A stretch of DNA of 64,000 bases from Deferribacterales bacterium Deferri_01. GTDB lineage: Bacteria; Chrysiogenota; Deferribacteres; Deferribacterales; Geovibrionaceae. The stretch is taken from positions 186,001-250,000 of the forward strand of contig LUZY01000008.1 of the NCBI GenBank assembly GCA_001603805.1, read 5' to 3'. Below are positions 1 to 64,000 of the stretch, piece by piece. The position numbers and the translations under genes were made by a program. Under the pieces are notes generated by a model. That model was not told where the DNA came from, did no database searches, and saw only the letters and a list, made by a program, of their open reading frames with translations. Each line of letters opens with the position of its first letter. The first letter of the stretch is position 1.

Positions 1-844
1 GGGATATATCAAATATTGCGCTGACTTCATGCTCTATGGCGTGGTTTGCCCAGTCACCTTCTTTTCCCAGAGAGAGAAGAGTGTTGAGGGCAAGGTTGCC
101 AGCCCAGAGTATCTCTGCTCTGGCAGTGTAATCATTGGGGTTTTCCATAACAACAGGAGCATATTTAAGGCAGGTTTTAAGGAGTGCTTCCGCCAGCCTG
201 TCCTGCGTGAATGTATCAGCGGTGGATGAAAAATACTGCTCGAATATATGGCTCATTATATCTGCTATGCCCGCTGCTGTATGGAAAGGAGGCACAGAGT
301 ATGTGTATTCCGGATCAAGGATCGAAAACTTAGGCCAGAGAATAGGCGAATAAACGGGGAGCTTCTGCTTTGTCTCAACATTTGAGATAACGGCATTTCC
401 GTTTGATTCGGAACCTGTTGCGGCGAGTGTAAGCACAGTGCCGATGGGCAGCGCCTTGCTGATTGCTGCTTTACGCAGGCAGAAGTCCCATGGGTCTCCG
501 TCATAACTTACAGAGCCGGCGATAACTTTTGCGCAGTCTATTACGCTTCCCCCTCCCACCGCAAGGATGAAGTCTATGTTCTCCTCTCTGCATATTTTAA
601 CCCCTTCACGTACGCTGGTTATTCTGGGGTTAGGCTCTATTCCGCCGAGTTCGGCGAAGTAAAGCCCTCTGTCTGCGAGTTTGTCTGTTATGGTCTGGAA
701 CAGCCCTTCTTTTTTTATTCTTTTACTGCCGTAGCAGATAAGAACCCTCTTGCCGCCGTATTTTTCTATTTGTCTTCCCAGAACCTTTATCTGGTTTCTG
801 CCGAAGAAGATTTTTGTGGGAATGTTCAGTGTGAAATTGTCCAT
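1..844 (-). CDS. Iron-containing alcohol dehydrogenase, butanol dehydrogenase-like (3' end missing)
   Basis: Partial gene running off the left edge; 281 codons are visible from ATG at 844, which has GGAGG a few bases upstream. The translation begins MDNFTLNIPTKIFFGRNQI, contains the nucleotide-binding GGGSVIDCAK and the family metal-site motifs (GIADIMSHIFEQY, then NHAIEHE near the cut). This is the group III iron-dependent NAD(P)H alcohol dehydrogenase family (BdhA/YqhD type), cytosolic, reducing aldehydes to alcohols. The physiological substrate cannot be read from sequence. It is divergent from sppA across a 120-bp gap. Confidence 0.88.
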   Translation of the reverse strand, partial: MDNFTLNIPTKIFFGRNQIKVLGRQIEKYGGKRVLICYGSKRIKKEGLFQTITDKLADRGLYFAELGGIEPNPRITSVREGVKICREENIDFILAVGGGSVIDCAKVIAGSVSYDGDPWDFCLRKAAISKALPIGTVLTLAATGSESNGNAVISNVETKQKLPVYSPILWPKFSILDPEYTYSVPPFHTAAGIADIMSHIFEQYFSSTADTFTQDRLAEALLKTCLKYAPVVMENPNDYTARAEILWAGNLALNTLLSLGKEGDWANHAIEHEVSAIFDIS

Positions 845-964
845 TACATGTCCTCCGTTAATATAGTAAGGATAGCATTTATACGGATTGGTTCAAGTCC
901 CTTGACAGCTAATTGGCTTTACTGCGCTCTTATATTCTGCTATTAATCCGTTAAAGAGGGACAT

Positions 965-1822
965 ATGAAAAGAAGTATAGGGAAAATAACAATAAAAATT
1001 ATAATGATTCTTCTGATCCTCGGTCTTGTGGGCAGAGCAGTCTATGTTATCAGCGGTGCAGAGGGCGGACATCTTCCAGAAAACACTGTAGCTGAAATTT
1101 CTGTTTCAGGGATAATATATGATGCGGAAGAGACAATTAACACACTGAAAGAGCTTTCTGAAAATGACAGGGTGAAAGGTATAATCATAAGGGTAAACAG
1201 CCCCGGCGGAGTTATCACCCCCACAAAAGAGATTTTTGACTATATCCAGACGATAAATAAGCCCGTTTACGCCTCGATGGAGAGCGTTGCAGCGTCCGGC
1301 GGCTACTATGTTTCCGCCGCATGCGACCGCATATTTGCCATGCCGACCACAATCACGGGCAGCATAGGGGTAATAATGCAGCTTTCAAACTATGAGAAGC
1401 TGATGAACACCATAGGCATTAAAAATTTTGCTCTGAAAAGCGGCGAATTTAAGGATATAGGTTCTCCTGACAGAGAAATGACCGATGCAGAAAAGGAAAT
1501 TCTGATGCAGACTGTTATGGATATGTATGAACAGTTTGTTGAGGATATTCAGAAGCGCAGAAACATGGATGAAACACTTCTTCGTTCTCAGGCTGACGGC
1601 AGGGTTTTTACCGGCAAGAGAGCCTTTGAGATGGGCTTTGTGGATAACCTCGGCAGCAGAAGAGACGCCTTTGAAGAGATGAAGAACGAGCTTAAGCTTG
1701 AAAATGTTGAGCTTAGAAGCTTTGATAAGAAAATTACCGTATGGGACAAACTGTTCGGCAGTTTTGAGGGTGTAAGCCTTGCAGGGGGCGCACACTTTAT
1801 GTATCTGTATAAGGGATACTAA
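965..1822 (+). CDS. sppA: Signal peptide peptidase SppA (S49 family)
   Basis: 285 residues, the short SppA form. One N-terminal membrane anchor (about residues 8-30) is followed by a single S49 domain. The nucleophile is probably Ser111 in AASGGYY and the general base Lys163 in LKSGEFKD; their spacing of 52 residues matches short SppA enzymes. It degrades signal peptides released in the inner membrane after secretion. ATG at 965 has AGAGGG just upstream. A GC-rich hairpin terminator follows, so it is probably transcribed alone. Confidence 0.9.
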   Translation: MKRSIGKITIKIIMILLILGLVGRAVYVISGAEGGHLPENTVAEISVSGIIYDAEETINTLKELSENDRVKGIIIRVNSPGGVITPTKEIFDYIQTINKPVYASMESVAASGGYYVSAACDRIFAMPTTITGSIGVIMQLSNYEKLMNTIGIKNFALKSGEFKDIGSPDREMTDAEKEILMQTVMDMYEQFVEDIQKRRNMDETLLRSQADGRVFTGKRAFEMGFVDNLGSRRDAFEEMKNELKLENVELRSFDKKITVWDKLFGSFEGVSLAGGAHFMYLYKGY

Positions 1823-1849
1823 AACTTTTTAAGTAAATCAGCTTTCGCA

Positions 1850-1876
1850 GGCGGGGAAAACCCCGCCTTTTCTTTT
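1850..1876 (+). terminator. Rho-independent terminator after sppA
   Basis: Perfect GGCGGGG / CCCCGCC stem with an AAAA loop followed by TTTTCTTTT. Confidence 0.85.
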
Positions 1877-1940
1877 GGTCTTAACTATTGAACATCCCGT
1901 GTTTATTAGCATATACTCTTTGTAAATATGAGGAGGGGCG

Positions 1941-3464
1941 ATGTTCTGCCGTATTTTTTCTGCCCACGTGGCGGGTATTGATGGTGTTCTTATTGAGGTT
2001 GAGGTGGATACGGCAAATGTCGGTCTTCCGTCCTTCAGCATGGTGGGACTCGCTGAAACATCTGTCCGTGAAAGCAGGGACAGAGTGCGCTCCGCTCTGA
2101 AGAATATGGGGTTCTCCATATTCAATAAACCAATCACAATCAATTTTGCACCTGCCGATTTCCGTAAGGAGGGCACAGGCTTTGATCTGCCTGTTGCTAT
2201 CGGGCTTTTGAAATCTTCGGGGCATATCGATGCAGATACAGACAAAACCCTTTTCATAGGTGAACTTTCTCTGGACGGCAGGCTGCGTCCTGTGAGCGGG
2301 GTTTTGTCCGTAACTTATGCTGCAAGGGAAAAAGGGTTTGAGAACATCATTCTCCCTGCTGAAAATGTGGCGGAAGCATCTCTGGTCAGCGGGATCAATA
2401 TCGGCGGCGCAGCAAGTTTACAGGATGTTCTGGGCTGGCTCATGAATGAAGACGGCGTTGTTTTTAAAGAAGAAACCGCAGTAAGTCCGCCTGCCTACCG
2501 TGAACAGATGCACGATTTCAGAGATGTTAAAGGGCAGTTCACCGCACGCCGTGCAGCAGAGGTTGCAGCAGCGGGAATGCACAATATACTTATGATAGGA
2601 CCGCCGGGAAGCGGAAAGACTATGATAGCACGCAGGCTGCCAGGTATTCTTCCGCAGCTTGATATGGAAGAGGCGATAGAGACTCTCAAGATACATTCCG
2701 TTGCGGGGCTTGTGAAGAATATGGCAGATATAAGCTTCGAGCGTCCCTTTGTTTCTCCTCACCATACCAGCAGTTCTGTTTCCATAGTAGGCGGAACATC
2801 CAAAGCAAAGCCCGGGCAGGTGAGCATAGCCCACAACGGCATATTGTTTATGGATGAGTTTCTGGAGTTTAACCGGAGTGTGCTTGAGACTCTCCGCCAG
2901 CCAATGGAAGATAAAGAGGTTACGGTTGCCAGAGCCGACAGAACGGTGAAATACCCCGCATCATTCATGCTTGTTGCTGCGTGCAATCCTTGTCCGTGCG
3001 GATATTACGGCGACTCCAAGAGAGAATGTGTCTGCACGCCGTCTCAAGTTCAGAAATACCGTGCCCGTCTGTCCGGTCCTCTGCTGGACAGGATAGATAT
3101 ACACATGGAGGTCAATGCTGTGGACCTGAAGGAGCTTGCCGGTCTTGAGGACGGTGAAAGTTCCGAGACTATGAGAGAAAGAGTGATTAATGCTCATAGG
3201 GCTCAGAAAGTGCGTTTCAGCGGTGAAAAAATACTCCTTAATTCCCAGATGGGCGAAAAGCAGATAAAAAAATACTGCAGGCTTGACGGCAAAAGTATGA
3301 AACTTCTTGAAAACGCCTGTGACAAGTTCGGTTATTCCGCCAGAGCCTATTCAAAAATACTTAAGGTCGCCCGCACACTGGCAGACATGGAAAATGTGCA
3401 GGAGATTCTTCCTAAACATGTTCTGGAGGCACTTCACTACAGACTTCTGGATAGAGAAACCTAA
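1941..3464 (+). CDS. comM: ComM/YifB-family Mg-chelatase-like AAA ATPase
   Basis: 507 residues, full length for YifB/ComM. An N-terminal Lon-S16-like fold (GVLIEVEVDTANVGLPSFSM) precedes the AAA core with Walker A GPPGSGKT at about residue 220, LFMDEF as Walker B, a Cys cluster (CNPCPCG...CVC) and the C-terminal Mg-chelatase domain (YSARAYSKILKVARTLADM). In naturally transformable bacteria ComM is a hexameric helicase that extends branch migration during recombination of incoming DNA. The ATG has a strong GAGGAGGGG site. A comF gene lies 10 kb away, but neither gene proves competence. Confidence 0.88.
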   Translation: MFCRIFSAHVAGIDGVLIEVEVDTANVGLPSFSMVGLAETSVRESRDRVRSALKNMGFSIFNKPITINFAPADFRKEGTGFDLPVAIGLLKSSGHIDADTDKTLFIGELSLDGRLRPVSGVLSVTYAAREKGFENIILPAENVAEASLVSGINIGGAASLQDVLGWLMNEDGVVFKEETAVSPPAYREQMHDFRDVKGQFTARRAAEVAAAGMHNILMIGPPGSGKTMIARRLPGILPQLDMEEAIETLKIHSVAGLVKNMADISFERPFVSPHHTSSSVSIVGGTSKAKPGQVSIAHNGILFMDEFLEFNRSVLETLRQPMEDKEVTVARADRTVKYPASFMLVAACNPCPCGYYGDSKRECVCTPSQVQKYRARLSGPLLDRIDIHMEVNAVDLKELAGLEDGESSETMRERVINAHRAQKVRFSGEKILLNSQMGEKQIKKYCRLDGKSMKLLENACDKFGYSARAYSKILKVARTLADMENVQEILPKHVLEALHYRLLDRET

Positions 3465-3576
3465 GTTCCAACCGCAGTTTATACCTGACAAGCCTATTTA
3501 GTTGATATTGATTGTTATTATAGTAATTATTTTTAATAACGATTGATATGATTGTGTATATTTCCTGAAATATGAT

Positions 3577-3591
3577 ATTATGAATCATAAT
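3577..3591. promoter_or_regulatory. 15-bp palindrome upstream of the PAS kinase gene
   Basis: ATTATGAATCATAAT: 7-bp perfect arms around a central A, ending 18 bp before the TTG start at 3610 in an AT-rich 145-bp intergenic stretch. Its form suits an operator for a dimeric regulator, but I cannot name the regulator. Confidence 0.35.
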
Positions 3592-3609
3592 TAATTACTA
3601 GGGTTTAAC

Positions 3610-5640
3610 TTGAAATCTGATAATGTTTCTATAAGTAAAAACGTTTTGTCTGAGTTATTTGAACGCTCCTTTGAAAAAGCGTCTGCACCCCTTCTCTGGC
3701 AGAACGAAAACGGTGACATATTGAAAGCAAATGAAGCTGCCTCTTCATATTTTGGCTATGCAAAAGAAGAAATGGCAGGGATGAATGCTGTGCGCCTATG
3801 TCCCGATCTTGATCCTGATGCACTTAAGACCGAATGGGATGAAATAATCCGCAGCGGAAGCCTTTCTCTCTGCTCACGTCATATATGCGCCGGCGGCGAA
3901 ATAAAACATGCTGAAATAGTCAAAACACTTATAGAAGCCGGCGGAGAAAAAATTTCGCTGGTTGCAGTGGAGAATATAAGTCCTTTAAAACGTAAAACAG
4001 AAGAAGTTCAGTTCCTTTATGAAATTATGGATATGTCCAATGATGCAATATTTGTTGCCAAAGCTTCAGACGGCAGAATTATATATGCTAACGAAAAAAC
4101 CTGTGTAAACCTCGGATACACCTCTGAAGAGATTAAGAAGCTTTCTGTAAACGATTTTCGTGTTGAGCCGGAGGAATGGGGAGATTTTTCTCCTTATCTG
4201 ACCAGACTTTCAGCAGACAGTAACAGCCTTATTTACTGTGTCCACAGACGAAAGGACGGAACTTTTCTGCCCGCTGAAGCCAGCCTTAAAACATTTGAGC
4301 GGGACAATGAAAAATATAATATATCCGTTGTGAGGGATATAAGTGAACGTCTGCGGTTTTTCGCTGAGACGGAAGAAAGGAATAAAACATTGAAAGAACT
4401 GAATGACAGGCTTGCCGCAGAAGTTGAAGACAGTGCCAAAAGACTACATTCGTCAGAGGAAAAATACGTCACTTATGTGAAAAATGCACCCGATCCTATT
4501 TTTTTCACAGACTCGCAGGGCAGGTGCAAAGACGTAAACGGAGCAATGTGCCTGATTACCGGATATACAAGGGACGAGCTTCTTTCAATGAGGCTTATTG
4601 AGCTGACAGCGCCTGAAAACAGTGAAGAAGCAGAAAGAGCCTTTAATGAGATGCTGACAAACGGATCAAAGAGTGCATCTCTTAAGTTTTCAAAAAAGAA
4701 CGGCGAAAAGTTTTATATTTATCTTAATATCGCCGAAGTTGAAGGCGGAGTTTATATGGGCATCTGCAAGGATGTCACCCGCAGCGTTCTCCTTGAAGAG
4801 GCATTGAAAAAACTCAATGAAGAATTAGGGGAGAGAGTGCGGCATGAGGTGGCAATCAGGCAGAAACAGGAAGGATTTCTTTTTGAACAGAAAAAACTTG
4901 AGGATATGGGGCTTCTGATTAACGCCATAGCTCATCAGTGGCGCCAGCCTATAAACGCTTTGATCCTTTACATTCAGGATATTATGGATACTTACGAATC
5001 AGGCGAGCTTTCAGAAGAATATATCCGCACTTTTGAGACTGTCTGTAAGGATCTGGTTCTGCATATGTCAAAAACCATCGATGATTTCCGTACTTTTTTT
5101 GCACCTGATAAAACCAAGACGTGTTTTGACGTGGCATCTGAAATGATCAAGCTGATGAAACTGCTGCGTGTTCAGCTTTATGACAGAAAAATCAGTTACC
5201 GCATATACTGTGTTTGCTCCGACAATATTCACGACTGTACAGAGGAGACTCTGTGGGGTGACTGTCCGAATAAGAAGACTTCTGTTTCCGGTTATCTGGA
5301 TGAGTTTAAGCAGGCAGTGCTGAATATAGTTTATAATGCCGTGGATGCCATTGAGGAAAACATGGCAAAGGGCAGTGTGCTGAAAGGATTTATCAGGATC
5401 GAGATAGAAAATACTTCTGATAATGTTCTGATACGCATAAAAGATAACGGCACAGGAATCAGCCCTGATAAGCTCCCCAAGGTTTTTGACCCTTACTATA
5501 CCACAAAAGAGGAGGGCAAAGGCACGGGAATAGGGCTGTTTATGTCAAAAATGGTAATAGAAAAACACAACGGCGGCAGAATAACCGCAGAAAGCACTGA
5601 GGAAGGCGCCGTTTTTGAAATACTGATTCCTAAGTCCTAG
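3610..5640 (+). CDS. Multi-PAS sensor histidine kinase
   Basis: 676 residues from a TTG start (AGGG a few bases upstream). There are three PAS domains (about 12-130, 135-255, 285-400), short coiled coils (about 255-285 and 395-435), then the kinase core: H-box AHQWRQPINAL with phospho-acceptor His442, N-box DEFKQAVLNIVYNAVDAIE, G1 DNGTGI, F-box FDPYYTTKEEG and G2 GKGTGIGLF. No membrane segment, so a cytosolic sensor. The H-box, N-box and F-box closely match the kinase at 5983-7554, so the two are paralogues. The response regulator gene at 5646 lies 5 bp away on the opposite strand and may be a shared partner (inference). Confidence 0.9.
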   Translation: MKSDNVSISKNVLSELFERSFEKASAPLLWQNENGDILKANEAASSYFGYAKEEMAGMNAVRLCPDLDPDALKTEWDEIIRSGSLSLCSRHICAGGEIKHAEIVKTLIEAGGEKISLVAVENISPLKRKTEEVQFLYEIMDMSNDAIFVAKASDGRIIYANEKTCVNLGYTSEEIKKLSVNDFRVEPEEWGDFSPYLTRLSADSNSLIYCVHRRKDGTFLPAEASLKTFERDNEKYNISVVRDISERLRFFAETEERNKTLKELNDRLAAEVEDSAKRLHSSEEKYVTYVKNAPDPIFFTDSQGRCKDVNGAMCLITGYTRDELLSMRLIELTAPENSEEAERAFNEMLTNGSKSASLKFSKKNGEKFYIYLNIAEVEGGVYMGICKDVTRSVLLEEALKKLNEELGERVRHEVAIRQKQEGFLFEQKKLEDMGLLINAIAHQWRQPINALILYIQDIMDTYESGELSEEYIRTFETVCKDLVLHMSKTIDDFRTFFAPDKTKTCFDVASEMIKLMKLLRVQLYDRKISYRIYCVCSDNIHDCTEETLWGDCPNKKTSVSGYLDEFKQAVLNIVYNAVDAIEENMAKGSVLKGFIRIEIENTSDNVLIRIKDNGTGISPDKLPKVFDPYYTTKEEGKGTGIGLFMSKMVIEKHNGGRITAESTEEGAVFEILIPKS

Positions 5641-5645
5641 GTTCA

Positions 5646-5996
5646 CTATTTGCCAAGCTCATCAAGGCATTTGAAAAATTCATCCCTGTCGATGGGTTTA
5701 AAAAGTTTTTTTACGCCCTGAACTTTGTCCGCTTCCTCTCTGTACGCTGTTGTTACAACGATTTTTGTATCAGGTTTTTCTTCCATTATTTTTTCAACAA
5801 GCTCAAAGCCGCTCATTTCGGGCATAGCAAGGTCTGTTATCACTATGTCCGGCTTATGCTCACGGAAAAGATCCAAAGCTTCTTTGCCGTTTCTTGCGGT
5901 GTAAACTTTTCTGAACTCTCTGGCGAGTATCATGGACATGACTTTACTCACCATAAGGTCATCTTCTGCGTAAAGAATTGTTTTATTCTTCATCAC
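5646..5996 (-). CDS. Single-domain response regulator (CheY-like receiver)
   Basis: 116 residues made only of a receiver domain: acidic pair AEDD near the N-terminus, phospho-acceptor Asp in DIVITDLAMPEMSG, the switch Thr in VTTAY and the conserved Lys in KKLFKPI. There is no output domain, so it must act by protein contact or in a phosphorelay. Its start overlaps the 3' end of the kinase at 5983-7554 by 14 bp, so the two are translationally coupled and probably a cognate pair. Confidence 0.9.
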   Translation of the reverse strand: MMKNKTILYAEDDLMVSKVMSMILAREFRKVYTARNGKEALDLFREHKPDIVITDLAMPEMSGFELVEKIMEEKPDTKIVVTTAYREEADKVQGVKKLFKPIDRDEFFKCLDELGK

Positions 5997-7554
5997 AGTT
6001 TCCCCCTTTAGGCAGAATTATGGCAAAGCAGGCGCCTTTTTCGCTGTTTGAGGCGGTGATTCTGCCTCCCATATGCTTTTCAATCAGCAGTTTTGTCATA
6101 TATAGACCGATACCGGTTCCTTTACCCTCTTCTTTGGTTGTGAAGTAGGGTTCAAATATTTTAAGAAGATGTTCATCAGGTATGCCTGTCCCGTTATCTG
6201 TAACAGTTATTACAATAGAGCATCCTTTAGTGCCGATATTTATGCTGATTTCACCGTGCCTCTTGTCCGGTGCCGATTCTATGGCGTCAGCGGCATTGTA
6301 TATTATATTGATTAGCGCCTGTCTGAACTCGCCTGCGTATCCGTAAACCTGTATTTCACCTTCAGAGTTGCTGTTTATACGTATGTCTATGTTCTTTGCG
6401 GCAAGCTGAACCTCAATGAGTCCTGCAAGCTCTGAAATCTCTCTGATTACGTTGTAGCGCACTTTCTTCTTATCAGGTGCGAAAAACAGGCGGAAGTCAT
6501 CAATGGTGGATGATATGTGCTTTATTATACCCATACTGGTTTCAGAAAACAAATCCATGTAGGTATTATTCATCAGCCCTCTCTTCCAGCATTCATGCGC
6601 ATCCTGTATATAAAGCCCCAGAGCATTGATCGGCTGGCGCCACTGGTGGGCTATGGCGTTGATCATTTGTCCCATGTCTGCCAGTTTTTTCTGTTCCTGT
6701 ATAATCTGTTCCTGTTTTCTTCGAGCTTCAACCTCAATTTTAACTTGCTCTTTCAGGCTTTCGTTCATGTTTTTCAGTTCATTTTCAAGCTGAACATTGG
6801 CTGTGGCATCCTGGCAGAAGCCGATAAACCTGTCTCTGGCTATTTTTATTACTGAAACGCTCATAAAGAAGTTCTTTCCGTTTTTTCTGACGAATTTCAG
6901 TGTTTCTGACATTACGCCTTGTTCAAAGAGTGCTTTCTCTGCCTTGCGGGCGCTCTCTGCTGAGTCAGGAGCCCAAAGGTCCATAACTGTCATCGAAAGA
7001 AGCTCTTCCTCGCTATAGCCTGTAATCCGGCAGGCTTCCTTATTTACCTCGATAATACTCCCTGTGTGGCTGGTTATGAATATGCTGATGGGGGCGTTGT
7101 TAACATAGGTGCGGTATTTGTTTTCGCTGTATTCCAGAGCCTGCTGTCTTTTCCTTTCTGCTATAGTTTTTTCAGTGATGTCATGAATTATGCTGAAAAT
7201 AAAAGGCTTATTATCTGTCATAAATACAGATGAATGAAATTCCAGATAATGCAGGCTGCCTGATTTATCTCTGTGGCATGTGCCAATTATATCCTCTTTA
7301 TTCTGGAGAACCTGATCTATAAGATCTCTGGCTCGTTCCGGTTTTGAAGTTGTTAAATCCAGAATCCTTTTTTGGGTGAGCTCTCTGAGACTGTAGCCGT
7401 AAAGACGGCATGCAGCTTCGTTTGCATCAATAACAAGTGTTGTCTCCGGATCAAAGGTAACCATGCAGGCTTTTGCGTATCTGAAAATATGTTCATAATC
7501 AGATACAGTATTATTGTTCAGATCTGTCCGTTCGGAAAAATTCAATTGAGTCAT
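5983..7554 (-). CDS. PAS-domain sensor histidine kinase
   Basis: 523 residues, cytosolic. Two PAS domains (about 20-135 and 145-260), a coiled coil (about 260-295), then a kinase core with AHQWRQPINAL (phospho-acceptor His303), N-box EFRQALINIIYNAADAIE, DNGTGIP and FEPYFTTKEEGKGTGIGLYM. It is a shorter paralogue of the kinase at 3610-5640, lacking one PAS domain, and overlaps the downstream receiver gene by 14 bp. The signal is unknown. Confidence 0.9.
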   Translation of the reverse strand: MTQLNFSERTDLNNNTVSDYEHIFRYAKACMVTFDPETTLVIDANEAACRLYGYSLRELTQKRILDLTTSKPERARDLIDQVLQNKEDIIGTCHRDKSGSLHYLEFHSSVFMTDNKPFIFSIIHDITEKTIAERKRQQALEYSENKYRTYVNNAPISIFITSHTGSIIEVNKEACRITGYSEEELLSMTVMDLWAPDSAESARKAEKALFEQGVMSETLKFVRKNGKNFFMSVSVIKIARDRFIGFCQDATANVQLENELKNMNESLKEQVKIEVEARRKQEQIIQEQKKLADMGQMINAIAHQWRQPINALGLYIQDAHECWKRGLMNNTYMDLFSETSMGIIKHISSTIDDFRLFFAPDKKKVRYNVIREISELAGLIEVQLAAKNIDIRINSNSEGEIQVYGYAGEFRQALINIIYNAADAIESAPDKRHGEISINIGTKGCSIVITVTDNGTGIPDEHLLKIFEPYFTTKEEGKGTGIGLYMTKLLIEKHMGGRITASNSEKGACFAIILPKGGNCDEE

Positions 7555-7640
7555 AATTCAGTCCTTAATCTTGTGTATAAGCTAAATCATATATTTCCTG
7601 CGATTAAAATCAATAATAAAAAAGACTGAAAAAGGATAAA

Positions 7641-7666
7641 AAGAGGGGAGGGAGCGTCAGCTCCCT
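7641..7666 (-). terminator. Possible terminator at the end of ablB
   Basis: AGGGAGC GTCA GCTCCCT perfect 7-bp stem overlapping the ablB stop codon. On the minus strand it is followed by CTCCCCTCTTTTT. The interrupted T-run lowers confidence. Confidence 0.45.
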
Positions 7667-8484
7667 GAAAATTTATACCAAATGTTCATGGTTTCTGTTC
7701 CGCCGCAGATGTTTGTATTGTTTATCAGTCTGCCGCCGAAATTATATCCTCTTTTTGCAAAAGTTATATTCATGCCGAAGGAGAGAGAGCGGGCTATGGT
7801 GTAAAAAGTGCTTATGCCAAGCTTAGGCACTTCATCCTCCATTCTGGCGAGGAGTGCGCCAGCGTATCCCTTGCTTCTCACATCGGGCAGAGTGGCAAAG
7901 TCTGTCATTTCCGCCGCATTGATATGAGGATTCAGCTCCGCACTTGCCAGAGCGGTTATCTTCCCGTTTTCTCTTATGCCGAAGTATGCCACTGAATCCC
8001 GCATTGTTTTTCTTATGTAATCTGGATCGTGAATGGGAAAAGGGTAGGACTCAAATACTACCCTGTAAACCTCCGCCATTTCGTCAGCATCGGCAGGGGA
8101 CATCCTCTCGCACATATCAAAGGGGACTTCCTGTGAAGGTTGATAGCTAAGTGCTTTCACAAGGATCTCTGATTGAAGCTTCTTCTCTTTCTCTTCACGT
8201 CGGGACGGGTCGGTGAATTTGGATAGGAACACCGCCTTCTCCCACGGAGCGTCTTTTAAGGGCAGCTCTGCTTCCGTTATAAAGCCTCTGTTCAGAAAAA
8301 TATCTGTTTTGGTATCCGGCACTTTGGCAATTATTTTGGAGTAGCCGTTTTTTTCTGCCAGTTCCTCCGCTTTTGCTGCGGTCTCTTCTCCGCAGGTTTC
8401 AGGAAAAGAGAGTATATAAACCCTGTCACTGAATTTTCCGTGATGTACCGAAGCACCGTCCAGAGTTATTATCTCATCCGTCAT
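7657..8484 (-). CDS. ablB: Beta-lysine N6-acetyltransferase (GNAT family)
   Basis: 275 residues with a C-terminal GNAT domain (about 120-260; acetyl-CoA loop [16 protein letters not shown]) and an extra N-terminal region, matching the AblB family. It acetylates beta-lysine to N-epsilon-acetyl-beta-lysine, a compatible solute first described in methanogens. The main support is context: its start overlaps the end of the lysine 2,3-aminomutase gene by 11 bp, the ablA-ablB arrangement. A generic GNAT would be the alternative if the neighbour were different. Confidence 0.87.
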
Positions 8485-9790
8485 CGTTGCGTCTCCTCAG
8501 CCTTTCAGTGTCTTCGGGGATCAGCGTTATCTGGTCATCATAGTCTGCCATCAGACGCTCTATCCCTATTGCAGAAGGGTTTTCCTCTCCCGTGACATTG
8601 AGGACAAGGTTGCATGTGTCGCATTTTCTGTCGCAGAACACAGGCTCGTATGAGTCAGGCTCTTTGTAAGAGCAGATAACCCCTTCATAGTTGCGGAGTA
8701 TAACCTTATTAGTTGACCATGACACTACATAATTGGGGCTGACGGGTATTTTTCCGCCACCGCCGGGAGCATCGATGACGTAAACAGGAACGGCGAAGCC
8801 GCTTGTATGTCCTCTGAGAGCTTCGATTATCTCTATACCTTTGCCCACTGGTGTGCGGAAGTGGGAAAGACCTTCTGAAAGGTCGCACTGATAAAGGTAG
8901 TACGGGCGCACACGGTTGCTCACCAGCTTCTGAACAAGCTTTTTCATTATGTACGGGCAGTCATTTACCCCTGCAAGGAGAACAGACTGGTTGCCCAGAG
9001 GAACTCCGGCGGATGAAAGCTTTTTGAGGGCTGCCATAGATGAATCGGTGATCTCTCTCGGATGGTTGAAATGAGTGTTAAGCCACAGGTTAGGGTAACT
9101 TCCGAGGAGCTTTGCCAGATCGTCAGTTACTCTGTAAGGCAGAACAACGGGTATTCTGGTTCCTATTCTTATCACTTCCACATGCTCTATTGCGCTCAGT
9201 TCGTCCAGTATCCACTCTATAGCTGAATCCGTCAGCATGAGCGGGTCACCGCCGGATATAAGCACGTCTCTCACTTCGGGGGTCTTTCTGATGTAGGCAA
9301 GCCCTTTCTCCAGGGTTTCTCTGCCGGGGATGAAATCCTTATCACCGACTTTACGTTTTCTTGTGCAGTGTCTGCAGTACATAGCGCACATGTTGCTTAC
9401 ATGAAAAAGAACCCTGTCCGGGTAACGGTGGGTTATGCACTCTGCCGGGCTGTCAACATCCTCGGACAAAGGGTCGCTCATTTCCCAAGTTTCGGTTATG
9501 AGTTCATTTACTGATGGAAATGCCTGTCTGAATACGGGGTCGTCGCGCCAGTTCTCTTTGTCTATGAGAGAGGCGTAATAGGGGGTTATTGCGATGGGAA
9601 ACTTTTCAGCCGTCATTTCCAGATGCTTTCGCTCTTCCGGAGTGAAGCTGACTCCCAGCACCGCCTCAAAGGTTTTTATATCCCTGATCGTTCGGCGGAG
9701 CTGCCAGTGCCAGTCTTTCCAGTCCTTCATGCACGAATCCGGCTGAATACATTCGGCAATTGACTTCTGATTAGGTGTGTAAATACTCAC
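8474..9790 (-). CDS. ablA: L-lysine 2,3-aminomutase (radical SAM, PLP)
   Basis: 438 residues from GTG at 9790, chosen because AAGGAGG lies 5 bp upstream; an in-frame ATG at 9823 lacks such a site. The radical-SAM cluster CAMYCRHC is at about residues 134-141, and ISGGDPLM, the PLP-lysine region [14 protein letters not shown] and C-terminal zinc-type cysteines (CDRKCDTCN) are present. It converts L-lysine to L-beta-lysine using SAM, a 4Fe-4S cluster and PLP. With ablB it forms an osmolyte operon; without ablB a lysine-degradation role would be considered. Confidence 0.92.
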
Positions 9791-9954
9791 TGTTGCCTCC
9801 TTTTTGTTACAATTATATATCATGTAGATATATTTTCAACATGAAATATAAATATATGTATGAGTTATGCCCCTATAAATGGGCATAAAAAGCAGTTTAA
9901 GAGCATTTTAAGCTTATTTTAATGTTAAAAGTTCCTCAAATGTGCCGTTCTTGG

Positions 9955-9983
9955 TTGACAAACGGTTAGCCCTCTGATATTTC
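9955..9983 (+). promoter_or_regulatory. Possible sigma-70 promoter for rlmH
   Basis: TTGACA at 9955-9960, 17-bp spacer, weak TATTTC at 9978-9983, about 10 bp before the ATG of rlmH. The -35 is perfect and the -10 poor. Confidence 0.3.
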
Positions 9984-9993
9984 CGTTTAATTT

Positions 9994-10425
9994 ATGAAAC
10001 TGAAGATCGTAATGACCTCACGGATACGTGACAAAGCCGTAGAAGAACTGACATCGGAGTATGTGAAAAGAATAGGCGCATACGCTGACTGTTCGGTGGT
10101 TGAGGCTTTTTCCGCCAACAAATCAAAGCAGCTTCCTCTTCTGCTCAAGGCCGGAGAAGGGGCGCTTGTGGGGATGGACCCTGCGGGGAAAACATTCACC
10201 AGCGAAAAATTTGCAGCATGGCTGGAAAAAAAGCTTGAAGAATATGGCGGAGTTACTTTCTTTATCGGCGAGGCAGACGGTCTGCACGAGGAGCTTAAAG
10301 CCCATTTACACGAAACTGTTTCGCTTTCTGCGATGACAATGGCGCACAGGATAAGCCTTGTCGTTCTGGCGGAGCAGCTCTACAGGGCATTAACTATAAT
10401 AAAGGGTCATCCCTACCATAAATAG
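9994..10425 (+). CDS. rlmH: 23S rRNA pseudouridine-1915 N3-methyltransferase RlmH
   Basis: 143 residues, close to the family length (about 155). It is a SPOUT fold ending in the hallmark GHPYHK. It methylates pseudouridine 1915 in helix 69 of 23S rRNA, acting on 70S ribosomes with SAM. One oddity: the SAM-loop motif, usually IGG, reads FFIGEADGL here, with Glu93 where the second Gly is expected. The dksA-like gene follows 12 bp downstream in a probable two-gene operon. Confidence 0.9.
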   Translation: MKLKIVMTSRIRDKAVEELTSEYVKRIGAYADCSVVEAFSANKSKQLPLLLKAGEGALVGMDPAGKTFTSEKFAAWLEKKLEEYGGVTFFIGEADGLHEELKAHLHETVSLSAMTMAHRISLVVLAEQLYRALTIIKGHPYHK

Positions 10426-10437
10426 GAGGGTTAATGT

Positions 10438-10803
10438 ATGATGGATGCTGAAAGGTTAAGCTACCATAGACAGAAACTGCTCGATATGAAAAAAGAGCTT
10501 ATCGAGAAACTGAACGAAAAGTATAACGAAGCAATAAAGCTTGGTACTGAAGGGGTTCAGGATTCCGCTGACGAAGCTTACAACATCTACAACAAAAACC
10601 TCATGCTCGGTAAGGTCGAAACCGATGCGCTTAAACTCAGGCTGGTTGAGCAGGCTCTCCAGCGTATAGCAACCGGAACTTACGGCGTGTGCATAGAGTG
10701 CGAAGAGGAAATAGAGCAAAAAAGGCTCGAATATGTTCCCTTTGCAAGATACTGCACCGACTGCAAATCCGAATTGGAAAAAAAGGGTCTCATAAAAATG
10801 TAG
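10438..10803 (+). CDS. DksA/TraR-family C4 zinc-finger protein
   Basis: 121 residues. An N-terminal coiled coil (residues 1-75) precedes a zinc finger with CIEC and CTDC at about 85-112 (four Cys). Family members bind RNA polymerase through the secondary channel and work with ppGpp; smaller ones act elsewhere. The acidic pair DSADEAYN sits at the coiled-coil tip, where DksA has its functional Asp residues. AGGAGGG lies 7 bp upstream of ATG 10438. A terminator follows. Confidence 0.82.
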   Translation: MMDAERLSYHRQKLLDMKKELIEKLNEKYNEAIKLGTEGVQDSADEAYNIYNKNLMLGKVETDALKLRLVEQALQRIATGTYGVCIECEEEIEQKRLEYVPFARYCTDCKSELEKKGLIKM

Positions 10804-10810
10804 CATAAAT

Positions 10811-10856
10811 CCGGCATAGGCGGGAATTCCCGCTTTTGCCGGTGTTTTGTTTTATT
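10811..10856 (+). terminator. Terminator after the dksA-like gene
   Basis: CCGGCA...GGCGGG AATT CCCGC...TGCCGG stem-loop followed by TGTTTTGTTTTATTTT. Confidence 0.75.
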
Positions 10857-10917
10857 TTCGGCTTCGTGAGGAGTCTTTTTCTGTTGCCGTTTTTCACCGC
10901 CTCTATTATCTTAACGC

Positions 10918-10945
10918 TTGCGCGACTGCATCGCGAGAATATGGT
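10918..10945 (+). promoter_or_regulatory. Possible promoter for gpmI-comF
   Basis: TTGCGC, 16-bp spacer, TATGGT, about 50 bp before gpmI. Weak match, inside a short CGCG inverted repeat. Confidence 0.25.
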
Positions 10946-10995
10946 ATTGTTAAATACAGTCAGTATCAATTCGGAGCGGATATAAAAGGTGTGTA

Positions 10996-12519
10996 ATGGT
11001 TGATAAGCTTATATTACTGATACTTGACGGCTGGGGCTGCCGTGAAGATGAAAAGAACAACGCCGTTTTTGAGTCCCATCCTGCCAATTTTCTTAAACTC
11101 ATAGACACATGCCCGCACACACTCCTTGACGCAAGCGAGGAAAGAGTCGGTCTGCCTGCCGGACAGATGGGCAATTCTGAAGTCGGTCACACAAACATAG
11201 GCGCAGGGCGCATAGTTTATCAGGATTTCCTGAAAATAAGCATGGATGTACGTTCCGGCGCCATTGAGGAAAACTCAAATATAAACACTTTTTTTGATGA
11301 TGCCCGCAAAGGCTCCGGAAGGCTGCATTTCTTTGGTCTTCTCTCTGACGGCGGGGTTCACAGCCATATTGACCATCTTAAGGGTCTGATAATAATGGCG
11401 CAGAAGAAAGGAATCAAAGAAATTTTCATCCATGCCTTCATGGACGGCAGAGACACTCCTCCGAAAAGCGGCATTGAATATATCAAAGAGCTTGAAGCTT
11501 TCCTTCTTGAAAAACAGACAGGCAAGATTGCCACTGTCACTGGCAGATATTATGCAATGGACAGAGATAAAAGATGGGAAAGAGTGGAAAAAGCCTACAA
11601 TATCCTCCGTCTGGGTATCGGGCGCAGGGCGGAATCAGCCGCTCAGGCTGTGCTTGACTCCTACGCACATAACGAAACCGATGAATTTATACAGCCCGCA
11701 GTTATAGAAGGTGTTAACGGAAAGGTGAAGGACGGAGACTTTGTGTTCTTTTATAATTTCCGTGCGGACAGGGCAAGGGAACTCTGCCTTGCTTTTAATG
11801 ACAGCAAATTTGGCGGTTTTGCCAGAAAAGACCATCCGCAGGTCAATTTTATGACACTGACAAGATATGAAAAGAACTACAGCTTTCCCGTGGCGTATCC
11901 GCCGGAGGAGCTGAACGATATCTTCGGCGAAGTCATAAGCGCTCAGGGTTTAAAACAGCTCCGCATAGCGGAAACAGAAAAGTACGCACATGTCACATAT
12001 TTTTTTAACGGCGGGCGTGAAACTGTTTTTGAGGGTGAAGTGCGGGAGCTTATAGAATCTCCTAAGGATGTTCCCACCTATGATAAAAAACCTGAAATGA
12101 GCGTTTATAAAGTTGCGGAAAAGTTTAAGGAAGTCTTTCTCAAAGGGGATGTGGATGTTGCGGTTATGAACTTCGCAAACCCTGATATGGTAGGGCATAC
12201 CGGAGTCGAAGAAGCTGCGGTTAAGGCATGCCGTGCTGTGGACGAGTGCCTCGGTGAGATTATCCGGATAGCGGATGAAACAGGGGCTGTGCTTGCGGTA
12301 ACTGCTGATCACGGCAACTGCGAGCAGATGTGGGACTATGAGAATGATCAGCCTCACACTGCACATACCTTGAATCCTGTACCGTTTATAGTTTATAATT
12401 ATAAATGCAAGCTGAAAAGCGGCAGAGGCAAACTTGCAGACATTGCCCCTACGCTTCTTGATATACTGGGAATTAAACAGCCTGGGGCGATGACAGGTGA
12501 ATCGCTTCTGGTGAAATAA
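10996..12519 (+). CDS. gpmI: 2,3-bisphosphoglycerate-independent phosphoglycerate mutase
   Basis: 507 residues, the normal iPGM length. ILDGWGCR carries the first metal-binding Asp, and QMGNSEVGHTNIGAGR contains the catalytic Ser that is transiently phosphorylated. MNFANPDMVGHTG and VTADHGNCEQM complete the two-manganese alkaline-phosphatase-like site. It interconverts 3- and 2-phosphoglycerate in the cytosol. AAGGTG precedes the ATG. comF follows 25 bp downstream. Confidence 0.95.
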   Translation: MVDKLILLILDGWGCREDEKNNAVFESHPANFLKLIDTCPHTLLDASEERVGLPAGQMGNSEVGHTNIGAGRIVYQDFLKISMDVRSGAIEENSNINTFFDDARKGSGRLHFFGLLSDGGVHSHIDHLKGLIIMAQKKGIKEIFIHAFMDGRDTPPKSGIEYIKELEAFLLEKQTGKIATVTGRYYAMDRDKRWERVEKAYNILRLGIGRRAESAAQAVLDSYAHNETDEFIQPAVIEGVNGKVKDGDFVFFYNFRADRARELCLAFNDSKFGGFARKDHPQVNFMTLTRYEKNYSFPVAYPPEELNDIFGEVISAQGLKQLRIAETEKYAHVTYFFNGGRETVFEGEVRELIESPKDVPTYDKKPEMSVYKVAEKFKEVFLKGDVDVAVMNFANPDMVGHTGVEEAAVKACRAVDECLGEIIRIADETGAVLAVTADHGNCEQMWDYENDQPHTAHTLNPVPFIVYNYKCKLKSGRGKLADIAPTLLDILGIKQPGAMTGESLLVK

Positions 12520-12544
12520 GGCTTATAAAGGGAGCGGAGAACGG

Positions 12545-13207
12545 ATGTTATCGGAAATTTTCCGCCCTGTCTGCGCTTCCTGCGGGGAAGATGCCCCCGG
12601 TGGAATATTCTGCACTGAATGCGCCGGAAATCTGCGTAATCTGACAACATTCTGCAAAACATGCGGGCACCCTCTGAACGTAGAGGCTCTTGTATGCGGT
12701 TTTTGCCCTACAAGACGTTATGACAGACTGTATACAGATCTTCTGTATGCTTCGCCGCTGAAGGATTTGTTAAAGAAAATCAAGTTTGCTTACGGTGTGA
12801 GGGGTATTTTTCATCTGGGCGGGCTCATAAAACAGCCGGACAGCATTTTTCTCAAATATGATGTGATTGCCCCCGTGCCTTCGCATTATACAAGAAAACT
12901 GCGGAGGGTTATGCACCCTGCGGATGTGTTAGCTGAATATATCGCCGGAATAAGCGGCAAGAAGGCCGAAAGGCTCATTGTGCGCCGCAGGAAAACCGGC
13001 TATCAGTGGAAACTGAAAAAAAAGCAGAGGATAAGGAACGTAAGCGGTGCGTTCGCCGTCAGCGGCGTTTGCTCGGGAAAGAAAATCCTCATAGTTGACG
13101 ATATCTACACAACAGGCTCAACAGTCAACGAATGCGCTAAGGTTCTTAAAATAAACGGAGCGGAGCTGGTGGATGTATATACACTTTGCTGCTCAGGATA
13201 TTATTGA
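12545..13207 (+). CDS. comF: ComF/GntX-family phosphoribosyltransferase-like protein
   Basis: 220 residues. An N-terminal double zinc-ribbon (CASC, CTEC, CKTC, CGFC within residues 10-60) is followed by a type I PRTase fold with the PRPP-loop ILIVDDIYTTGSTVNE near the C-terminus. ComF is needed for DNA uptake in competent bacteria, perhaps linking the translocase with PriA; GntX homologues occur in non-competent species too. It sits between gpmI and a coiled-coil PAS gene (13 bp). Confidence 0.85.
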   Translation: MLSEIFRPVCASCGEDAPGGIFCTECAGNLRNLTTFCKTCGHPLNVEALVCGFCPTRRYDRLYTDLLYASPLKDLLKKIKFAYGVRGIFHLGGLIKQPDSIFLKYDVIAPVPSHYTRKLRRVMHPADVLAEYIAGISGKKAERLIVRRRKTGYQWKLKKKQRIRNVSGAFAVSGVCSGKKILIVDDIYTTGSTVNECAKVLKINGAELVDVYTLCCSGYY

Positions 13208-13220
13208 TGGAGTTTTTTAA

Positions 13221-14864
13221 ATGAAGATGCTGGACATGCTCGCATCCAACCTCAAAGGGCTGGATTTCCCCATGTTTGCATATCTGCCGCACGCCGGCAA
13301 AATGTACCGTATTGACGGGGGAAAAACATCACTCATGCCTGTTCCTGAAACTATCAGACCTGGGCTTGAGGATGAGTCCAAATCTGTTATTTATTTCAGA
13401 AAAGGGGATGAAATAATCGTCTTTTACTTCTTCCGGATTGAGGCGGAAGGGAGTGAAATCATTCTTGTCATTCAGGACAGCAAAGGTGGGCAGAAATCTG
13501 CCAGGGTTCTTTCTCTGTTTGCGTCAAAGGCGCTCGCTGAAAAGCCTGCTCCCGAACCTGTTTTCAGAAACTATACTGCTGATGAGACACTTCGCCGTGA
13601 GCTTGAAAGAGTGATCGGTAAAGTTACGGAACTTGAGATAAATATAGCCGAAAAAGACGGAAAACTGCTCGAACTTCAGCGCAGGCTTTTTGTTCAGAAT
13701 GAGCTTCTGGAAAAGATGGAGAACACCGAAAGCAGTGATGACAGCAGCCTTGAAGAAGTCATGGAGCTTAAAGAGCAGATTGTCGCCAAAAACGAAGAGA
13801 TTCTGAACCTTAAGGCTGAACTTCAGTCTGTTCAGATAGAGGCGGAGGCCCTCAACAGTAAGCTCGGCAGTTATGATGATGTTCTGTCAGATAATGATGT
13901 GAAGATACATGAGCTTGAGGCGGAGCTTGAAACCCACAGTGAGGAGCTTGTTAAGTCTGAAGAGCTTCTCGGTATAGTCAAGATAAGCCGAAACAAGATA
14001 AGAAAGCTGATGGACGGTCTGCCAATGCCGCTTTTCTCCGTGGACAGGCATTATATTGTCAAAAACGTCAACCGTGCTGCAGGCGCTTTTTCAGGGGACA
14101 CTCCGCTGAATGAGATTGTGGGTCAGGAATGTTATAAAGTCTTTTACGGCTTTGACCAGCCATGCTCATGGTGCCATCTCAGCGATGCTCTGGAAGGAAA
14201 GGAAACCACAGAACATATAGATGTTTATAAAGGAGAGAAGCTCCTTAAAATAGAGCAGCAGATGTATCCTGTGCCGAATCATGACGGTGAGATTGACGAA
14301 GCCGGAGAGCATTTGTTTGACATGACAGAACAGTACGAACTTATCAGCTCTCTTGAAACATACAAAGGGCAGATTAAAAAGTATAAAATGTCAAAACTTA
14401 ACGACATAAATGAGATAGAAGAACTTAAAAAGGAATATGCCGCCCTGAATGAAAGCTATGAGGAGCTTCAGACAAAGTTCCAGAAAATGCGTATAACCCT
14501 TGAACGTCTTCTGTCCGAAGATAAAATGAACGAACTGCTCCGTACAAGGAACGAAAATGCCGAACTCCGCAATAAGCTCACCCGTGCGGCGAGTGCATTG
14601 AGGAATTATCAGGTTAACCTTGACGACAGCAAGACCAGATACACCGAACTGAATAAAAAAACGGTTTATCAGCTTGAAAGACTGATAAACGTTCTTAATA
14701 ACAAGGCATCCCTCAAGCAGCCGGATATGGAACAGAGTCTCGCTTTCCTTAACAGCGAGATCGCCCGCCTTAAACGTGATTATGATAAACTTTGTGGTGG
14801 AAAAACAGCCAAAACAAGTGTAAATGTTAGTGACGCCGGAGACAGTGCGCCGGAAGCCGGCTGA
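13221..14864 (+). CDS. Coiled-coil protein with a Cys-containing PAS domain
   Basis: 547 residues, no membrane segment, function unknown. An N-terminal globular part (1-115) leads into a long coiled coil (about 125-255), a PAS fold (about 265-375) and a second coiled coil (about 380-535). The PAS contains PCSWCHLSDAL with Cys315 and Cys318, plus an earlier Cys in GQECYKVFYG. This Cys pattern recurs in PAS domains of anaerobic sensor proteins, and redox or metal sensing is a reasonable guess only. There is no kinase, GGDEF or methyl-accepting output, so the coiled coils probably transmit or scaffold. It follows comF by 13 bp. Confidence 0.7.
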   Translation: MKMLDMLASNLKGLDFPMFAYLPHAGKMYRIDGGKTSLMPVPETIRPGLEDESKSVIYFRKGDEIIVFYFFRIEAEGSEIILVIQDSKGGQKSARVLSLFASKALAEKPAPEPVFRNYTADETLRRELERVIGKVTELEINIAEKDGKLLELQRRLFVQNELLEKMENTESSDDSSLEEVMELKEQIVAKNEEILNLKAELQSVQIEAEALNSKLGSYDDVLSDNDVKIHELEAELETHSEELVKSEELLGIVKISRNKIRKLMDGLPMPLFSVDRHYIVKNVNRAAGAFSGDTPLNEIVGQECYKVFYGFDQPCSWCHLSDALEGKETTEHIDVYKGEKLLKIEQQMYPVPNHDGEIDEAGEHLFDMTEQYELISSLETYKGQIKKYKMSKLNDINEIEELKKEYAALNESYEELQTKFQKMRITLERLLSEDKMNELLRTRNENAELRNKLTRAASALRNYQVNLDDSKTRYTELNKKTVYQLERLINVLNNKASLKQPDMEQSLAFLNSEIARLKRDYDKLCGGKTAKTSVNVSDAGDSAPEAG

Positions 14865-14943
14865 TAAGGTTTTTCAGCAGAACAGTGTGCTATTTAGGCG
14901 GCAGTGTTTGCCGCATGTTTCAGGCGTATTAAGACGGTATACT

Positions 14944-14966
14944 GACTCCGTTTATGCGGAGTTTTT
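14944..14966 (+). terminator. Terminator upstream of gap
   Basis: ACTCCG TTTATG CGGAGT stem followed by TTTTT. It ends the gpmI-comF-PAS transcript, about 40 bp before gap. Confidence 0.65.
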
Positions 14967-14987
14967 CAGTTTAATGAAACTAATTAA

Positions 14988-16001
<1,014 letters not shown>

Positions 16002-16021
16002 TCCTTGACGGATAGAACGAA

Positions 16022-17191
16022 ATGGCTAAAAGTATAAAAGATCTTGAATTAAAAGGAAGAAGACTGTTCATGAGGGTGGATTTTAACATCCCCCTCAAAG
16101 ACGGTGTAGTTCAGGACGATACCCGCATACGTGAGGCTCTGGAATCCATCAGGTATGCCAAGGACGCAGGGGCGAGGGTTATTCTCGCCTCACACCTAGG
16201 CAGACCCAAAGGCGAGAGAAATCCGGCGTATTCCCTTGAACCCGTTGCCGAGTATATAAGCAAAAACTATTTCCATGTGGATTTCATAGACGACTGCATA
16301 GGTGAAAAGGTGCAGGACACTGTGCGCAAAATGCGTGACGGTGAAGTGCTTCTCCTTGAGAACCTCCGTTTTTACAAAGGCGAAGAGAAAAATCTCCCCG
16401 AATTTGTGGAGGAGCTTACGAAGCTCACGGACGCTTATGTTAATGATGCCTTCGGAACCTGCCACAGGAAGCACGCATCGGTTTACGGTCTTCCAGAGGT
16501 TATTGAGGATAAAGCAGCAGGTTTCCTTGTTGAAAGAGAGATAAGGTATTTTGAAAAGCTTCTTAAAAACGCTGACAGACCCTTCGCTGCTATCCTAGGC
16601 GGTGCGAAGGTTTCAGATAAAATCGGCGTAATAGAATCGCTTATATCCCTCACTGACAGAATTTTCATCGGCGGAGCAATGGCTTATACTTTTCTCAAGT
16701 TCAAAGGCATTAAGACAGGCATCTCACTTGTTGAAAATGATCAGGACGAAACTGTAGACAAAATTCTCAAAAAAGCCTCTGAAAAAGGGGTGCAGATATA
16801 TCTTCCGGTGGATCATGTTGTTGCGCCGGAATTCAATGCGTCCACAGGCACTATAACTGAAGGGGAAAATATCCCTGACGGCATGATGGGGCTTGATATC
16901 GGACCGAAGACAACGCAGTTGTATATAAAGGCACTTGATGAGTGTAAAACTGTTCTCTGGAACGGCCCTATGGGTGTATTTGAGAAGGAACAGTTTTCCA
17001 AAGGCACTTTCTCACTGGCGAGAGCCCTTGGCGACAGTGACGCTGTGGTGGTTGTCGGCGGCGGTGATTCAGTTTCCGCTGCTTGTCAGGCAGGTGTTTC
17101 TGATAAACTTGCGCATATCTCCACCGGCGGCGGAGCATCTCTTGAATATATTGAGTTCGGCAAACTGCCCGGAATAGAAGTCTTAGGATAA
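16022..17191 (+). CDS. pgk: Phosphoglycerate kinase
   Basis: 389 residues, full length. N-terminal substrate motif RVDFNIPL, the arginine/histidine motif [21 protein letters not shown], and the C-terminal nucleotide site with WNGPMGVFE and [10 protein letters not shown]. It transfers phosphate between 1,3-bisphosphoglycerate and ADP. tpiA, which often follows pgk, is absent; a strong terminator closes the gap-pgk unit. Confidence 0.95.
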
Positions 17192-17233
17192 AAAGATATA
17201 AAGATACCAACATCCGGTTTCTTTGGAAGGAGT

Positions 17234-17283
17234 TTGAGGGAACTTTTCTTTTACGTGAAAGAAAGGTTCCCTCAATTTTATTT
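17234..17283 (+). terminator. Terminator after pgk
   Basis: TTGAGGGAAC ... GGTTCCCTCAA arms extended by TTTCTTT/AAAGAAA around TACG, followed by TTTTATTTT. Confidence 0.85.
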
Positions 17284-17295
17284 TGACCAAAACAT

Positions 17296-17335
17296 TCGTT
17301 TAATAGAAAGCTTACTTGCCGCCGCTAACCTTGTC
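17296..17335. repeat. Direct repeat copy 1: duplicated 3' end of the PilZ gene
   Basis: This stretch matches 17494-17531 except for a 2-base length difference and two or three mismatches. On the minus strand it encodes the same last codons DKVSGGK plus stop as the PilZ gene. It is an orphan copy, preceded in frame by only about 15 codons before a stop. Confidence 0.75.
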
Positions 17336-17493
17336 TGTCTTCTGATAGTTCATAGAAACCAACATCCCTGTTGTTTCTATTCACACGCAGGCTTCACGGC
17401 AAAGCCGTTTGCTGCTTCCGCTTCGTTCCTCGCATACGCTGCGGTACGCACTCCGCGGGCACATCCATGTGCCTTATCTAAGATACTGGACGA
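17336..17493. repeat. 158-bp hairpin-rich segment between the direct repeats
   Basis: Non-coding segment with several small perfect inverted repeats: ACGGC-AAA-GCCGT at 17396-17408 and GGCACAT-CC-ATGTGCC at 17458-17473, plus GCG-GTA-CGC. No ORF or transposase. It resembles a REP-like or miniature element, but no second copy was noticed in the window. Confidence 0.4.
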
Positions 17494-17531
17494 TCGTTTA
17501 ATAGGGCTTACTTGCCGCCGCTAACCTTATC
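17494..17531. repeat. Direct repeat copy 2: true 3' end of the PilZ gene
   Basis: Contains the stop and last codons of the PilZ gene plus 14 bp beyond it. It pairs with 17296-17335. Confidence 0.75.
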
Positions 17532-17939
17532 CAGAGCCATGTCGTTGATTTTCTTTTCATCAGTTTTGCGGATTGAGGTGAACTGGATGCCGCATAGTTT
17601 GTGGGTGCGCCATGCTACACGCCCTCTGATTATATCTGATGCGAATGAGTCCGCAGTGAGCGGCATATTCGGGCACTTCAGGCACGCCAGTTTCTTCATG
17701 GAGTGCTTGTTGCCTATTTCCACCTCTTCACCTTCAAGGAGGTTATTATTGTGGAATATGCAGAGCCCTCCGGCGCTGTAGTCATGCACTCGGGCAATAA
17801 AACATGTGGACGGTTCTGTCAGCCCTGTTTTTTTATCTGTTTTAAGAACAGTTATACAGAGTCTGAACCCGCCTGACGCACGCCTGAAGCTGCGCTTGCG
17901 CTCCCCTTTTGAGATTAATCCTTTAATTTTGTTGAACAT
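17508..17939 (-). CDS. PilZ-domain protein (probable c-di-GMP receptor)
   Basis: 143 residues, mainly one PilZ domain. The c-di-GMP signature is present as an Arg-rich start (RKRSFRRASGGFR) and DYSAGG about 40 residues later, matching RxxxR plus (D/N)xSxxG. The C-terminal strand IRGRVAWRTHKLCGIQF is typical. No output domain, so it probably acts by partner binding, for example in motility or surface attachment. The last residues DKVSGGK are encoded twice in the DNA, once here and once 200 bp downstream. Confidence 0.82.
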   Translation of the reverse strand: MFNKIKGLISKGERKRSFRRASGGFRLCITVLKTDKKTGLTEPSTCFIARVHDYSAGGLCIFHNNNLLEGEEVEIGNKHSMKKLACLKCPNMPLTADSFASDIIRGRVAWRTHKLCGIQFTSIRKTDEKKINDMALDKVSGGK

Positions 17940-18013
17940 TGTGTATGAACCTTTAAATATTTATACAATTCTACATGAAATTATTATAAAATTACAAGAC
18001 CTCGGAGAAAAAA

Positions 18014-18409
18014 ATGACAGATGTTGCGGCAGCGGTGATATTTAAAGACAACAAAGTTTTCCTTGCCCGCAGGGGTGAGAACCAGAGGCTTGGCGGTTTC
18101 TGGGAGTTTCCCGGCGGAAAGATTGAGCATGGCGAATCCGGCGCAGAAGCGATCGTGCGTGAGATTAATGAGGAACTGGGCATATATGTCCGTGTGGGCG
18201 GCCTCATAGGCGAGTGTATCCACCATTATGACACATGGTCAATCCGCCTTATTGTCTATGAATGCGATTGGATTTCAGGGCGTCTTGTGCCTAAGGTTCA
18301 CGATGATACGGCATGGGTCAGCGCTGATGAATTAGGTTCATACAGCCTTGCCCCTGCGGATGTTCATTTTGTTGAACCTGTCCGTACCATCATGCTGAGC
18401 AGAGCTTAG
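18014..18409 (+). CDS. mutT: NUDIX hydrolase, MutT-like (8-oxo-dGTP diphosphatase)
   Basis: 131 residues, the MutT size. A perfect Nudix box begins GKIEHGESG and ends REINEELGI (about residues 37-59), and the N-terminal AAVIFKDNKVFLARR is MutT-like. MutT hydrolyses 8-oxo-dGTP to prevent A:T to C:G mutation; related NUDIX enzymes of the same size use other nucleotides. GGAG precedes the ATG. The 3' end overlaps the end of the convergent DUF815 gene by 4 bp. Confidence 0.8.
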   Translation: MTDVAAAVIFKDNKVFLARRGENQRLGGFWEFPGGKIEHGESGAEAIVREINEELGIYVRVGGLIGECIHHYDTWSIRLIVYECDWISGRLVPKVHDDTAWVSADELGSYSLAPADVHFVEPVRTIMLSRA

Positions 18410-19137
18410 GAGTTGTTTAAGAGCATTTGTATAGCAAATTGTTTGGCTATTCTTCCGCTTCTTCCGCCTCTGTCCATTGCGTAGTTTTCCGCAGTCCTCT
18501 GCCAGTCATCAATATTTAACCCGAATTTATTAAGGTAATGTTCCGCAATGCGCAAATAGGGTTCCTTTCTCATGGGATAAAAGCCTATGTTTATGGCAAA
18601 ACGTGATTTAAGGGAGATTTTTTCATTTTCCTCGTCACGGTCATAAATATCGTTGGTGTCCGCAGCTTTATCGGGAACCATATGGCGCATATTTGACGTG
18701 GCAACTATCATACAGTTTGACGGACGTTTTTCCAGCCCGCCTTCAAGTGCGGATTTGAAACGCCTGAACAGCGCATCATTGCGGTCGAACGATATGTCAT
18801 CAAAGAAGATCATATAGTAGTGTCTGGAGTCTCTGCGGATTGTGGAATAAAGAGCGGAAAGTTCTGCTATATTTTCCTGACGGAACTCCACCGCTCTGAG
18901 CCCCTGTTTATGATATTCGGTGAGGAGCATTTTGATTATGGATGATTTGCCTGCACCTCTTTCTCCCCAGAGGAGCATATCAAGATGAGCCCCTCCGGCT
19001 GTGAAAGAACGTATATTTTTTTCTGCAAGTTCTATCTGGTTGTCCAGATCCACAAGGTCACTGCGGTGAACTGCGTCCATTTCTTCAATGGTCTCAAGGG
19101 CACCGCCGCGCCATTTAAAAGCGTAGACTCCATTCAT
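18406..19137 (-). CDS. DUF815-family AAA+ ATP-binding protein
   Basis: 243 residues from ATG 19137, which starts 1 bp after the hemB stop; an in-frame start at 19158 would overlap hemB by 20 bp. Walker A is GERGAGKSS, Walker B MIFFDDISF, sensor-like VATSN, and a C-terminal lid follows. DUF815 proteins are single-domain AAA+ ATPases of unknown role. Here it is the last gene of the haem operon and probably coupled to hemB; whether it serves haem metabolism is unproven. Confidence 0.8.
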   Translation of the reverse strand: MNGVYAFKWRGGALETIEEMDAVHRSDLVDLDNQIELAEKNIRSFTAGGAHLDMLLWGERGAGKSSIIKMLLTEYHKQGLRAVEFRQENIAELSALYSTIRRDSRHYYMIFFDDISFDRNDALFRRFKSALEGGLEKRPSNCMIVATSNMRHMVPDKAADTNDIYDRDEENEKISLKSRFAINIGFYPMRKEPYLRIAEHYLNKFGLNIDDWQRTAENYAMDRGGRSGRIAKQFAIQMLLNNS

Positions 19138-19138
19138 C

Positions 19139-20107
19139 TCAGAGAAGCCTCGCCGCATCCTTTGCGAAATAAGTGAGGATAAGTTTAGCGCCTGCTCTCT
19201 TCATTGAGAGAAGGGATTCAAACATTACTTTTTCATAGTCAAGCCAGCCTCTCTGAGCGGCGGCGTGGAGCATTGCGTATTCTCCGCTGACATTGTAGGC
19301 TGCGATAGGTTTGTCAAAGTTGTCTGCAAGTTCACGGATTATATCAAGATAGGGCAGACCGGGTTTAACCATGAGAATATCAGCGCCTTCTTCAACATCG
19401 CTCATTGCCTCACGGAGAGCCTCACGCCTGTTGGCAGGATCCATCTGGTATGTTTTGCGGTCGCCGAATGAGGGTGTGCTTTCTGCCGCTTCACGGAAGG
19501 GTCCGTAGAATGCAGAGCTGTATTTAACAGCATAGCTCATAATCGGGATGTTATGGTAGCCGTTGCAGTCCAGAATGTCTCTGATGGTTATGATGCGTCC
19601 GTCCATCATATCGCTGGGGGCAACCATATCCGCACCTGCTTCAACGTGGCTGAGAGCCTCAAGAGCGAGGTATTTCAGTGTTTCATCATTATCAACATCG
19701 TTGTTTTTGATAATTCCGCAGTGCCCGTGGTCTGTGTATTCGCACATGCAGACATCTGTCACAACATACATTTCAGGGACTTCGTGTTTTATTGCTCTGA
19801 TTGCGTTCTGGATTACGCCGTGTTTATCGTATGCCTGTGAACCTAAGGCATCTTTATGTTCGGGGATTCCGAAAAGAATAACAGCGGGAACACCGAGAGC
19901 CTTGAGTTTCTGGCATTCCGTAACAATATGCTCAATGCTCATCTGGTAAACGCCGGGCATTGAGGAGATCTCTTTTTTGATCCCTTCTCCTTCCGCCACA
20001 AAAAGAGGGTAGATAAGATCATCAACTGAAAGGTGAGTTTCTCTCACCATTTTTCTGATTGCCGGATTACTTCTGAGTCTTCTGCCTCTGTCTATGGGAA
20101 ATGCCAT
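19139..20107 (-). CDS. hemB: Porphobilinogen synthase (delta-aminolevulinate dehydratase)
   Basis: 322 residues. The active-site lysines lie in the motifs [15 protein letters not shown] and [11 protein letters not shown], and the [15 protein letters not shown] segment carries the Cys/His set of metal-dependent HemB. It condenses two 5-aminolevulinate molecules into porphobilinogen. Fourth haem enzyme in the operon, 1 bp downstream of hemD. Confidence 0.95.
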
Positions 20108-20108
20108 G

Positions 20109-20810
20109 TTAAACTCCTTTGTAAAGATTAGCTATTAATTCAGTCATGCCTTCTATGGTCTGCACCTGAGGATAAACAGAGTCATGCCCTCTTTCTTTCA
20201 GATACTGCCATGTGGTTTTGCCTATACTGACAAGTGTCACACTCTTTAAGTTCTCTGTCTGAGAGAGGAGGCTTTCTGCGGCGCTCGGTGCGGTCAGGGT
20301 TATTATATCTATGCCGTTGTCTTTTAAGTATTTATCAACAAAGCCTTTTTCGTATATTACCGGGGATGTTTTATAAGTGCTTATTTTGTCAACAATTGCT
20401 CCCCTTTCTGCAAGATAGCCGCAGAGATCCCCAGCACGCTTTTCCGCACCGGGAGAGAGAACCGTCATCCCTTTTACGTCAATTTCTGAGAACATGCGGA
20501 TCAGTCCTTCCGCTGAAAATTCATCCGGAATTCCGTCGGGAGTGATGCCGTACTCTCCAAGTTTTTTGGCGGTTTTTGTTCCCACTGCAACAGTATAACG
20601 GAATTTAACTTTGCCGAAGTTGGGGGCAAAGGAGGATACGGCAACGGGACTGGTGAAAACTGCCACATCGTATTCGCTTGCAGGAATTTCGGCACCTGTG
20701 GGAGATGTCTCTATGAGCGGCAGTGAGAAAACCTGAAAGCCTTCTTTCTCAAGAAGGCGCACAAGTTCAGTCGACTGACTTTTCTGTCTGGTTACAAGAA
20801 CCTGTCTCAT
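20109..20810 (-). CDS. hemD: Uroporphyrinogen-III synthase
   Basis: 233 residues. A low-conservation family recognised by the N-terminal [21 protein letters not shown], the mid-protein [12 protein letters not shown], and [11 protein letters not shown] near the C-terminus. It closes and inverts ring D of hydroxymethylbilane to give uroporphyrinogen III. The start overlaps hemC by 4 bp. No fused methyltransferase (cobA) domain is present. Confidence 0.9.
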
Positions 20811-21727
20811 TTTGAATATATTTCATCCAGTATTTCCTTACCGCCTGCGGCGAGTATGGATTCAGCGAGTTCGTAGCCGATTTCAGCAGCATCAAGGACA
20901 CTGCCTTTGTTTTCGGCTTCTATGTATGTTTCGCCTATAAGGTCAGAAACAAGCCCTTTCATTATAATACGGTCGCCTTCAATAACGGAATGACCTGCTA
21001 TGGGAGCCTGACATCCGCCTTCGAGCCTTCTTAAGAAGGTTCTTTCGCATCTTACCCTTGTTTCTGTGGGTTCATGGCGGAGAAAGTCAAGGAGAGCCTT
21101 GCTTTCTTTGTCGTCACTGCGGACTTCTATACCCAGAATCCCCTGGCAGACAGCGGGAAGCATGTCTTCGGTTGATATAACGTCTGTCACTCTGTCATGG
21201 TATTCAAGGCGCACAAGACCCGCACGGGCAAGGATTATTGCATCATATTCGCCTTCGTCAAGCTTTCTGAGGCGGGTGTTCACATTGCCTCTTAAATCTT
21301 TTATCTCAAGATCAGGGCGCAGGCGTGCAAGCTGAACCTTTCTGCGGAGGCTGCTTGTACCCACGACTGCATTCTGAGGCAGGTCTGTTATATTTTTGTA
21401 TTTCACAGAGACGAAAGCATCTTCCGGTGCTTCACCTTCAGGGCTGGCGTAAAGTTCAAGACCTTCCGGAAGCTCCATGGGGACGTCCTTCATGCTGTGA
21501 ACTGCTATATCCGCCTGATTTTCAAGCAGTGCTGTCTCTATCTCTTTCACGAAAAGCCCTTTACCGCCAATTTTAGCGAGGGGCACATCGAGAATTTTAT
21601 CTCCCTGAGTTTTGATAACAAGAAGCTCACACTCCACACTGTGCTGTTTTTCAAGCAGATCCTTGATGTGGTTTGCCTGCCATAAAGCGAGCATGCTTCC
21701 TCTTGTTGCAATTCTTACTTTTTTCAT
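20807..21727 (-). CDS. hemC: Hydroxymethylbilane synthase (porphobilinogen deaminase)
   Basis: 306 residues. N-terminal RIATRGSMLALWQA, active-site DMKDVPM (here HSMKDVPMEL), GTSSLRRKVQL, and the cofactor-bearing Cys in LEGGCQAPIAG. It polymerises four porphobilinogens using a covalently bound dipyrromethane. It lies 15 bp after hemA and overlaps hemD by 4 bp. Confidence 0.95.
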   Translation of the reverse strand: MKKVRIATRGSMLALWQANHIKDLLEKQHSVECELLVIKTQGDKILDVPLAKIGGKGLFVKEIETALLENQADIAVHSMKDVPMELPEGLELYASPEGEAPEDAFVSVKYKNITDLPQNAVVGTSSLRRKVQLARLRPDLEIKDLRGNVNTRLRKLDEGEYDAIILARAGLVRLEYHDRVTDVISTEDMLPAVCQGILGIEVRSDDKESKALLDFLRHEPTETRVRCERTFLRRLEGGCQAPIAGHSVIEGDRIIMKGLVSDLIGETYIEAENKGSVLDAAEIGYELAESILAAGGKEILDEIYSK

Positions 21728-21742
21728 TATCTATCCCCTGTA

Positions 21743-23008
21743 TTAATCTTTTAAGTCGAAAATAATTTTAACAGCTTCATCAAGACTGTAGCGTTCCTTG
21801 CCGGGAGCCAGATCCTTTAAGTTGTTCAGCGGAGTGTGGAGAACCTTGTTCATGAATGCGCTGAGGAGGTACTCAAGCTTTCTGCGTTCCCCGGCATCAC
21901 TGACCTTAAACTTATCACAGAAACGGTCAAGCTCCAGCATGCGCTTTTCGTCAAAGCTTTCACGCAGGGCCTTTATTACGGGCACAATCTTCATTGATTC
22001 CACCCAGCGGTAGAAGTCCGCAACTCCGGTTTCAATATATTCCATAGCCTTCACAGCCTCTTTCTGGCGGAGTTTTTTGTTGGACTCCACAACGGCTTTC
22101 AGGTCATCAATGTCGTAAACGTATGCGTTCTCTATGTCAGCCACCGCAGGGTCAATGTCTCTGGGAACGGCTATATCTATGAAAAACATAGGCTTATGCT
22201 TGCGTTTGATCATAACGGGCTTAATGTCGGATGCTTCGATCATGTAGCCGCTTGCTCCGGTTGATGAAAGCACTATGTCCGCATGGGAAAGCTCTTCACG
22301 GAAGTTTTCAAGGGGAACAGCGCTTCCTCCGACCTCTTCTGCGAGCCGTTCAGCTTTCTCAAATGTTCTGTTGGTAACGGTTATGCCTCCGATGCTTGCG
22401 CCCCGGAGGTGTTTACAGGCGATCTCACACATTTCCCCGGCGCCGACCACGAGGGCATGTTTGTCCTCAAGGCTGCCGAAAATCTTGGAAGCCAGCTCAA
22501 CAGCAGCAGAGCTGACAGAAACCGGATTATCTCCGATACCTGTGTTGGTTCTGACCTTTTTGGTGGTTTTGATAACGAATTCTTCAAGCTTGCGGATAAA
22601 GGTTTTTGCCGCATTATATTTGCGTGAATTCTCGAAGGCATCTTTTACCTGACCGAATATCTGAGGTTCGCCCATAACCAGAGAGTCAAGCCCGCCGGCC
22701 ACACGGAAGATATGCTTTGCGGCGTTTTCACCGCAATGGATGTATGTGTACTTCTGGAGGATAGAGCGTTCAATTCTGCATTGCTCTGAAATGATCTTGA
22801 GAACACTGTCAACGTTACAGAGAAAGTCATCGGTGACTATGTAATATTCCACCCTGTTACATGTGGAGATCACCATTGCTTCATATATTCTGTCATTACG
22901 GAGGATATCTGCATAAAGCTCCTCCAGAACCGCTTCGGCTACTGCCAAAGTTTCCCGCACCTCAACAGGTGCGGTATTGTGGTTTAATCCTACAACTGCT
23001 AACTGCAT
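21743..23008 (-). CDS. hemA: Glutamyl-tRNA reductase
   Basis: 421 residues. N-terminal GLNHNTAPVEVRE, catalytic Cys in STCNRVEYY, the GEPQIFGQVKDA motif and the NADPH-binding VVGAGEMCEIACKHL. It reduces glutamyl-tRNA(Glu) to glutamate-1-semialdehyde, the first step of the C5 route. HemL, which makes aminolevulinate from it, is encoded separately at 50705. ccsA lies 6 bp upstream, an arrangement also known in Geobacter-like and Gram-positive hem operons (hemX). Confidence 0.95.
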   Translation of the reverse strand: MQLAVVGLNHNTAPVEVRETLAVAEAVLEELYADILRNDRIYEAMVISTCNRVEYYIVTDDFLCNVDSVLKIISEQCRIERSILQKYTYIHCGENAAKHIFRVAGGLDSLVMGEPQIFGQVKDAFENSRKYNAAKTFIRKLEEFVIKTTKKVRTNTGIGDNPVSVSSAAVELASKIFGSLEDKHALVVGAGEMCEIACKHLRGASIGGITVTNRTFEKAERLAEEVGGSAVPLENFREELSHADIVLSSTGASGYMIEASDIKPVMIKRKHKPMFFIDIAVPRDIDPAVADIENAYVYDIDDLKAVVESNKKLRQKEAVKAMEYIETGVADFYRWVESMKIVPVIKALRESFDEKRMLELDRFCDKFKVSDAGERRKLEYLLSAFMNKVLHTPLNNLKDLAPGKERYSLDEAVKIIFDLKD

Positions 23009-23014
23009 CTATAT

Positions 23015-23806
23015 TCAGCCCATGAGAAAAAACGCAACACCGGCGTAAGTGACCAAAACGGAAATAAACCCCGCCAAAGTCGAGTAGGCGGTGCTTCTCG
23101 GCGTCATGCCTCTGTATTTTTTTAAATATGTTATCAAGCCGAATATCACCCATGTGATAACGGCAAATATCATTTTCGGCATAATGAACCCTATGCGGTC
23201 GGGTTCGTACATCATCCAGACAAAGCCGGATATTAAACCCACGCTGAAAAAATAAAACCCGCAAAGGAGGTTTATAGCGGTGAGACGGTCAATCTGATTA
23301 AGTGGCGGAAAACGCTTGAATATTATCCCGAAGTTTTTGCGTTTAAGCTCCCGCTCCTGAAGAAAGTACATAATGCTTGCCACGGTTGCGAATATGAAAA
23401 AAGCAGTGCCAACAACAGTGAAGGGCAAGTGGATAAACAGCCATATGCTGCTTGCTCCTGCTGCGTCTTTCGGTGCGGCGGAAGGCAGAACCAGTACAAG
23501 GATGCTCAGAATAATGACTAGGGGAAATATGAAAAGCCCAAGCAGAGGGCGTCTGTATTTCATATAGAGAAGCAGATAAATAAGAGTAAGAGTGAGCGAG
23601 ACCATAGCAAAAAGATCACCCATGGAGTAAGAGGGGAAGTGCCCGAAGTGTTTCCAGTGTGTAGCTATACTTCCTGCAAAGAGAAGAAAAGCCAGAACTG
23701 CGAACATGTTTGTAAGGTGCTGGAGATACTTGTTTCCCAGAAAAAGATAAAGCGTTATATGTATAAAAGCGAGGATAGCCGCGCCCAGAGCAAAATCAAA
23801 GTGCAT
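23015..23806 (-). CDS. CcsA/HemX-type cytochrome c assembly membrane protein
   Basis: 263 residues from ATG 23806 (GGGAG 5 bp upstream); a GTG at 23818 is less likely because its ribosome site would abut it. About eight hydrophobic helices. It carries the CcsA-family features: the conserved WLFIHLPFTVVGTAFF stretch with His, a YFLQERELK loop, and SVGLISGFVWM. CcsA proteins transport or present haem for cytochrome c maturation; HemX versions affect HemA level. First gene of the haem operon. Confidence 0.82.
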   Translation of the reverse strand: MHFDFALGAAILAFIHITLYLFLGNKYLQHLTNMFAVLAFLLFAGSIATHWKHFGHFPSYSMGDLFAMVSLTLTLIYLLLYMKYRRPLLGLFIFPLVIILSILVLVLPSAAPKDAAGASSIWLFIHLPFTVVGTAFFIFATVASIMYFLQERELKRKNFGIIFKRFPPLNQIDRLTAINLLCGFYFFSVGLISGFVWMMYEPDRIGFIMPKMIFAVITWVIFGLITYLKKYRGMTPRSTAYSTLAGFISVLVTYAGVAFFLMG

Positions 23807-24032
23807 GTTTTCTCCCACTCCGCTGATGATTCGTAAGTTACAAAAATTATCCGGTTTTGTGAAGCCCGAAATATTATTATATAAAATTTTCCCGTGCGCG
23901 TAACCTTTTATTTTGATATTCCTGTTTTATTTATGTTTTTTAATTGCCTGATCCGCTTTTTTTGACGCTGTAAATGATGTTAAGAGTTTTTCCCATTGAA
24001 AGAAGACAACCCTTGTAGTATTTTCATCTGCT

Positions 24033-24896
24033 ATGACTTGTATGACTTGGGAAAAAATAGATTTAAATCATAAGGAACTGCTGTACGGAAGGTTTCGCAG
24101 TATATCCGAACCACTTTCCGAATATACCTTTGCCAATATCTTTCTTTTCAGAGATACGCATGAGTATGAGATATGCGCCGGAGACGAGCCTGTTATCAAA
24201 GGCAAAACTTACGACGGCAAAAAGTATATCCAGCCGGTGAACAACCTTCAGGCATATTCAAAGGAAAAAATTCTTGAGCTTCAGAAAGAAGCGGAGTTTT
24301 TCTTTCCTGTCTCAGAGGAAAGCCTCGCCCTGCTTGATCCTGAAAGTATAGAATATGTCAGTGATGAAGCGGATTCGGACTACATATACACCAGAGAAAA
24401 GATGGCTACATACGCAGGGCGTAAGCTGCACAAAAAGCGCAATCTCGTTAAGCAGTTTCACGAGGAGTATGAGGGCACAAGCCGTTCTATCTGCAGCGAA
24501 GTTAAGGAGGATGCTCTTTCTATCCTTGAGAAATGGCAGGAGCAGGCAGATCTTCCTAAAGAGCAGACAGACTATACTGCGTGTCTGGAGGCTCTGACTC
24601 ATTGTGAGGAGCTTGTACTTTGCGGTGAAATCTACTACGCAAACGGAAAACCCTGCGGATTTATTCTGGGTGAAGAGCTTAACTCCGATACTTATGTTAT
24701 GCACTTTGCAAAAGGGCTTGTGGAGTTTAAGGGTGTGTACCAGTTCATTTTCAATGAATTTGCAAAACACCTGCCCGAACACTATAAATACATCAACTTT
24801 GAGCAGGACATGGGCAAGGACAGCCTCCGTCAGTCCAAAAAAAGCTATCAGCCTGATCTTCTCCTGAAAAAATACAGGGTTAAGTTCAAGATCTGA
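24033..24896 (+). CDS. DUF2156-domain protein (GNAT-like fold)
   Basis: 287 residues, no signal peptide or membrane segment. The N-terminal sequence (SEYTFANIFLFRD) and the C-terminal half (FILGEELNSDTYVMHFAKG, INFEQDMGKDSLRQSKKSYQPD) match the DUF2156 family, related to the C-terminal acyltransferase domain of lysyl-phosphatidylglycerol synthase. Here the membrane flippase part is missing, so membrane-lipid aminoacylation cannot be assumed. Neither ATG (24033 or 24042) has a clear ribosome site. Confidence 0.7.
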   Translation: MTCMTWEKIDLNHKELLYGRFRSISEPLSEYTFANIFLFRDTHEYEICAGDEPVIKGKTYDGKKYIQPVNNLQAYSKEKILELQKEAEFFFPVSEESLALLDPESIEYVSDEADSDYIYTREKMATYAGRKLHKKRNLVKQFHEEYEGTSRSICSEVKEDALSILEKWQEQADLPKEQTDYTACLEALTHCEELVLCGEIYYANGKPCGFILGEELNSDTYVMHFAKGLVEFKGVYQFIFNEFAKHLPEHYKYINFEQDMGKDSLRQSKKSYQPDLLLKKYRVKFKI

Positions 24897-24910
24897 CCAT
24901 TAGAACACTT

Positions 24911-25477
24911 CTAAGTTGAGATTCCCTCAAGCAGTATGGTGAGCTTAAGCTTTATGTTCTCTTCAAAGGGAATTGAGCGGCTCATCATAGCAGACTGGAG
25001 CATCGCCATAAAAGCTTCACAGATTATGGGGGCAGGCAGATCTTTTTTGTAGTCGCCCCTTCTCCATCCCTCTTCAATTATTGAAGTCAGAATATCCTTA
25101 AATTCAGAGCCGTGCGGTGGCGAGGTCATGGGCGGCAGATGGGCTAAGAGCTTAAACAGGCTTATATTTCTGTTCATAAGCTGACCTGCGGATTTTGATA
25201 TCATAAACAGTTTGTTTGATGGTGAATCGTCTGAGTTTTTTATTTCCCTGAGAACTTCTCCGGCTTCTTCAATTTTTACAGAGATGGCATATCTTATTAC
25301 ATCTTCCTTTGACTGAAAGTAGTTATAGAATGTTCCTGTGGCGAGGTCAGCTTCATTGGTTATGTCCGATATTGATGTCTGGCTGAAACCTTTTTCGGAG
25401 AAAAGCCTTATCGCTGCTTCGGTTAATGCCTGTTGAGCGAGAATCTTCTTTCTTTCCCTGCGGTTTAGTTTTTCCAT
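24911..25477 (-). CDS. TetR-family transcriptional regulator
   Basis: 188 residues. N-terminal HTH at about 12-58 (AAIRLFSEKGFSQTSISDITNEADLATGTFYNYFQSKEDV, a clear TetR recognition region) and a C-terminal ligand domain. GGGAG precedes the ATG. It is divergent from the double-rhodanese gene across 183 bp that contain two TGAAT-type palindromes, so autoregulation and control of that gene are likely. Confidence 0.88.
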   Translation of the reverse strand: MEKLNRRERKKILAQQALTEAAIRLFSEKGFSQTSISDITNEADLATGTFYNYFQSKEDVIRYAISVKIEEAGEVLREIKNSDDSPSNKLFMISKSAGQLMNRNISLFKLLAHLPPMTSPPHGSEFKDILTSIIEEGWRRGDYKKDLPAPIICEAFMAMLQSAMMSRSIPFEENIKLKLTILLEGIST

Positions 25478-25542
25478 CTGATTTTTCTCCCTATGTATAA
25501 ATACATTCTTTTACTTATCTGTTCAATGAAAACTGTCAAAAA

Positions 25543-25554
25543 TGAATATGTTCA
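25543..25554. promoter_or_regulatory. Candidate TetR-family operator 1
   Basis: TGAATATGTTCA, an imperfect palindrome with TGAA/TTCA arms, in the divergent region between the tetR-like gene and the rhodanese gene. Confidence 0.45.
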
Positions 25555-25563
25555 TTTTTTTGG

Positions 25564-25590
25564 TTGACTTTAATCCGGGCGAGCTATAAA
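25564..25590 (+). promoter_or_regulatory. Candidate promoter of the rhodanese gene
   Basis: TTGACT, 15-bp spacer, TATAAA. The spacer is short but both hexamers are good. It is flanked on each side by a TGAAT palindrome. Confidence 0.45.
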
Positions 25591-25592
25591 AA

Positions 25593-25604
25593 TGAATAAA
25601 TTCA
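25593..25604. promoter_or_regulatory. Candidate TetR-family operator 2
   Basis: TGAATAAATTCA: perfect 5-bp arms around AA, placed just after the -10 box where a bound repressor would block initiation. Confidence 0.5.
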
Positions 25605-25660
25605 ATATTGAATAGGTTATAAGTTTGTGTATGGGATTAAGGAAAAGTTAGGAGATGTGT

Positions 25661-26602
25661 ATGAAAAAAAGAGTTACAGAAAAGTGGGTATTTCTTGTTA
25701 TGGCAGTATTTGGGATGTGCGCAAATGCCTTTGCGGCAGATAATCTGAGTGATAGTGAAAAGATACTTCGCCTGACCTCTGAGGCTATGAAGGAAGCTGT
25801 CTGGTATATGCCGGCGGAAGTGGCTGAAATAGTTAAAAAAGATGATAAAAAATATTTTATAGTAAGCATTCAGAACCGTCAGGAATATGACGCAGGGCAT
25901 GTGCCCGGCTCTGTGCTTGTGTCAGTCGATTTCAACGAACCAGAGAAAATGGCGAAACAGTTCCCTCAGGATAAAAAAATTATAATAGTTTCATCAAACG
26001 GTCAGGAAGCCTGCAAGGTCAGTTTGCTTCTTAGGCAGCTGGGTTACGATTCAGGTATTTTGCTTCTGGGTATGAATTCCTATAACCGCTTGTATGCCGG
26101 CAGCGGAGCCTATACAGGGGATATTGGCGGTGAACTCAGCACTTCTCCGCTTGAACCGGAAGCAAAAGAATCTGTCTCTTCGTATTCGGATAAAAGTGCC
26201 AGAGAGCTTGTTATCGAAAAAACTGCCGAATATGCAGCAGCTAACCGTCCTTTTGAAGTAACTGCTTATGATTTGGTTAAACTGGATGATGCTGTTCTTA
26301 TAAGCATGCAGAAGGCAGAAGACTATGCCAAGGGGCATATTCCCGGTACAATCAATATTCCCGGAGCTGATTTTTTAAACGGAGATAAGCGTCTTTTACA
26401 GCTCCCGAAGGGTAAAAAGATAATAGTAACCTGCTATCTGGGGCATTATTCAAGCATGGGGGCGATGCTCCTGAACCAGATGGGTTATGAAGCCTACAGC
26501 CTTCGCTGGGGTGCGTCCGGCTGGAACATAAATCTGACAGAAGATATTTCATCTATGCTTACCGCAGGGATGGGGCTGGGTGTAGAAAAGCAAACACACT
26601 GA
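25661..26602 (+). CDS. Exported tandem-rhodanese protein
   Basis: 313 residues from ATG 25661, 6 bp after AGGAG; an ATG at 25655 abuts that site. A signal peptide (about 1-24, ending CANAFAAD) predicts a periplasmic protein. There are two rhodanese domains. In the first (about 45-145) the active-site loop reads SSNGQEA, with Ser111 where the catalytic Cys is expected. In the second (about 185-290) it is CYLGHYS with Cys258. Only the second can hold a persulfide. A role in periplasmic sulfur transfer is plausible; the substrate is unknown. Probably controlled by the divergent TetR-type regulator. Confidence 0.85.
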   Translation: MKKRVTEKWVFLVMAVFGMCANAFAADNLSDSEKILRLTSEAMKEAVWYMPAEVAEIVKKDDKKYFIVSIQNRQEYDAGHVPGSVLVSVDFNEPEKMAKQFPQDKKIIIVSSNGQEACKVSLLLRQLGYDSGILLLGMNSYNRLYAGSGAYTGDIGGELSTSPLEPEAKESVSSYSDKSARELVIEKTAEYAAANRPFEVTAYDLVKLDDAVLISMQKAEDYAKGHIPGTINIPGADFLNGDKRLLQLPKGKKIIVTCYLGHYSSMGAMLLNQMGYEAYSLRWGASGWNINLTEDISSMLTAGMGLGVEKQTH

Positions 26603-26610
26603 AAGTATTA

Positions 26611-26641
26611 AAAAAAAGCCGCCCTTAAGAGGCGGCTTTAT
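26611..26641. terminator. Bidirectional terminator between the rhodanese gene and fabI
   Basis: AAAGCCGCC / GGCGGCTTT stem with runs of A and T on both sides, serving two convergent genes. Confidence 0.85.
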
Positions 26642-26660
26642 TGATTTCAAATTTTTTTTC

Positions 26661-27428
26661 TTATATCCCGACTACATTATAGCCGCAGTCAACGTGCAGT
26701 GTTTCCCCGGTAATAGTCTTGGAAAGATCGCTTGCGAGGAAAGCCGCAGTGTCGCCGACATCTTCAATGGTAACGTTCTGGTGAAGGGGCGAACGCTCCT
26801 CAATGTGTGCAAGGATATTTTTGAATCCGCCGATGCCTGATGCGGCAAGGGTTTTGATGGGTCCTGCGGATATGCTGTTTATTCTAACCTTCTTTTCGCC
26901 GAGGTCACAGGCAAGGTAGCGTGTGGAGCATTCCAGAGCGGCTTTTGCCACACCCATAAGGTTATAGTTTGTAACAACCTTTTCTGCGCCGAAGTAAGAC
27001 ATATTGATCACGCTGCCCCATTCATTCATTATGGGTTCTGCCGCTTTGCAGAGCGCCACCAGCGAATAAGCGCTGATATCCATTGAGAGCTTGAAAGCGT
27101 CTCTGGCGGTGTCGATATAGCGTCCCTTGAGAGCCTCGCCGGGGGCGAAAGCTATTGAGTGGACAAGAATATCTATATTACCGAAATCTTTGGCTATTAT
27201 GCCGAATGCTTTCGCTATATCTTCATCGCATGTGACATCACAGGGAACACAGAGCTTTGCGCCGAGTTCTTCTGCAATGGGTACTACTCTGGATTCAAGC
27301 TTTTCGCCTGCGTAGGAGACCGCAAGTTCCGCCCCTTCTTCCTTAAATTTTTTAGCTATGCCGTAAGCTATGCTTTTATTATTGGCAATGCCGAAGATAA
27401 GAGCCTTTTTTCCTGTAAGTAAGCCCAT
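26661..27428 (-). CDS. fabI: Enoyl-[acyl-carrier-protein] reductase (NADH), FabI
   Basis: 255 residues, short-chain dehydrogenase fold. N-terminal GKKALIFGIANNKSIAYGIA is the FabI cofactor-binding start. The catalytic Tyr and Lys lie in YNLMGVAKAALE, the YxxxxxxK spacing that separates FabI from ordinary SDRs, and C-terminal SGIGGFKNIL is also diagnostic. It reduces trans-2-enoyl-ACP in fatty-acid elongation. Single-gene unit 61 bp downstream of radA. Confidence 0.95.
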   Translation of the reverse strand: MGLLTGKKALIFGIANNKSIAYGIAKKFKEEGAELAVSYAGEKLESRVVPIAEELGAKLCVPCDVTCDEDIAKAFGIIAKDFGNIDILVHSIAFAPGEALKGRYIDTARDAFKLSMDISAYSLVALCKAAEPIMNEWGSVINMSYFGAEKVVTNYNLMGVAKAALECSTRYLACDLGEKKVRINSISAGPIKTLAASGIGGFKNILAHIEERSPLHQNVTIEDVGDTAAFLASDLSKTITGETLHVDCGYNVVGI

Positions 27429-27489
27429 GTTTCCTCCAATAACTGATGTTTAAAAAAGCCGCATAAGCGGTTTCAGACAAGGTGTCTGC

Positions 27490-28821
27490 TTAGAATTTGT
27501 CAAGAAAGTCCGAAATATTTTTAACAGGGATTATATCAAGTTTTCCGTCAAAGTCTATCTTTTCGGGGAGATATGCCCTCTTCGCGCCAAATTTGACCGC
27601 TTCGGTCAATCTGTTTTTAACATTTGCCACATTCCTTGTTTCCCCTGTCAGCCCCACTTCTCCTATGAAAACAGTGTCTGTTCGGACCGGTTTTTCCCTG
27701 AACGAAGAAATTATTGCGGCGCATACTGCAAGGTCGGCGGAGGTTTCGGTTATCTTTATTCCTCCGGCTATGTTCAGATAAATATCCGATGCACCGAGAT
27801 TAAGACCGCCTTTTTTATCAAGGACAGCAATCAGCATATTGAGCCTGTTACTGTCAAAACCGTTGGCGTTGCGGCGTGAAAACTGAAAATAGGTGGGTGT
27901 GACAAGCGCCTGAAGCTCAACAAGAAATGCCCTTGTGCCTTCCATAACGGGAACAAGCACCTTTCCGGCGGCGTCAGACTGTGTGCTGCCGAGAAGTCCG
28001 CCGTCAGGACATTCCAGAAGCCCCTGACTGCTCATTTCAAAGAGTCCGACTTCGTTTGTGGGACCGAAACGGTTTTTAACGGAGCGGAGTATCCTTATCC
28101 CTCTGGAATAGTCCCCTTCAAAGTATAGAACTGTGTCCACAAGGTGTTCCAAAACCTTAGGACCTGCGATATATCCGTCTTTTGTAACCTGACCGACGAT
28201 AAGAGTTGTTATGCCCTTCTGTTTGGCGGCCTCCACCATGCGGTAGGTGACATGCTTCACCTGTCCCACTGTTCCGGGAGCAGAGCTTAACTCCTCCGAG
28301 GCGATTGTCTGCACGGAGTCTGCCACAATATATTCAAACTTATCCCTGTCTGCCGCTGTGAGAATATCCTCAAGGGAGTTTGTGGCAAGGATCGATAGAT
28401 TGTCAGTTGATATGCCCAGCCTTTCGGCACGCATCTTTATCTGGGAGGGCGATTCCTCGCCGGATGCGTAGAGTATCTTTGCGCCCCTTGTGCCGAGAAT
28501 GCCCGCTACCTGAAGCATAATGGTTGATTTGCCTATGCCCGGCTCACCGCCAACGAGAACCACGGAGCCCTTCACAAAGCCTCCGCCCAGAACCTGATCA
28601 AGCTCGCCGATTCCGGTTATTGTACGGTCAACTTCAAGACCTTTGATTGAGCCGAGAAGGAGCGGCTGAACATCCCGCACTTTTGCAGACGGGGAAGCCT
28701 CGTCCTGAGGCATCTCCTCAACATAGCTGCTCCATGCTCCGCATTCGGGGCATTTGCCTATCCATTTAGGGGAAACACTGCCGCAGCTCTGGCATATATA
28801 GACCGATTTCTTCTTAGCCAT
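27490..28821 (-). CDS. radA: DNA repair protein RadA/Sms
   Basis: 443 residues. N-terminal C4 zinc finger (CQSCG, CPECG, residues 9-31), RecA-like ATPase with GGEPGIGKST, the RadA-specific KNRFG motif (SVKNRFGPTNEVG) and a C-terminal Lon-protease-like domain. RadA promotes branch migration in recombination and processes stalled forks. Its ATG overlaps the ruvB stop by 1 bp, pairing two branch-migration enzymes in one operon. Confidence 0.95.
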   Translation of the reverse strand: MAKKKSVYICQSCGSVSPKWIGKCPECGAWSSYVEEMPQDEASPSAKVRDVQPLLLGSIKGLEVDRTITGIGELDQVLGGGFVKGSVVLVGGEPGIGKSTIMLQVAGILGTRGAKILYASGEESPSQIKMRAERLGISTDNLSILATNSLEDILTAADRDKFEYIVADSVQTIASEELSSAPGTVGQVKHVTYRMVEAAKQKGITTLIVGQVTKDGYIAGPKVLEHLVDTVLYFEGDYSRGIRILRSVKNRFGPTNEVGLFEMSSQGLLECPDGGLLGSTQSDAAGKVLVPVMEGTRAFLVELQALVTPTYFQFSRRNANGFDSNRLNMLIAVLDKKGGLNLGASDIYLNIAGGIKITETSADLAVCAAIISSFREKPVRTDTVFIGEVGLTGETRNVANVKNRLTEAVKFGAKRAYLPEKIDFDGKLDIIPVKNISDFLDKF

Positions 28822-29849
28822 CAGTCCTCCATGAAGTCGTCAAGGCAGAGTCTGCCCTTTGATTCCAGATGAAGATGCTCGTAGGCGAGGCGTGTTGCCA
28901 CTCTGCCTCTGGGGGTTTTTTTGACGAATCCTTTATATATAAGGTACGGTTCAATGACGTCCTCTATGGTGTCTTTTTCTTCAGACATTGTGGCGGCGAG
29001 GGTTTCCACCCCCACTGGTCCGCCTTCATACTTTTCTATAATCGCACGGAGAAAGTTACGGTCAGAGGCATCAAGCCCCTCATTATCTATCTCAAGGCGG
29101 AGAAGCCCCTCACGGGCAATATCCAGATCCACAAGACCATTATTAAGCACATCAGCAAAGTCACGCACACGGCGGAGAATACGGTGAGCTATACGGGGAG
29201 TGCCTCTGCTCCTGCGGGCTATTTCAAGTGCCGCTGCATGTTCTGTCTTAAGGTTGAGTATTTTTGAAGCTCTGGAGATTATGGATGCGAGGTTATCCTC
29301 ATCATAAAACTCAAGGCGCATGATCACGCCGAAGCGGTCACGCAGGGGTGATGTGAGAAGCCCCGCTCTGGTAGTGGCTCCAACAAGAGTGAAGCTCTGG
29401 AGATCCACCTTTATTGTCCTTGCCGCAGGTCCCTGACCGATTATTATATCCAGCTTGAAGTCCTCCATAGCCGGATAAAGTATCTCCTCAACGTTTGAGT
29501 GCAGCCGGTGGATTTCATCTATAAACAGAACATCCCCTTCCTGAAGGTTTGTCAGAATAGCGGCTAGATCCCCTGCCTTTTCGATTACGGGTCCGGATGT
29601 GGCGTTGATGTTTACCCCAAGCTCGCTGGCAATTATGTAGGCGAGGGTGGTTTTGCCCAAACCGGGAGGACCGTAAAACAGGCAGTGATCAAGGCTCTGC
29701 CCACGCTGTTTTGCAGCCTGAACAAATATCCGCAGGTTTTCCTTAACCTTATGCTGACCTATGTAGTCGTCAAGTTTCTGCGGGCGTATGTGGCTCGTGA
29801 GCCCGTCTTCATCGAATTTATCTTTGGAAAAAATGTTATCTGAATCCAT
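28821..29849 (-). CDS. ruvB: Holliday junction branch migration ATPase RuvB
   Basis: 342 residues from ATG 29849, the usual RuvB length; an upstream in-frame TTG at 29888 adds 13 hydrophobic residues and has no ribosome site. Walker A GPPGLGKT, Walker B DEIHRL, sensor/arginine-finger region [18 protein letters not shown], and a C-terminal winged helix. It drives RuvA-bound junctions. ruvA and ruvC are not in the window. radA follows with 1-bp overlap. Confidence 0.95.
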
Positions 29850-29943
29850 CGGGAAAAGAATATCAGCAAAGAAATTAAAAAGCAACAAGGCGGAGAGCTA
29901 TGTGTATTTCAGGGCAGTTTCTATTTGATCTAGATGCGGATTG

Positions 29944-29991
29944 ATGATTATTTTTATTGTAATCAGCCCGAATCAGGCTTATTTTCTTTAA
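29944..29991 (+). CDS. Candidate Ile/Val-rich leader peptide of the ilv operon
   Basis: 15-codon ORF MIIFIVISPNQAYFL, with five Ile or Val among residues 2-7, starting 212 bp before ilvD. It is followed by a hairpin (30064-30087) and a terminator (30101-30136), the layout of amino-acid attenuators. TCAGGCT within codons 10-12 can pair with the hairpin's 5' arm, so ribosome position could change folding. Weak points: the ribosome site (GCGGA, 3 bp from ATG) is poor and no promoter is clear. Confidence 0.4.
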   Translation: MIIFIVISPNQAYFL

Positions 29992-30063
29992 ATCTCTATA
30001 AACGGCGTTTTACACCTTGATCATGTATAGGTGTTGTGCTAATGTTACTGCTTAACAATGTTT

Positions 30064-30087
30064 AGCCTGCCTGAAGTCAGGCAGGGC
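30064..30087 (+). promoter_or_regulatory. Hairpin in the ilvD leader
   Basis: CCTGCCTGA / TCAGGCAGG stem, 8-9 bp with a tiny loop and no T-run. Its 5' arm is also complementary to 29973-29979 in the leader ORF, giving two mutually exclusive folds. Confidence 0.55.
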
Positions 30088-30100
30088 GCAAAACTTTCTC

Positions 30101-30136
30101 AAAGCCTTGAAACCGCAGGGTTTTTAAGGCTTTTTT
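30101..30136 (+). terminator. Terminator/attenuator hairpin upstream of ilvD
   Basis: AAAGCCTT-GAAACC / GGTTTT-TAAGGCTTT stem followed by TTTTTT, ending only 20 bp before the ilvD ATG. No gene ends here on the plus strand, so it must act within the ilvD leader. Confidence 0.7.
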
Positions 30137-30155
30137 CTACATTAAGGAGAGCCTA

Positions 30156-31811
30156 ATGCGAAGCGACAGAGTGAAAAAAGGTCTGGACAGAGCCCCTGCA
30201 CGCGCGCTTATGTACGGCGCAGGCGTACCTAAAAGCAGCATGGAAAGACCGCACATCGGCATCTGCTCCAGTTTCACCGACCTTATACCCGGACACACCG
30301 GGATGAGAGACCTAGAGCGTTTCATTGACAAAGGCATTCACACAGGCGGAGGGCACGGCTTCATTTTCTGTGTGCCCGGAATTTGCGACGGCATTTCCAT
30401 GGGGCATTCCGGAATGCACTACAGTCTTCCTTCAAGGGACGCCATTGCCGATATGATTGAGTGTGTGGTCGAAGCACACGCTCTTGACGGAGTGGTATTC
30501 CTGTCCAACTGCGATAAAATTACCCCCGGTATGCTTATGGCGGCGGCAAGGCTTAATGTTCCCTCTATTATTGTTACGGCGGGTCCTATGCTCGGCGGAA
30601 GCTGGCGCATGAAGAGACGTTCTTTCATCACAGACAGCTTCGAGGCTATGGCTCAGTGCCGTGCGGGCAATATCACCGATGAAGAGATGGAAGGGCTTGA
30701 GATGAACGCATGCCCCGGGCAGGGAGCCTGTCAGGGTCTTTTTACCGCAAACACTATGGCGTGTCTCACGGAAGCTATGGGAATGAGCATTCCCGGATGC
30801 GGAACAGGGCTTGCAGGTTCAGGCAATAAGCGCAGAATCGCCTTTGAATCAGGCGTTCAAATATGCGAACTTGTACGTCAGGACATTAAACCCAGAGACA
30901 TTATGAATGAAAAGGCGTTCAACAACGCAGTGAAGATGGATCTTGCCCTCGGCGGTTCCACTAACACCACTCTTCACCTTCCCGCAATAGCTTATGAAGC
31001 GGGTGTTGAGCTTAACCTTCAGACCTTTGATAAATTCAGCAAATCCACGCCGCACATCACAAGCATTAACCCCGGCGGGGAATATTATATGGAAGATGTT
31101 GACGCCGCAGGCGGTATCCCCGCTTTCCAGAAACGTCTTAAACCTCTGCTTGAGGACAACATAACCGTGAGCGGCAGCACAATACATGAAATCGCCGACA
31201 AAGCCCGCATCTTTGATGAAGACATAGTGCGTCCGTTGGACAACCCTTATCATAAAGAGGGCGGAATAGCCGTTCTGAAAGGAAACATTGCTCCCAACGG
31301 ATGCGTTATCAAACAGTCCGCCGTTAATGACGATATGCTTGTTTTCAGCGGCAAGGCAAAAGTATTCGACAGCGAGGAAGCAGCTATGGCTGCTATCCAC
31401 GCCGGTAAAATAGTAAACGGTGATGTTGTTGTCATCCGTTACGAAGGTCCCAAGGGCGGACCGGGAATGCGTGAAATGCTTGCTCCCACCGCCGCCATAA
31501 TGGGTATGGGGCTTAACAAAGTTGCACTTATTACAGACGGACGCTTCTCCGGCGGCACGAGAGGACCCTGCATAGGGCACATATCTCCCGAAGCTGCGGA
31601 AGGCGGAATGATTGCGTTAGTAGAAGACGGGGATGTCATTGACATCAATATCCCGGAGAGAGGTATCGGTCTCGCTGTTTCCGAAGATGAACTTAGGAGA
31701 CGGCAGGCCCGTTGGGTCAAACCTGAACCCAAGGTTAAGCACGGCTACCTATTGAAATACGCCAAAGGTGTTTCAAGCGCGGCAGACGGCGCCATCTTCA
31801 AAAGGGACTGA
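30156..31811 (+). CDS. ilvD: Dihydroxy-acid dehydratase
   Basis: 551 residues. Iron-sulfur ligands are in [10 protein letters not shown] and [10 protein letters not shown], and the C-terminal [20 protein letters not shown] contains the active-site Ser. It dehydrates 2,3-dihydroxy-isovalerate and -methylvalerate to the 2-keto acids leading to Val, Leu and Ile. AAGGAGA precedes the ATG. First structural gene of the ilvD-ilvB-ilvN-ilvC cluster, behind a terminator-like leader. Confidence 0.96.
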
Positions 31812-31859
31812 ACCGTTTATCTAACTTATTTATAGTTTGTAGCAATCAGGAGAATTACA

Positions 31860-33551
31860 ATGCCCATAACCGGAGCGGAAATATTAGTTAAAGCACTGCA
31901 CGAAGAGGGAGCCGACCTTATATTCGGATACCCCGGCGGTGTGCTTTTAGGCATATACGACACACTTTTTGACGCGGATCTGCTCCACGTCCTCCCTCGC
32001 CATGAGCAGGGAGGGGTACATGCAGCGGAAGGCTACGCAAGAGCCACAGGCAAAGTCGGAGTGTGCTTCGGAACATCAGGTCCCGGAGCAACAAACCTTG
32101 TTACTGGGATAGCCAATGCCTATATGGATTCAATACCCATGGTTATCTTCACCGGGCAGGTCTCCACAAGCCTCATCGGCGGCGATGCTTTTCAGGAAGC
32201 AGATATAGTGGGCATAACCAGACCCATAGTTAAGCACAGCTATCTGATTAAAGATGCTAAAGATATAGCACCAAGCATCAAAGAAGCTTTCTATGTGGCG
32301 AGAACAGGCAGACCCGGACCCGTTGTGGTTGATCTGCCGAAAGATGTTGTGGCTGCCAAGGCTGAATTTAACTGGGATAAAGAGATCAACCTCCCCGGCT
32401 ACAGCCCCAACACCAAAGGACACCCTGGGCAGATACGCAAAATGCTTAAGCTCCTCGAAGGGGCGAAAAAGCCTGTTATTCTCTCCGGAGGAGGGGTTAC
32501 GCTGGCAGATGCTTCAGAAGAGCTTAAGAAGCTTGCGGAGATCACTGGCGTTCCTGTTATCACAACTTTCCTTGGTCTCGGCACATTTCCCGGAACACAT
32601 CCCCAGTGTGTAGGCTGGCTTGGAATGCACGGAAACAAAGCATCCAACATGGCTGTGACCGAAGCGGACTACATAATAGCAGTGGGTACAAGGTTTTCTG
32701 ACCGCTCAACAGGCAAACTCAGCGGCTTTGCTCCACATGCAAAAATAGCGCATATTGATGTTGACCCTGCTTCCATAAGCAAAAATGTTCCAGTTGAGAT
32801 ACCAATTGTCGGTGATTGTAAAATAGTTCTTGAACAGGCATTGGAAGAGGTAGGCAGCTTTAACTGGGACAAACATAAAACGGACAGAGCAGAATGGCAG
32901 ACAAAAATCGATGCTTGGAACAAAGAACAGCCGTTTTCCTATGTTCATTCCGATAAAGTAATCAAGCCTCAATATGTTGTTGAGCAGATTTACAACGTAA
33001 CCAAAGGCGATGCGATAATATGCACAGAAGTCGGACAGCACCAGATGTGGGCAGGTCAGTTTTATAAATATGACCGTCCCCGTCAGTTCATATCCTCCGG
33101 CGGTCTCGGAACAATGGGCTACGGTTTTCCCGCGGCAATCGGCGCTAAACTCGGAAGACCTGACAAGGAAGTTTTCGATATAGCAGGCGATGGCAGCTTC
33201 CTGATGAATATTCAGGAAATGACAACTGCTGTCCAGTACAGAGTCGGCGTTAAGGTGGCTATCCTCAATAACTTCTTCCTCGGAATGGTAAGGCAGTGGC
33301 AGCAGATGTTCTTTAACAAACGCTACAGCAGCACATGCCTTGAATGCCAGCCGGATTTTGTTAAGGTCGCAGAAGCTTTCGGGTGCGTTGGTCTGCGTGC
33401 GGAGAAGCCCTCCGAAGTCGAGGCTGTTCTCCGTGAATCCCTCAAGGTCAAAAATGTCCCTGTTATCATGGATTTTCGTGTGGACAGGGAAGAAAATGTT
33501 TTCCCGATGGTTCCCGCCGGAGCCTCAAACAATGAAATGATCTTTAAGTAG
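31860..33551 (+). CDS. ilvB: Acetolactate synthase, large (catalytic) subunit
   Basis: 563 residues, full length. N-terminal TPP domain with the catalytic Glu in RHEQGGVHAAEGYARATG, a central FAD-binding domain, and the C-terminal TPP motif GDGSFLMNIQEM followed by NNFFLGMVRQWQ. It condenses pyruvate with pyruvate or 2-ketobutyrate. 48 bp after ilvD and 12 bp before the regulatory subunit. Confidence 0.95.
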   Translation: MPITGAEILVKALHEEGADLIFGYPGGVLLGIYDTLFDADLLHVLPRHEQGGVHAAEGYARATGKVGVCFGTSGPGATNLVTGIANAYMDSIPMVIFTGQVSTSLIGGDAFQEADIVGITRPIVKHSYLIKDAKDIAPSIKEAFYVARTGRPGPVVVDLPKDVVAAKAEFNWDKEINLPGYSPNTKGHPGQIRKMLKLLEGAKKPVILSGGGVTLADASEELKKLAEITGVPVITTFLGLGTFPGTHPQCVGWLGMHGNKASNMAVTEADYIIAVGTRFSDRSTGKLSGFAPHAKIAHIDVDPASISKNVPVEIPIVGDCKIVLEQALEEVGSFNWDKHKTDRAEWQTKIDAWNKEQPFSYVHSDKVIKPQYVVEQIYNVTKGDAIICTEVGQHQMWAGQFYKYDRPRQFISSGGLGTMGYGFPAAIGAKLGRPDKEVFDIAGDGSFLMNIQEMTTAVQYRVGVKVAILNNFFLGMVRQWQQMFFNKRYSSTCLECQPDFVKVAEAFGCVGLRAEKPSEVEAVLRESLKVKNVPVIMDFRVDREENVFPMVPAGASNNEMIFK

Positions 33552-33563
33552 GGAGGCAGACAG

Positions 33564-34058
33564 ATGAGACATATCATATCCGTTCTTGTTGAAAACAAAT
33601 TCGGCGTTCTCTCCCGCATATCAGGTCTTTTCAGCGGCAGAGGTTATAATATCGAGAGCCTTTCCGTGGGTGTGACTGCGGAGGAAGGACTTTCTATCAT
33701 GACAATAGTTACATGGGGCGATGACGCTGTGATCGAACAGATCATAAAACAGCTTCGCAAACTGGTAAATGTTATAAAAGTGCGTGATGTTGTGGCTATG
33801 GATCACATTGAGCGTGAAATGCTCCTTGTGAAAGTCCATGCAAACGGACGCACCAGACCGGAGATCTTCAACATTGTCAGCACGTTCAGGGCAAAAACTA
33901 TTGACCTCAACGGCGAGTCTCTTGTTATAGAAATCACCGGAACAAAAGATAAGAATACCGCATTCCTCAAAGTGATGGAGCCATACGGAATAATCGAAGT
34001 GGTCCGCACCGGAAGTGTGGCAATCGCACGGGGCAGCAAAGCCACCAGCGATAAATAG
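33564..34058 (+). CDS. ilvN: Acetolactate synthase, small (regulatory) subunit
   Basis: 164 residues: N-terminal ACT domain (HIISVLVENKFGVLSRISGLFSGRGYNI) and a second ACT-like domain (about 80-160). It binds valine or other branched-chain amino acids and sets feedback inhibition of IlvB. The name ilvH would be equally valid. A 123-bp gap with a GGGAAAA/TTTTCCC inverted repeat (34097-34124) separates it from ilvC. Confidence 0.94.
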   Translation: MRHIISVLVENKFGVLSRISGLFSGRGYNIESLSVGVTAEEGLSIMTIVTWGDDAVIEQIIKQLRKLVNVIKVRDVVAMDHIEREMLLVKVHANGRTRPEIFNIVSTFRAKTIDLNGESLVIEITGTKDKNTAFLKVMEPYGIIEVVRTGSVAIARGSKATSDK

Positions 34059-34160
34059 TGCTTTTGCTCATAGCCGTTTATCTGCATTGCAATCGGGGAA
34101 AAGATATGTATAAAAATTTTCCCAAAAGATATAAGTTATAAAAATATAAAATTAAGCTAA

Positions 34161-35198
<1,038 letters not shown>

Positions 35199-35210
35199 TA
35201 TATTGTAATT

Positions 35211-35246
35211 ATTCAGGGCGGTGTTTCCGCCCTGAAATAATTTTTT
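35211..35246 (+). terminator. Terminator between ilvC and psd
   Basis: CAGGGCGG TGTTT CCGCCCTG stem, then AAATAATTTTTT. psd starts 13 bp later with no room for a promoter after it, so readthrough must supply psd-pssA, at least in part. Confidence 0.75.
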
Positions 35247-35258
35247 CGGAGTTCTCCC

Positions 35259-35894
35259 TTGTTTGCAAAAGAAGGCTATCCGTTTATTCTTACGGCCCTT
35301 GTTGTTTTCATCCTCATTTTCTTCCTGCCGAAAGGTCTGCTCACTTTCCTTTCGCTTGTTGTTCTTGCCCTGTTTCTCTGGTTTTTCAGAGATCCGGAAA
35401 GAGATATTCCCCCGTTTGACGAAATAGCTGTTTCAGCGGCGGATGGCAAGGTTATCGACATTGCGGAAACTGAGTTTGAAGGAAGAACTTATAACAAGCT
35501 CAGTGTTTTCATGAATGTTTTTAATGTTCATGTTAACAGAATGCCCGTTGCGGGCACTATTACCGGAATGCGTCATAAACCCGGTTCGTTCATCCCTGCT
35601 GACAGACCTGATGCAGGTGACAGAAACGAGCAGAATGTTATCTATGTGGATACGGAATACGGTCCCATGATTGTCAAGCAGATAGCTGGTCTGGTAGCTA
35701 GACGCACTGTGTGCTACTGGAAGAAAGGCGATAAAGTATGCTTCGGTGACAGGCTGGGTATAATTAAATTTTCATCCCGTGTGGATCTGTTCCTGCCTAA
35801 AAGCTTTGACATCATCGTTAAAAATGGCGATATTGTAAAAGCAGGTGAAACTGTTATAGCGAAGTATAACGAAAAGCTTGATACAGACGATTAA
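35259..35894 (+). CDS. psd: Phosphatidylserine decarboxylase proenzyme (short type)
   Basis: 211 residues from a TTG start preceded by CGGAG. One or two N-terminal membrane helices (about 5-45) and the decarboxylase core with VFMNVFNVHVNRMPV. The self-cleavage site, usually FGSR in this type, reads IKFSSRVDLFLP: Ser172-Ser173 replaces Gly-Ser. Ser173 would become the pyruvoyl group. It makes phosphatidylethanolamine at the inner membrane from the product of PssA, encoded 12 bp downstream. Confidence 0.9.
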   Translation: MFAKEGYPFILTALVVFILIFFLPKGLLTFLSLVVLALFLWFFRDPERDIPPFDEIAVSAADGKVIDIAETEFEGRTYNKLSVFMNVFNVHVNRMPVAGTITGMRHKPGSFIPADRPDAGDRNEQNVIYVDTEYGPMIVKQIAGLVARRTVCYWKKGDKVCFGDRLGIIKFSSRVDLFLPKSFDIIVKNGDIVKAGETVIAKYNEKLDTDD

Positions 35895-35906
35895 TAATAT
35901 AAGGCG

Positions 35907-36668
35907 ATGTCAGTGAAGGTATTCAACAAAGAGGCAGAATTAAATCGTAATGCGATTTTCCCCAATTTCGTGACGCTTCTGGGGCTTTTCAGCGGTTTCT
36001 ACTCCATAGTGGCAACCCTGAACGGCAACTATGTGATGGCATCATATGCCACTCTCGTTGCGTTCGTTTTTGACGGACTGGATGGAAAGATCGCAAGGAT
36101 GCTGAACGCCTCCAGCGAGTTCGGCATTCAGCTTGACTCGCTGGCGGATCTCATATCCTTTGGTGTCGCTCCTGCTCTGCTTGTTTATAAATGGGCTCTG
36201 GAACCATACGGAAGGCTGGGCTGGATGGCTGCTTTCCTTTTTGTGGCTTGTGCCGCACTGAGGCTTGCCCGTTTTAATGTGCAGTCCAAAAGAATCTCCA
36301 ATAAGTTCTTTGTGGGGTTGCCAAGTCCTGCTGCTGCTGGTGTTGTGGTGACAAGCGTTTTGTTTGCACGTCATTTCTTCGGTGATCCTACAGCAATAGA
36401 AGTTCCCCTGTGGTTCACGTTCATGATCTATATTTTAGCTTTCCTGATGGTGAGCAACGTTCCCTATTTCAGCTTTAAAAATATCGAATATTTCCACAAA
36501 AAGCCTTTTAACTCCATGGTGGCTTTTGTTCTTTTCATATTTGTCCTTGGTCTCTATCCCGAAGTGTTTCTGTTCCTCTTTGCATCAGCTTATGCTGCAA
36601 GCGGTATAGTTGCGCTACTACTAAGGAAAAATAAAGTACATCTGGAGGAAGAGGCGCAGGAAGTATAG
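35907..36668 (+). CDS. pssA: CDP-diacylglycerol-serine O-phosphatidyltransferase
   Basis: 253 residues, about seven or eight membrane helices. The CDP-alcohol phosphatidyltransferase motif is perfect: DGKIAR, then G eight residues later, then IQLDSLAD. It makes phosphatidylserine from CDP-diacylglycerol and serine, feeding Psd. Together they form the phosphatidylethanolamine pathway, embedded between ilvC and leuA. Confidence 0.93.
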   Translation: MSVKVFNKEAELNRNAIFPNFVTLLGLFSGFYSIVATLNGNYVMASYATLVAFVFDGLDGKIARMLNASSEFGIQLDSLADLISFGVAPALLVYKWALEPYGRLGWMAAFLFVACAALRLARFNVQSKRISNKFFVGLPSPAAAGVVVTSVLFARHFFGDPTAIEVPLWFTFMIYILAFLMVSNVPYFSFKNIEYFHKKPFNSMVAFVLFIFVLGLYPEVFLFLFASAYAASGIVALLLRKNKVHLEEEAQEV

Positions 36669-36680
36669 CTGTAAGAATAT

Positions 36681-36693
36681 CCTGTTATACAGG
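36681..36693. promoter_or_regulatory. Small palindrome before leuA
   Basis: CCTGTTATACAGG: perfect 5-bp arms around TAT, 12 bp after pssA. Possible operator; no regulator can be assigned. Confidence 0.25.
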
Positions 36694-36708
36694 CTTAAGT
36701 TATATTAA

Positions 36709-36747
36709 GAGGTCTCACCCTTCAGAGGGATGAGACCTTTTTTTTTT
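36709..36747 (+). terminator. Terminator after pssA
   Basis: AGGTCTCA ... TGAGACCT stem with an inner CCCT/AGGG extension, followed by nine or more T. Confidence 0.85.
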
Positions 36748-36784
36748 GTAAAAACTGACAGAAATTTAACTCAGGAGGCGGAAA

Positions 36785-36850
36785 ATGATCGGCAAAAACC
36801 ATCCGAAAAGAAAAACCACGGTGCTACAGGCTCTATGGCTTCCTCTATGA
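36785..36850 (+). CDS. Candidate Leu-rich leader peptide upstream of leuA
   Basis: 21-codon ORF starting MIGKNHP and ending KTTVLQALWLPL, 55 bp before leuA. AGGAGG lies 5 bp upstream of the ATG, a better site than many genes here have. Four of the last eight residues are Leu, three written CTA, a codon that looks uncommon in the surrounding genes. Leucine leaders in enterobacteria also use CUA as control codon. No terminator hairpin is visible between this ORF and leuA, so the mechanism, if any, is unclear. Confidence 0.55.
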   Translation: MIGKNHPKRKTTVLQALWLPL

Positions 36851-36904
36851 TGATAAAACATAAAAATTAATAACTGATAAAATGAATACATAAGGAGAAT
36901 TAAA

Positions 36905-38458
36905 ATGGATAAGAAAAGAGTGATAATTTTCGATACTACACTGAGAGACGGCGAACAGGCACCCGGTTTCAGCATGAATACCGAAGAAAAAATCAAGATG
37001 GCAATCCAGCTTGAAAAGCTGGGGGTTGATGTTATGGAAGCTGGCTTCCCCATCTCTTCTCCCGGAGATTTTGAGGCTGTGCAGAAGGTTGCGGCTGTTG
37101 TTAAAAATGCCGGAGTAGCAGGGCTTTGCAGAGCCAATCAGAAAGATATTTCCGTAGGCTGGGATGCACTGAAAGGCGCTGTACGCCCCAGAATCCACAC
37201 ATTCCTCGCAACAAGCGACATCCATATGCAGTATAAACTGAAAAAGACCCGTGAAGAGGTTCTGGAAATAGCCACAGGTGCAGTGAAATTCGCCCGCAAC
37301 CTCTGCGGAGATGTTGAGTTCAGCGCAGAAGACGCCACAAGAACGGATCTGGACTTCCTGTGTCAGATTGTTGAGGCTGTTATCGCAGCCGGAGCATCGA
37401 CAGTAAACCTGCCTGATACTGTCGGTTATACTGTTCCGTTTGAGTATGAAAAAATTATCTCAACAATAATGAACAAAGTTCCTAATATTGATAAAGCCAG
37501 AATAAGCGTACATTGTCACAACGACCTCGGTCTGGCATCTGCTAACTCACTGGCGGCCGTCCGTGCCGGTGCGACACAGGTTGAGTGTACCATCAACGGA
37601 ATAGGCGAAAGAGCCGGTAATGCAGCGTTTGAGGAAGTCATAATGGCTCTGAACGTGCGTAAGGATCTGTTTAATGTGGAAACAAACGTAAACACTAAAG
37701 AGATTTACAGAGCAAGCAAGCTGCTGACATCCATTACAGGTGTTGGTGTGCAGCCCAACAAAGCTATAGTGGGCAAAAACGCATTCGCCCATGAAGCCGG
37801 GATACATCAGGACGGCGTGCTGAAAAACAGGATCACTTATGAAATAATGACACCCGAAAGTGTCGGTTATCCTTCAAATGCTCTGGTTCTGGGTAAACAC
37901 TCCGGACGTCATGCGTTTATCAAAAGGCTTGAGGCTCTTGGTTTTACTCTGGACACGGAACAGACTGAAACTGCATTCAACAAATTCAAGGTGCTTGCAG
38001 ATAAAAAGAAAGAGGTATTTGATGAAGACCTTGAGATGCTTGTTGAACAGCAGCTTAATGAATCAATCAAACATTTTGCTGTTGGAACAGTTACCTTCGC
38101 AAGCGGCAACGCAGGCATACCCACTGCGACAGTTGAGCTTAAGAACGAAGAAGGAGAGACCTTTGTGGACGCATCCATAGGTGACGGACCTGTAGATGCC
38201 TGCCTTAAGGCAATAGAACGCACCACAGGCGTCACAGGAAGGCTTAAAAGCTACAAAATCAATGCTCTCACAGCAGGTAAGGATGCACAGGGCGAAGTTG
38301 TGCTTTCTGTTGAGTTTGAAGGCTGCGGGTATGATGTCACAGGCAGAGGCTCAAATACCGATGTAGTTGTGGCAAGTGCAGAAGCATATGTTTACGCTCT
38401 GAACAGATACCTCTCCAGAAAAGACCATAAAAAAGAAACAGAAGACAAAGGAATATAG
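36905..38458 (+). CDS. leuA: 2-Isopropylmalate synthase
   Basis: 517 residues, full length. DTTLRDGEQAPG at the N-terminus of the TIM barrel, metal-binding HCHNDLGLA, NGIGERAGN, and a C-terminal LeuA allosteric domain (about 390-505) that binds leucine for feedback inhibition. It makes 2-isopropylmalate from 2-ketoisovalerate and acetyl-CoA. AAGGAGAA precedes the ATG. Preceded by a candidate Leu leader ORF. Confidence 0.95.
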   Translation: MDKKRVIIFDTTLRDGEQAPGFSMNTEEKIKMAIQLEKLGVDVMEAGFPISSPGDFEAVQKVAAVVKNAGVAGLCRANQKDISVGWDALKGAVRPRIHTFLATSDIHMQYKLKKTREEVLEIATGAVKFARNLCGDVEFSAEDATRTDLDFLCQIVEAVIAAGASTVNLPDTVGYTVPFEYEKIISTIMNKVPNIDKARISVHCHNDLGLASANSLAAVRAGATQVECTINGIGERAGNAAFEEVIMALNVRKDLFNVETNVNTKEIYRASKLLTSITGVGVQPNKAIVGKNAFAHEAGIHQDGVLKNRITYEIMTPESVGYPSNALVLGKHSGRHAFIKRLEALGFTLDTEQTETAFNKFKVLADKKKEVFDEDLEMLVEQQLNESIKHFAVGTVTFASGNAGIPTATVELKNEEGETFVDASIGDGPVDACLKAIERTTGVTGRLKSYKINALTAGKDAQGEVVLSVEFEGCGYDVTGRGSNTDVVVASAEAYVYALNRYLSRKDHKKETEDKGI

Positions 38459-38463
38459 GTAAA

Positions 38464-38490
38464 AAAAGGGGAGCGGCTGCTCCCCTTTAA
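38464..38490. terminator. Bidirectional terminator between leuA and the encapsulin gene
   Basis: AGGGGAGC GGCT GCTCCCCT stem with an A-run on one side and TTTAAA on the other, between convergent genes. Confidence 0.8.
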
Positions 38491-38492
38491 AC

Positions 38493-39293
38493 TCATTTTA
38501 CAGAAAAACCAACTACGGCTTCCGGTGTGATCACTCTGAAAGTGAATGATTCTGTAAGGAACAGATGCACCTTTTCTGAGTCATGGTTGTGATATCCCAC
38601 TGCAAAATCCTGACCAATTGTGAGTTCAAGATCTCCTTCTCTGTCTGCGACAAGCAGTGCCCCGTCAACAGCTTCGGAGTAGATTACAGAACCTTTGATC
38701 TGTTCTTTCACAAGGTCACCCAGTGTTCCGCCGGGGAATAGGCGGGCGAGATATTTCCACAATGCAGGGTTAACCACAAGGTTAGCGCCGCCTGTTATAC
38801 CTTCTTTCATCATGCGTGTCTGAGCTTCGCTCACTGCGTCCACAATGCTGTCTTTATCAAGAGTCATGGCAATTTTTGACTTGGCTGTGAGCTGGTTTAA
38901 ACCCACAATACTGCTGTCTTTAAATCCGTTAAATACAGCGTTTTCCTCGAATGCTGCAAGCTTTCTTGCTGCTTCGGTGAGAGGTTCAAGCTCAAGGTCT
39001 TTTGCGCCTCTGTCTATATTGTCAAGTTCCCAGATATCAAGTGAGAAGTTGACTCTTGTTTCAACAAGGGGGAGAACTTTATGCACGCCGAAGCATACTT
39101 CACCTGATTTCTGTTTAGATGGGAGTGCAAGGCGTCCTACACTTACTGATGTATAGTCAATGCCGTAAGGGCCTTCTACATCGGCAAATTTTCTTGCAGA
39201 AAGGTTGGCTGAGAGTGTTTCTTTTGCGAGTGTATTTATCTCTTTCCATGCAGCAGAGCTGATGGGTGCAAAATCTTTTCTAAGCAGATTCAT
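38493..39293 (-). CDS. Family 1 encapsulin shell protein
   Basis: 266 residues, the normal length for HK97-fold encapsulins. N-terminal MNLLRKDFAPISSAAWKEI and the following domain match the family, and C-terminal YHNHDSEKVHLFLTESFTFRV is typical. Subunits self-assemble into a closed protein nanocompartment. The cargo is encoded 15 bp upstream: an EncFtn ferritin-like protein with a targeting tail, so this is an iron-storage compartment. Both genes are probably one transcript. Confidence 0.93.
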   Translation of the reverse strand: MNLLRKDFAPISSAAWKEINTLAKETLSANLSARKFADVEGPYGIDYTSVSVGRLALPSKQKSGEVCFGVHKVLPLVETRVNFSLDIWELDNIDRGAKDLELEPLTEAARKLAAFEENAVFNGFKDSSIVGLNQLTAKSKIAMTLDKDSIVDAVSEAQTRMMKEGITGGANLVVNPALWKYLARLFPGGTLGDLVKEQIKGSVIYSEAVDGALLVADREGDLELTIGQDFAVGYHNHDSEKVHLFLTESFTFRVITPEAVVGFSVK

Positions 39294-39308
39294 ACTTACC
39301 TCCTTAAA

Positions 39309-39680
39309 TTATTTCTTTTTCAGGCTGCCTATTCCCAGCCCGCCGCTTGTACCGGATGTGGGTTCTGCTCCTTCAGGAGCTGCTCCGGAAAGAAATTCGT
39401 CTTCAACTTCTTTATATCCTTGCTGGTAAAAATCTTCTTCCTGAGGATCAAGTTCCTTAAGCAGACGGAGAAACTCTCCTGCATGCACTTTTTCCTCATC
39501 GGCTATATCCATAAGAACCGCCTGAGCCAGCTTGTTGTCTGTTGATTCGGCAAGCTGCTGATAAAGCTGGATAGCCTCGTACTCTGCCGCTACCATAAAG
39601 CGGATTGCTCTGACAAGCTCCTGATCAGTAAGTTTGCGATCACTTTTCAAACCGCTGAAAGGATTTCCAAAATCGGGCAT
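39309..39680 (-). CDS. Encapsulated ferritin-like protein (EncFtn)
   Basis: 123 residues. Two helices carry the ferroxidase residues Glu33 (AAEYEA) and Glu63/His66 (DEEKVHAGEF), nearly the numbering of Rhodospirillum rubrum EncFtn (Glu32, Glu62, His65). After a Gly/Ser/Pro linker the C-terminus GGLGIGSLKKK is a clear encapsulin cargo-loading peptide. EncFtn oxidises Fe(II) as an annular decamer and the shell stores the mineral. Good AGGAGG before the ATG. No Fur box was recognised upstream. Confidence 0.93.
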   Translation of the reverse strand: MPDFGNPFSGLKSDRKLTDQELVRAIRFMVAAEYEAIQLYQQLAESTDNKLAQAVLMDIADEEKVHAGEFLRLLKELDPQEEDFYQQGYKEVEDEFLSGAAPEGAEPTSGTSGGLGIGSLKKK

Positions 39681-39898
39681 TTTATCCTCCTTGTCCTTTT
39701 TCCCAATGATACAATATAAATCGTGCTATTTCGCAACGATTATCCATAAGATTAATATAGTTCTATTATTAAAAAATACAAAGGATAATTTTTATTGTTT
39801 AGTCTAAGATGGGTAAAAGATTTGTTAAGCATGAAAAAGGTTGAAAATATAGTCTTTGCCGAATAATATCTTATATAATTAAACTTGTGGGGTACACA

Positions 39899-40075
39899 AT
39901 GAAACTTACTGCACCGAAATTTATTACATGGCTTCTCGGAACTTTTTTAGGTGTTCTGGGGCTTCTTATCTACTTCGGAGTGGTCAGCATCAGCATTATG
40001 TCTTTTAGCCCATTCTGGCTTATTGTTGCAGGTTTTGCCATACTCGCCGCTGCTCCTCTTTTTTCAGGACTGTAG
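39899..40075 (+). CDS. Small membrane protein, two transmembrane helices
   Basis: 58 residues from ATG 39899 (GGGG 6 bp upstream; GTG 39887 is an alternative). MKLTAPKFITW is followed by hydrophobic segments at about 11-30 and 36-56. Not recognised. It stands alone with TATAAT about 20 bp upstream and a strong terminator behind, which supports a real gene. Confidence 0.6.
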   Translation: MKLTAPKFITWLLGTFLGVLGLLIYFGVVSISIMSFSPFWLIVAGFAILAAAPLFSGL

Positions 40076-40100
40076 ATGAGGTTGAAATTTAAATAATCTT

Positions 40101-40139
40101 AAAAGCGCCATATTCAGTGCTGAATATGGCGCTTTTTTA
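40101..40139 (+). terminator. Strong terminator after the small membrane protein gene
   Basis: AAAAGCGCCATATTCAG / CTGAATATGGCGCTTTT, a 17-bp perfect stem followed by T. It may also serve the convergent regulator gene. Confidence 0.88.
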
Positions 40140-40178
40140 TCTTATTCCAAAATTTACAAGTGATACTCTAAACTGTGT

Positions 40179-40850
40179 TCAGACATACTTTCTCCATATG
40201 CCAAAAAGGATTCCTTTTAAAGGGAAAGCATTTTCCACAATGTTATAAACTTCTATAAAGCTGTTGTTTTGGCAGACGATATAGTTGTTCTTAAATATAC
40301 ACTTAACGAGGCTAAGTCCTAGGCTGTCACCATCGAAAAACCCAAGGCTGCACACCGGGATACTTCCCTTATTAACAGTAGATACTATATCCTGAATGCT
40401 GCATGGTTTTATGTACACTATATCATTCATGGTGATATAAGGGGAAAGATCATTATTGGTTATATGCAGTGCATAACAACCGTAAGTTTTGTTGGAGTAG
40501 CTATATCTGATATATCCATATGGTTTTACACTGAATTCTGCAGATGTTGCAGAATTATAAACAGGGATGTATTCATTTTCTTTATTGAGTGGTACCTGTT
40601 TTTCAATAACTGGAAAGCTGTAGTCAAAAAACTGAGGAATGTTTTCCATAGGTGCGACATGATTAAGCAGTGAGTCCACAGTAACATTGAGTATATCAGC
40701 AATAGCATTGAGTGTTTTGTAGTCCGGTTCACTTCTGCCGGAAAGGTAGTTTGATACACGTGTTTTTGTGATGCCTAATGCTTCTGTTAATTCAGACTGT
40801 TTAATGTTCTTATGTTTAAGTAGCATCCTTAAGTTATCGGAAAAGCTCAT
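40179..40850 (-). CDS. CI/LexA-like regulator (HTH_XRE plus degenerate S24 domain), copy 1
   Basis: 223 residues from ATG 40850; GTG 40865 is an alternative, and neither has ideal ribosome-site spacing. HTH_XRE at about 8-62 (KNIKQSELTEALGITKTRVSNYLSG), then an S24-like C-terminal domain. The catalytic segment, GDSMxP in LexA/CI, reads NNDLSPYI: Ser replaced by Asp; a Lys in LGLSLVKC remains. Self-cleavage is therefore unlikely. Same architecture as the protein at 43108-43839; together they flank aspA and the pirin gene. Confidence 0.8.
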   Translation of the reverse strand: MSFSDNLRMLLKHKNIKQSELTEALGITKTRVSNYLSGRSEPDYKTLNAIADILNVTVDSLLNHVAPMENIPQFFDYSFPVIEKQVPLNKENEYIPVYNSATSAEFSVKPYGYIRYSYSNKTYGCYALHITNNDLSPYITMNDIVYIKPCSIQDIVSTVNKGSIPVCSLGFFDGDSLGLSLVKCIFKNNYIVCQNNSFIEVYNIVENAFPLKGILFGIWRKYV

Positions 40851-40888
40851 ATTTTTAAATTTCACTCCTCTGTCAGTTTCCGCTTTTG

Positions 40889-40900
40889 GTTAACAAATAT
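40889..40900. promoter_or_regulatory. Shared 12-mer upstream of regulator copy 1
   Basis: GTTAACAAATAT, identical to 44337-44348 upstream of dcu. Both lie in promoter regions of the C4-dicarboxylate module, so a common operator is possible. GTTAAC is itself a palindrome. Confidence 0.35.
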
Positions 40901-40946
40901 CAGATATACATTGCAATTTAGTGAATAATTAGCCAAAGAGCAAGTT

Positions 40947-42368
40947 TCATAAATCCAGTTTTGTCTGAGAGATCATCTCCGCAGTTTTCTGCATATCTGT
41001 AAGAGTAAGAGGATTTAACAGCTTTTCAGCCTGCTGCTTATTCATTACATTGAGCTTGAGTGCTGCTTCTTTTACGCTTATTCCTTCTTCAGATGCTTTT
41101 GCAGCAACTTCCGAGCCGGCGGAGTACCCCGAAATGGAAGCAATAACACAGCTCAAAGCTGTACTTTTTTCAACGTCTTCCAAACACTTATTGCTGTTTA
41201 CAGTTATGCCGCTGATGCATCTTGTGGCAAATATATGTGCTGATCTGGTGATGAGTTTGAATGATTCAAACAGGTTTCTGGAGATAACCATTTCCCATAC
41301 ATTCAGATCCATTTCGCCGCCTTCTGTAGCCATTGTTATTGCAAAATCGTTACCACATACCTGATAGCCAATCTGATTTATCATCTCAGGAATAACAGGG
41401 TTAATTTTTCCGGGCATTATGGAGGAACCGGGCTGTACTGCCGGAAGATATATTTCACAAAATCCTCCTCTTGGACCGGAAGAATATATTCTCAAGTCTG
41501 TTGCGATTTTTGAGAGACCTGTGGCGATACTCTTGAGCTGTCCGGAAAGCCTCACGTAGAAATCTGCATTGGACATTCCGTCGAAAAAATTTTCTTCCGG
41601 AGTAAGATTAAGGTCATAGATTTTGCCCAGCTCTCTATAAACATTTTCGAGGTATTTTGGGTAAGTTCCTAACCCTGTCCCTACTGCTGTTCCACCTAAT
41701 GGGAGCTGAAGACATTCTTCTCTGAAAGAGTTCAGGTAAGCGCGATTTCTCTTGAGAAAGTCTCTATATGCGGAAAATTCCTGTCCGAATGTTATAGGTA
41801 GTGCATCCTGAAGGCATGTTCTGCTCAGCTTAACTTCATTTTTAAACTGTTTTGCCTTGTCGGCAAATGCTTTTTCGAGCAGCTCAAGGCTTTTGTCAGC
41901 TCTTTCTATTTCTTTGTAGCAAGTAATCTTCATAACAGAAGGTATTACATCATTCGTTGACTGCCCCATGTTCACATGGGTATTGGGATGTACACGTTCA
42001 TAGCCTTTGCTTCCCGTTATTATCTCATTTGCACGGTTTGCAAGCACCTCATTCATATTCATATTAAAGGAAGTTCCTCCGCCTCCCTGAAATACATCCA
42101 CGGGAAACTGATCTGCAAAGCAAAGGTTTGCCGCTTCTTCCGCAGCTTTCACAATGGCATTACAAATCTTATCAGGCAGGTGGCCTATTGAGTTGTTGGC
42201 AAGTGCTGCCGCCATTTTGATCAAGGCAAGATTCCGTATCATTTCTGGAAGATCGTTTGTTGTCTGATCCGAAACATGAAAATTGTCCAGCGCCCTTTTA
42301 GTTTGAACACCATAGTAAGCGTTGTCAGGGAGCATTAGGAAACCAAGAGTGTCAACTTCTTTTCTCAT
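40947..42368 (-). CDS. aspA: Aspartate ammonia-lyase, copy 1
   Basis: 473 residues from ATG 42368 (AAGGAGG upstream); the open frame extends to 42407 without a ribosome site. Features of the aspartase branch of the aspartase/fumarase family: DVFQGGGGTSFNMNMNEV, NTHVNMGQSTNDVIPS and the signature GSSIMPGKINPVIPEM. It releases ammonia from aspartate to give fumarate. Its start lies within the last bases of the pirin gene (overlap to 42373 close), one operon with it and the regulator at 43108. A second aspartase is at 45723. Confidence 0.85.
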   Translation of the reverse strand: MRKEVDTLGFLMLPDNAYYGVQTKRALDNFHVSDQTTNDLPEMIRNLALIKMAAALANNSIGHLPDKICNAIVKAAEEAANLCFADQFPVDVFQGGGGTSFNMNMNEVLANRANEIITGSKGYERVHPNTHVNMGQSTNDVIPSVMKITCYKEIERADKSLELLEKAFADKAKQFKNEVKLSRTCLQDALPITFGQEFSAYRDFLKRNRAYLNSFREECLQLPLGGTAVGTGLGTYPKYLENVYRELGKIYDLNLTPEENFFDGMSNADFYVRLSGQLKSIATGLSKIATDLRIYSSGPRGGFCEIYLPAVQPGSSIMPGKINPVIPEMINQIGYQVCGNDFAITMATEGGEMDLNVWEMVISRNLFESFKLITRSAHIFATRCISGITVNSNKCLEDVEKSTALSCVIASISGYSAGSEVAAKASEEGISVKEAALKLNVMNKQQAEKLLNPLTLTDMQKTAEMISQTKLDL

Positions 42369-42372
42369 TATA

Positions 42373-43095
42373 TCAGCCCTCCTTGAGCGAATTCGGGATA
42401 TCCACAAGGATAATTTCCGACTTTTCCAAAGGTGTAACGGTCATAGGCTCATTCTCAACTCTGGCATGTCCTCCTGCTTTAATTACGATACCGTTCAGAT
42501 CAATGCTTCCTGATATAACAAAAAGAAGCTGATGGGTGTGCTGAGATGTGAATGAAAATTTGCGAAGTTCGCTGAAATATGCCCTGTATATTGTGCCGAG
42601 TGAATTGAACCTGACCGGTGATTCGGGGTTTAGTTGCCCTGAGAGAGATTCGGACACAACAGGGAAAAATTTATTTGTATATAATTGTCTGTCAAAGTGT
42701 TTAATTTCCTGAGAAGGTGTGAGCTTCGCCATAACAGGCGGCAACCATATGGTTATGTAGCGCAGAGGATCTGTGCTGTTGTTATATGCGGAGCGCGCTA
42801 ATCCTGAACCGGCAGATATTCTGTGGACATCGCCGGGGTAGAGGATATTTTCATTCCCAAGGCTGTCTTTGTGTGTCATCTGCCCTTCCAAAACTATGTA
42901 TATAAGCTCCATATCCTGATGTGGGTGGGTAGGAAAGCCGTGACCGGGCAGAATTGTATATTCATTGAAGATAGCCAGTATTCCGAAAGATACGTTGTCA
43001 GAGTCAAAGTAGTTTAGGAAAGAAAACAATGAGTAATACTGTATCCATTCATAATCTGTATAGTGAGTATCTTCGCGCCTGGTTACATTTATCAT
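42373..43095 (-). CDS. Pirin-family cupin protein with incomplete metal site
   Basis: 240 residues, two cupin domains. The pirin motif HGFPTHPHQDMELIY keeps two His ligands (His57, His59). The second ligand motif, usually HSE, reads LARSAYN: Arg101 and Ala103 replace the metal-binding His and Glu. An iron-dependent quercetinase or redox function is therefore doubtful; a ligand-binding or structural role is possible. Located between an S24-like regulator and aspA in one operon, suggesting a role in C4-acid metabolism or its control. Confidence 0.8.
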   Translation of the reverse strand: MINVTRREDTHYTDYEWIQYYSLFSFLNYFDSDNVSFGILAIFNEYTILPGHGFPTHPHQDMELIYIVLEGQMTHKDSLGNENILYPGDVHRISAGSGLARSAYNNSTDPLRYITIWLPPVMAKLTPSQEIKHFDRQLYTNKFFPVVSESLSGQLNPESPVRFNSLGTIYRAYFSELRKFSFTSQHTHQLLFVISGSIDLNGIVIKAGGHARVENEPMTVTPLEKSEIILVDIPNSLKEG

Positions 43096-43107
43096 TTGAA
43101 TCTCCTT

Positions 43108-43839
43108 TTATAACAGTGAATTAATGATCATTTGAGACCTTTCCGAGCGCCATATTCCTATTACAAAACCTACTATAGGCTCAAAAATAGTCCGTTCCAT
43201 GTTGTAGATAATAGGGGGGCATTTATAATCATTTGAGCCGCACAGTAAAATATTATCCACGATTGAACATCTCTTGATTGCCAACCCTACTTCATCTGAG
43301 TGGTGAAACCTAATTGCGTAAAGGTTATTTATGGGGATTACCGAGTGGAGGAAGAAAGATGGCTGCACATATGCGATATCACCTGGTTGAAGTTCTGGAG
43401 CCATGGTATCGTCATTAACAAGAAGGGCGTAGTGTTTCCGGTAGCCTATGCTGGAGATGCTTTTTTTTCTGACTTTCAGCCACCCCAGAGGCTTGGGGCT
43501 CACGTTTTCCGGTTTATCCTTAAAAGAGGACACTGACAGGTATATAGGAATCCACTGGGCGTCACTTTCAGTTTCGGGTGGTTTAGCACCACCCTTTACT
43601 ATTTCAGGATTAGGTTCATTCTGATGAACAAACCCTGCGCCGGAAGAACGCCCAAGCATTTGATCCACCGATACATTAAAAAAAGATGCAATGTCTTTCA
43701 GCATGTCAAAACCGGGTTCACTTCTTCCTGAAATGTAGTTATTAAGCCTTGATCTGGTTATACCGAGCTTCTCGGCAAGGTAAACCTGAGAGATATCTCT
43801 GTCAGAAATTAATTCCTTTAATACTTCGCAAAAAACCAT
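43108..43839 (-). CDS. CI/LexA-like regulator (HTH_XRE plus degenerate S24 domain), copy 2
   Basis: 243 residues. HTH_XRE at about 8-62 (RDISQVYLAEKLGITRSRLNNYISG), a linker, then the S24 fold. The catalytic motif reads VNDDTMAPELQPGD, with Thr in place of Ser; a Lys remains in VGLAIKRC. Paralogue of the gene at 40179. First gene of the operon with the pirin-like gene and aspA, and divergent from dcu-aspA, so the 548-bp gap is its likely target. Confidence 0.82.
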   Translation of the reverse strand: MVFCEVLKELISDRDISQVYLAEKLGITRSRLNNYISGRSEPGFDMLKDIASFFNVSVDQMLGRSSGAGFVHQNEPNPEIVKGGAKPPETESDAQWIPIYLSVSSFKDKPENVSPKPLGWLKVRKKSISSIGYRKHYALLVNDDTMAPELQPGDIAYVQPSFFLHSVIPINNLYAIRFHHSDEVGLAIKRCSIVDNILLCGSNDYKCPPIIYNMERTIFEPIVGFVIGIWRSERSQMIINSLL

Positions 43840-44321
43840 ATCGTCCGCCTGTCATATTTTGTAGCTTTAAGATCTGACAGCCAAGCAGTGGGATATGCTT
43901 CCTCAGCAGGCGATGCTTAAAGCGAAAAAAAATATAGTATTAGTTATTGCATGTTTAGAGTTATCTTTAGTCTATATATTAACATAATTGTATTGTTAAG
44001 TCAAAATACTATAATAAACATCCTTAAGTTTTATCTTTAGATACTTTATCGTATGATTTTATATGCATTAATTTTTGTTCGAAAGCTCCAATTAATTCCT
44101 TTTTGTGGATTTTTATTAAGATTACTTGGCTATAGTTCTAGTTTATTAATTATTTAAACGATAGGCGATGCGTGAATTCATGTGTGCAGAAAATATATCT
44201 TAGCAATATTTGTTTTAATAAACGATACATCGCTGGCGGCTGTATGTTGCAATAATGCTTATTTTCTAAATTAAGTTCAATTTTTGTTTACATGAATATT
44301 TTTTAGACGTAGTATCTATTA

Positions 44322-44331
44322 ACGATATCGT
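44322..44331. promoter_or_regulatory. Candidate operator near dcu
   Basis: ACGATATCGT, perfect 10-bp palindrome 56 bp before the dcu ATG, best member of the CGATA motif group in this region. Confidence 0.4.
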
Positions 44332-44336
44332 CAAAT

Positions 44337-44348
44337 GTTAACAAATAT
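44337..44348. promoter_or_regulatory. Shared 12-mer upstream of dcu
   Basis: GTTAACAAATAT, identical to 40889-40900 upstream of the other regulator gene. Confidence 0.35.
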
Positions 44349-44387
44349 ATGAAACGCATAGTCTATGTATATAGTTAGGAGGAGATC

Positions 44388-45710
44388 ATGATATCTTTTT
44401 GGATACAATTCGTAGTATTCTTCGCCTGCATTATAGTTGGAGCGCGCCTTGGGGGCGTAGGGCTTGGTATGATGGGAGCTGTCGGATTAGTAATATTTAC
44501 TTTTATTTTCAACCTTCAACCTGCATCACCACCAATTGCTGTAATGTTGATTATTGCAGCTGTTATCACGGCTGCCTCTACTTTGCAGGCTGCTGGCGGT
44601 CTGGACTTTCTTGTACTGCTTGCGGAAAAAATTCTGAGGAAGCATCCTGAAAGAGTTACTTTTATGGGGCCAATAGTCACTTACTTTTTTACTCTTTTTG
44701 CAGGTACTGGTTATGTCGGATTTGCAATTTTCCCTGTTATTGCTGAAGTTGCCCGTGAAGCGGGAGTAAGACCTGAACGTCCTCTCTCAATATCGGTAAT
44801 TGCATCACAGCAGGCAATTACGGCAAGCCCTATGAGTGCTGCTACTGCGGCTATGGTGGGTATTCTTGCTCCCGCAGGGGTAACGCTAGGACAGATCATG
44901 CTTGTGTGTATCCCTGCAACATTAATAGGGATACTTGTCGGCGCTGTTTCTGTTTATAAAAAAGGGAAAGAACTTTTAGATGACCCGGAATATCAGCGCA
45001 GAATAGCAGACGGTGAACTGGTAAAAGCAGAACAAATGAAAGAAGGGGCTGTTGTTACCAAAGAAGCAAAGCGTTCAGTATACCTTTTTACTTTGATTAT
45101 TGTTGCCGTTATTGTGTTCGGCACATTTAAATCTCTTCTTCCTTCATGGGAAGTTGACGGAGCAACTGTCACTCTTTCTATTCCTCATGTTATAGAGATG
45201 ATGATGCTCGGATTTGCGGGAATTATTGTTATTTCCTGTAAGGTCCGTACTGGTGAAATTATTAAAAGTTCAATCTTTCAGGCTGGTATGATGGGAGTTG
45301 TGGCAGTATTTGGTGTTGCATGGATGGGCGATACATTCTTTACTGCGCACAGAGAACTTTTCATCACTTACCTTGCTTCACTTGTACAGAGTGCACCATG
45401 GCTCTATGCAGTAGCGCTGTTTTTTCTTTCAGCTCTACTCTTCAGCCAGGGAGCGACAGTCAGAGCGCTTATGCCTTTTGGAATGAGTTTGGGGCTTTCC
45501 GTACCTGCGCTTATCGGTATGTTCCCAGCGGTTAACGGATACTTCTTCATACCCACATCACCCCCAACTCTGGGTGCAATCGCCTTTGACAGAACAGGGA
45601 CAACGACTATGGGACGCTATCTCTTTGATCACAGTTTTATGAGGCCTGGTGTTATTTCTATTATAGTATCGGTCTCAGTCGGTTTATTACTTGCAAATTT
45701 AATTATATAA
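44388..45710 (+). CDS. Anaerobic C4-dicarboxylate transporter, Dcu family
   Basis: 440 residues, about 10-12 membrane helices. N-terminal FACIIVGARLGGVGLGMMG, ISVIASQQAITASPMSAATAAM and the C-terminal TSPPTLGAIAFDRTGTT match DcuA/DcuB carriers. These exchange fumarate, aspartate or malate for succinate under anaerobic conditions. AGGAGGAG precedes the ATG. The aspartase gene follows 12 bp downstream, so aspartate uptake or aspartate/succinate exchange is the likely role. DcuA versus DcuB cannot be settled by eye. Confidence 0.92.
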   Translation: MISFWIQFVVFFACIIVGARLGGVGLGMMGAVGLVIFTFIFNLQPASPPIAVMLIIAAVITAASTLQAAGGLDFLVLLAEKILRKHPERVTFMGPIVTYFFTLFAGTGYVGFAIFPVIAEVAREAGVRPERPLSISVIASQQAITASPMSAATAAMVGILAPAGVTLGQIMLVCIPATLIGILVGAVSVYKKGKELLDDPEYQRRIADGELVKAEQMKEGAVVTKEAKRSVYLFTLIIVAVIVFGTFKSLLPSWEVDGATVTLSIPHVIEMMMLGFAGIIVISCKVRTGEIIKSSIFQAGMMGVVAVFGVAWMGDTFFTAHRELFITYLASLVQSAPWLYAVALFFLSALLFSQGATVRALMPFGMSLGLSVPALIGMFPAVNGYFFIPTSPPTLGAIAFDRTGTTTMGRYLFDHSFMRPGVISIIVSVSVGLLLANLII

Positions 45711-45722
45711 AGGAGGAATAAA

Positions 45723-47150
45723 ATGCGAATAGAACATGATGCACTTGGTGACATGGAGTTATCTGATGATGTTTATTATGGCATTCAGGCTGCGCGTGCA
45801 ACTGAAAACTGCGATATTTCAGGGTTAATTCTTGATGATTATCCTGATTATGTTAATTCGGTTGCAATCATAAAAAAAGCTGCGGCATTAGCTAATAAGG
45901 AAATAGGGGCGTTGGCTCCTGAAAAAGCTGATGCTATAGCACAGGCAGTTGATGAAATAGTTGCCGGAAAAATGAAAGGCAATTTCCCCATCAACATTTT
46001 CAGAGGTGGTGGCGGCACACCTTTGAACATGAACGTGAACGAAGTTATAGCTAACAGAGCAAATGAACTGTTAACTGGTAAGAAAGGCAGTGATGCTGTT
46101 CATCCTAATACTCATGTCAATATGGGGCAGTCGACTAATGATGTTATACCGACTGCGATGAAACTTCTTGTTTACAAACAAATAGAAAAACTGGTCAAGG
46201 TTATACCCGTTCTTGAGGATGCTCTGCTGGCAAAGATCGAAGAATTTAAAGATGTTATTAAACTCGGCAGAACATGCATGAATGATGCCGTTCCTATGAC
46301 TCTTGGACAGGAATTTTCAGGTTACTATGAACTGATTAAAAGAAACCGCATCAGCCTTGAAACTGCTAAGGCAGGCTGGGCAAAAGGGATTCTCGGAGCT
46401 ACAGCAGTTGGGACAGGAATGGGTGTTATGCCTGGCTATATTGAAGCTGTTTATAAACACTTGAGCAACATTTTCGGTACTGAGGTGAAAAAGGATAAAA
46501 ACTTCTTTGACGGTATGCAGAACAGCGACGGATTCATTGTTATTTCAGGTCAGCTCAAAACTCTGGCTTCCGCCGTGGCAAAAATAGCTATTGATCTGAG
46601 AATACTTGCATCCGGTCCACGGGCAGGTTTTGGAGAAATAACAATACCCGCTGTTCAGCCGGGGTCGTCTATAATGCCAGGGAAAATAAACCCTGTAATG
46701 CCTGAACTTATTATTCAGATACTACAACAGATAACAGGCAATGATGTTGCGGTCAGTGTGGCATGCAGTATGAATGAGCTTGAGATCAATCCATGGGAAC
46801 CTGTGATGATTAAAAACATTATGGAGTCGTTTGAACTTCTCACAAAGGGTATTCCGCTGTTTACTGAAAAATGTATTAAAGGCATTGAGGCTAACGCAGA
46901 AAAAAGCTTTGAAGATGCGGAAATATCAACATCTTTGGCAACAATGATTTCTGCTCTCCTCGGTTACAAAGAGGGAAGCAAGATCGCTAAAACTGCAAAT
47001 GCCAAAGGTCAGTCCGTTAAGCAGGTTGCTATCGAAGAAAAAGTGCTTACATTGGAAGAAGCAGAAGAGATTTTTGACCTCAAGACACTGACAGATATAG
47101 ATAAAATGCAAGAACTTTTAAAAAAATTCAGCTACCTTCGTAAAATATAG
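45723..47150 (+). CDS. aspA: Aspartate ammonia-lyase, copy 2
   Basis: 475 residues. NIFRGGGGTPLNMNVNEV, HPNTHVNMGQSTNDVIPT and GSSIMPGKINPVMPEL place it with aspartases. It differs clearly from copy 1 (for example SMNELEINPWEPV against GGEMDLNVWEMVI), so it is not a recent tandem duplication. AAAGGAGG precedes the ATG. Co-transcribed with dcu: uptake then deamination of aspartate to fumarate. Another lyase of the same superfamily remains possible. Confidence 0.85.
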   Translation: MRIEHDALGDMELSDDVYYGIQAARATENCDISGLILDDYPDYVNSVAIIKKAAALANKEIGALAPEKADAIAQAVDEIVAGKMKGNFPINIFRGGGGTPLNMNVNEVIANRANELLTGKKGSDAVHPNTHVNMGQSTNDVIPTAMKLLVYKQIEKLVKVIPVLEDALLAKIEEFKDVIKLGRTCMNDAVPMTLGQEFSGYYELIKRNRISLETAKAGWAKGILGATAVGTGMGVMPGYIEAVYKHLSNIFGTEVKKDKNFFDGMQNSDGFIVISGQLKTLASAVAKIAIDLRILASGPRAGFGEITIPAVQPGSSIMPGKINPVMPELIIQILQQITGNDVAVSVACSMNELEINPWEPVMIKNIMESFELLTKGIPLFTEKCIKGIEANAEKSFEDAEISTSLATMISALLGYKEGSKIAKTANAKGQSVKQVAIEEKVLTLEEAEEIFDLKTLTDIDKMQELLKKFSYLRKI

Positions 47151-47160
47151 CTGGCAGATG

Positions 47161-47198
47161 CCTCAAGGTTTTTATTGTAAAGCCTTGAGGCGCTTTTA
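47161..47198 (+). terminator. Terminator after dcu-aspA
   Basis: CCTCAAGG ... CCTTGAGG stem, then CGCTTTTAAC. Confidence 0.7.
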
Positions 47199-47285
47199 AC
47201 CATCAAGCAGTTAATGATTAAAATAATACCAGTAATATTAAACAGGGGAGTATTGAATCTGATCGGATTTGTCTTCCGGCAATAA

Positions 47286-47324
47286 AAAAAGGCGGCTTCC
47301 TTTTCAGGGAGCCGCCTTATATTT
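47286..47324 (-). terminator. Terminator after the 11-haem cytochrome gene
   Basis: AAGGCGGCTTCC TTTTC AGGGAGCCGCCTT stem with an A-run on its left (T-run on the minus strand). Confidence 0.8.
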
Positions 47325-47340
47325 TTGTCTGTTTTTTAGA

Positions 47341-48840
47341 TTACTTATGGCATGTGTTGCAGGACTTTTTCACACGCTGTTTTGTGTGGCAGTCGATGCA
47401 GAGCTTTTCGTGGAAAGCGTTTTTCATGCCTTTTACTTCGCCCGGTTCAAACTTCAGAGTACCAGATTCAGGCTCTGAGTGGCATTCTGTGCATGCCATT
47501 TTCTGAGCATGAACAAGATGTTCAAAGTTTACTGCGGGTTTTGTAGGCTCAGGGACATACTTTTCAGCTATGTTGATTATCTCCATAGCAGAAGCAATTT
47601 CCATAAGCTCTTCAGGGTTTCCTGCAAAAGCGGGTTCTGCGGGGGTTTCCTCGACTGCTGCAGCCTGCTGAACCATAGGTTCTGCGGTTTCTTCTGCAAC
47701 TGGCTCAGTCCAAGTATCTATGGCTTCGGTAAGCTCAATAGCTCTTGTGAAGAGTGCGTCAAGGTAGTCAGGGTTGTGGACGCCTTTTGAGCCGTCCATC
47801 TCGGCTATTCTGATAATGCGTGCATACTCATTGAAAAGAGCGCGTTTGCCCATGGGCATATCTTCTCTTTCATTGAAAAGCTGTGCATATTTCGCTTTAA
47901 CTTCTTCAAGTCTTTCAGCAAAAGCCGCCTGAGTGTCTGTCATTATATCCGCATAGGACTCATCATGGCACATAACGCATTTGTCAGTGTTGGGACGATC
48001 AAAAGCTGAGTCATGGCAATCACCGCACTCAAGGTCAGCCATGTACCATCTCATTTCGTCCACACCTTTTACATAAGTGCCTTCCTGAAGACCTTTCTGC
48101 ATTGTATGGCAAGCAGCGCAGTCCTCATTTGCGGGAACTGTCTGCACTTGTTCTCTTACATTGTCATGGCAGTCGAAGCATGTCTGCATTTTAGGTTTGT
48201 TATAAAGCTCGCCGCCGTGCGCCACTCCCAGGTGACAGTTGGTGCAGAGAAGACCTGCCTGAATATGGGCAGCGTGATTCGGTTCAACACCTTTTGTTAC
48301 AGGCTCACCTGTTATGCTGGCAAGACCGTATTCTGTTCTGTAAGTGGGGTTTTTAACTTCGTCGAGATTCCTGAAGTGGATTCCGACAGAGATAAGCTTC
48401 TCCCTGCGGAGCTGCTGATTTACATCATCTGAGTGGCAGAAAAGACATGCCGCATCGGGTGCTGCGTGTTCAGCTGCAACAGGGTCAGTAGCTGCGTGGG
48501 TAAGAAGTTCCTGAATTTTTTCTTCTGAAACGAATATCTCATATAAAAGACTTTTTGTACCCGCTATGACGTGAGCGTCAAGATAACCGAGTATACCGGG
48601 ATCACCGTGACAGTCAAGACAGCTTACGTCCGCCTTGCTGTGGATGTTTTTGTCCCAGGTGTAGTGTTCGCCCCGTACGCCTACTCTCTGTTCTGCGTGA
48701 CAAATTTTACAGAACGTATCTTTACCTGTCATGTGCATAGCCTCAAGACCGCCATACGTGGCTCCCACAACAATAACAATAATGACAAGTACGAAGATGA
48801 GAGGGTCTTTACGGCTGAAGTTTTTGACTTTCTGCCACAT
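47341..48840 (-). CDS. Membrane-anchored 11-haem cytochrome c
   Basis: 499 residues with one N-terminal membrane anchor (about 14-36) and the rest periplasmic. Eleven CXXCH sites: CKICH, CLDCH, CLFCH, CTNCH, CFDCH, CAACH, CGDCH, CVMCH, then after a haem-free stretch CTECH, CIDCH, CNTCH. The first part resembles NapC/NirT-type quinol-oxidising anchors. A helical region and a Pro/Ala/Glu-rich linker (about 365-425) separate the last three haems. It probably moves electrons from the quinone pool to a periplasmic or outer acceptor; the acceptor is unknown. GGAGGCTTAA precedes the ATG. It lies downstream of the atp genes but behind a terminator. Confidence 0.85.
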   Translation of the reverse strand: MWQKVKNFSRKDPLIFVLVIIVIVVGATYGGLEAMHMTGKDTFCKICHAEQRVGVRGEHYTWDKNIHSKADVSCLDCHGDPGILGYLDAHVIAGTKSLLYEIFVSEEKIQELLTHAATDPVAAEHAAPDAACLFCHSDDVNQQLRREKLISVGIHFRNLDEVKNPTYRTEYGLASITGEPVTKGVEPNHAAHIQAGLLCTNCHLGVAHGGELYNKPKMQTCFDCHDNVREQVQTVPANEDCAACHTMQKGLQEGTYVKGVDEMRWYMADLECGDCHDSAFDRPNTDKCVMCHDESYADIMTDTQAAFAERLEEVKAKYAQLFNEREDMPMGKRALFNEYARIIRIAEMDGSKGVHNPDYLDALFTRAIELTEAIDTWTEPVAEETAEPMVQQAAAVEETPAEPAFAGNPEELMEIASAMEIINIAEKYVPEPTKPAVNFEHLVHAQKMACTECHSEPESGTLKFEPGEVKGMKNAFHEKLCIDCHTKQRVKKSCNTCHK

Positions 48841-48861
48841 TTAAGCCTCCGTTATGGTGAA

Positions 48862-48902
48862 AGAAGGGCAGGGAATCCTTTTGAGGAGCCCCTGCCCTTT
48901 TA
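48862..48902 (-). terminator. Terminator after atpE
   Basis: AAGGGCAGGG ... CCCCTGCCCTT stem; TTCTTT follows on the minus strand. It separates the atp operon from the cytochrome gene. Confidence 0.75.
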
Positions 48903-48915
48903 TTAGTGCCTGTTA

Positions 48916-49230
48916 TTAAACAACAAGAAGAAGGATAAGTGCAACTACGAGTGCGTAGATTGCGATTGACTCGATAAGTGCAAGACCGATGATCATAGTA
49001 GTGGAGATTTTACCGGATGCGCTGGGGTTTCTGGAGATACCTTCAACTGCGCCTCTGATAGCGTTACCCTGGCCCATACCTGTACCGAGAGCAGCGATAC
49101 CCATGCCGAAGCCTGCTGCTATGTAGTGTGCCCATTTGTAAGTTTCGCCGCCTTCTGCTGCGAATGCGCTTACTGAAAATACAGCCATGATTGCTGCTAC
49201 GTTGAAAAGAATTTTTGCTGCTTTAGACAT
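48916..49230 (-). CDS. atpE: ATP synthase Fo subunit c
   Basis: 104 residues, longer than the usual 75-85 because of an extra N-terminal signal-like segment ([24 protein letters not shown]) before the two-helix hairpin. The ion site shows a Gln in [10 protein letters not shown] on helix 1 and Glu-Ser with Tyr in ALIESIAIY on helix 2. Gln, Glu-Ser and Tyr are shared with sodium-type rings, but the position of the usual Thr is Ile, so the coupling ion is open. 28 bp after atpB. Confidence 0.93.
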
Positions 49231-49258
49231 TTAAGTCCTCCTGATATTAGTTTATCTT

Positions 49259-49936
49259 TTAGTGTGCTTCTTCAAGTGCACCACTGATATAGATCATAGA
49301 GAGCATCATGAACACATACGCCTGAAGAGCGCCGGTGAACATGCCGAGCATAACCATGGGTAGCGGTATGAGGAAGGGAACGAGCATGAAAAGAATAACA
49401 ATAACAAGCTCCTCACCGAAAACGTTACCGAAAAGCCTCATGGAGAGCGACATAGGTCTTGCGAGGTGGCCTATGACTTCGATTATAAACATAAGGGGGG
49501 CAAGAAAAGCCACGGGTCCGAGGAAGTGTTTGATGTAGTGGAAGCCGTGTTTTTTAATTCCTATTGCCTGATAAGTAAAGAAAACAACCAGTGCGGGAGC
49601 AATGGTAGAGTTCAGGTTTGATGTGGGCGCAAGAAAACCGGGTATAAGCCCCATCCAGTTTGAGAAGAGTACATAAACACCTATACCGAAAATAAGCGGT
49701 ATATAAGGTTTGCCTTCTTCTCCCATGAGATCTACGCCCATGTTGTAGACTGCGCCAACAGCCATTTCAAATACGCCCTGCGTTCTGCCGGGGACTTCGC
49801 TGCCCTGTCTGGAGGCTATGCTTCCGAGGAAAAGAGTAAACACCATAACAAGGAAAGTCATCATGACATGCCAGTATGTGTGTCCGATTTCCGCGGGAAA
49901 AAGCATGGAAATATTAAGCGGGTGTTCCATCTTCAA
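49259..49936 (-). CDS. atpB: ATP synthase Fo subunit a
   Basis: 225 residues, five or six membrane helices. The stator Arg lies in SMSLSMRLFGNVFGEELVI, as in all a-subunits. It forms the ion half-channels against the c-ring. Part of the atpZ-atpI-atpB-atpE cluster; F1 genes are not in the window, a split arrangement also seen in Desulfovibrio/Geobacter-like genomes. Confidence 0.95.
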   Translation of the reverse strand: MKMEHPLNISMLFPAEIGHTYWHVMMTFLVMVFTLFLGSIASRQGSEVPGRTQGVFEMAVGAVYNMGVDLMGEEGKPYIPLIFGIGVYVLFSNWMGLIPGFLAPTSNLNSTIAPALVVFFTYQAIGIKKHGFHYIKHFLGPVAFLAPLMFIIEVIGHLARPMSLSMRLFGNVFGEELVIVILFMLVPFLIPLPMVMLGMFTGALQAYVFMMLSMIYISGALEEAH

Positions 49937-49980
49937 GTTCTCCGTAAAAACAATTTAAAACTTTTTAGGTCAGGTGAAAG

Positions 49981-50364
49981 TCAAGCCGACCCTCCGCATC
50001 CGTCTGATGTATCATCATTTTCGGAGCGGTAGTGATGAATGGCGACCGGAAGGATACACAGGGGTACAACAGAGATCCCTACTAGTATGCCTATCATGCT
50101 GACATGAAGATATTCATAAGCTGCCCAGACTGCGGCTCCGGTACCCAGAAGCCTTATTTGAGTATTAAAGGCAAGGGCACTGAAGATCTTACCTTCAAAG
50201 GCATTTTTTATCTTCCGTGAAAGCATGAAGAAGTTTAGTCCGGCAATTAAGTAACCGCACAAAACCCCAGCCGTGAAACTTTTATTAAAAAAGATCGTGC
50301 ATACTGTATACAAGATAACAAAAAAGATCAACGAAAGAATGATGATTTTATTTGTTATCTTCAT
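49981..50364 (-). CDS. ATP synthase subunit I (AtpI-like)
   Basis: 127 residues from ATG 50364, which overlaps the end of the atpZ-like gene by 17 bp; a TTG at 50367 precedes it. Four hydrophobic helices and a charged C-terminal tail (HHYRSENDDTSDG). AtpI proteins help c-ring assembly and may carry Mg or Ca ions. Assigned mainly by position directly upstream of atpB (44 bp). Confidence 0.75.
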   Translation of the reverse strand: MKITNKIIILSLIFFVILYTVCTIFFNKSFTAGVLCGYLIAGLNFFMLSRKIKNAFEGKIFSALAFNTQIRLLGTGAAVWAAYEYLHVSMIGILVGISVVPLCILPVAIHHYRSENDDTSDGCGGSA

Positions 50365-50602
50365 CAAAAACGCCGGCTTTTTTCATAAAATAGATCATGT
50401 TTTTAAATCCTGCGGCTATTCCGAACAGCATAAAAATAAAGGTAAGTACAGGTTTTGTTCCGAAAAACTTGTCAAGCCACCAGCCCATGCCCGTTCCGAT
50501 CAGTATGCTGAATGCGAACGACATCCCTATTGAGCTTGCGTGCATTAGTTTGTCGGCTTTTTTGAGTTTTGATTCGGTTTTTTCTTTTTCTTCGCTGTTC
50601 AT
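50348..50602 (-). CDS. AtpZ/AtpI-family small membrane protein
   Basis: 84 residues from ATG 50602 (CGGAG upstream); the frame extends to 50632 but without a site. A charged N-terminus (EEKEKTESKLKKADKLMHA), then two helices with GTGMGWWLDKFFG and FGIAAGFKNMIYF, the AtpZ hallmark pattern. First gene of the Fo cluster; AtpZ aids assembly or Mg uptake. Confidence 0.82.
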   Translation of the reverse strand: MNSEEKEKTESKLKKADKLMHASSIGMSFAFSILIGTGMGWWLDKFFGTKPVLTFIFMLFGIAAGFKNMIYFMKKAGVFDEDNK

Positions 50603-50660
50603 CTTATCTCCGTGAGGAAGGGACAGTATCACAACGTATGTTTTTTCTCAAGAAATTATG

Positions 50661-50688
50661 AAAAAGGGGAAACCATAGGCTTCCCCAC
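50661..50688 (-). terminator. Terminator after hemL
   Basis: GGGGAA ... TTCCCC stem 17 bp downstream of the hemL stop, with TTTTT on the minus strand. Confidence 0.65.
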
Positions 50689-50704
50689 ATAAATTTTATT
50701 ACTG

Positions 50705-51973
50705 TCAGCCTATTTCTTTCAAGCTGTCGTAATGGGCTGCGATTGTTTTTGCCAGATCCTCGTCTGTGTGGGCGGCAGAAACAAACATGCACTCAAACTG
50801 CGCCGGAGCAAGGTTTACGCCTCTCTTCAGCATTGCGTGGAAGAAGGCGGCGTATTTTTTGGTGTCTGACTTTACTGCCTGTGCAAAGGACTTAACCTCG
50901 CCGTCTGTAAAGAACATGCAGCCGAGGGATTCCACACTGTTGAAGGCGTATTTGAGACCGAGTTTTTTACAGTTTTCGCCGAATCCGTTCCAGAGAATAT
51001 CTGACTTTGCTTTAAGAGCCTCATAAAAACCGGGCTGATTGAGTTTTTTCAGTGTAGCAAGTCCCGCAGCAGTTGCCAGAGGGTTGCCGGAGAGTGTGCC
51101 TGCCTGATATACAGCGCCGACTGGTGAGATCATTTCCATGATCTCTTTCCTTGCGCCGTATGCTCCGACAGGGAGACCGCCGCCGATAATTTTGCCAAGA
51201 GTGGTAATGTCAGGCTGAACATTGTAATATTTCTGCGCTCCGCCTGCACTCATACGGAAACCTGTTATTACTTCGTCAAAAAGAAGAAGTGCGCCTTCTT
51301 CAGAGCAAAGGTTTTTAAGGCTTTCAAGGAATCCTTTTTCGGGAAGAACAAGTCCCATGTTTCCTGCTGCGGGTTCAACAAGCACGCAGGCGATTTTGTC
51401 TTTATTCTCTTTAAAAAGCGCTTTTACGCTGTCTATATCATTGTACTGGGCTATGAGTGTGTGCTTTGCGAAATCTTCGGGTACACCGGGGCTTGAGGGT
51501 TGGTTGAAGGTGAGCAGACCGCTTCCCGCTTTTACAAGGAGGCTGTCTGAGTGACCGTGGTAGCAGCCTTCAAACTTAACAATGGTATCTCTTTTTGTAT
51601 AAGCCCTTGCAACACGGATCGCACTCATCAGAGCTTCGGTTCCGGAGCTTACGAGACGCACCATTTCTATGGAGGGAACCATCTCTGTGATGAGTTTTGC
51701 CATGTTAAGCTCATTTACAGTGGGCGCACCGAAGCTTGCTCCTTTTTCTGCTGCTTCTTTTATTGCTTTAAGAACGTCCTCATCAGTGTGTCCCAGTATC
51801 ATAGGACCCCATGAGCAGACGTAGTCTATGTATTCCTTTCCGTTTACGTCATATATTTTTGAGCCCTTTGCTCTGTCCACAAAAACAGGCTCTCCGCCTA
51901 CGGAGCCGAAGGCTCTCACTGGGCTGTTGACACCGCCGGGCATATATTTGCAAGATTCCTGAAAATAATTCAC
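50705..51973 (-). CDS. hemL: Glutamate-1-semialdehyde 2,1-aminomutase
   Basis: 422 residues from GTG 51973, chosen because GGAGG lies 5 bp upstream and the protein then starts MNYFQESCKYMPGGVNSPVRAF-like, as in the family; the frame is open up to 52033. PLP motifs: LLFDEVITGFR and the Schiff-base Lys in TTLGKIIGGGLPVGAYG. It makes 5-aminolevulinate from the product of HemA (gene at 21743). Not in the hem operon. Confidence 0.95.
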   Translation of the reverse strand: MNYFQESCKYMPGGVNSPVRAFGSVGGEPVFVDRAKGSKIYDVNGKEYIDYVCSWGPMILGHTDEDVLKAIKEAAEKGASFGAPTVNELNMAKLITEMVPSIEMVRLVSSGTEALMSAIRVARAYTKRDTIVKFEGCYHGHSDSLLVKAGSGLLTFNQPSSPGVPEDFAKHTLIAQYNDIDSVKALFKENKDKIACVLVEPAAGNMGLVLPEKGFLESLKNLCSEEGALLLFDEVITGFRMSAGGAQKYYNVQPDITTLGKIIGGGLPVGAYGARKEIMEMISPVGAVYQAGTLSGNPLATAAGLATLKKLNQPGFYEALKAKSDILWNGFGENCKKLGLKYAFNSVESLGCMFFTDGEVKSFAQAVKSDTKKYAAFFHAMLKRGVNLAPAQFECMFVSAAHTDEDLAKTIAAHYDSLKEIG

Positions 51974-52115
51974 CGCATCCTCCGAAAAATGAATTTCAAA
52001 GGCGATCATAATAGAAATAAGCCAAACGTACAAGAGAATATGCCTTTAAAATACAGCATTAAAGAGGTTGAAATTTATTTGTTTCCTAAAGCTTAGATTA
52101 TGCTAAAATAAATCC

Positions 52116-53174
52116 ATGAATATTGCTTTTATTAACTTTAACAAAAGATGGACCGGTGCAAAAACAATGACTGTGGACTACGGCAGGGAGCTGCTGAGGC
52201 TTGGTCATAAGGTCATTATGATTATCCGCAAAGGCACTGCTCACAGAAGTGTTTACGAGGCGGCAGGTTTCACTGTTTATGAAGTCCGTCTTGGAATGAA
52301 GTACAACCCTCCGACCATATATAAACTTTCAAAAATTCTGACAAAGAATGACATAGATATTTCCATTGTGAGTCTTGCGAAAGACCTTAACATCGGTGCC
52401 ACGGCGTCAAAGCTGGCGGGCATTCCGGTTGTTCACCGTGTGGGACTTTTCAAGGAGATTAAAAATAAGCTTGAAGACAGGGCTCTCCACAAAACAATAG
52501 TCGATGCGGTTATTGTTCCCAACCAGTTTCTGAAGGACGAACTGGCGGAGATAAAATGGTTTGATACCGAACGTGTGCATGTTGTGCCCAACAGCAAACC
52601 CGCCGCCGATTTCCCCCTTGCAGAAAAGGTAAATGAGGGGCGTGTATTCGGAATTAAAAGCCGGCTTGAGGCTGAAAAGGGGCACGACATACTCATAGAG
52701 GCGTTTGCAAAAGTTAAGCAGGCCGTGCCCGATGCGAAGCTTTACATAGCAGGTACAGGCAAGCGTGAAAAACGTATCAGAAAACAGATCAGGCTTTTAG
52801 GGCTTGAGGAAAGCGTAAAGTTTGCAGGCTTTGTTACTGATATTCCGGGTTTCATGTCCATGCTGGATATATGCGTTCTTACAAGTCTGAATGAGGGCTT
52901 CGGCAATACTGTTATTGAGGCTATGTTTGCCGGCTTGCCTGTGATCTCCTTTGATACAGGCTGCGTCAGTGAGGTACTGGATGGGGCCGGAGTTCTTGTT
53001 CCCGCCGGAGACGCGGATGCCTTGGCAGAAAAGATGATCATGCTTGCTGATGACGCCGAAATGCGCATAAAGCTTGGAGCAGCAGCCAGAGCAAGAGCGG
53101 AGGAAGGCTACGAACTGGGCAAGAATACCCGCAGGCTTGTGGAACTTCTTGAACAGATAATCAGCTCTCGCTGA
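52116..53174 (+). CDS. Glycosyltransferase, GT4 family
   Basis: 352 residues, GT-B fold. The C-terminal half has the GT4 nucleotide-sugar motif: LTSLNEGFGNTVIEAMFAGLPVISFDTG, an EX7E-type pair. The N-terminal half begins MNIAFINFNKRWTGAKT. A probable role is lipopolysaccharide or other surface glycan assembly, supported by the neighbouring MsbA-like exporter; donor and acceptor are unknown. The 3' end overlaps the convergent transporter gene by 14 bp. Confidence 0.88.
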   Translation: MNIAFINFNKRWTGAKTMTVDYGRELLRLGHKVIMIIRKGTAHRSVYEAAGFTVYEVRLGMKYNPPTIYKLSKILTKNDIDISIVSLAKDLNIGATASKLAGIPVVHRVGLFKEIKNKLEDRALHKTIVDAVIVPNQFLKDELAEIKWFDTERVHVVPNSKPAADFPLAEKVNEGRVFGIKSRLEAEKGHDILIEAFAKVKQAVPDAKLYIAGTGKREKRIRKQIRLLGLEESVKFAGFVTDIPGFMSMLDICVLTSLNEGFGNTVIEAMFAGLPVISFDTGCVSEVLDGAGVLVPAGDADALAEKMIMLADDAEMRIKLGAAARARAEEGYELGKNTRRLVELLEQIISSR

Positions 53175-54885
53175 ACTGCATGTTGTAAAGCTTAGTATAT
53201 ATTTCCGACTTTCCTATCAGATCTTCGTGTCTGCCGATTGACTCTATTTTACCTTTATCCATAACCACAATCATATCTGCGCTTAATATGGTCGAAAGCC
53301 TGTGAGCGATCACAAAGCTTGTTCTTCCCTTCATGAGGTTTGCCAGTGCCTGCTGCACTATGCGTTCCGATTCGGTGTCCAGTGAGCTTGTAGCCTCGTC
53401 AAGGATGAGGATAGGCGGATTTATCAAAAGGGCTCGTGCTATTGTAATCCTCTGTCTCTGTCCGCCGGAGAGTCTGTCTCCCCTTTCACCAATCATTGTG
53501 CTGAACCCTTCGGGGAGCTTCATTATAAAATCGGTGGCGTAAGCGGAATCTGCTGCCGCCTTGATATCTTCATCCGTAATATCCGATGCCCCGTAGGCTA
53601 TATTGTTTCGTATGGTGTCATTGAACAGATAGGGCTCCTGCGAAACTATGCCGATGTTGCGCCTCAGAGAGTACACATCAAACTCTCTCACATCTGTTCC
53701 GCCAACTGTAAGGCTGCCGCCTGTGACATCGTAGAATCTGGGTATCAGACTGGCTATAGTCGTTTTACCTGCGCCGCTTGAGCCGACGAAAGCCACTGTC
53801 TGTCCGGGGCTGACTTTGAGGCTGAAGTCATTGATAATCTTCTCCTCATGCCCTTTGTAGCTGAAAACCACATTATTGAACTCAATTTCTTTGTTTACAG
53901 CGTCACATTCTTTTGTGCCGTTTCTGTCGAGGATCTCATTATCCATTTCCATGATATGAAAGAATCTTTCCGCCGCAGTTATTGAGTTCTGTATGGTGTA
54001 GTTTTCCTGATTAATCTTTTTAAAAGGCTCAAACATCATCGCAAACGCCGCAATGAAAGAGAAGAAAGTACCGGGTGTTGACTCTCCGGTGATTACCTTG
54101 TATCCGCCGTAGTAAATAATTACCGCAAGCGCAAGACCGGAGATAATGTCCATAAGCGGTGAGCCTATGGCGGAGACTCTGGCACGTTTTATCTGGTAAG
54201 TTGTCTCCTTATCGTTTTCATCCGCAAATTTCCCTGCCTCAAACTTCTCCATAACAAATGATTTCACGACTTTGATTCCGGAGAATGATTCCTGAAGAAC
54301 TGATGCAAGGGTACTCATTTTTTCAAGCCCTTTTGTGCTGTATTTTTTGCTTTTTTTACTGGTTTTTCTGATAAGCACCAGCATGAAGGGGATGGCAATA
54401 AGTCCGTAAAGACCAAGCTCATAGTCCTGATAAAATACAACACCTATGAGGAAAATAACGGAGAAACAGTCCTTCATCACGTTTATGAAAGAGGGGATTG
54501 ATGATTTAATCTGGTTGATGTCGTTGACAATTCTGGACATCATGTCCCCTGTGCTGTTGTTGTCGTAAAAGCTCATGGGCAGGCGTATCATTTTTGTATA
54601 GAGGTTGTAGCGCATTTCCTGAACTACTTTCAGACCGATTTTCCTTAAAAGAAAAAGCTGTAAAAACCGGAAAACGCCACGGAAAAGAAAGATCACTGAT
54701 ATGACAATTGGAATTACGGTAAGCATCTTTTCATTCTGGTTTATAAAAATATCATCCAGAACATGCTTGAGAACATATGCGGACGCTCCGTCAGTTCCCG
54801 CTACAAAGAGCGATGAAACAACCGCAAGGATGAGCAGAAGAAGATGTTTTCTGAAATAGGACCAGATTTTCTTTATGATTGTCAT
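53161..54885 (-). CDS. ABC exporter, MsbA-like (fused membrane and ATPase domains)
   Basis: 574 residues. Six-helix exporter domain (about 1-320), then the nucleotide-binding domain: Walker A GSSGAGKTT, signature LSGGQRQRI, Walker B ILILDEATSSLD, H-loop AHRLS. The length and half-transporter layout match lipid A flippase MsbA, but multidrug exporters of the same type cannot be excluded. Next to a convergent glycosyltransferase gene, which favours a lipid or glycan role. AGAGGCG precedes the ATG. Confidence 0.87.
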   Translation of the reverse strand: MTIIKKIWSYFRKHLLLLILAVVSSLFVAGTDGASAYVLKHVLDDIFINQNEKMLTVIPIVISVIFLFRGVFRFLQLFLLRKIGLKVVQEMRYNLYTKMIRLPMSFYDNNSTGDMMSRIVNDINQIKSSIPSFINVMKDCFSVIFLIGVVFYQDYELGLYGLIAIPFMLVLIRKTSKKSKKYSTKGLEKMSTLASVLQESFSGIKVVKSFVMEKFEAGKFADENDKETTYQIKRARVSAIGSPLMDIISGLALAVIIYYGGYKVITGESTPGTFFSFIAAFAMMFEPFKKINQENYTIQNSITAAERFFHIMEMDNEILDRNGTKECDAVNKEIEFNNVVFSYKGHEEKIINDFSLKVSPGQTVAFVGSSGAGKTTIASLIPRFYDVTGGSLTVGGTDVREFDVYSLRRNIGIVSQEPYLFNDTIRNNIAYGASDITDEDIKAAADSAYATDFIMKLPEGFSTMIGERGDRLSGGQRQRITIARALLINPPILILDEATSSLDTESERIVQQALANLMKGRTSFVIAHRLSTILSADMIVVMDKGKIESIGRHEDLIGKSEIYTKLYNMQFSES

Positions 54886-54949
54886 AACGCCTCTTAAAAA
54901 GGGTCATGATAATAGGAAATGCCTCGTGCCGCAACGGTATATTTGTGAA

Positions 54950-55000
54950 AAAATGAACAACCCCCTGTCGTCGTTTTATCAGGCAGGCAGGGGGTGCGGT
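54950..55000 (-). terminator. Terminator after the NifX-like gene
   Basis: CCCCCTG ... CAGGGGG stem with a long loop just downstream of the stop; ATTTTTTC follows on the minus strand. Confidence 0.6.
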
Positions 55001-55003
55001 TGC

Positions 55004-55393
55004 TTAGTGGTGTCCGCAGCTGTGCCCGTGGTCATGATCGTGCCCAGTTGAGCATGATGCTGCGACAAGTTCATTGAGAGCGCCTTTATTAAACGCTTCG
55101 AGGTTGTCCTTAACAGTGCCGCCCTTAGACTGGTACACTTTGGTGCGAAGGCTGTTAAGCTTTGAGATGGCTCCGGCGCCTATACCGCCGACCACAACTG
55201 CGTCAATGCTTTTTCCCGCAAGAGCGATCGCAGGGTTGCATGCGCCATGTACATGCTGAAGATCAGCATTGTCAAGGAGGCTTACTGTGCCTGTTTCGCT
55301 GTCAGCAATTATAAAAGCGGGTGCGGAGCCGAAGTGTCCGTAGACTTTACTTTCAAGTCCGTTGTCTTTTGCTATGGGGAAACATATTTTCAT
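55004..55393 (-). CDS. NifB/NifX-family (dinitrogenase Fe-Mo cofactor-like) protein with His-rich tail
   Basis: 129 residues from ATG 55393 (GGAGGT 7 bp upstream). One NifX-like domain: MKICFPIAKDNGLESKVYGHFG, then VVVGGIGAGAISKL. The tail DHDHGHSCGHH is rich in His and Cys and probably binds metal. In non-diazotrophs such proteins occur with hydrogenase or Fe-S functions; no nif genes are here. It stands alone between two terminator-like regions. Confidence 0.82.
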   Translation of the reverse strand: MKICFPIAKDNGLESKVYGHFGSAPAFIIADSETGTVSLLDNADLQHVHGACNPAIALAGKSIDAVVVGGIGAGAISKLNSLRTKVYQSKGGTVKDNLEAFNKGALNELVAASCSTGHDHDHGHSCGHH

Positions 55394-55564
55394 ACCTTTT
55401 ACCTCCAATAATTTAAAAGGAATATTATGAGCATATGATAGTATCTTTAAAGTAAAATGGAAGTAAAATTTAAGAATATACTTTAAAAAAATTAATCTTT
55501 TTTATACTTTATAAACTCCGGCAGTGTAATATACGCCGATAATTTCTAAATATGAAGGTGCAGA

Positions 55565-56236
55565 TTGTTTTTTCCAATAAAGGATAACGTACCCTCCAGA
55601 ACATTTCCGTTTGTTAACTGGATTATAATCCTTGCTAATATCGCAGTATTCGTTTATCAGCTTGGTTTGGGATATGAGCTTAACTGGTTTATTTACGAAT
55701 ACGGGCTTGTGCCGAAGAGGGTAACCCATTACGAATCCCTGCTGAGTGACAGTGTGATCCCGTTCTTCACACATATGTTTATGCACGGCGGTTTTTTTCA
55801 TATTTTCAGTAATATGTACATCCTCTTCATTTTCGGTGATAATGTTGAGGACAGGCTGGGGCATGCCAGATATTTTTTTATGTATATCCTCTTCGGTCTG
55901 TTTGCTGGAGCAAGCCAGTTTCTCCTCGCTTACGAGTCTCTTATCCCAATGGTAGGGGCAAGCGGAGCGGTTGCGGGGGTTATGGGCGCCTACCTGGTGT
56001 TTTACCCTCATGCAAAAGTTAAGTCTTTGCTTATAATAATAATTTTTATAACATTTGTGGATATTCCTGCTGTGTTCTATCTGCTGTTCTGGTTTTTTAT
56101 CCAGTTCATGAACGGTGCTGCCTCTGTTGGTTATGACGGCGGCGGGGTGGCATGGTGGGCGCATGTGGGCGGATTCATTTTCGGACTGTTATACGCTGTG
56201 CGGTTTAAAACGCAGGAAAAAGAAGTTTATATATAA
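55565..56236 (+). CDS. Rhomboid-family intramembrane serine protease
   Basis: 223 residues from TTG 55565 with AAGGTG upstream. Six membrane helices. The catalytic Ser lies in MVGASGAVAGVMGAY (GxSG) and the His in WAHVGGFIFG; MHGGFFHIFSNMYILFIFGDNVED is the conserved first part. It cleaves membrane proteins within the bilayer; substrates unknown. hypC follows 15 bp downstream, possibly by chance of readthrough. Confidence 0.92.
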   Translation: MFFPIKDNVPSRTFPFVNWIIILANIAVFVYQLGLGYELNWFIYEYGLVPKRVTHYESLLSDSVIPFFTHMFMHGGFFHIFSNMYILFIFGDNVEDRLGHARYFFMYILFGLFAGASQFLLAYESLIPMVGASGAVAGVMGAYLVFYPHAKVKSLLIIIIFITFVDIPAVFYLLFWFFIQFMNGAASVGYDGGGVAWWAHVGGFIFGLLYAVRFKTQEKEVYI

Positions 56237-56251
56237 ACAGGAGTCATATAT

Positions 56252-56491
56252 ATGTGTTTGGGTTTTCCCGGAAAGCTTATTGAAATGGATGATTTTAAAG
56301 CCGTTGTTGATATAGACGGCACAACCAGAGAAGTATCTCTCATGATGCTGCCTGATGAGGTGGTTATCGGTGATTATGTGATGGTTCACGCAGGGTTCGC
56401 CATCGCCAAGATGGATCCTGATGAGGCGCAGAAGACCCTTGAGGCTCTCCGAGAGTTTGCTGATCTTCTGGACGAGGAAGGACAGCTGTGA
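56252..56491 (+). CDS. hypC: [NiFe]-hydrogenase maturation chaperone HypC
   Basis: 79 residues beginning MCLGFPGKLIEM; the essential Cys2 is present, and HAGFAIAKMDPDEA is the family signature. HypC carries the Fe(CN)2CO unit with HypD to the hydrogenase large subunit. Its last 4 bp overlap hypD. No hydrogenase structural genes are in the window. Confidence 0.95.
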   Translation: MCLGFPGKLIEMDDFKAVVDIDGTTREVSLMMLPDEVVIGDYVMVHAGFAIAKMDPDEAQKTLEALREFADLLDEEGQL

Positions 56492-57573
56492 AATTTGTCA
56501 AGGATTTCAGGGACAGGGAGCTTGCTGAAAAGCTTCTCTCCGCTATAAATCACGAGGCAGAACCTTCCAGAACTTACAGGTTTATGGAAGTATGCGGAAG
56601 TCATACTATGGCTGTTTCGAGGTTTGGTCTCCGCAGCCTTCTGCCGAAAAATATTGAGCTTGTTTCAGGTCCCGGATGCCCCGTCTGCGTTACCCCGCAG
56701 TGGGAGATAGATGCGATATTTGAAATCGCCTCCCGTGATGATGTAACCATAGTCACTTTCGGAGATATGATCCGTGTTCCCGGCAGCAGGGGCGAAAGCC
56801 TCCAGAAACTCCGTGCCGAAGGTGCAGATATACGAATTATCTTCTCACCCCTTGATACGCTGAAGATAGCGGAGGAAACGGGGAAAGACACAGTTTTCAT
56901 AGGCATAGGCTTTGAAACAACAGCGCCAACTTCGGCTGCTTTGGCTAAAATGGCAAAGGAACTTGGCAGGACGAATGTTTTTATAGCTCCGTTCTGTAAA
57001 ACAGTGCCGGAGGTTATGGACGTTCTCCTCTCGGATGAAACACTGGAGATTGACGGTTTTCTCTGTCCCGGTCATGTTTCCGTAGTTACAGGGCTTGATA
57101 TATACAAGCCTGTGACGGCAAAGAAAAGAAGTGCAGTTGTTACAGGTTTTGAGCCTCTTGATATCCTCTCATCCGTACTTGAGATGGTGCGTCAGCACAA
57201 TAAAGGCGAGTACGAGGTGAAAAACTTCTACACCAGAGCGGTTAAGAACGAAGGAAATGTGAAAGCACAGGCTCTTCTGAAAGAGGTTTTTTATCAGGCT
57301 GATACAGATTGGCGAGGTCTGGGCAGGATTCCTAAGAGCGGTCTCCGGTTCAGGGATGAATACAAGTTTGTGGACGCTCTTGCCCGGTTTGGAATAGCTG
57401 AAACAGGTGTCACTGACCTTAAAGGCTGTAAATGCGGGGATGTTCTTAAGGGCAAGATGAAACCCAGTGCCTGTCCGATGTTTGATAACGGATGCACACC
57501 GCAGAATCCTTACGGTCCCTGCATGGTTTCTTCCGAAGGTTCATGCTCGGCATACTACAAATACGAAAGATAA
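56488..57573 (+). CDS. hypD: [NiFe]-hydrogenase maturation protein HypD
   Basis: 361 residues. FMEVCGSHTMA with its Cys, SGPGCPVCVTP, and the C-terminal cluster region CKCGDVLKGKMKP...CTPQNPYGPCMVSSEG give the 4Fe-4S and Fe(CN)2CO scaffold residues. Works with HypC and HypE. In this genome hypE is 3.8 kb away, separated by two genes on the opposite strand. Confidence 0.95.
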   Translation: MKFVKDFRDRELAEKLLSAINHEAEPSRTYRFMEVCGSHTMAVSRFGLRSLLPKNIELVSGPGCPVCVTPQWEIDAIFEIASRDDVTIVTFGDMIRVPGSRGESLQKLRAEGADIRIIFSPLDTLKIAEETGKDTVFIGIGFETTAPTSAALAKMAKELGRTNVFIAPFCKTVPEVMDVLLSDETLEIDGFLCPGHVSVVTGLDIYKPVTAKKRSAVVTGFEPLDILSSVLEMVRQHNKGEYEVKNFYTRAVKNEGNVKAQALLKEVFYQADTDWRGLGRIPKSGLRFRDEYKFVDALARFGIAETGVTDLKGCKCGDVLKGKMKPSACPMFDNGCTPQNPYGPCMVSSEGSCSAYYKYER

Positions 57574-57576
57574 AAT

Positions 57577-57603
57577 AAAGGCGGGGTTTCTGCCCCGCCC
57601 TGT
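57577..57603. terminator. Bidirectional terminator between hypD and the surface protein gene
   Basis: GGCGGGG TTTCTG CCCCGCC stem between convergent genes. Confidence 0.75.
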
Positions 57604-57605
57604 TG

Positions 57606-60095
57606 TTATTCCTCTTCTTTTCTTCTCATCATTACCTTAGCAATTCCTGCAAGGGCAAAAAGAGCTATGGGCAGGTTGGCGCTTCCTCCTGCGGAGCATC
57701 CGCCGCTGGGTTCGCCGTCGTCATCGTCTCCTCCATTATCACCACCGTTATCTCCGCCGTTGTCGCCACCGTCAGAAGAAGCTATGCCTCTTCCGCTTAC
57801 GTTGAAGTTTCCTGTCAAAGTAGTATCTGTGGTCACGGTTACTGTATTGTTATAGTTTCCGGCTGAAGTGGGAGCAAAAGTCACCTGAAAAGTTTTTGTG
57901 CTTCCTGCTTCCATCGTTACAGGAAGAGCAGTATTTAAGGTGAAAGGTGAGGCAAAGTTAATTGACTCAATAGTGTAATTTACCTGCCCGTCATTTGTAA
58001 TCCTGAAAGATTTTTGTGAACTGCTGTTTACTGTAACATTGTCAAATCGGAGCGTATTGTTTGTTGTAGTAAAATCAGGCATCTCCATTGCCGCATGCTG
58101 TGCTGAACCGGTAAGATAAATTGTCCTGTTGCCAGCGTCAGACTGAATTGTCATGGTAGATGTATAAGTGTTATGTGATGTGGGAGAAAACCTCACATTG
58201 TATGTTTGTGTTGTTCTTGGATTGATATTTTGATAATTGCCATCACAAGCTGTAAGCTGAGAAGGAAGATTGACATAAGAGAAAGGAGTGGTCAGATCCG
58301 AAAAGCATCTTACGTGAAGAACATCGTCTCCTGAGTTTTCTATTTTGAAGCTTTTAGTAACAGTAGTGTCTGTATTAATTGTTCCAAAATCGATCTGTGC
58401 CGGAGTAAGAGCTGCATCTGAACTATTAAGAAGAGTTATCTGTGGCATACCTAAAGCGTAGCGTATGGCATATATATCTGAACCGCAGGGCTGTGAGCCT
58501 GAGCCACATTCATTTAGTCCAAGATCTCTTGCATCTTTCCAGACACTCAGAAACATTTGGCTTTCTGAGTTATAAGCAGTAGATGGGCTGAGTTGGTTGT
58601 ATTGATTTGTGGTCACGTGAAAATTGTTTCCGCTTTTTGAGCCTGCACCATTAAGAAACTGTCCGAAAATATCAACATTTTCAAGAGAAACTGCACCGGA
58701 AGATGAATCTTCCCAAGTCACAAGAAATCTCTGGTTGGTTGTATCATAAGATATGTGTGGGAGAGTTTGCCCTCTTTCTGTATTTTCACCTATATTAAAA
58801 TTGCCTGAGTACTTGCCGCTTCCTGTGTGGAGAAGCTGTCCCATAATTTTAGGCTCCACAGAAGTCATATGCTGTTCCCATGCGACAAGGAATCTTTGTT
58901 CATTACTGTCAAAACCAACCGTGGGATATGATGATTCAATGGTTGCAACGTCTGTGTCATTAACAGTTTCTGTGTCAGATGTTGAAATCAGGTTTGGAGT
59001 CCTTGTTGCATATATATGTTTCAAAGTTCTATCAGTTGCTGTCCAAGATACGGTTATGACGCCATTGTTGTCGTCACATGACATATCAAGATCAGTTTTA
59101 ATTGCCTCAAAAGCAATTACACATTCTCCGGTCAGGCTGCTGCATGCAACTTCAGGATTCTGAATGTTTCTAAAACTTTCAAATTCGGCAGTTTCAGGAT
59201 CAACATTAAGTCTTGAGTCCGCTATTCTCATTGTGGTGTAGCCATTGTGAAGATTGCTTGATGTATCTGCGGTTCTTACATAGTCAGCTGTAAAAGGGGA
59301 GGCGTTTACAATATTTGCTGTTGTTATTGAGGAAAAACCAAGGTACTCATTATTACCTGCGAACTGGTAGTCCACAGTTCCTGTATTGAAGCAGTCGTTT
59401 TTAACATAGTGCTGGTGGTTTCTTCTTTCTACCCATACAAAAGTGAATTCGTCCTTTTGCGAATTATAAACAACGGCTGGTTTTTCTCTTGCTCTGAGAT
59501 AATCTGATGCAACATCTATTCCTGCTTCATTTTGAACTTTTTGGTATCCAAATGTCTTTTCAACGCCAAGTCCGGGCGAAGAGCAGTTTATAGAATCAGT
59601 TAATGTCAGAGTTTTGAAGTAAACAAAGCCGCCAGTGGATGTACCTCTTGAATCCTGCCATGCTATGACAGCAACATTTCCAACATCATTGAACGCAACT
59701 TTCGGAGCAACCTGCATTCCGTTTATTGATGCCACAGGGAATTCGGCTCCGCATAAAGTTCCGTCCGGACGAACAAAATGAGCATATATATCAGTGCCCA
59801 TGCCAGGTGTGTTTGCGTTTCTCTCATCTTCCCAAACCACAAGCCAGAGGTTATGACCGTTCAGATAGACAACTTCGGGTGCATTTTGATTGAAAGGGGC
59901 TTCTGTCACAGGTATTCCGTCTCCGTCCTCTTCAAAGGATCCTAGTGTATGAGAAATACCATCTTCAGTGAATCTCTGAATAACGCTGACATCACCTTTG
60001 CGAAATTCAGCCGTTTCTCCGCCGTTTCCGCCGGAGCCGCAGGAAACTGTTATGAAAACTGAAAGAATAAGCAGAAAAAATTTACAATAACGCAT
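57606..60095 (-). CDS. Large surface lipoprotein: propeller-like repeats, two ASH/Hydin domains, C-terminal sorting-like tail
   Basis: 829 residues. The N-terminal signal ends in lipobox TVSC (residues 16-19), so lipid attachment is predicted. Residues about 60-550 hold repeats around W-E/D/K-D-x-R and DIYA (LWLVVWEDERNA, FTFVWVERRN, FLSVWKDARD), as in beta-propeller-like secreted proteins. Two ASH/Hydin-like (choice-of-anchor D) beta-sandwich domains follow at about 552-668 and 670-775. Then a GGDN-repeat linker, Cys in SGGCSAGGS, a hydrophobic helix and RRKEEE, resembling the MYXO-/Synerg-CTERM class of sorting tails. Function unknown; probably exposed on the cell surface. It interrupts the hyp cluster. 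Confidence 0.75.
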   Translation of the reverse strand: MRYCKFFLLILSVFITVSCGSGGNGGETAEFRKGDVSVIQRFTEDGISHTLGSFEEDGDGIPVTEAPFNQNAPEVVYLNGHNLWLVVWEDERNANTPGMGTDIYAHFVRPDGTLCGAEFPVASINGMQVAPKVAFNDVGNVAVIAWQDSRGTSTGGFVYFKTLTLTDSINCSSPGLGVEKTFGYQKVQNEAGIDVASDYLRAREKPAVVYNSQKDEFTFVWVERRNHQHYVKNDCFNTGTVDYQFAGNNEYLGFSSITTANIVNASPFTADYVRTADTSSNLHNGYTTMRIADSRLNVDPETAEFESFRNIQNPEVACSSLTGECVIAFEAIKTDLDMSCDDNNGVITVSWTATDRTLKHIYATRTPNLISTSDTETVNDTDVATIESSYPTVGFDSNEQRFLVAWEQHMTSVEPKIMGQLLHTGSGKYSGNFNIGENTERGQTLPHISYDTTNQRFLVTWEDSSSGAVSLENVDIFGQFLNGAGSKSGNNFHVTTNQYNQLSPSTAYNSESQMFLSVWKDARDLGLNECGSGSQPCGSDIYAIRYALGMPQITLLNSSDAALTPAQIDFGTINTDTTVTKSFKIENSGDDVLHVRCFSDLTTPFSYVNLPSQLTACDGNYQNINPRTTQTYNVRFSPTSHNTYTSTMTIQSDAGNRTIYLTGSAQHAAMEMPDFTTTNNTLRFDNVTVNSSSQKSFRITNDGQVNYTIESINFASPFTLNTALPVTMEAGSTKTFQVTFAPTSAGNYNNTVTVTTDTTLTGNFNVSGRGIASSDGGDNGGDNGGDNGGDDDDGEPSGGCSAGGSANLPIALFALAGIAKVMMRRKEEE
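57731..57775. repeat. Short coding tandem repeat (GGDN)n
   Basis: Imperfect 12-bp repeats that encode GGDN three or four times in the linker before the C-terminal tail of the surface protein. Such repeats can change in copy number. Confidence 0.6.
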
Positions 60096-60194
60096 AAATA
60101 CAACCTCGCAGGGAGTTTAATTCTATAAGTTTATCGGCGGAGATGGGAAAAAAATTAACAGAGAAAACCCTGCCTGAAACACCGCTGATATATT

Positions 60195-61304
60195 TTATTT
60201 GATCTCATAAGGATAAACAACACGGAATACAGTTCCCATGCTCTCAGATGAAGAGAAATTTACCCTGCCTCTGAGATACTTTTCACTGAGCAGTTTAACG
60301 CTGTGGGTTCCAAGTCCTCGTCCAATACCCTTTGTGCTTACGTTCTTGTGGAAAAGGCGTGTCTGGATATCCTTGGGGATAAAGCCTTTGTTATATACTC
60401 TGAATTCGACTCCGTTTTCAGCGGGGTATGAGCCGATTTTGACTGTTCCGCCTGTTCCCACTGCTTCAAGTGCGTTTTTAATGAGATTGCCCAGAACACG
60501 TTTCAGGATGGTCTTATCTGTGATAAAGCGGATATCAATGCTTTCAGGGTCCACCACTATAGCTTTATCAATGCAGACCGTTCCTGCTGAGTACAACGCC
60601 TTAAGTTCGTTTATTATTTCAAGAGGCGATATTTCCTCCGGTCTGATATTAAGTTCACCGTTTTCCGCCTCAAAGATAAGTTTATGTGAGCGTATTTCAT
60701 CAGTGAGGCTCACCGAAGTCATACGCATAATGGAGGAAAGTTCCCTGATTTCCGTCACGCTTTCAGCAGATTCAAGGATGTCTGAAACACTGCTTATGCC
60801 TGATAGCATATTCATTATGTCATGGAAGAATAGACGCTCAAGGATAGTTTTACGTTTTGTATCACTCAAATCCTTTATATAAACGAACAGATAAAGCAGA
60901 CCGTCCATTTTCATTGGAGTTGATGTGACTCTTAGTTCCATCACTTCACCGTCTGTCTTGAGGATACTGCATTCTCTGGCTGCTTTGACTTCATTCAGGC
61001 TTTCTTGAAATGCTTTGTTAGCTCCGCAGTGTTTGCAGAACTCTGTTGTTCCGCACTGATCGTGCGACGAAACCGCATGGGAGCAGCCCAAAAGTTCTCC
61101 GGGCAGCCTGCCCGAAAAATCATTCTGCTGCCCGAAAACATTGACTGCGGCAGAATTGAATGACACCAGACGTCTTTCATGATTAAGTATAATTACAGGT
61201 TCAGGGACAGCTTCTGCTGCGAATTCAACTGCATGCCCGCAGCCGGAAAGATCTTCTGCTGAAGGCTTTAAATTTTCGGGATAGGTATCAGTTATAGGTT
61301 TCAT
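60195..61304 (-). CDS. PAS-domain histidine kinase
   Basis: 369 residues, no membrane segment. The PAS domain (about 25-140) includes a Cys/His-rich stretch: GCSHAVSSHDQCGTTEFCKHCG, a pattern seen in PAS proteins of anaerobes. The H-box is FFHDIMNMLSG with His161. The ATPase domain has NLIKNALEAV and GRGLGTHSVKLLSEKYL; its G1 box is weak (YNKGFIPKD replaces DNGxGI). It may bind a metal or sense redox. No response regulator is adjacent. It lies upstream of the surface protein gene on the same strand (99-bp gap), so joint function is possible. Confidence 0.85.
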   Translation of the reverse strand: MKPITDTYPENLKPSAEDLSGCGHAVEFAAEAVPEPVIILNHERRLVSFNSAAVNVFGQQNDFSGRLPGELLGCSHAVSSHDQCGTTEFCKHCGANKAFQESLNEVKAARECSILKTDGEVMELRVTSTPMKMDGLLYLFVYIKDLSDTKRKTILERLFFHDIMNMLSGISSVSDILESAESVTEIRELSSIMRMTSVSLTDEIRSHKLIFEAENGELNIRPEEISPLEIINELKALYSAGTVCIDKAIVVDPESIDIRFITDKTILKRVLGNLIKNALEAVGTGGTVKIGSYPAENGVEFRVYNKGFIPKDIQTRLFHKNVSTKGIGRGLGTHSVKLLSEKYLRGRVNFSSSESMGTVFRVVYPYEIK

Positions 61305-61410
61305 TTATAAGTAGCCTACCATATCAAATTTATTTTTGTATCAAGAAAGTTGCAAAACAAAACAAAAACTAATAATCTTCTCATTATATAAAACAATCAG
61401 GGAAATGATA

Positions 61411-62397
61411 ATGAAAAAAATAGGACTTGCAGAGGGCGGAGGCGGAAGTGCCACCAATAAATTTATAAAAGAGCTTTTTATCTCCCGGCTTGGGAATGAG
61501 GCATCAGAAAAAATGCCCGATGCGGCGCATCTTGAAACAGGCGTCAGAACCGCTTTTACTACAGATGGTTTTGTGGTGCGTCCCGAATTTTTTACCGGCG
61601 GAAATATCGGCAAGCTCGCCGTATGCGGCACGGTGAATGATCTCGCCGTGAGCGGAGCAAAGGCGGAATACCTTTCACTGGGTATAGTTATTCCCGAAGG
61701 CTACGAGGCGGAAAAGCTTGAAAAAGTTGTTGATGCTGTGGCGGAAACGGCTGAGAAAGCAGGTGTGAAAATTGTCTGCGGTGATACGAAAGTAGTTGAA
61801 AAAGGCGCTGCTGACGGTCTTTTTATAAATACTGCGGGAATAGGCAGGGTTGTAAAGGATTGGGCGTCTTTTGAAAATATAAAGGAAGCAGACGCAGTTA
61901 TCCTCACTTCCGATCTTGCCCGCCACGGTATGAGTGTTCTTCTTGCAAGGGGAGAGCTTGGGTTCGAGGGAAATATAGAATCCGACTGCGCTCCGCTGAA
62001 CAAAATGCTTGAGTCTCTTCATGAATATGATGTTCACTTTTGCAGAGATGCAACCAGAGGCGGCGTGGCTGCGGTACTTAATGAAATATCCGAAGGCGCC
62101 GGCAAAGGATTTCTTATACGTGAAAACGATCTTCCTTTAAGGCAGGATGTTGGAAATTTGTGTGAAATTCTCGGTTTTGACCCTCTGTCTGTTGCTAATG
62201 AAGGATTAGCTGTTATAATTGTAGCAGCTTCAGATGCTTCTCATGTTGTTGAAAAGCTGAAAAGTTTCCCTGAAGGCAGGAATGCCTGCATCATCGGATT
62301 TGTAAATGGAGAAGGTCGTGTTATACTTGAAACGGCGGTGGGCGGCAGACGTGTTGTCGATATGCCTGCGGGTGAGCTTCTTCCCCGTATTTGCTAG
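61411..62397 (+). CDS. hypE: [NiFe]-hydrogenase maturation protein HypE
   Basis: 328 residues from ATG 61411 (AGGG 8 bp upstream); the open frame reaches back to 61336. GGGGSATNKFI at the N-terminus, DRTRGG-type motif CRDATRGGVAAVLNEI, VANEGLAVI, and the C-terminal PRIC whose Cys is carbamoylated by HypF and dehydrated to the cyano ligand. Last 26 bp overlap the small cytochrome gene. Confidence 0.95.
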   Translation: MKKIGLAEGGGGSATNKFIKELFISRLGNEASEKMPDAAHLETGVRTAFTTDGFVVRPEFFTGGNIGKLAVCGTVNDLAVSGAKAEYLSLGIVIPEGYEAEKLEKVVDAVAETAEKAGVKIVCGDTKVVEKGAADGLFINTAGIGRVVKDWASFENIKEADAVILTSDLARHGMSVLLARGELGFEGNIESDCAPLNKMLESLHEYDVHFCRDATRGGVAAVLNEISEGAGKGFLIRENDLPLRQDVGNLCEILGFDPLSVANEGLAVIIVAASDASHVVEKLKSFPEGRNACIIGFVNGEGRVILETAVGGRRVVDMPAGELLPRIC

Positions 62398-62617
62398 CCT
62401 TATTTTCGCATGCTCTGAAGGTGGAAAGACTTTTCCGCTTATCGAACAGAAATGCGGCAAGTGCCATACTGCATCAATCGTTTACCAAAAAAACCGCACT
62501 GAGGATGACTGGAAAAGGGTCATCCACGGCATGAAAATGCGTGGACTTGTTCTTACAAAGCAGGAAGAACAGGATGTTATGAAGGTTCTCACAGAGAATT
62601 TTCTTTTAAAGAATTGA
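62372..62617 (+). CDS. Small monohaem cytochrome c lipoprotein
   Basis: 81 residues from GTG 62372, inside the end of hypE; the frame is open from 62306 but upstream codons are in hypE sequence. A short hydrophobic N-terminus ends in lipobox LIFAC. One haem site CGKCH, and Met candidates in WKRVIHGMKMRG serve as the sixth ligand. It probably sits in the outer or inner membrane facing the periplasm. The signal lacks the usual positive charges if GTG is right, so the true start is uncertain. Confidence 0.65.
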   Translation: MSFFPVFASLIFACSEGGKTFPLIEQKCGKCHTASIVYQKNRTEDDWKRVIHGMKMRGLVLTKQEEQDVMKVLTENFLLKN

Positions 62618-62652
62618 AATAATTTGCCGAAATTTGACTTAGGATTAGTGAT

Positions 62653-62976
62653 ATGATTGAAATAGACTGGGGAAAGCAGGCGGGGCTTCTTCCTGTTGTT
62701 GTGCAGGATGAGGCGAGCAAAGACGTGCTTATGCTTGCTTATGCTAATAAAGATGCGCTTGAGCTTACCAAGAAAACAGGATACGCCCACTATTTTTCCA
62801 GAAGCAGGAATTCCCTCTGGAAAAAGGGCGAAACTTCGGGAAACCTCCAGAAGGTTGTTTCTGTGAAGCTTGACTGCGACGGGGATACCCTGCTTTACAT
62901 CGTAAATCAGACCGGCGCCGCCTGCCACACCGGAGAAAGAACCTGTTTTTTTACTGAGCTTTATCGGGGAGTATAG
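62653..62976 (+). CDS. hisI: Phosphoribosyl-AMP cyclohydrolase
   Basis: 107 residues, the stand-alone form without His[23 protein letters not shown] is the substrate region, and [11 protein letters not shown] plus [11 protein letters not shown] give the Mg/Zn ligands. Third step of histidine synthesis. It abuts pilM with no gap. Confidence 0.94.
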
Positions 62977-64000
62977 ATGTTGGGCGGAAAACAGCAGCTT
63001 ATCGGTGTGGACATTGGGAGCAGTTCGGTGAAGATTGTCGAGCTTAAGCCCAAGAAAAAAGGATATGTGGTTAAAAGCGCCGTTGAGGTAGCTCTTACAC
63101 CCGATGTCATAGTCGAAGGCGCAATTATGGACTACGGCGAAGTTGCCGGAGCCGTTTCAGAAGCCTATAAATCAGGGAAATTCTCTTCCAGAAATGTAGC
63201 AGCAGGGCTTAAGGGCAGTGCGGTTATTGCCAAAAGACTCTCCGTTCCTATAACTGATCAGGATGAGCTTCGTGAAACCTTCATGTGGGAGGCGGAGCAG
63301 TATATCCAGATGGATATAGAAGATGTGAGCATAGATTATGAAACAGTTGAGATTGATGAAGCAAAGGGAGAGACCGACCTTGTACTTGCTGTTGCCAGAA
63401 AAGATCTGATTGTTGATTTCAAGTCGGTTCTTGAGGCAGCTAAACTCAGACCTCTTGTGGTTGATCTTGAAGTTTTCGCTATGATGAACGCATTTACCGA
63501 AAATTATGAAACAGACGACGAAACGGCGGTTCTTGTTAACATAGGTCACTCAACTACTGTTATCACGATCACCCGAAACGGAAACTATGAATTTTCAAGA
63601 GAAGTTCTCAAAGGCGGCCGAAACCTCTGTGAAATGGTGAGCCAGTCCCTTTCCATAACCTATGACGAAGCGGAAAGGATGGTGAAGAACACCGGAGCAA
63701 TAGAATCTGATGAAAACCTCAAAGATACTGTGGACTCCTTTAATTCTCAGATAGCGATGGAGATCAAAAACTCTATAGAAATGTTTGATGCAGCAAGCCA
63801 GTCAAAACCGGCAAGATGCTTTATATGCGGCGGTGCTGCTGTTCTGCCCGGTCTGCGTGAAAGGATAGAAAAAGCTGTTGAGACAGATGTGTCAGTTTTT
63901 GATCCGTTTGCCAGAATGGAGATAGCCGGCTCTGCTGATAAAAAACTTATAGAGGAAAAATTTCACTCCTTCGCTGTTGCGGCGGGGCTTGCTCTCAGGA
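62977..64000 (+). CDS. pilM: Type IV pilus assembly protein PilM (3' end missing)
   Basis: 341 codons are visible from ATG 62977, directly after the hisI stop. Actin-like ATPase fold: LIGVDIGSSSVKIVEL (phosphate 1), VNIGHSTTVITITRNG (phosphate 2), FICGGAAVLPGL (adenosine). PilM binds the PilN tail in the cytosol and links the inner-membrane pilus platform. pilN, pilO and pilQ are expected beyond the right edge. Confidence 0.93.
   Translation, partial: MLGGKQQLIGVDIGSSSVKIVELKPKKKGYVVKSAVEVALTPDVIVEGAIMDYGEVAGAVSEAYKSGKFSSRNVAAGLKGSAVIAKRLSVPITDQDELRETFMWEAEQYIQMDIEDVSIDYETVEIDEAKGETDLVLAVARKDLIVDFKSVLEAAKLRPLVVDLEVFAMMNAFTENYETDDETAVLVNIGHSTTVITITRNGNYEFSREVLKGGRNLCEMVSQSLSITYDEAERMVKNTGAIESDENLKDTVDSFNSQIAMEIKNSIEMFDAASQSKPARCFICGGAAVLPGLRERIEKAVETDVSVFDPFARMEIAGSADKKLIEEKFHSFAVAAGLALR

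Follow-up and report, generated by a model that had tools for sequence, protein, structure and literature searches.

The ilv genes examined here lie within a 64,000-nt stretch of contig LUZY01000008.1 (the window), in which the ilvD leader is followed by ilvD, ilvB, ilvN, ilvC, psd, pssA (assigned by TIGR00473) and leuA, a gene order that we treat as an operon (Table 1). Upstream of the leader, ruvB is divergent and the ATG end of its reading frame is at 29849. The nearest named loci by IlvD outside the organism's own genus belong to Deferribacteraceae; the host is thus a relative of that family and no enterobacterium. The upstream regions of ilvD were compared among the window species (G000), two congeners (G001 and G002), a sister genus (G003) and about 30 more genomes of the order. 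Within the gene series, the gap between ilvC and psd contains a strong terminator-like hairpin (35207-35247, -20 kcal/mol, followed by T6) that ends a few nucleotides before the psd start and is a candidate for either an operon break or a further point of readthrough control.

Table 1. Features of the ilvD leader and of the pssA-leuA junction (positions in the window)
Feature	Position	Strand	Basis
15-codon ORF once proposed as leader peptide, judged not to be a gene	29944-29991	+	comparison with congeners
-35 element TTGATC of probable ilvD promoter	30017-30022	+	matrix from relatives
-10 element TAATGT, 17-nt spacer, preceded by TGTGC	30040-30045	+	matrix from relatives and alignment
5' hairpin of leader RNA	30066-30085	+	folding, relatives
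Intrinsic terminator, candidate attenuator	30101-30136	+	folding, conservation in congeners
ilvD, dihydroxy-acid dehydratase	30156-31811	+	TIGR00110, 756 bits (cut-off 618)
CTA CTA CTA, pssA codons 237-239, probable leucine-sensing codons	36615-36623	+	codon counts, relatives
Probable antiterminator segment GAGGAAGAGGCG in pssA	36645-36656	+	best duplex with terminator 5' arm, -10.3 kcal/mol
Intrinsic terminator between pssA and leuA	36708-36747	+	-20.0 kcal/mol, T10
Short ORF MIGKNHPKRKTTVLQALWLPL, three CTA codons, strong ribosome site	36785-36850	+	relatives

An earlier note on this DNA had described a short ORF, a hairpin and a terminator ending 20 nt before ilvD, and inspection of the sequence together with folding found all three as described. 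The terminator consists of the stem 30101-30114/30119-30133 and a T-tract at 30131-30136 (T6), with a folding energy of -16.3 kcal/mol, and the 211-nt leader region as a whole folds better than most of its shuffled versions (z = -2.27; 3 of 200 shuffles equally good). On the plus strand of the window, terminator-like hairpins of -12 kcal/mol or stronger number only 15, so that finding one at most 25 nt from a start codon would be unexpected by chance. The terminator is nearly identical in both congeners, the best conserved stretch of the region being the 20-60 nt before ilvD (20 of 20 positions identical in the genus at 30116-30135), while in the sister genus a terminator unrelated in sequence (-15.0 kcal/mol) stands equally far from ilvD. 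The observation that no upstream gene needs this terminator for its end was borne out beyond the window species: the neighbour is the divergent ruvB in G000 and G003, G001 has a different frame there that is also divergent, and the co-directional frame of G002 stops 263 nt upstream and has a terminator-like hairpin of its own, which indicates that the ilvD terminator does not serve an upstream gene. Its carriers are the window species, the two congeners and the one sister genus, and no terminator precedes ilvD in genus g3 (G004) or genus g4.

Three further g3 genomes (G006, G010 and G011) do have terminators before ilvD, which were not counted, as they belong to a repeat-like block that seems to have been inserted and is missing from G004. 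The block is structured, measures about 140-150 nt, ends in AAAAAACTGCACGATGCAGTTTTTT and sits between the ilvD leader and ilvD (L008 of G006, L112 of G010, L007 of G011); it is apparently tandem-duplicated in G006 and looks like a mobile repeat with its own terminator.

The 5' hairpin (stem 30066-30073/30078-30085, -15.7 kcal/mol) folds in the window species, both congeners, the sister genus, where its register is shifted, and genus g3; since g3 possesses the hairpin while its member G004 lacks the terminator, the hairpin does not depend on the presence of the terminator. Its pair 30069-30082 is G-C in the window and C-G in both congeners. In the minimum-energy leader fold of G000 and G002 the terminator is split, with its 3' arm paired to the ilvD ribosome site and 30101-30109 paired with 30116-30124, and this alternative fold may possibly act as a switch. 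A search with Rfam 15 over the window gave no match at gathering score and only chance-level matches at E values up to 5, and no relevant Rfam match was found in the relatives; by this search the leader matches no known cis-regulatory RNA (T-box, riboswitch or Rfam leader family), and no ligand-binding core, sensor or effector was recognised in it.

To locate the promoter, a matrix was derived from 10 relatives belonging to other genera, in which TTGAWA-17-TANNNT is followed by CTTAACAA or AACAATTTTAAG and, further on, by ilvD. The top site of this matrix in the ilvD upstream region of the window scored 5.39 (next best 1.40), and the same place scored 9.76 in G002 and 7.09 in G001. The -10 element of the window species is a poor match to consensus. 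Because the window score alone is only moderately significant, being reached by 51 of 1000 mononucleotide shuffles, the promoter call is carried mainly by the alignment. A sigma-70/terminator consensus scanner reported neither the ilvD promoter nor the ilvD terminator, the latter being missed through the scanner's loop and stem rules. From the position of the promoter, transcription is expected to start at about 30052-30054, about 60 nt 3' of the stop of the proposed leader ORF. Within the promoter lies an inverted repeat, ACACCT-N11-AGGTGT (30012-30034), which is kept in G002 and broken in G001 and was therefore set aside as an operator. Upstream of the promoter, TCA repeats 10 bp apart (29963 and 29973, region 29961-29976) were noticed, which are present in the sister genus too at a different distance and are possibly a regulator site.

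The earlier note had interpreted the region as an Ile/Val attenuator of the enterobacterial kind, in which a ribosome stalled on the Ile/Val codons of the ORF MIIFIVISPNQAYFL (ATG to TAA) would leave TCAGGCT, codons 10-12 at 29973-29979, free to pair with the 5' arm of the hairpin. What speaks for such a peptide is that the ORF is rich in Ile and Val, that CAGGCT is complementary to AGCCTG of the hairpin arm (6 bp, an energy equalled by only 15 of 500 shuffles in the window species), and that in G001 and G002 the frame is uninterrupted from ATTGTA to the stop. However, no ATG, GTG or TTG start was found in either congener after the preceding stop, and as the start codon thus exists in only one of three species, the leader peptide is no conserved regulator and the ORF was rejected as a gene. 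Where the species differ within the shared frame, the change mostly alters the amino acid (I/F, S/N, N/V, A/T, F/Y). Homology of the congeners with the window begins only at about 29945-29955, from where it extends to ilvD, the DNA further upstream being unrelated, and no supported promoter was found upstream of the ORF. A ribosome stalled at codon 7 would moreover itself mask part of 29973-29979.

The pairing fared no better than the start codon. At the position of TCAGGCT the congeners carry TTCAGACT, the best duplex between ORF and hairpin adopts a different register in each of the three species, and its energy was equalled by 15, 41 and 94 of 500 shuffles, that of G001 not rising above its shuffles, so that the complementarity seen in the window stands as such and the pairing was rejected. 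Compared with attenuators of the ilvGMEDA/ivbL type, the locus has the conserved intrinsic terminator between leader and first gene, and it lacks the mutually exclusive, ribosome-dependent pairing, which is not kept in the congeners; a control-codon ORF inside the transcript was likewise not found, the supported promoter being predicted 3' of the ORF. The predicted start near 30053, downstream of 29944, and the alignment of related ilvD upstream regions, which conserves neither the ORF start nor the pairing segment, are the two outcomes that the earlier note had named as counting against it. Control by a ribosome stalled on this ORF is very improbable. Thus the candidate-attenuator claim is supported for the terminator in the ilvD leader, kept in the congeners and replaced in the sister genus, and is not supported for the sensing of Ile and Val by a peptide.

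We favour, with moderate confidence, a reading of the ilvD leader as a sigma-70-type promoter followed by a promoter-proximal attenuator without a leader peptide. The sequences show the elements, how far they are conserved and that no ORF is conserved with them; promoter use, termination and any regulation we infer. ilvD would be transcribed from the promoter at 30017-30045 with the RNA beginning near 30053, and since this is past the ORF stop by about 60 nt, the ORF would not be part of the ilvD transcript. The leader of roughly 100 nt would fold the 5' hairpin first and then the terminator, at which a share of the polymerases would halt while the remainder proceed into ilvD-ilvB-ilvN-ilvC. 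A competing fold that involves the terminator 3' arm and the ilvD ribosome site could set the readthrough.

Whether the terminator is regulated rather than fixed is close to an even call. A constitutive brake, in which an unvarying fraction of the polymerases ends at the terminator and control is exerted at the promoter, for example by a protein bound upstream, has perhaps a one-in-a-few standing among the explanations: no sensor was recognised in the leader, and the conserved upstream blocks, namely the 10-bp-phased TCA repeats and the dyad, offer candidate protein sites, but the dyad is broken in G001 and a fixed brake does not require a position within 20 nt of the ribosome site. Translation through the hairpin and terminator, by a leaderless short ORF (30058-30152, reading ATG TTT AGC CTG ... 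TAA) that overlaps the ilvD start and would be coupled to ilvD, is unlikely. This frame is open in all three species of the genus with several differences at third positions, yet it has no ribosome site, its ATG follows the expected start by only some 5 nt and reads AAG in G003, the frame stops earlier in G002, and neither Ile or Val codons nor rare Leu codons are clustered in it. Under the preferred reading of the ilvD leader as an attenuator without a peptide, the codon-sensing control of the operon is most likely located elsewhere, at the pssA-leuA junction.

At this junction, about 6.5 kb downstream of the ilvD leader, three CTA codons stand in a row 15-17 codons ahead of the pssA stop. 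CTA is a rare Leu codon in the window, accounting for 8 of 298 Leu codons (2.7%) in ten genes, and these three are among the eight. Across 24 genomes of five families (f1, f2, f3, f7 and f8), 93 of the 251 Leu codons among the final 50 codons of pssA are CTA vs 5 of 570 earlier in the gene (Fisher p 2e-47), and 39 of 82 vs 4 of 195 when one genome per genus is taken (p 4e-20), p-values that overstate independence as the genomes are related. The sister genus has nine CTA codons in pssA, all in the last 40 codons, and in f2 and f8 the signal is weak (8/59 vs 4/149). An intrinsic terminator between pssA and leuA (-17.9 to -25.2 kcal/mol) is present in all of the 24 genomes. By contrast, families f4, f5 and f6 (16 genomes) show no enrichment of CTA (5/102 vs 34/446, with the caveat that the f5 frame ahead of leuA is possibly not pssA), and in most of the 16 leuA starts about 20-35 nt after the upstream stop with no terminator between; the exceptions are G016, which has a terminator with one CTA, and genus g15, which has weak hairpins only. 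Families that have the pssA-leuA terminator and those that do not thus differ clearly in their use of CTA. Two features expected of ribosome-mediated leucine attenuation are therefore present at this junction, an intrinsic terminator before a leucine gene and, just upstream of it, a cluster of control codons that is translated because pssA is a gene (TIGR00473).

An antiterminator competing with this terminator is plausible from modelled duplexes. In nearly all relatives, segments comparable to the probable one in the window occur some 15-36 nt ahead of the pssA stop, where purine-rich sequences (CTGAGG, GGAGGTC, GAGGAAGAGG and others) are able to pair with the terminator 5' arm. The last 40 nt of pssA pair with this arm at a mean of -11.0 kcal/mol vs -8.8 kcal/mol for shuffles (0 of 200 equal), to be read beside the average of -10.0 kcal/mol for cross-family pairs and the -11.1 kcal/mol that another pssA window reaches. 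Beyond the terminator, 11 of the 12 f1 genomes possess a short ORF before leuA that has a ribosome site and two or more CTA codons. The version in the window shares its N-terminus with those of G001 and G002, that of genus g3 reads ATG CTA TCA GGA CTA, and no terminator was found after the short ORF of the window.

Taken together, these comparisons make it probable that the 3' end of pssA serves as the leucine leader of an attenuator for leuA. We are similarly confident of its wider form in this order, probably the Deferribacterales: the conserved C-terminal Leu residues of pssA would be written CTA only where a terminator splits pssA from leuA, f1 would add the CTA-bearing short ORF, and the ilvD terminator would be a separate element without a codon sensor. 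In the open-access literature we found no paper on an attenuator involving pssA and leuA or on such an arrangement in this order. The ilvD element on its own is a modest leader terminator. If the reading of the pssA-leuA junction is true, synonymous codon choice within a coding sequence carries regulatory information, leuA could answer to leucine alone within a long ilv operon, and searches for dedicated leader peptides would overlook attenuators of this type.

Among known systems, the ilvD motif (WRC-18-2), described as a weak riboswitch candidate with long stems restricted to Veillonella, has in common with the present locus a structured 5' leader of ilvD, with a terminator in some members; by its description, its long stems and its confinement to Veillonella, of another phylum, set it apart from the ilvD leader reported here (PMC8632094). 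With the ilv and leu attenuators of enterobacteria, the ilvD leader shares a terminator in the leader of a branched-chain operon; those systems employ a dedicated leader peptide, whereas no conserved one exists here. The leu leader of Salmonella contains three CUA codons (Carter et al. 1986, as cited in PMC1183508), and on that account CTA control codons upstream of a terminator are common to it and the pssA-leuA junction. In the enterobacterial ilv and leu operons the control codons belong to a dedicated leader peptide, whereas at pssA-leuA they would lie within the 3' end of a structural gene.
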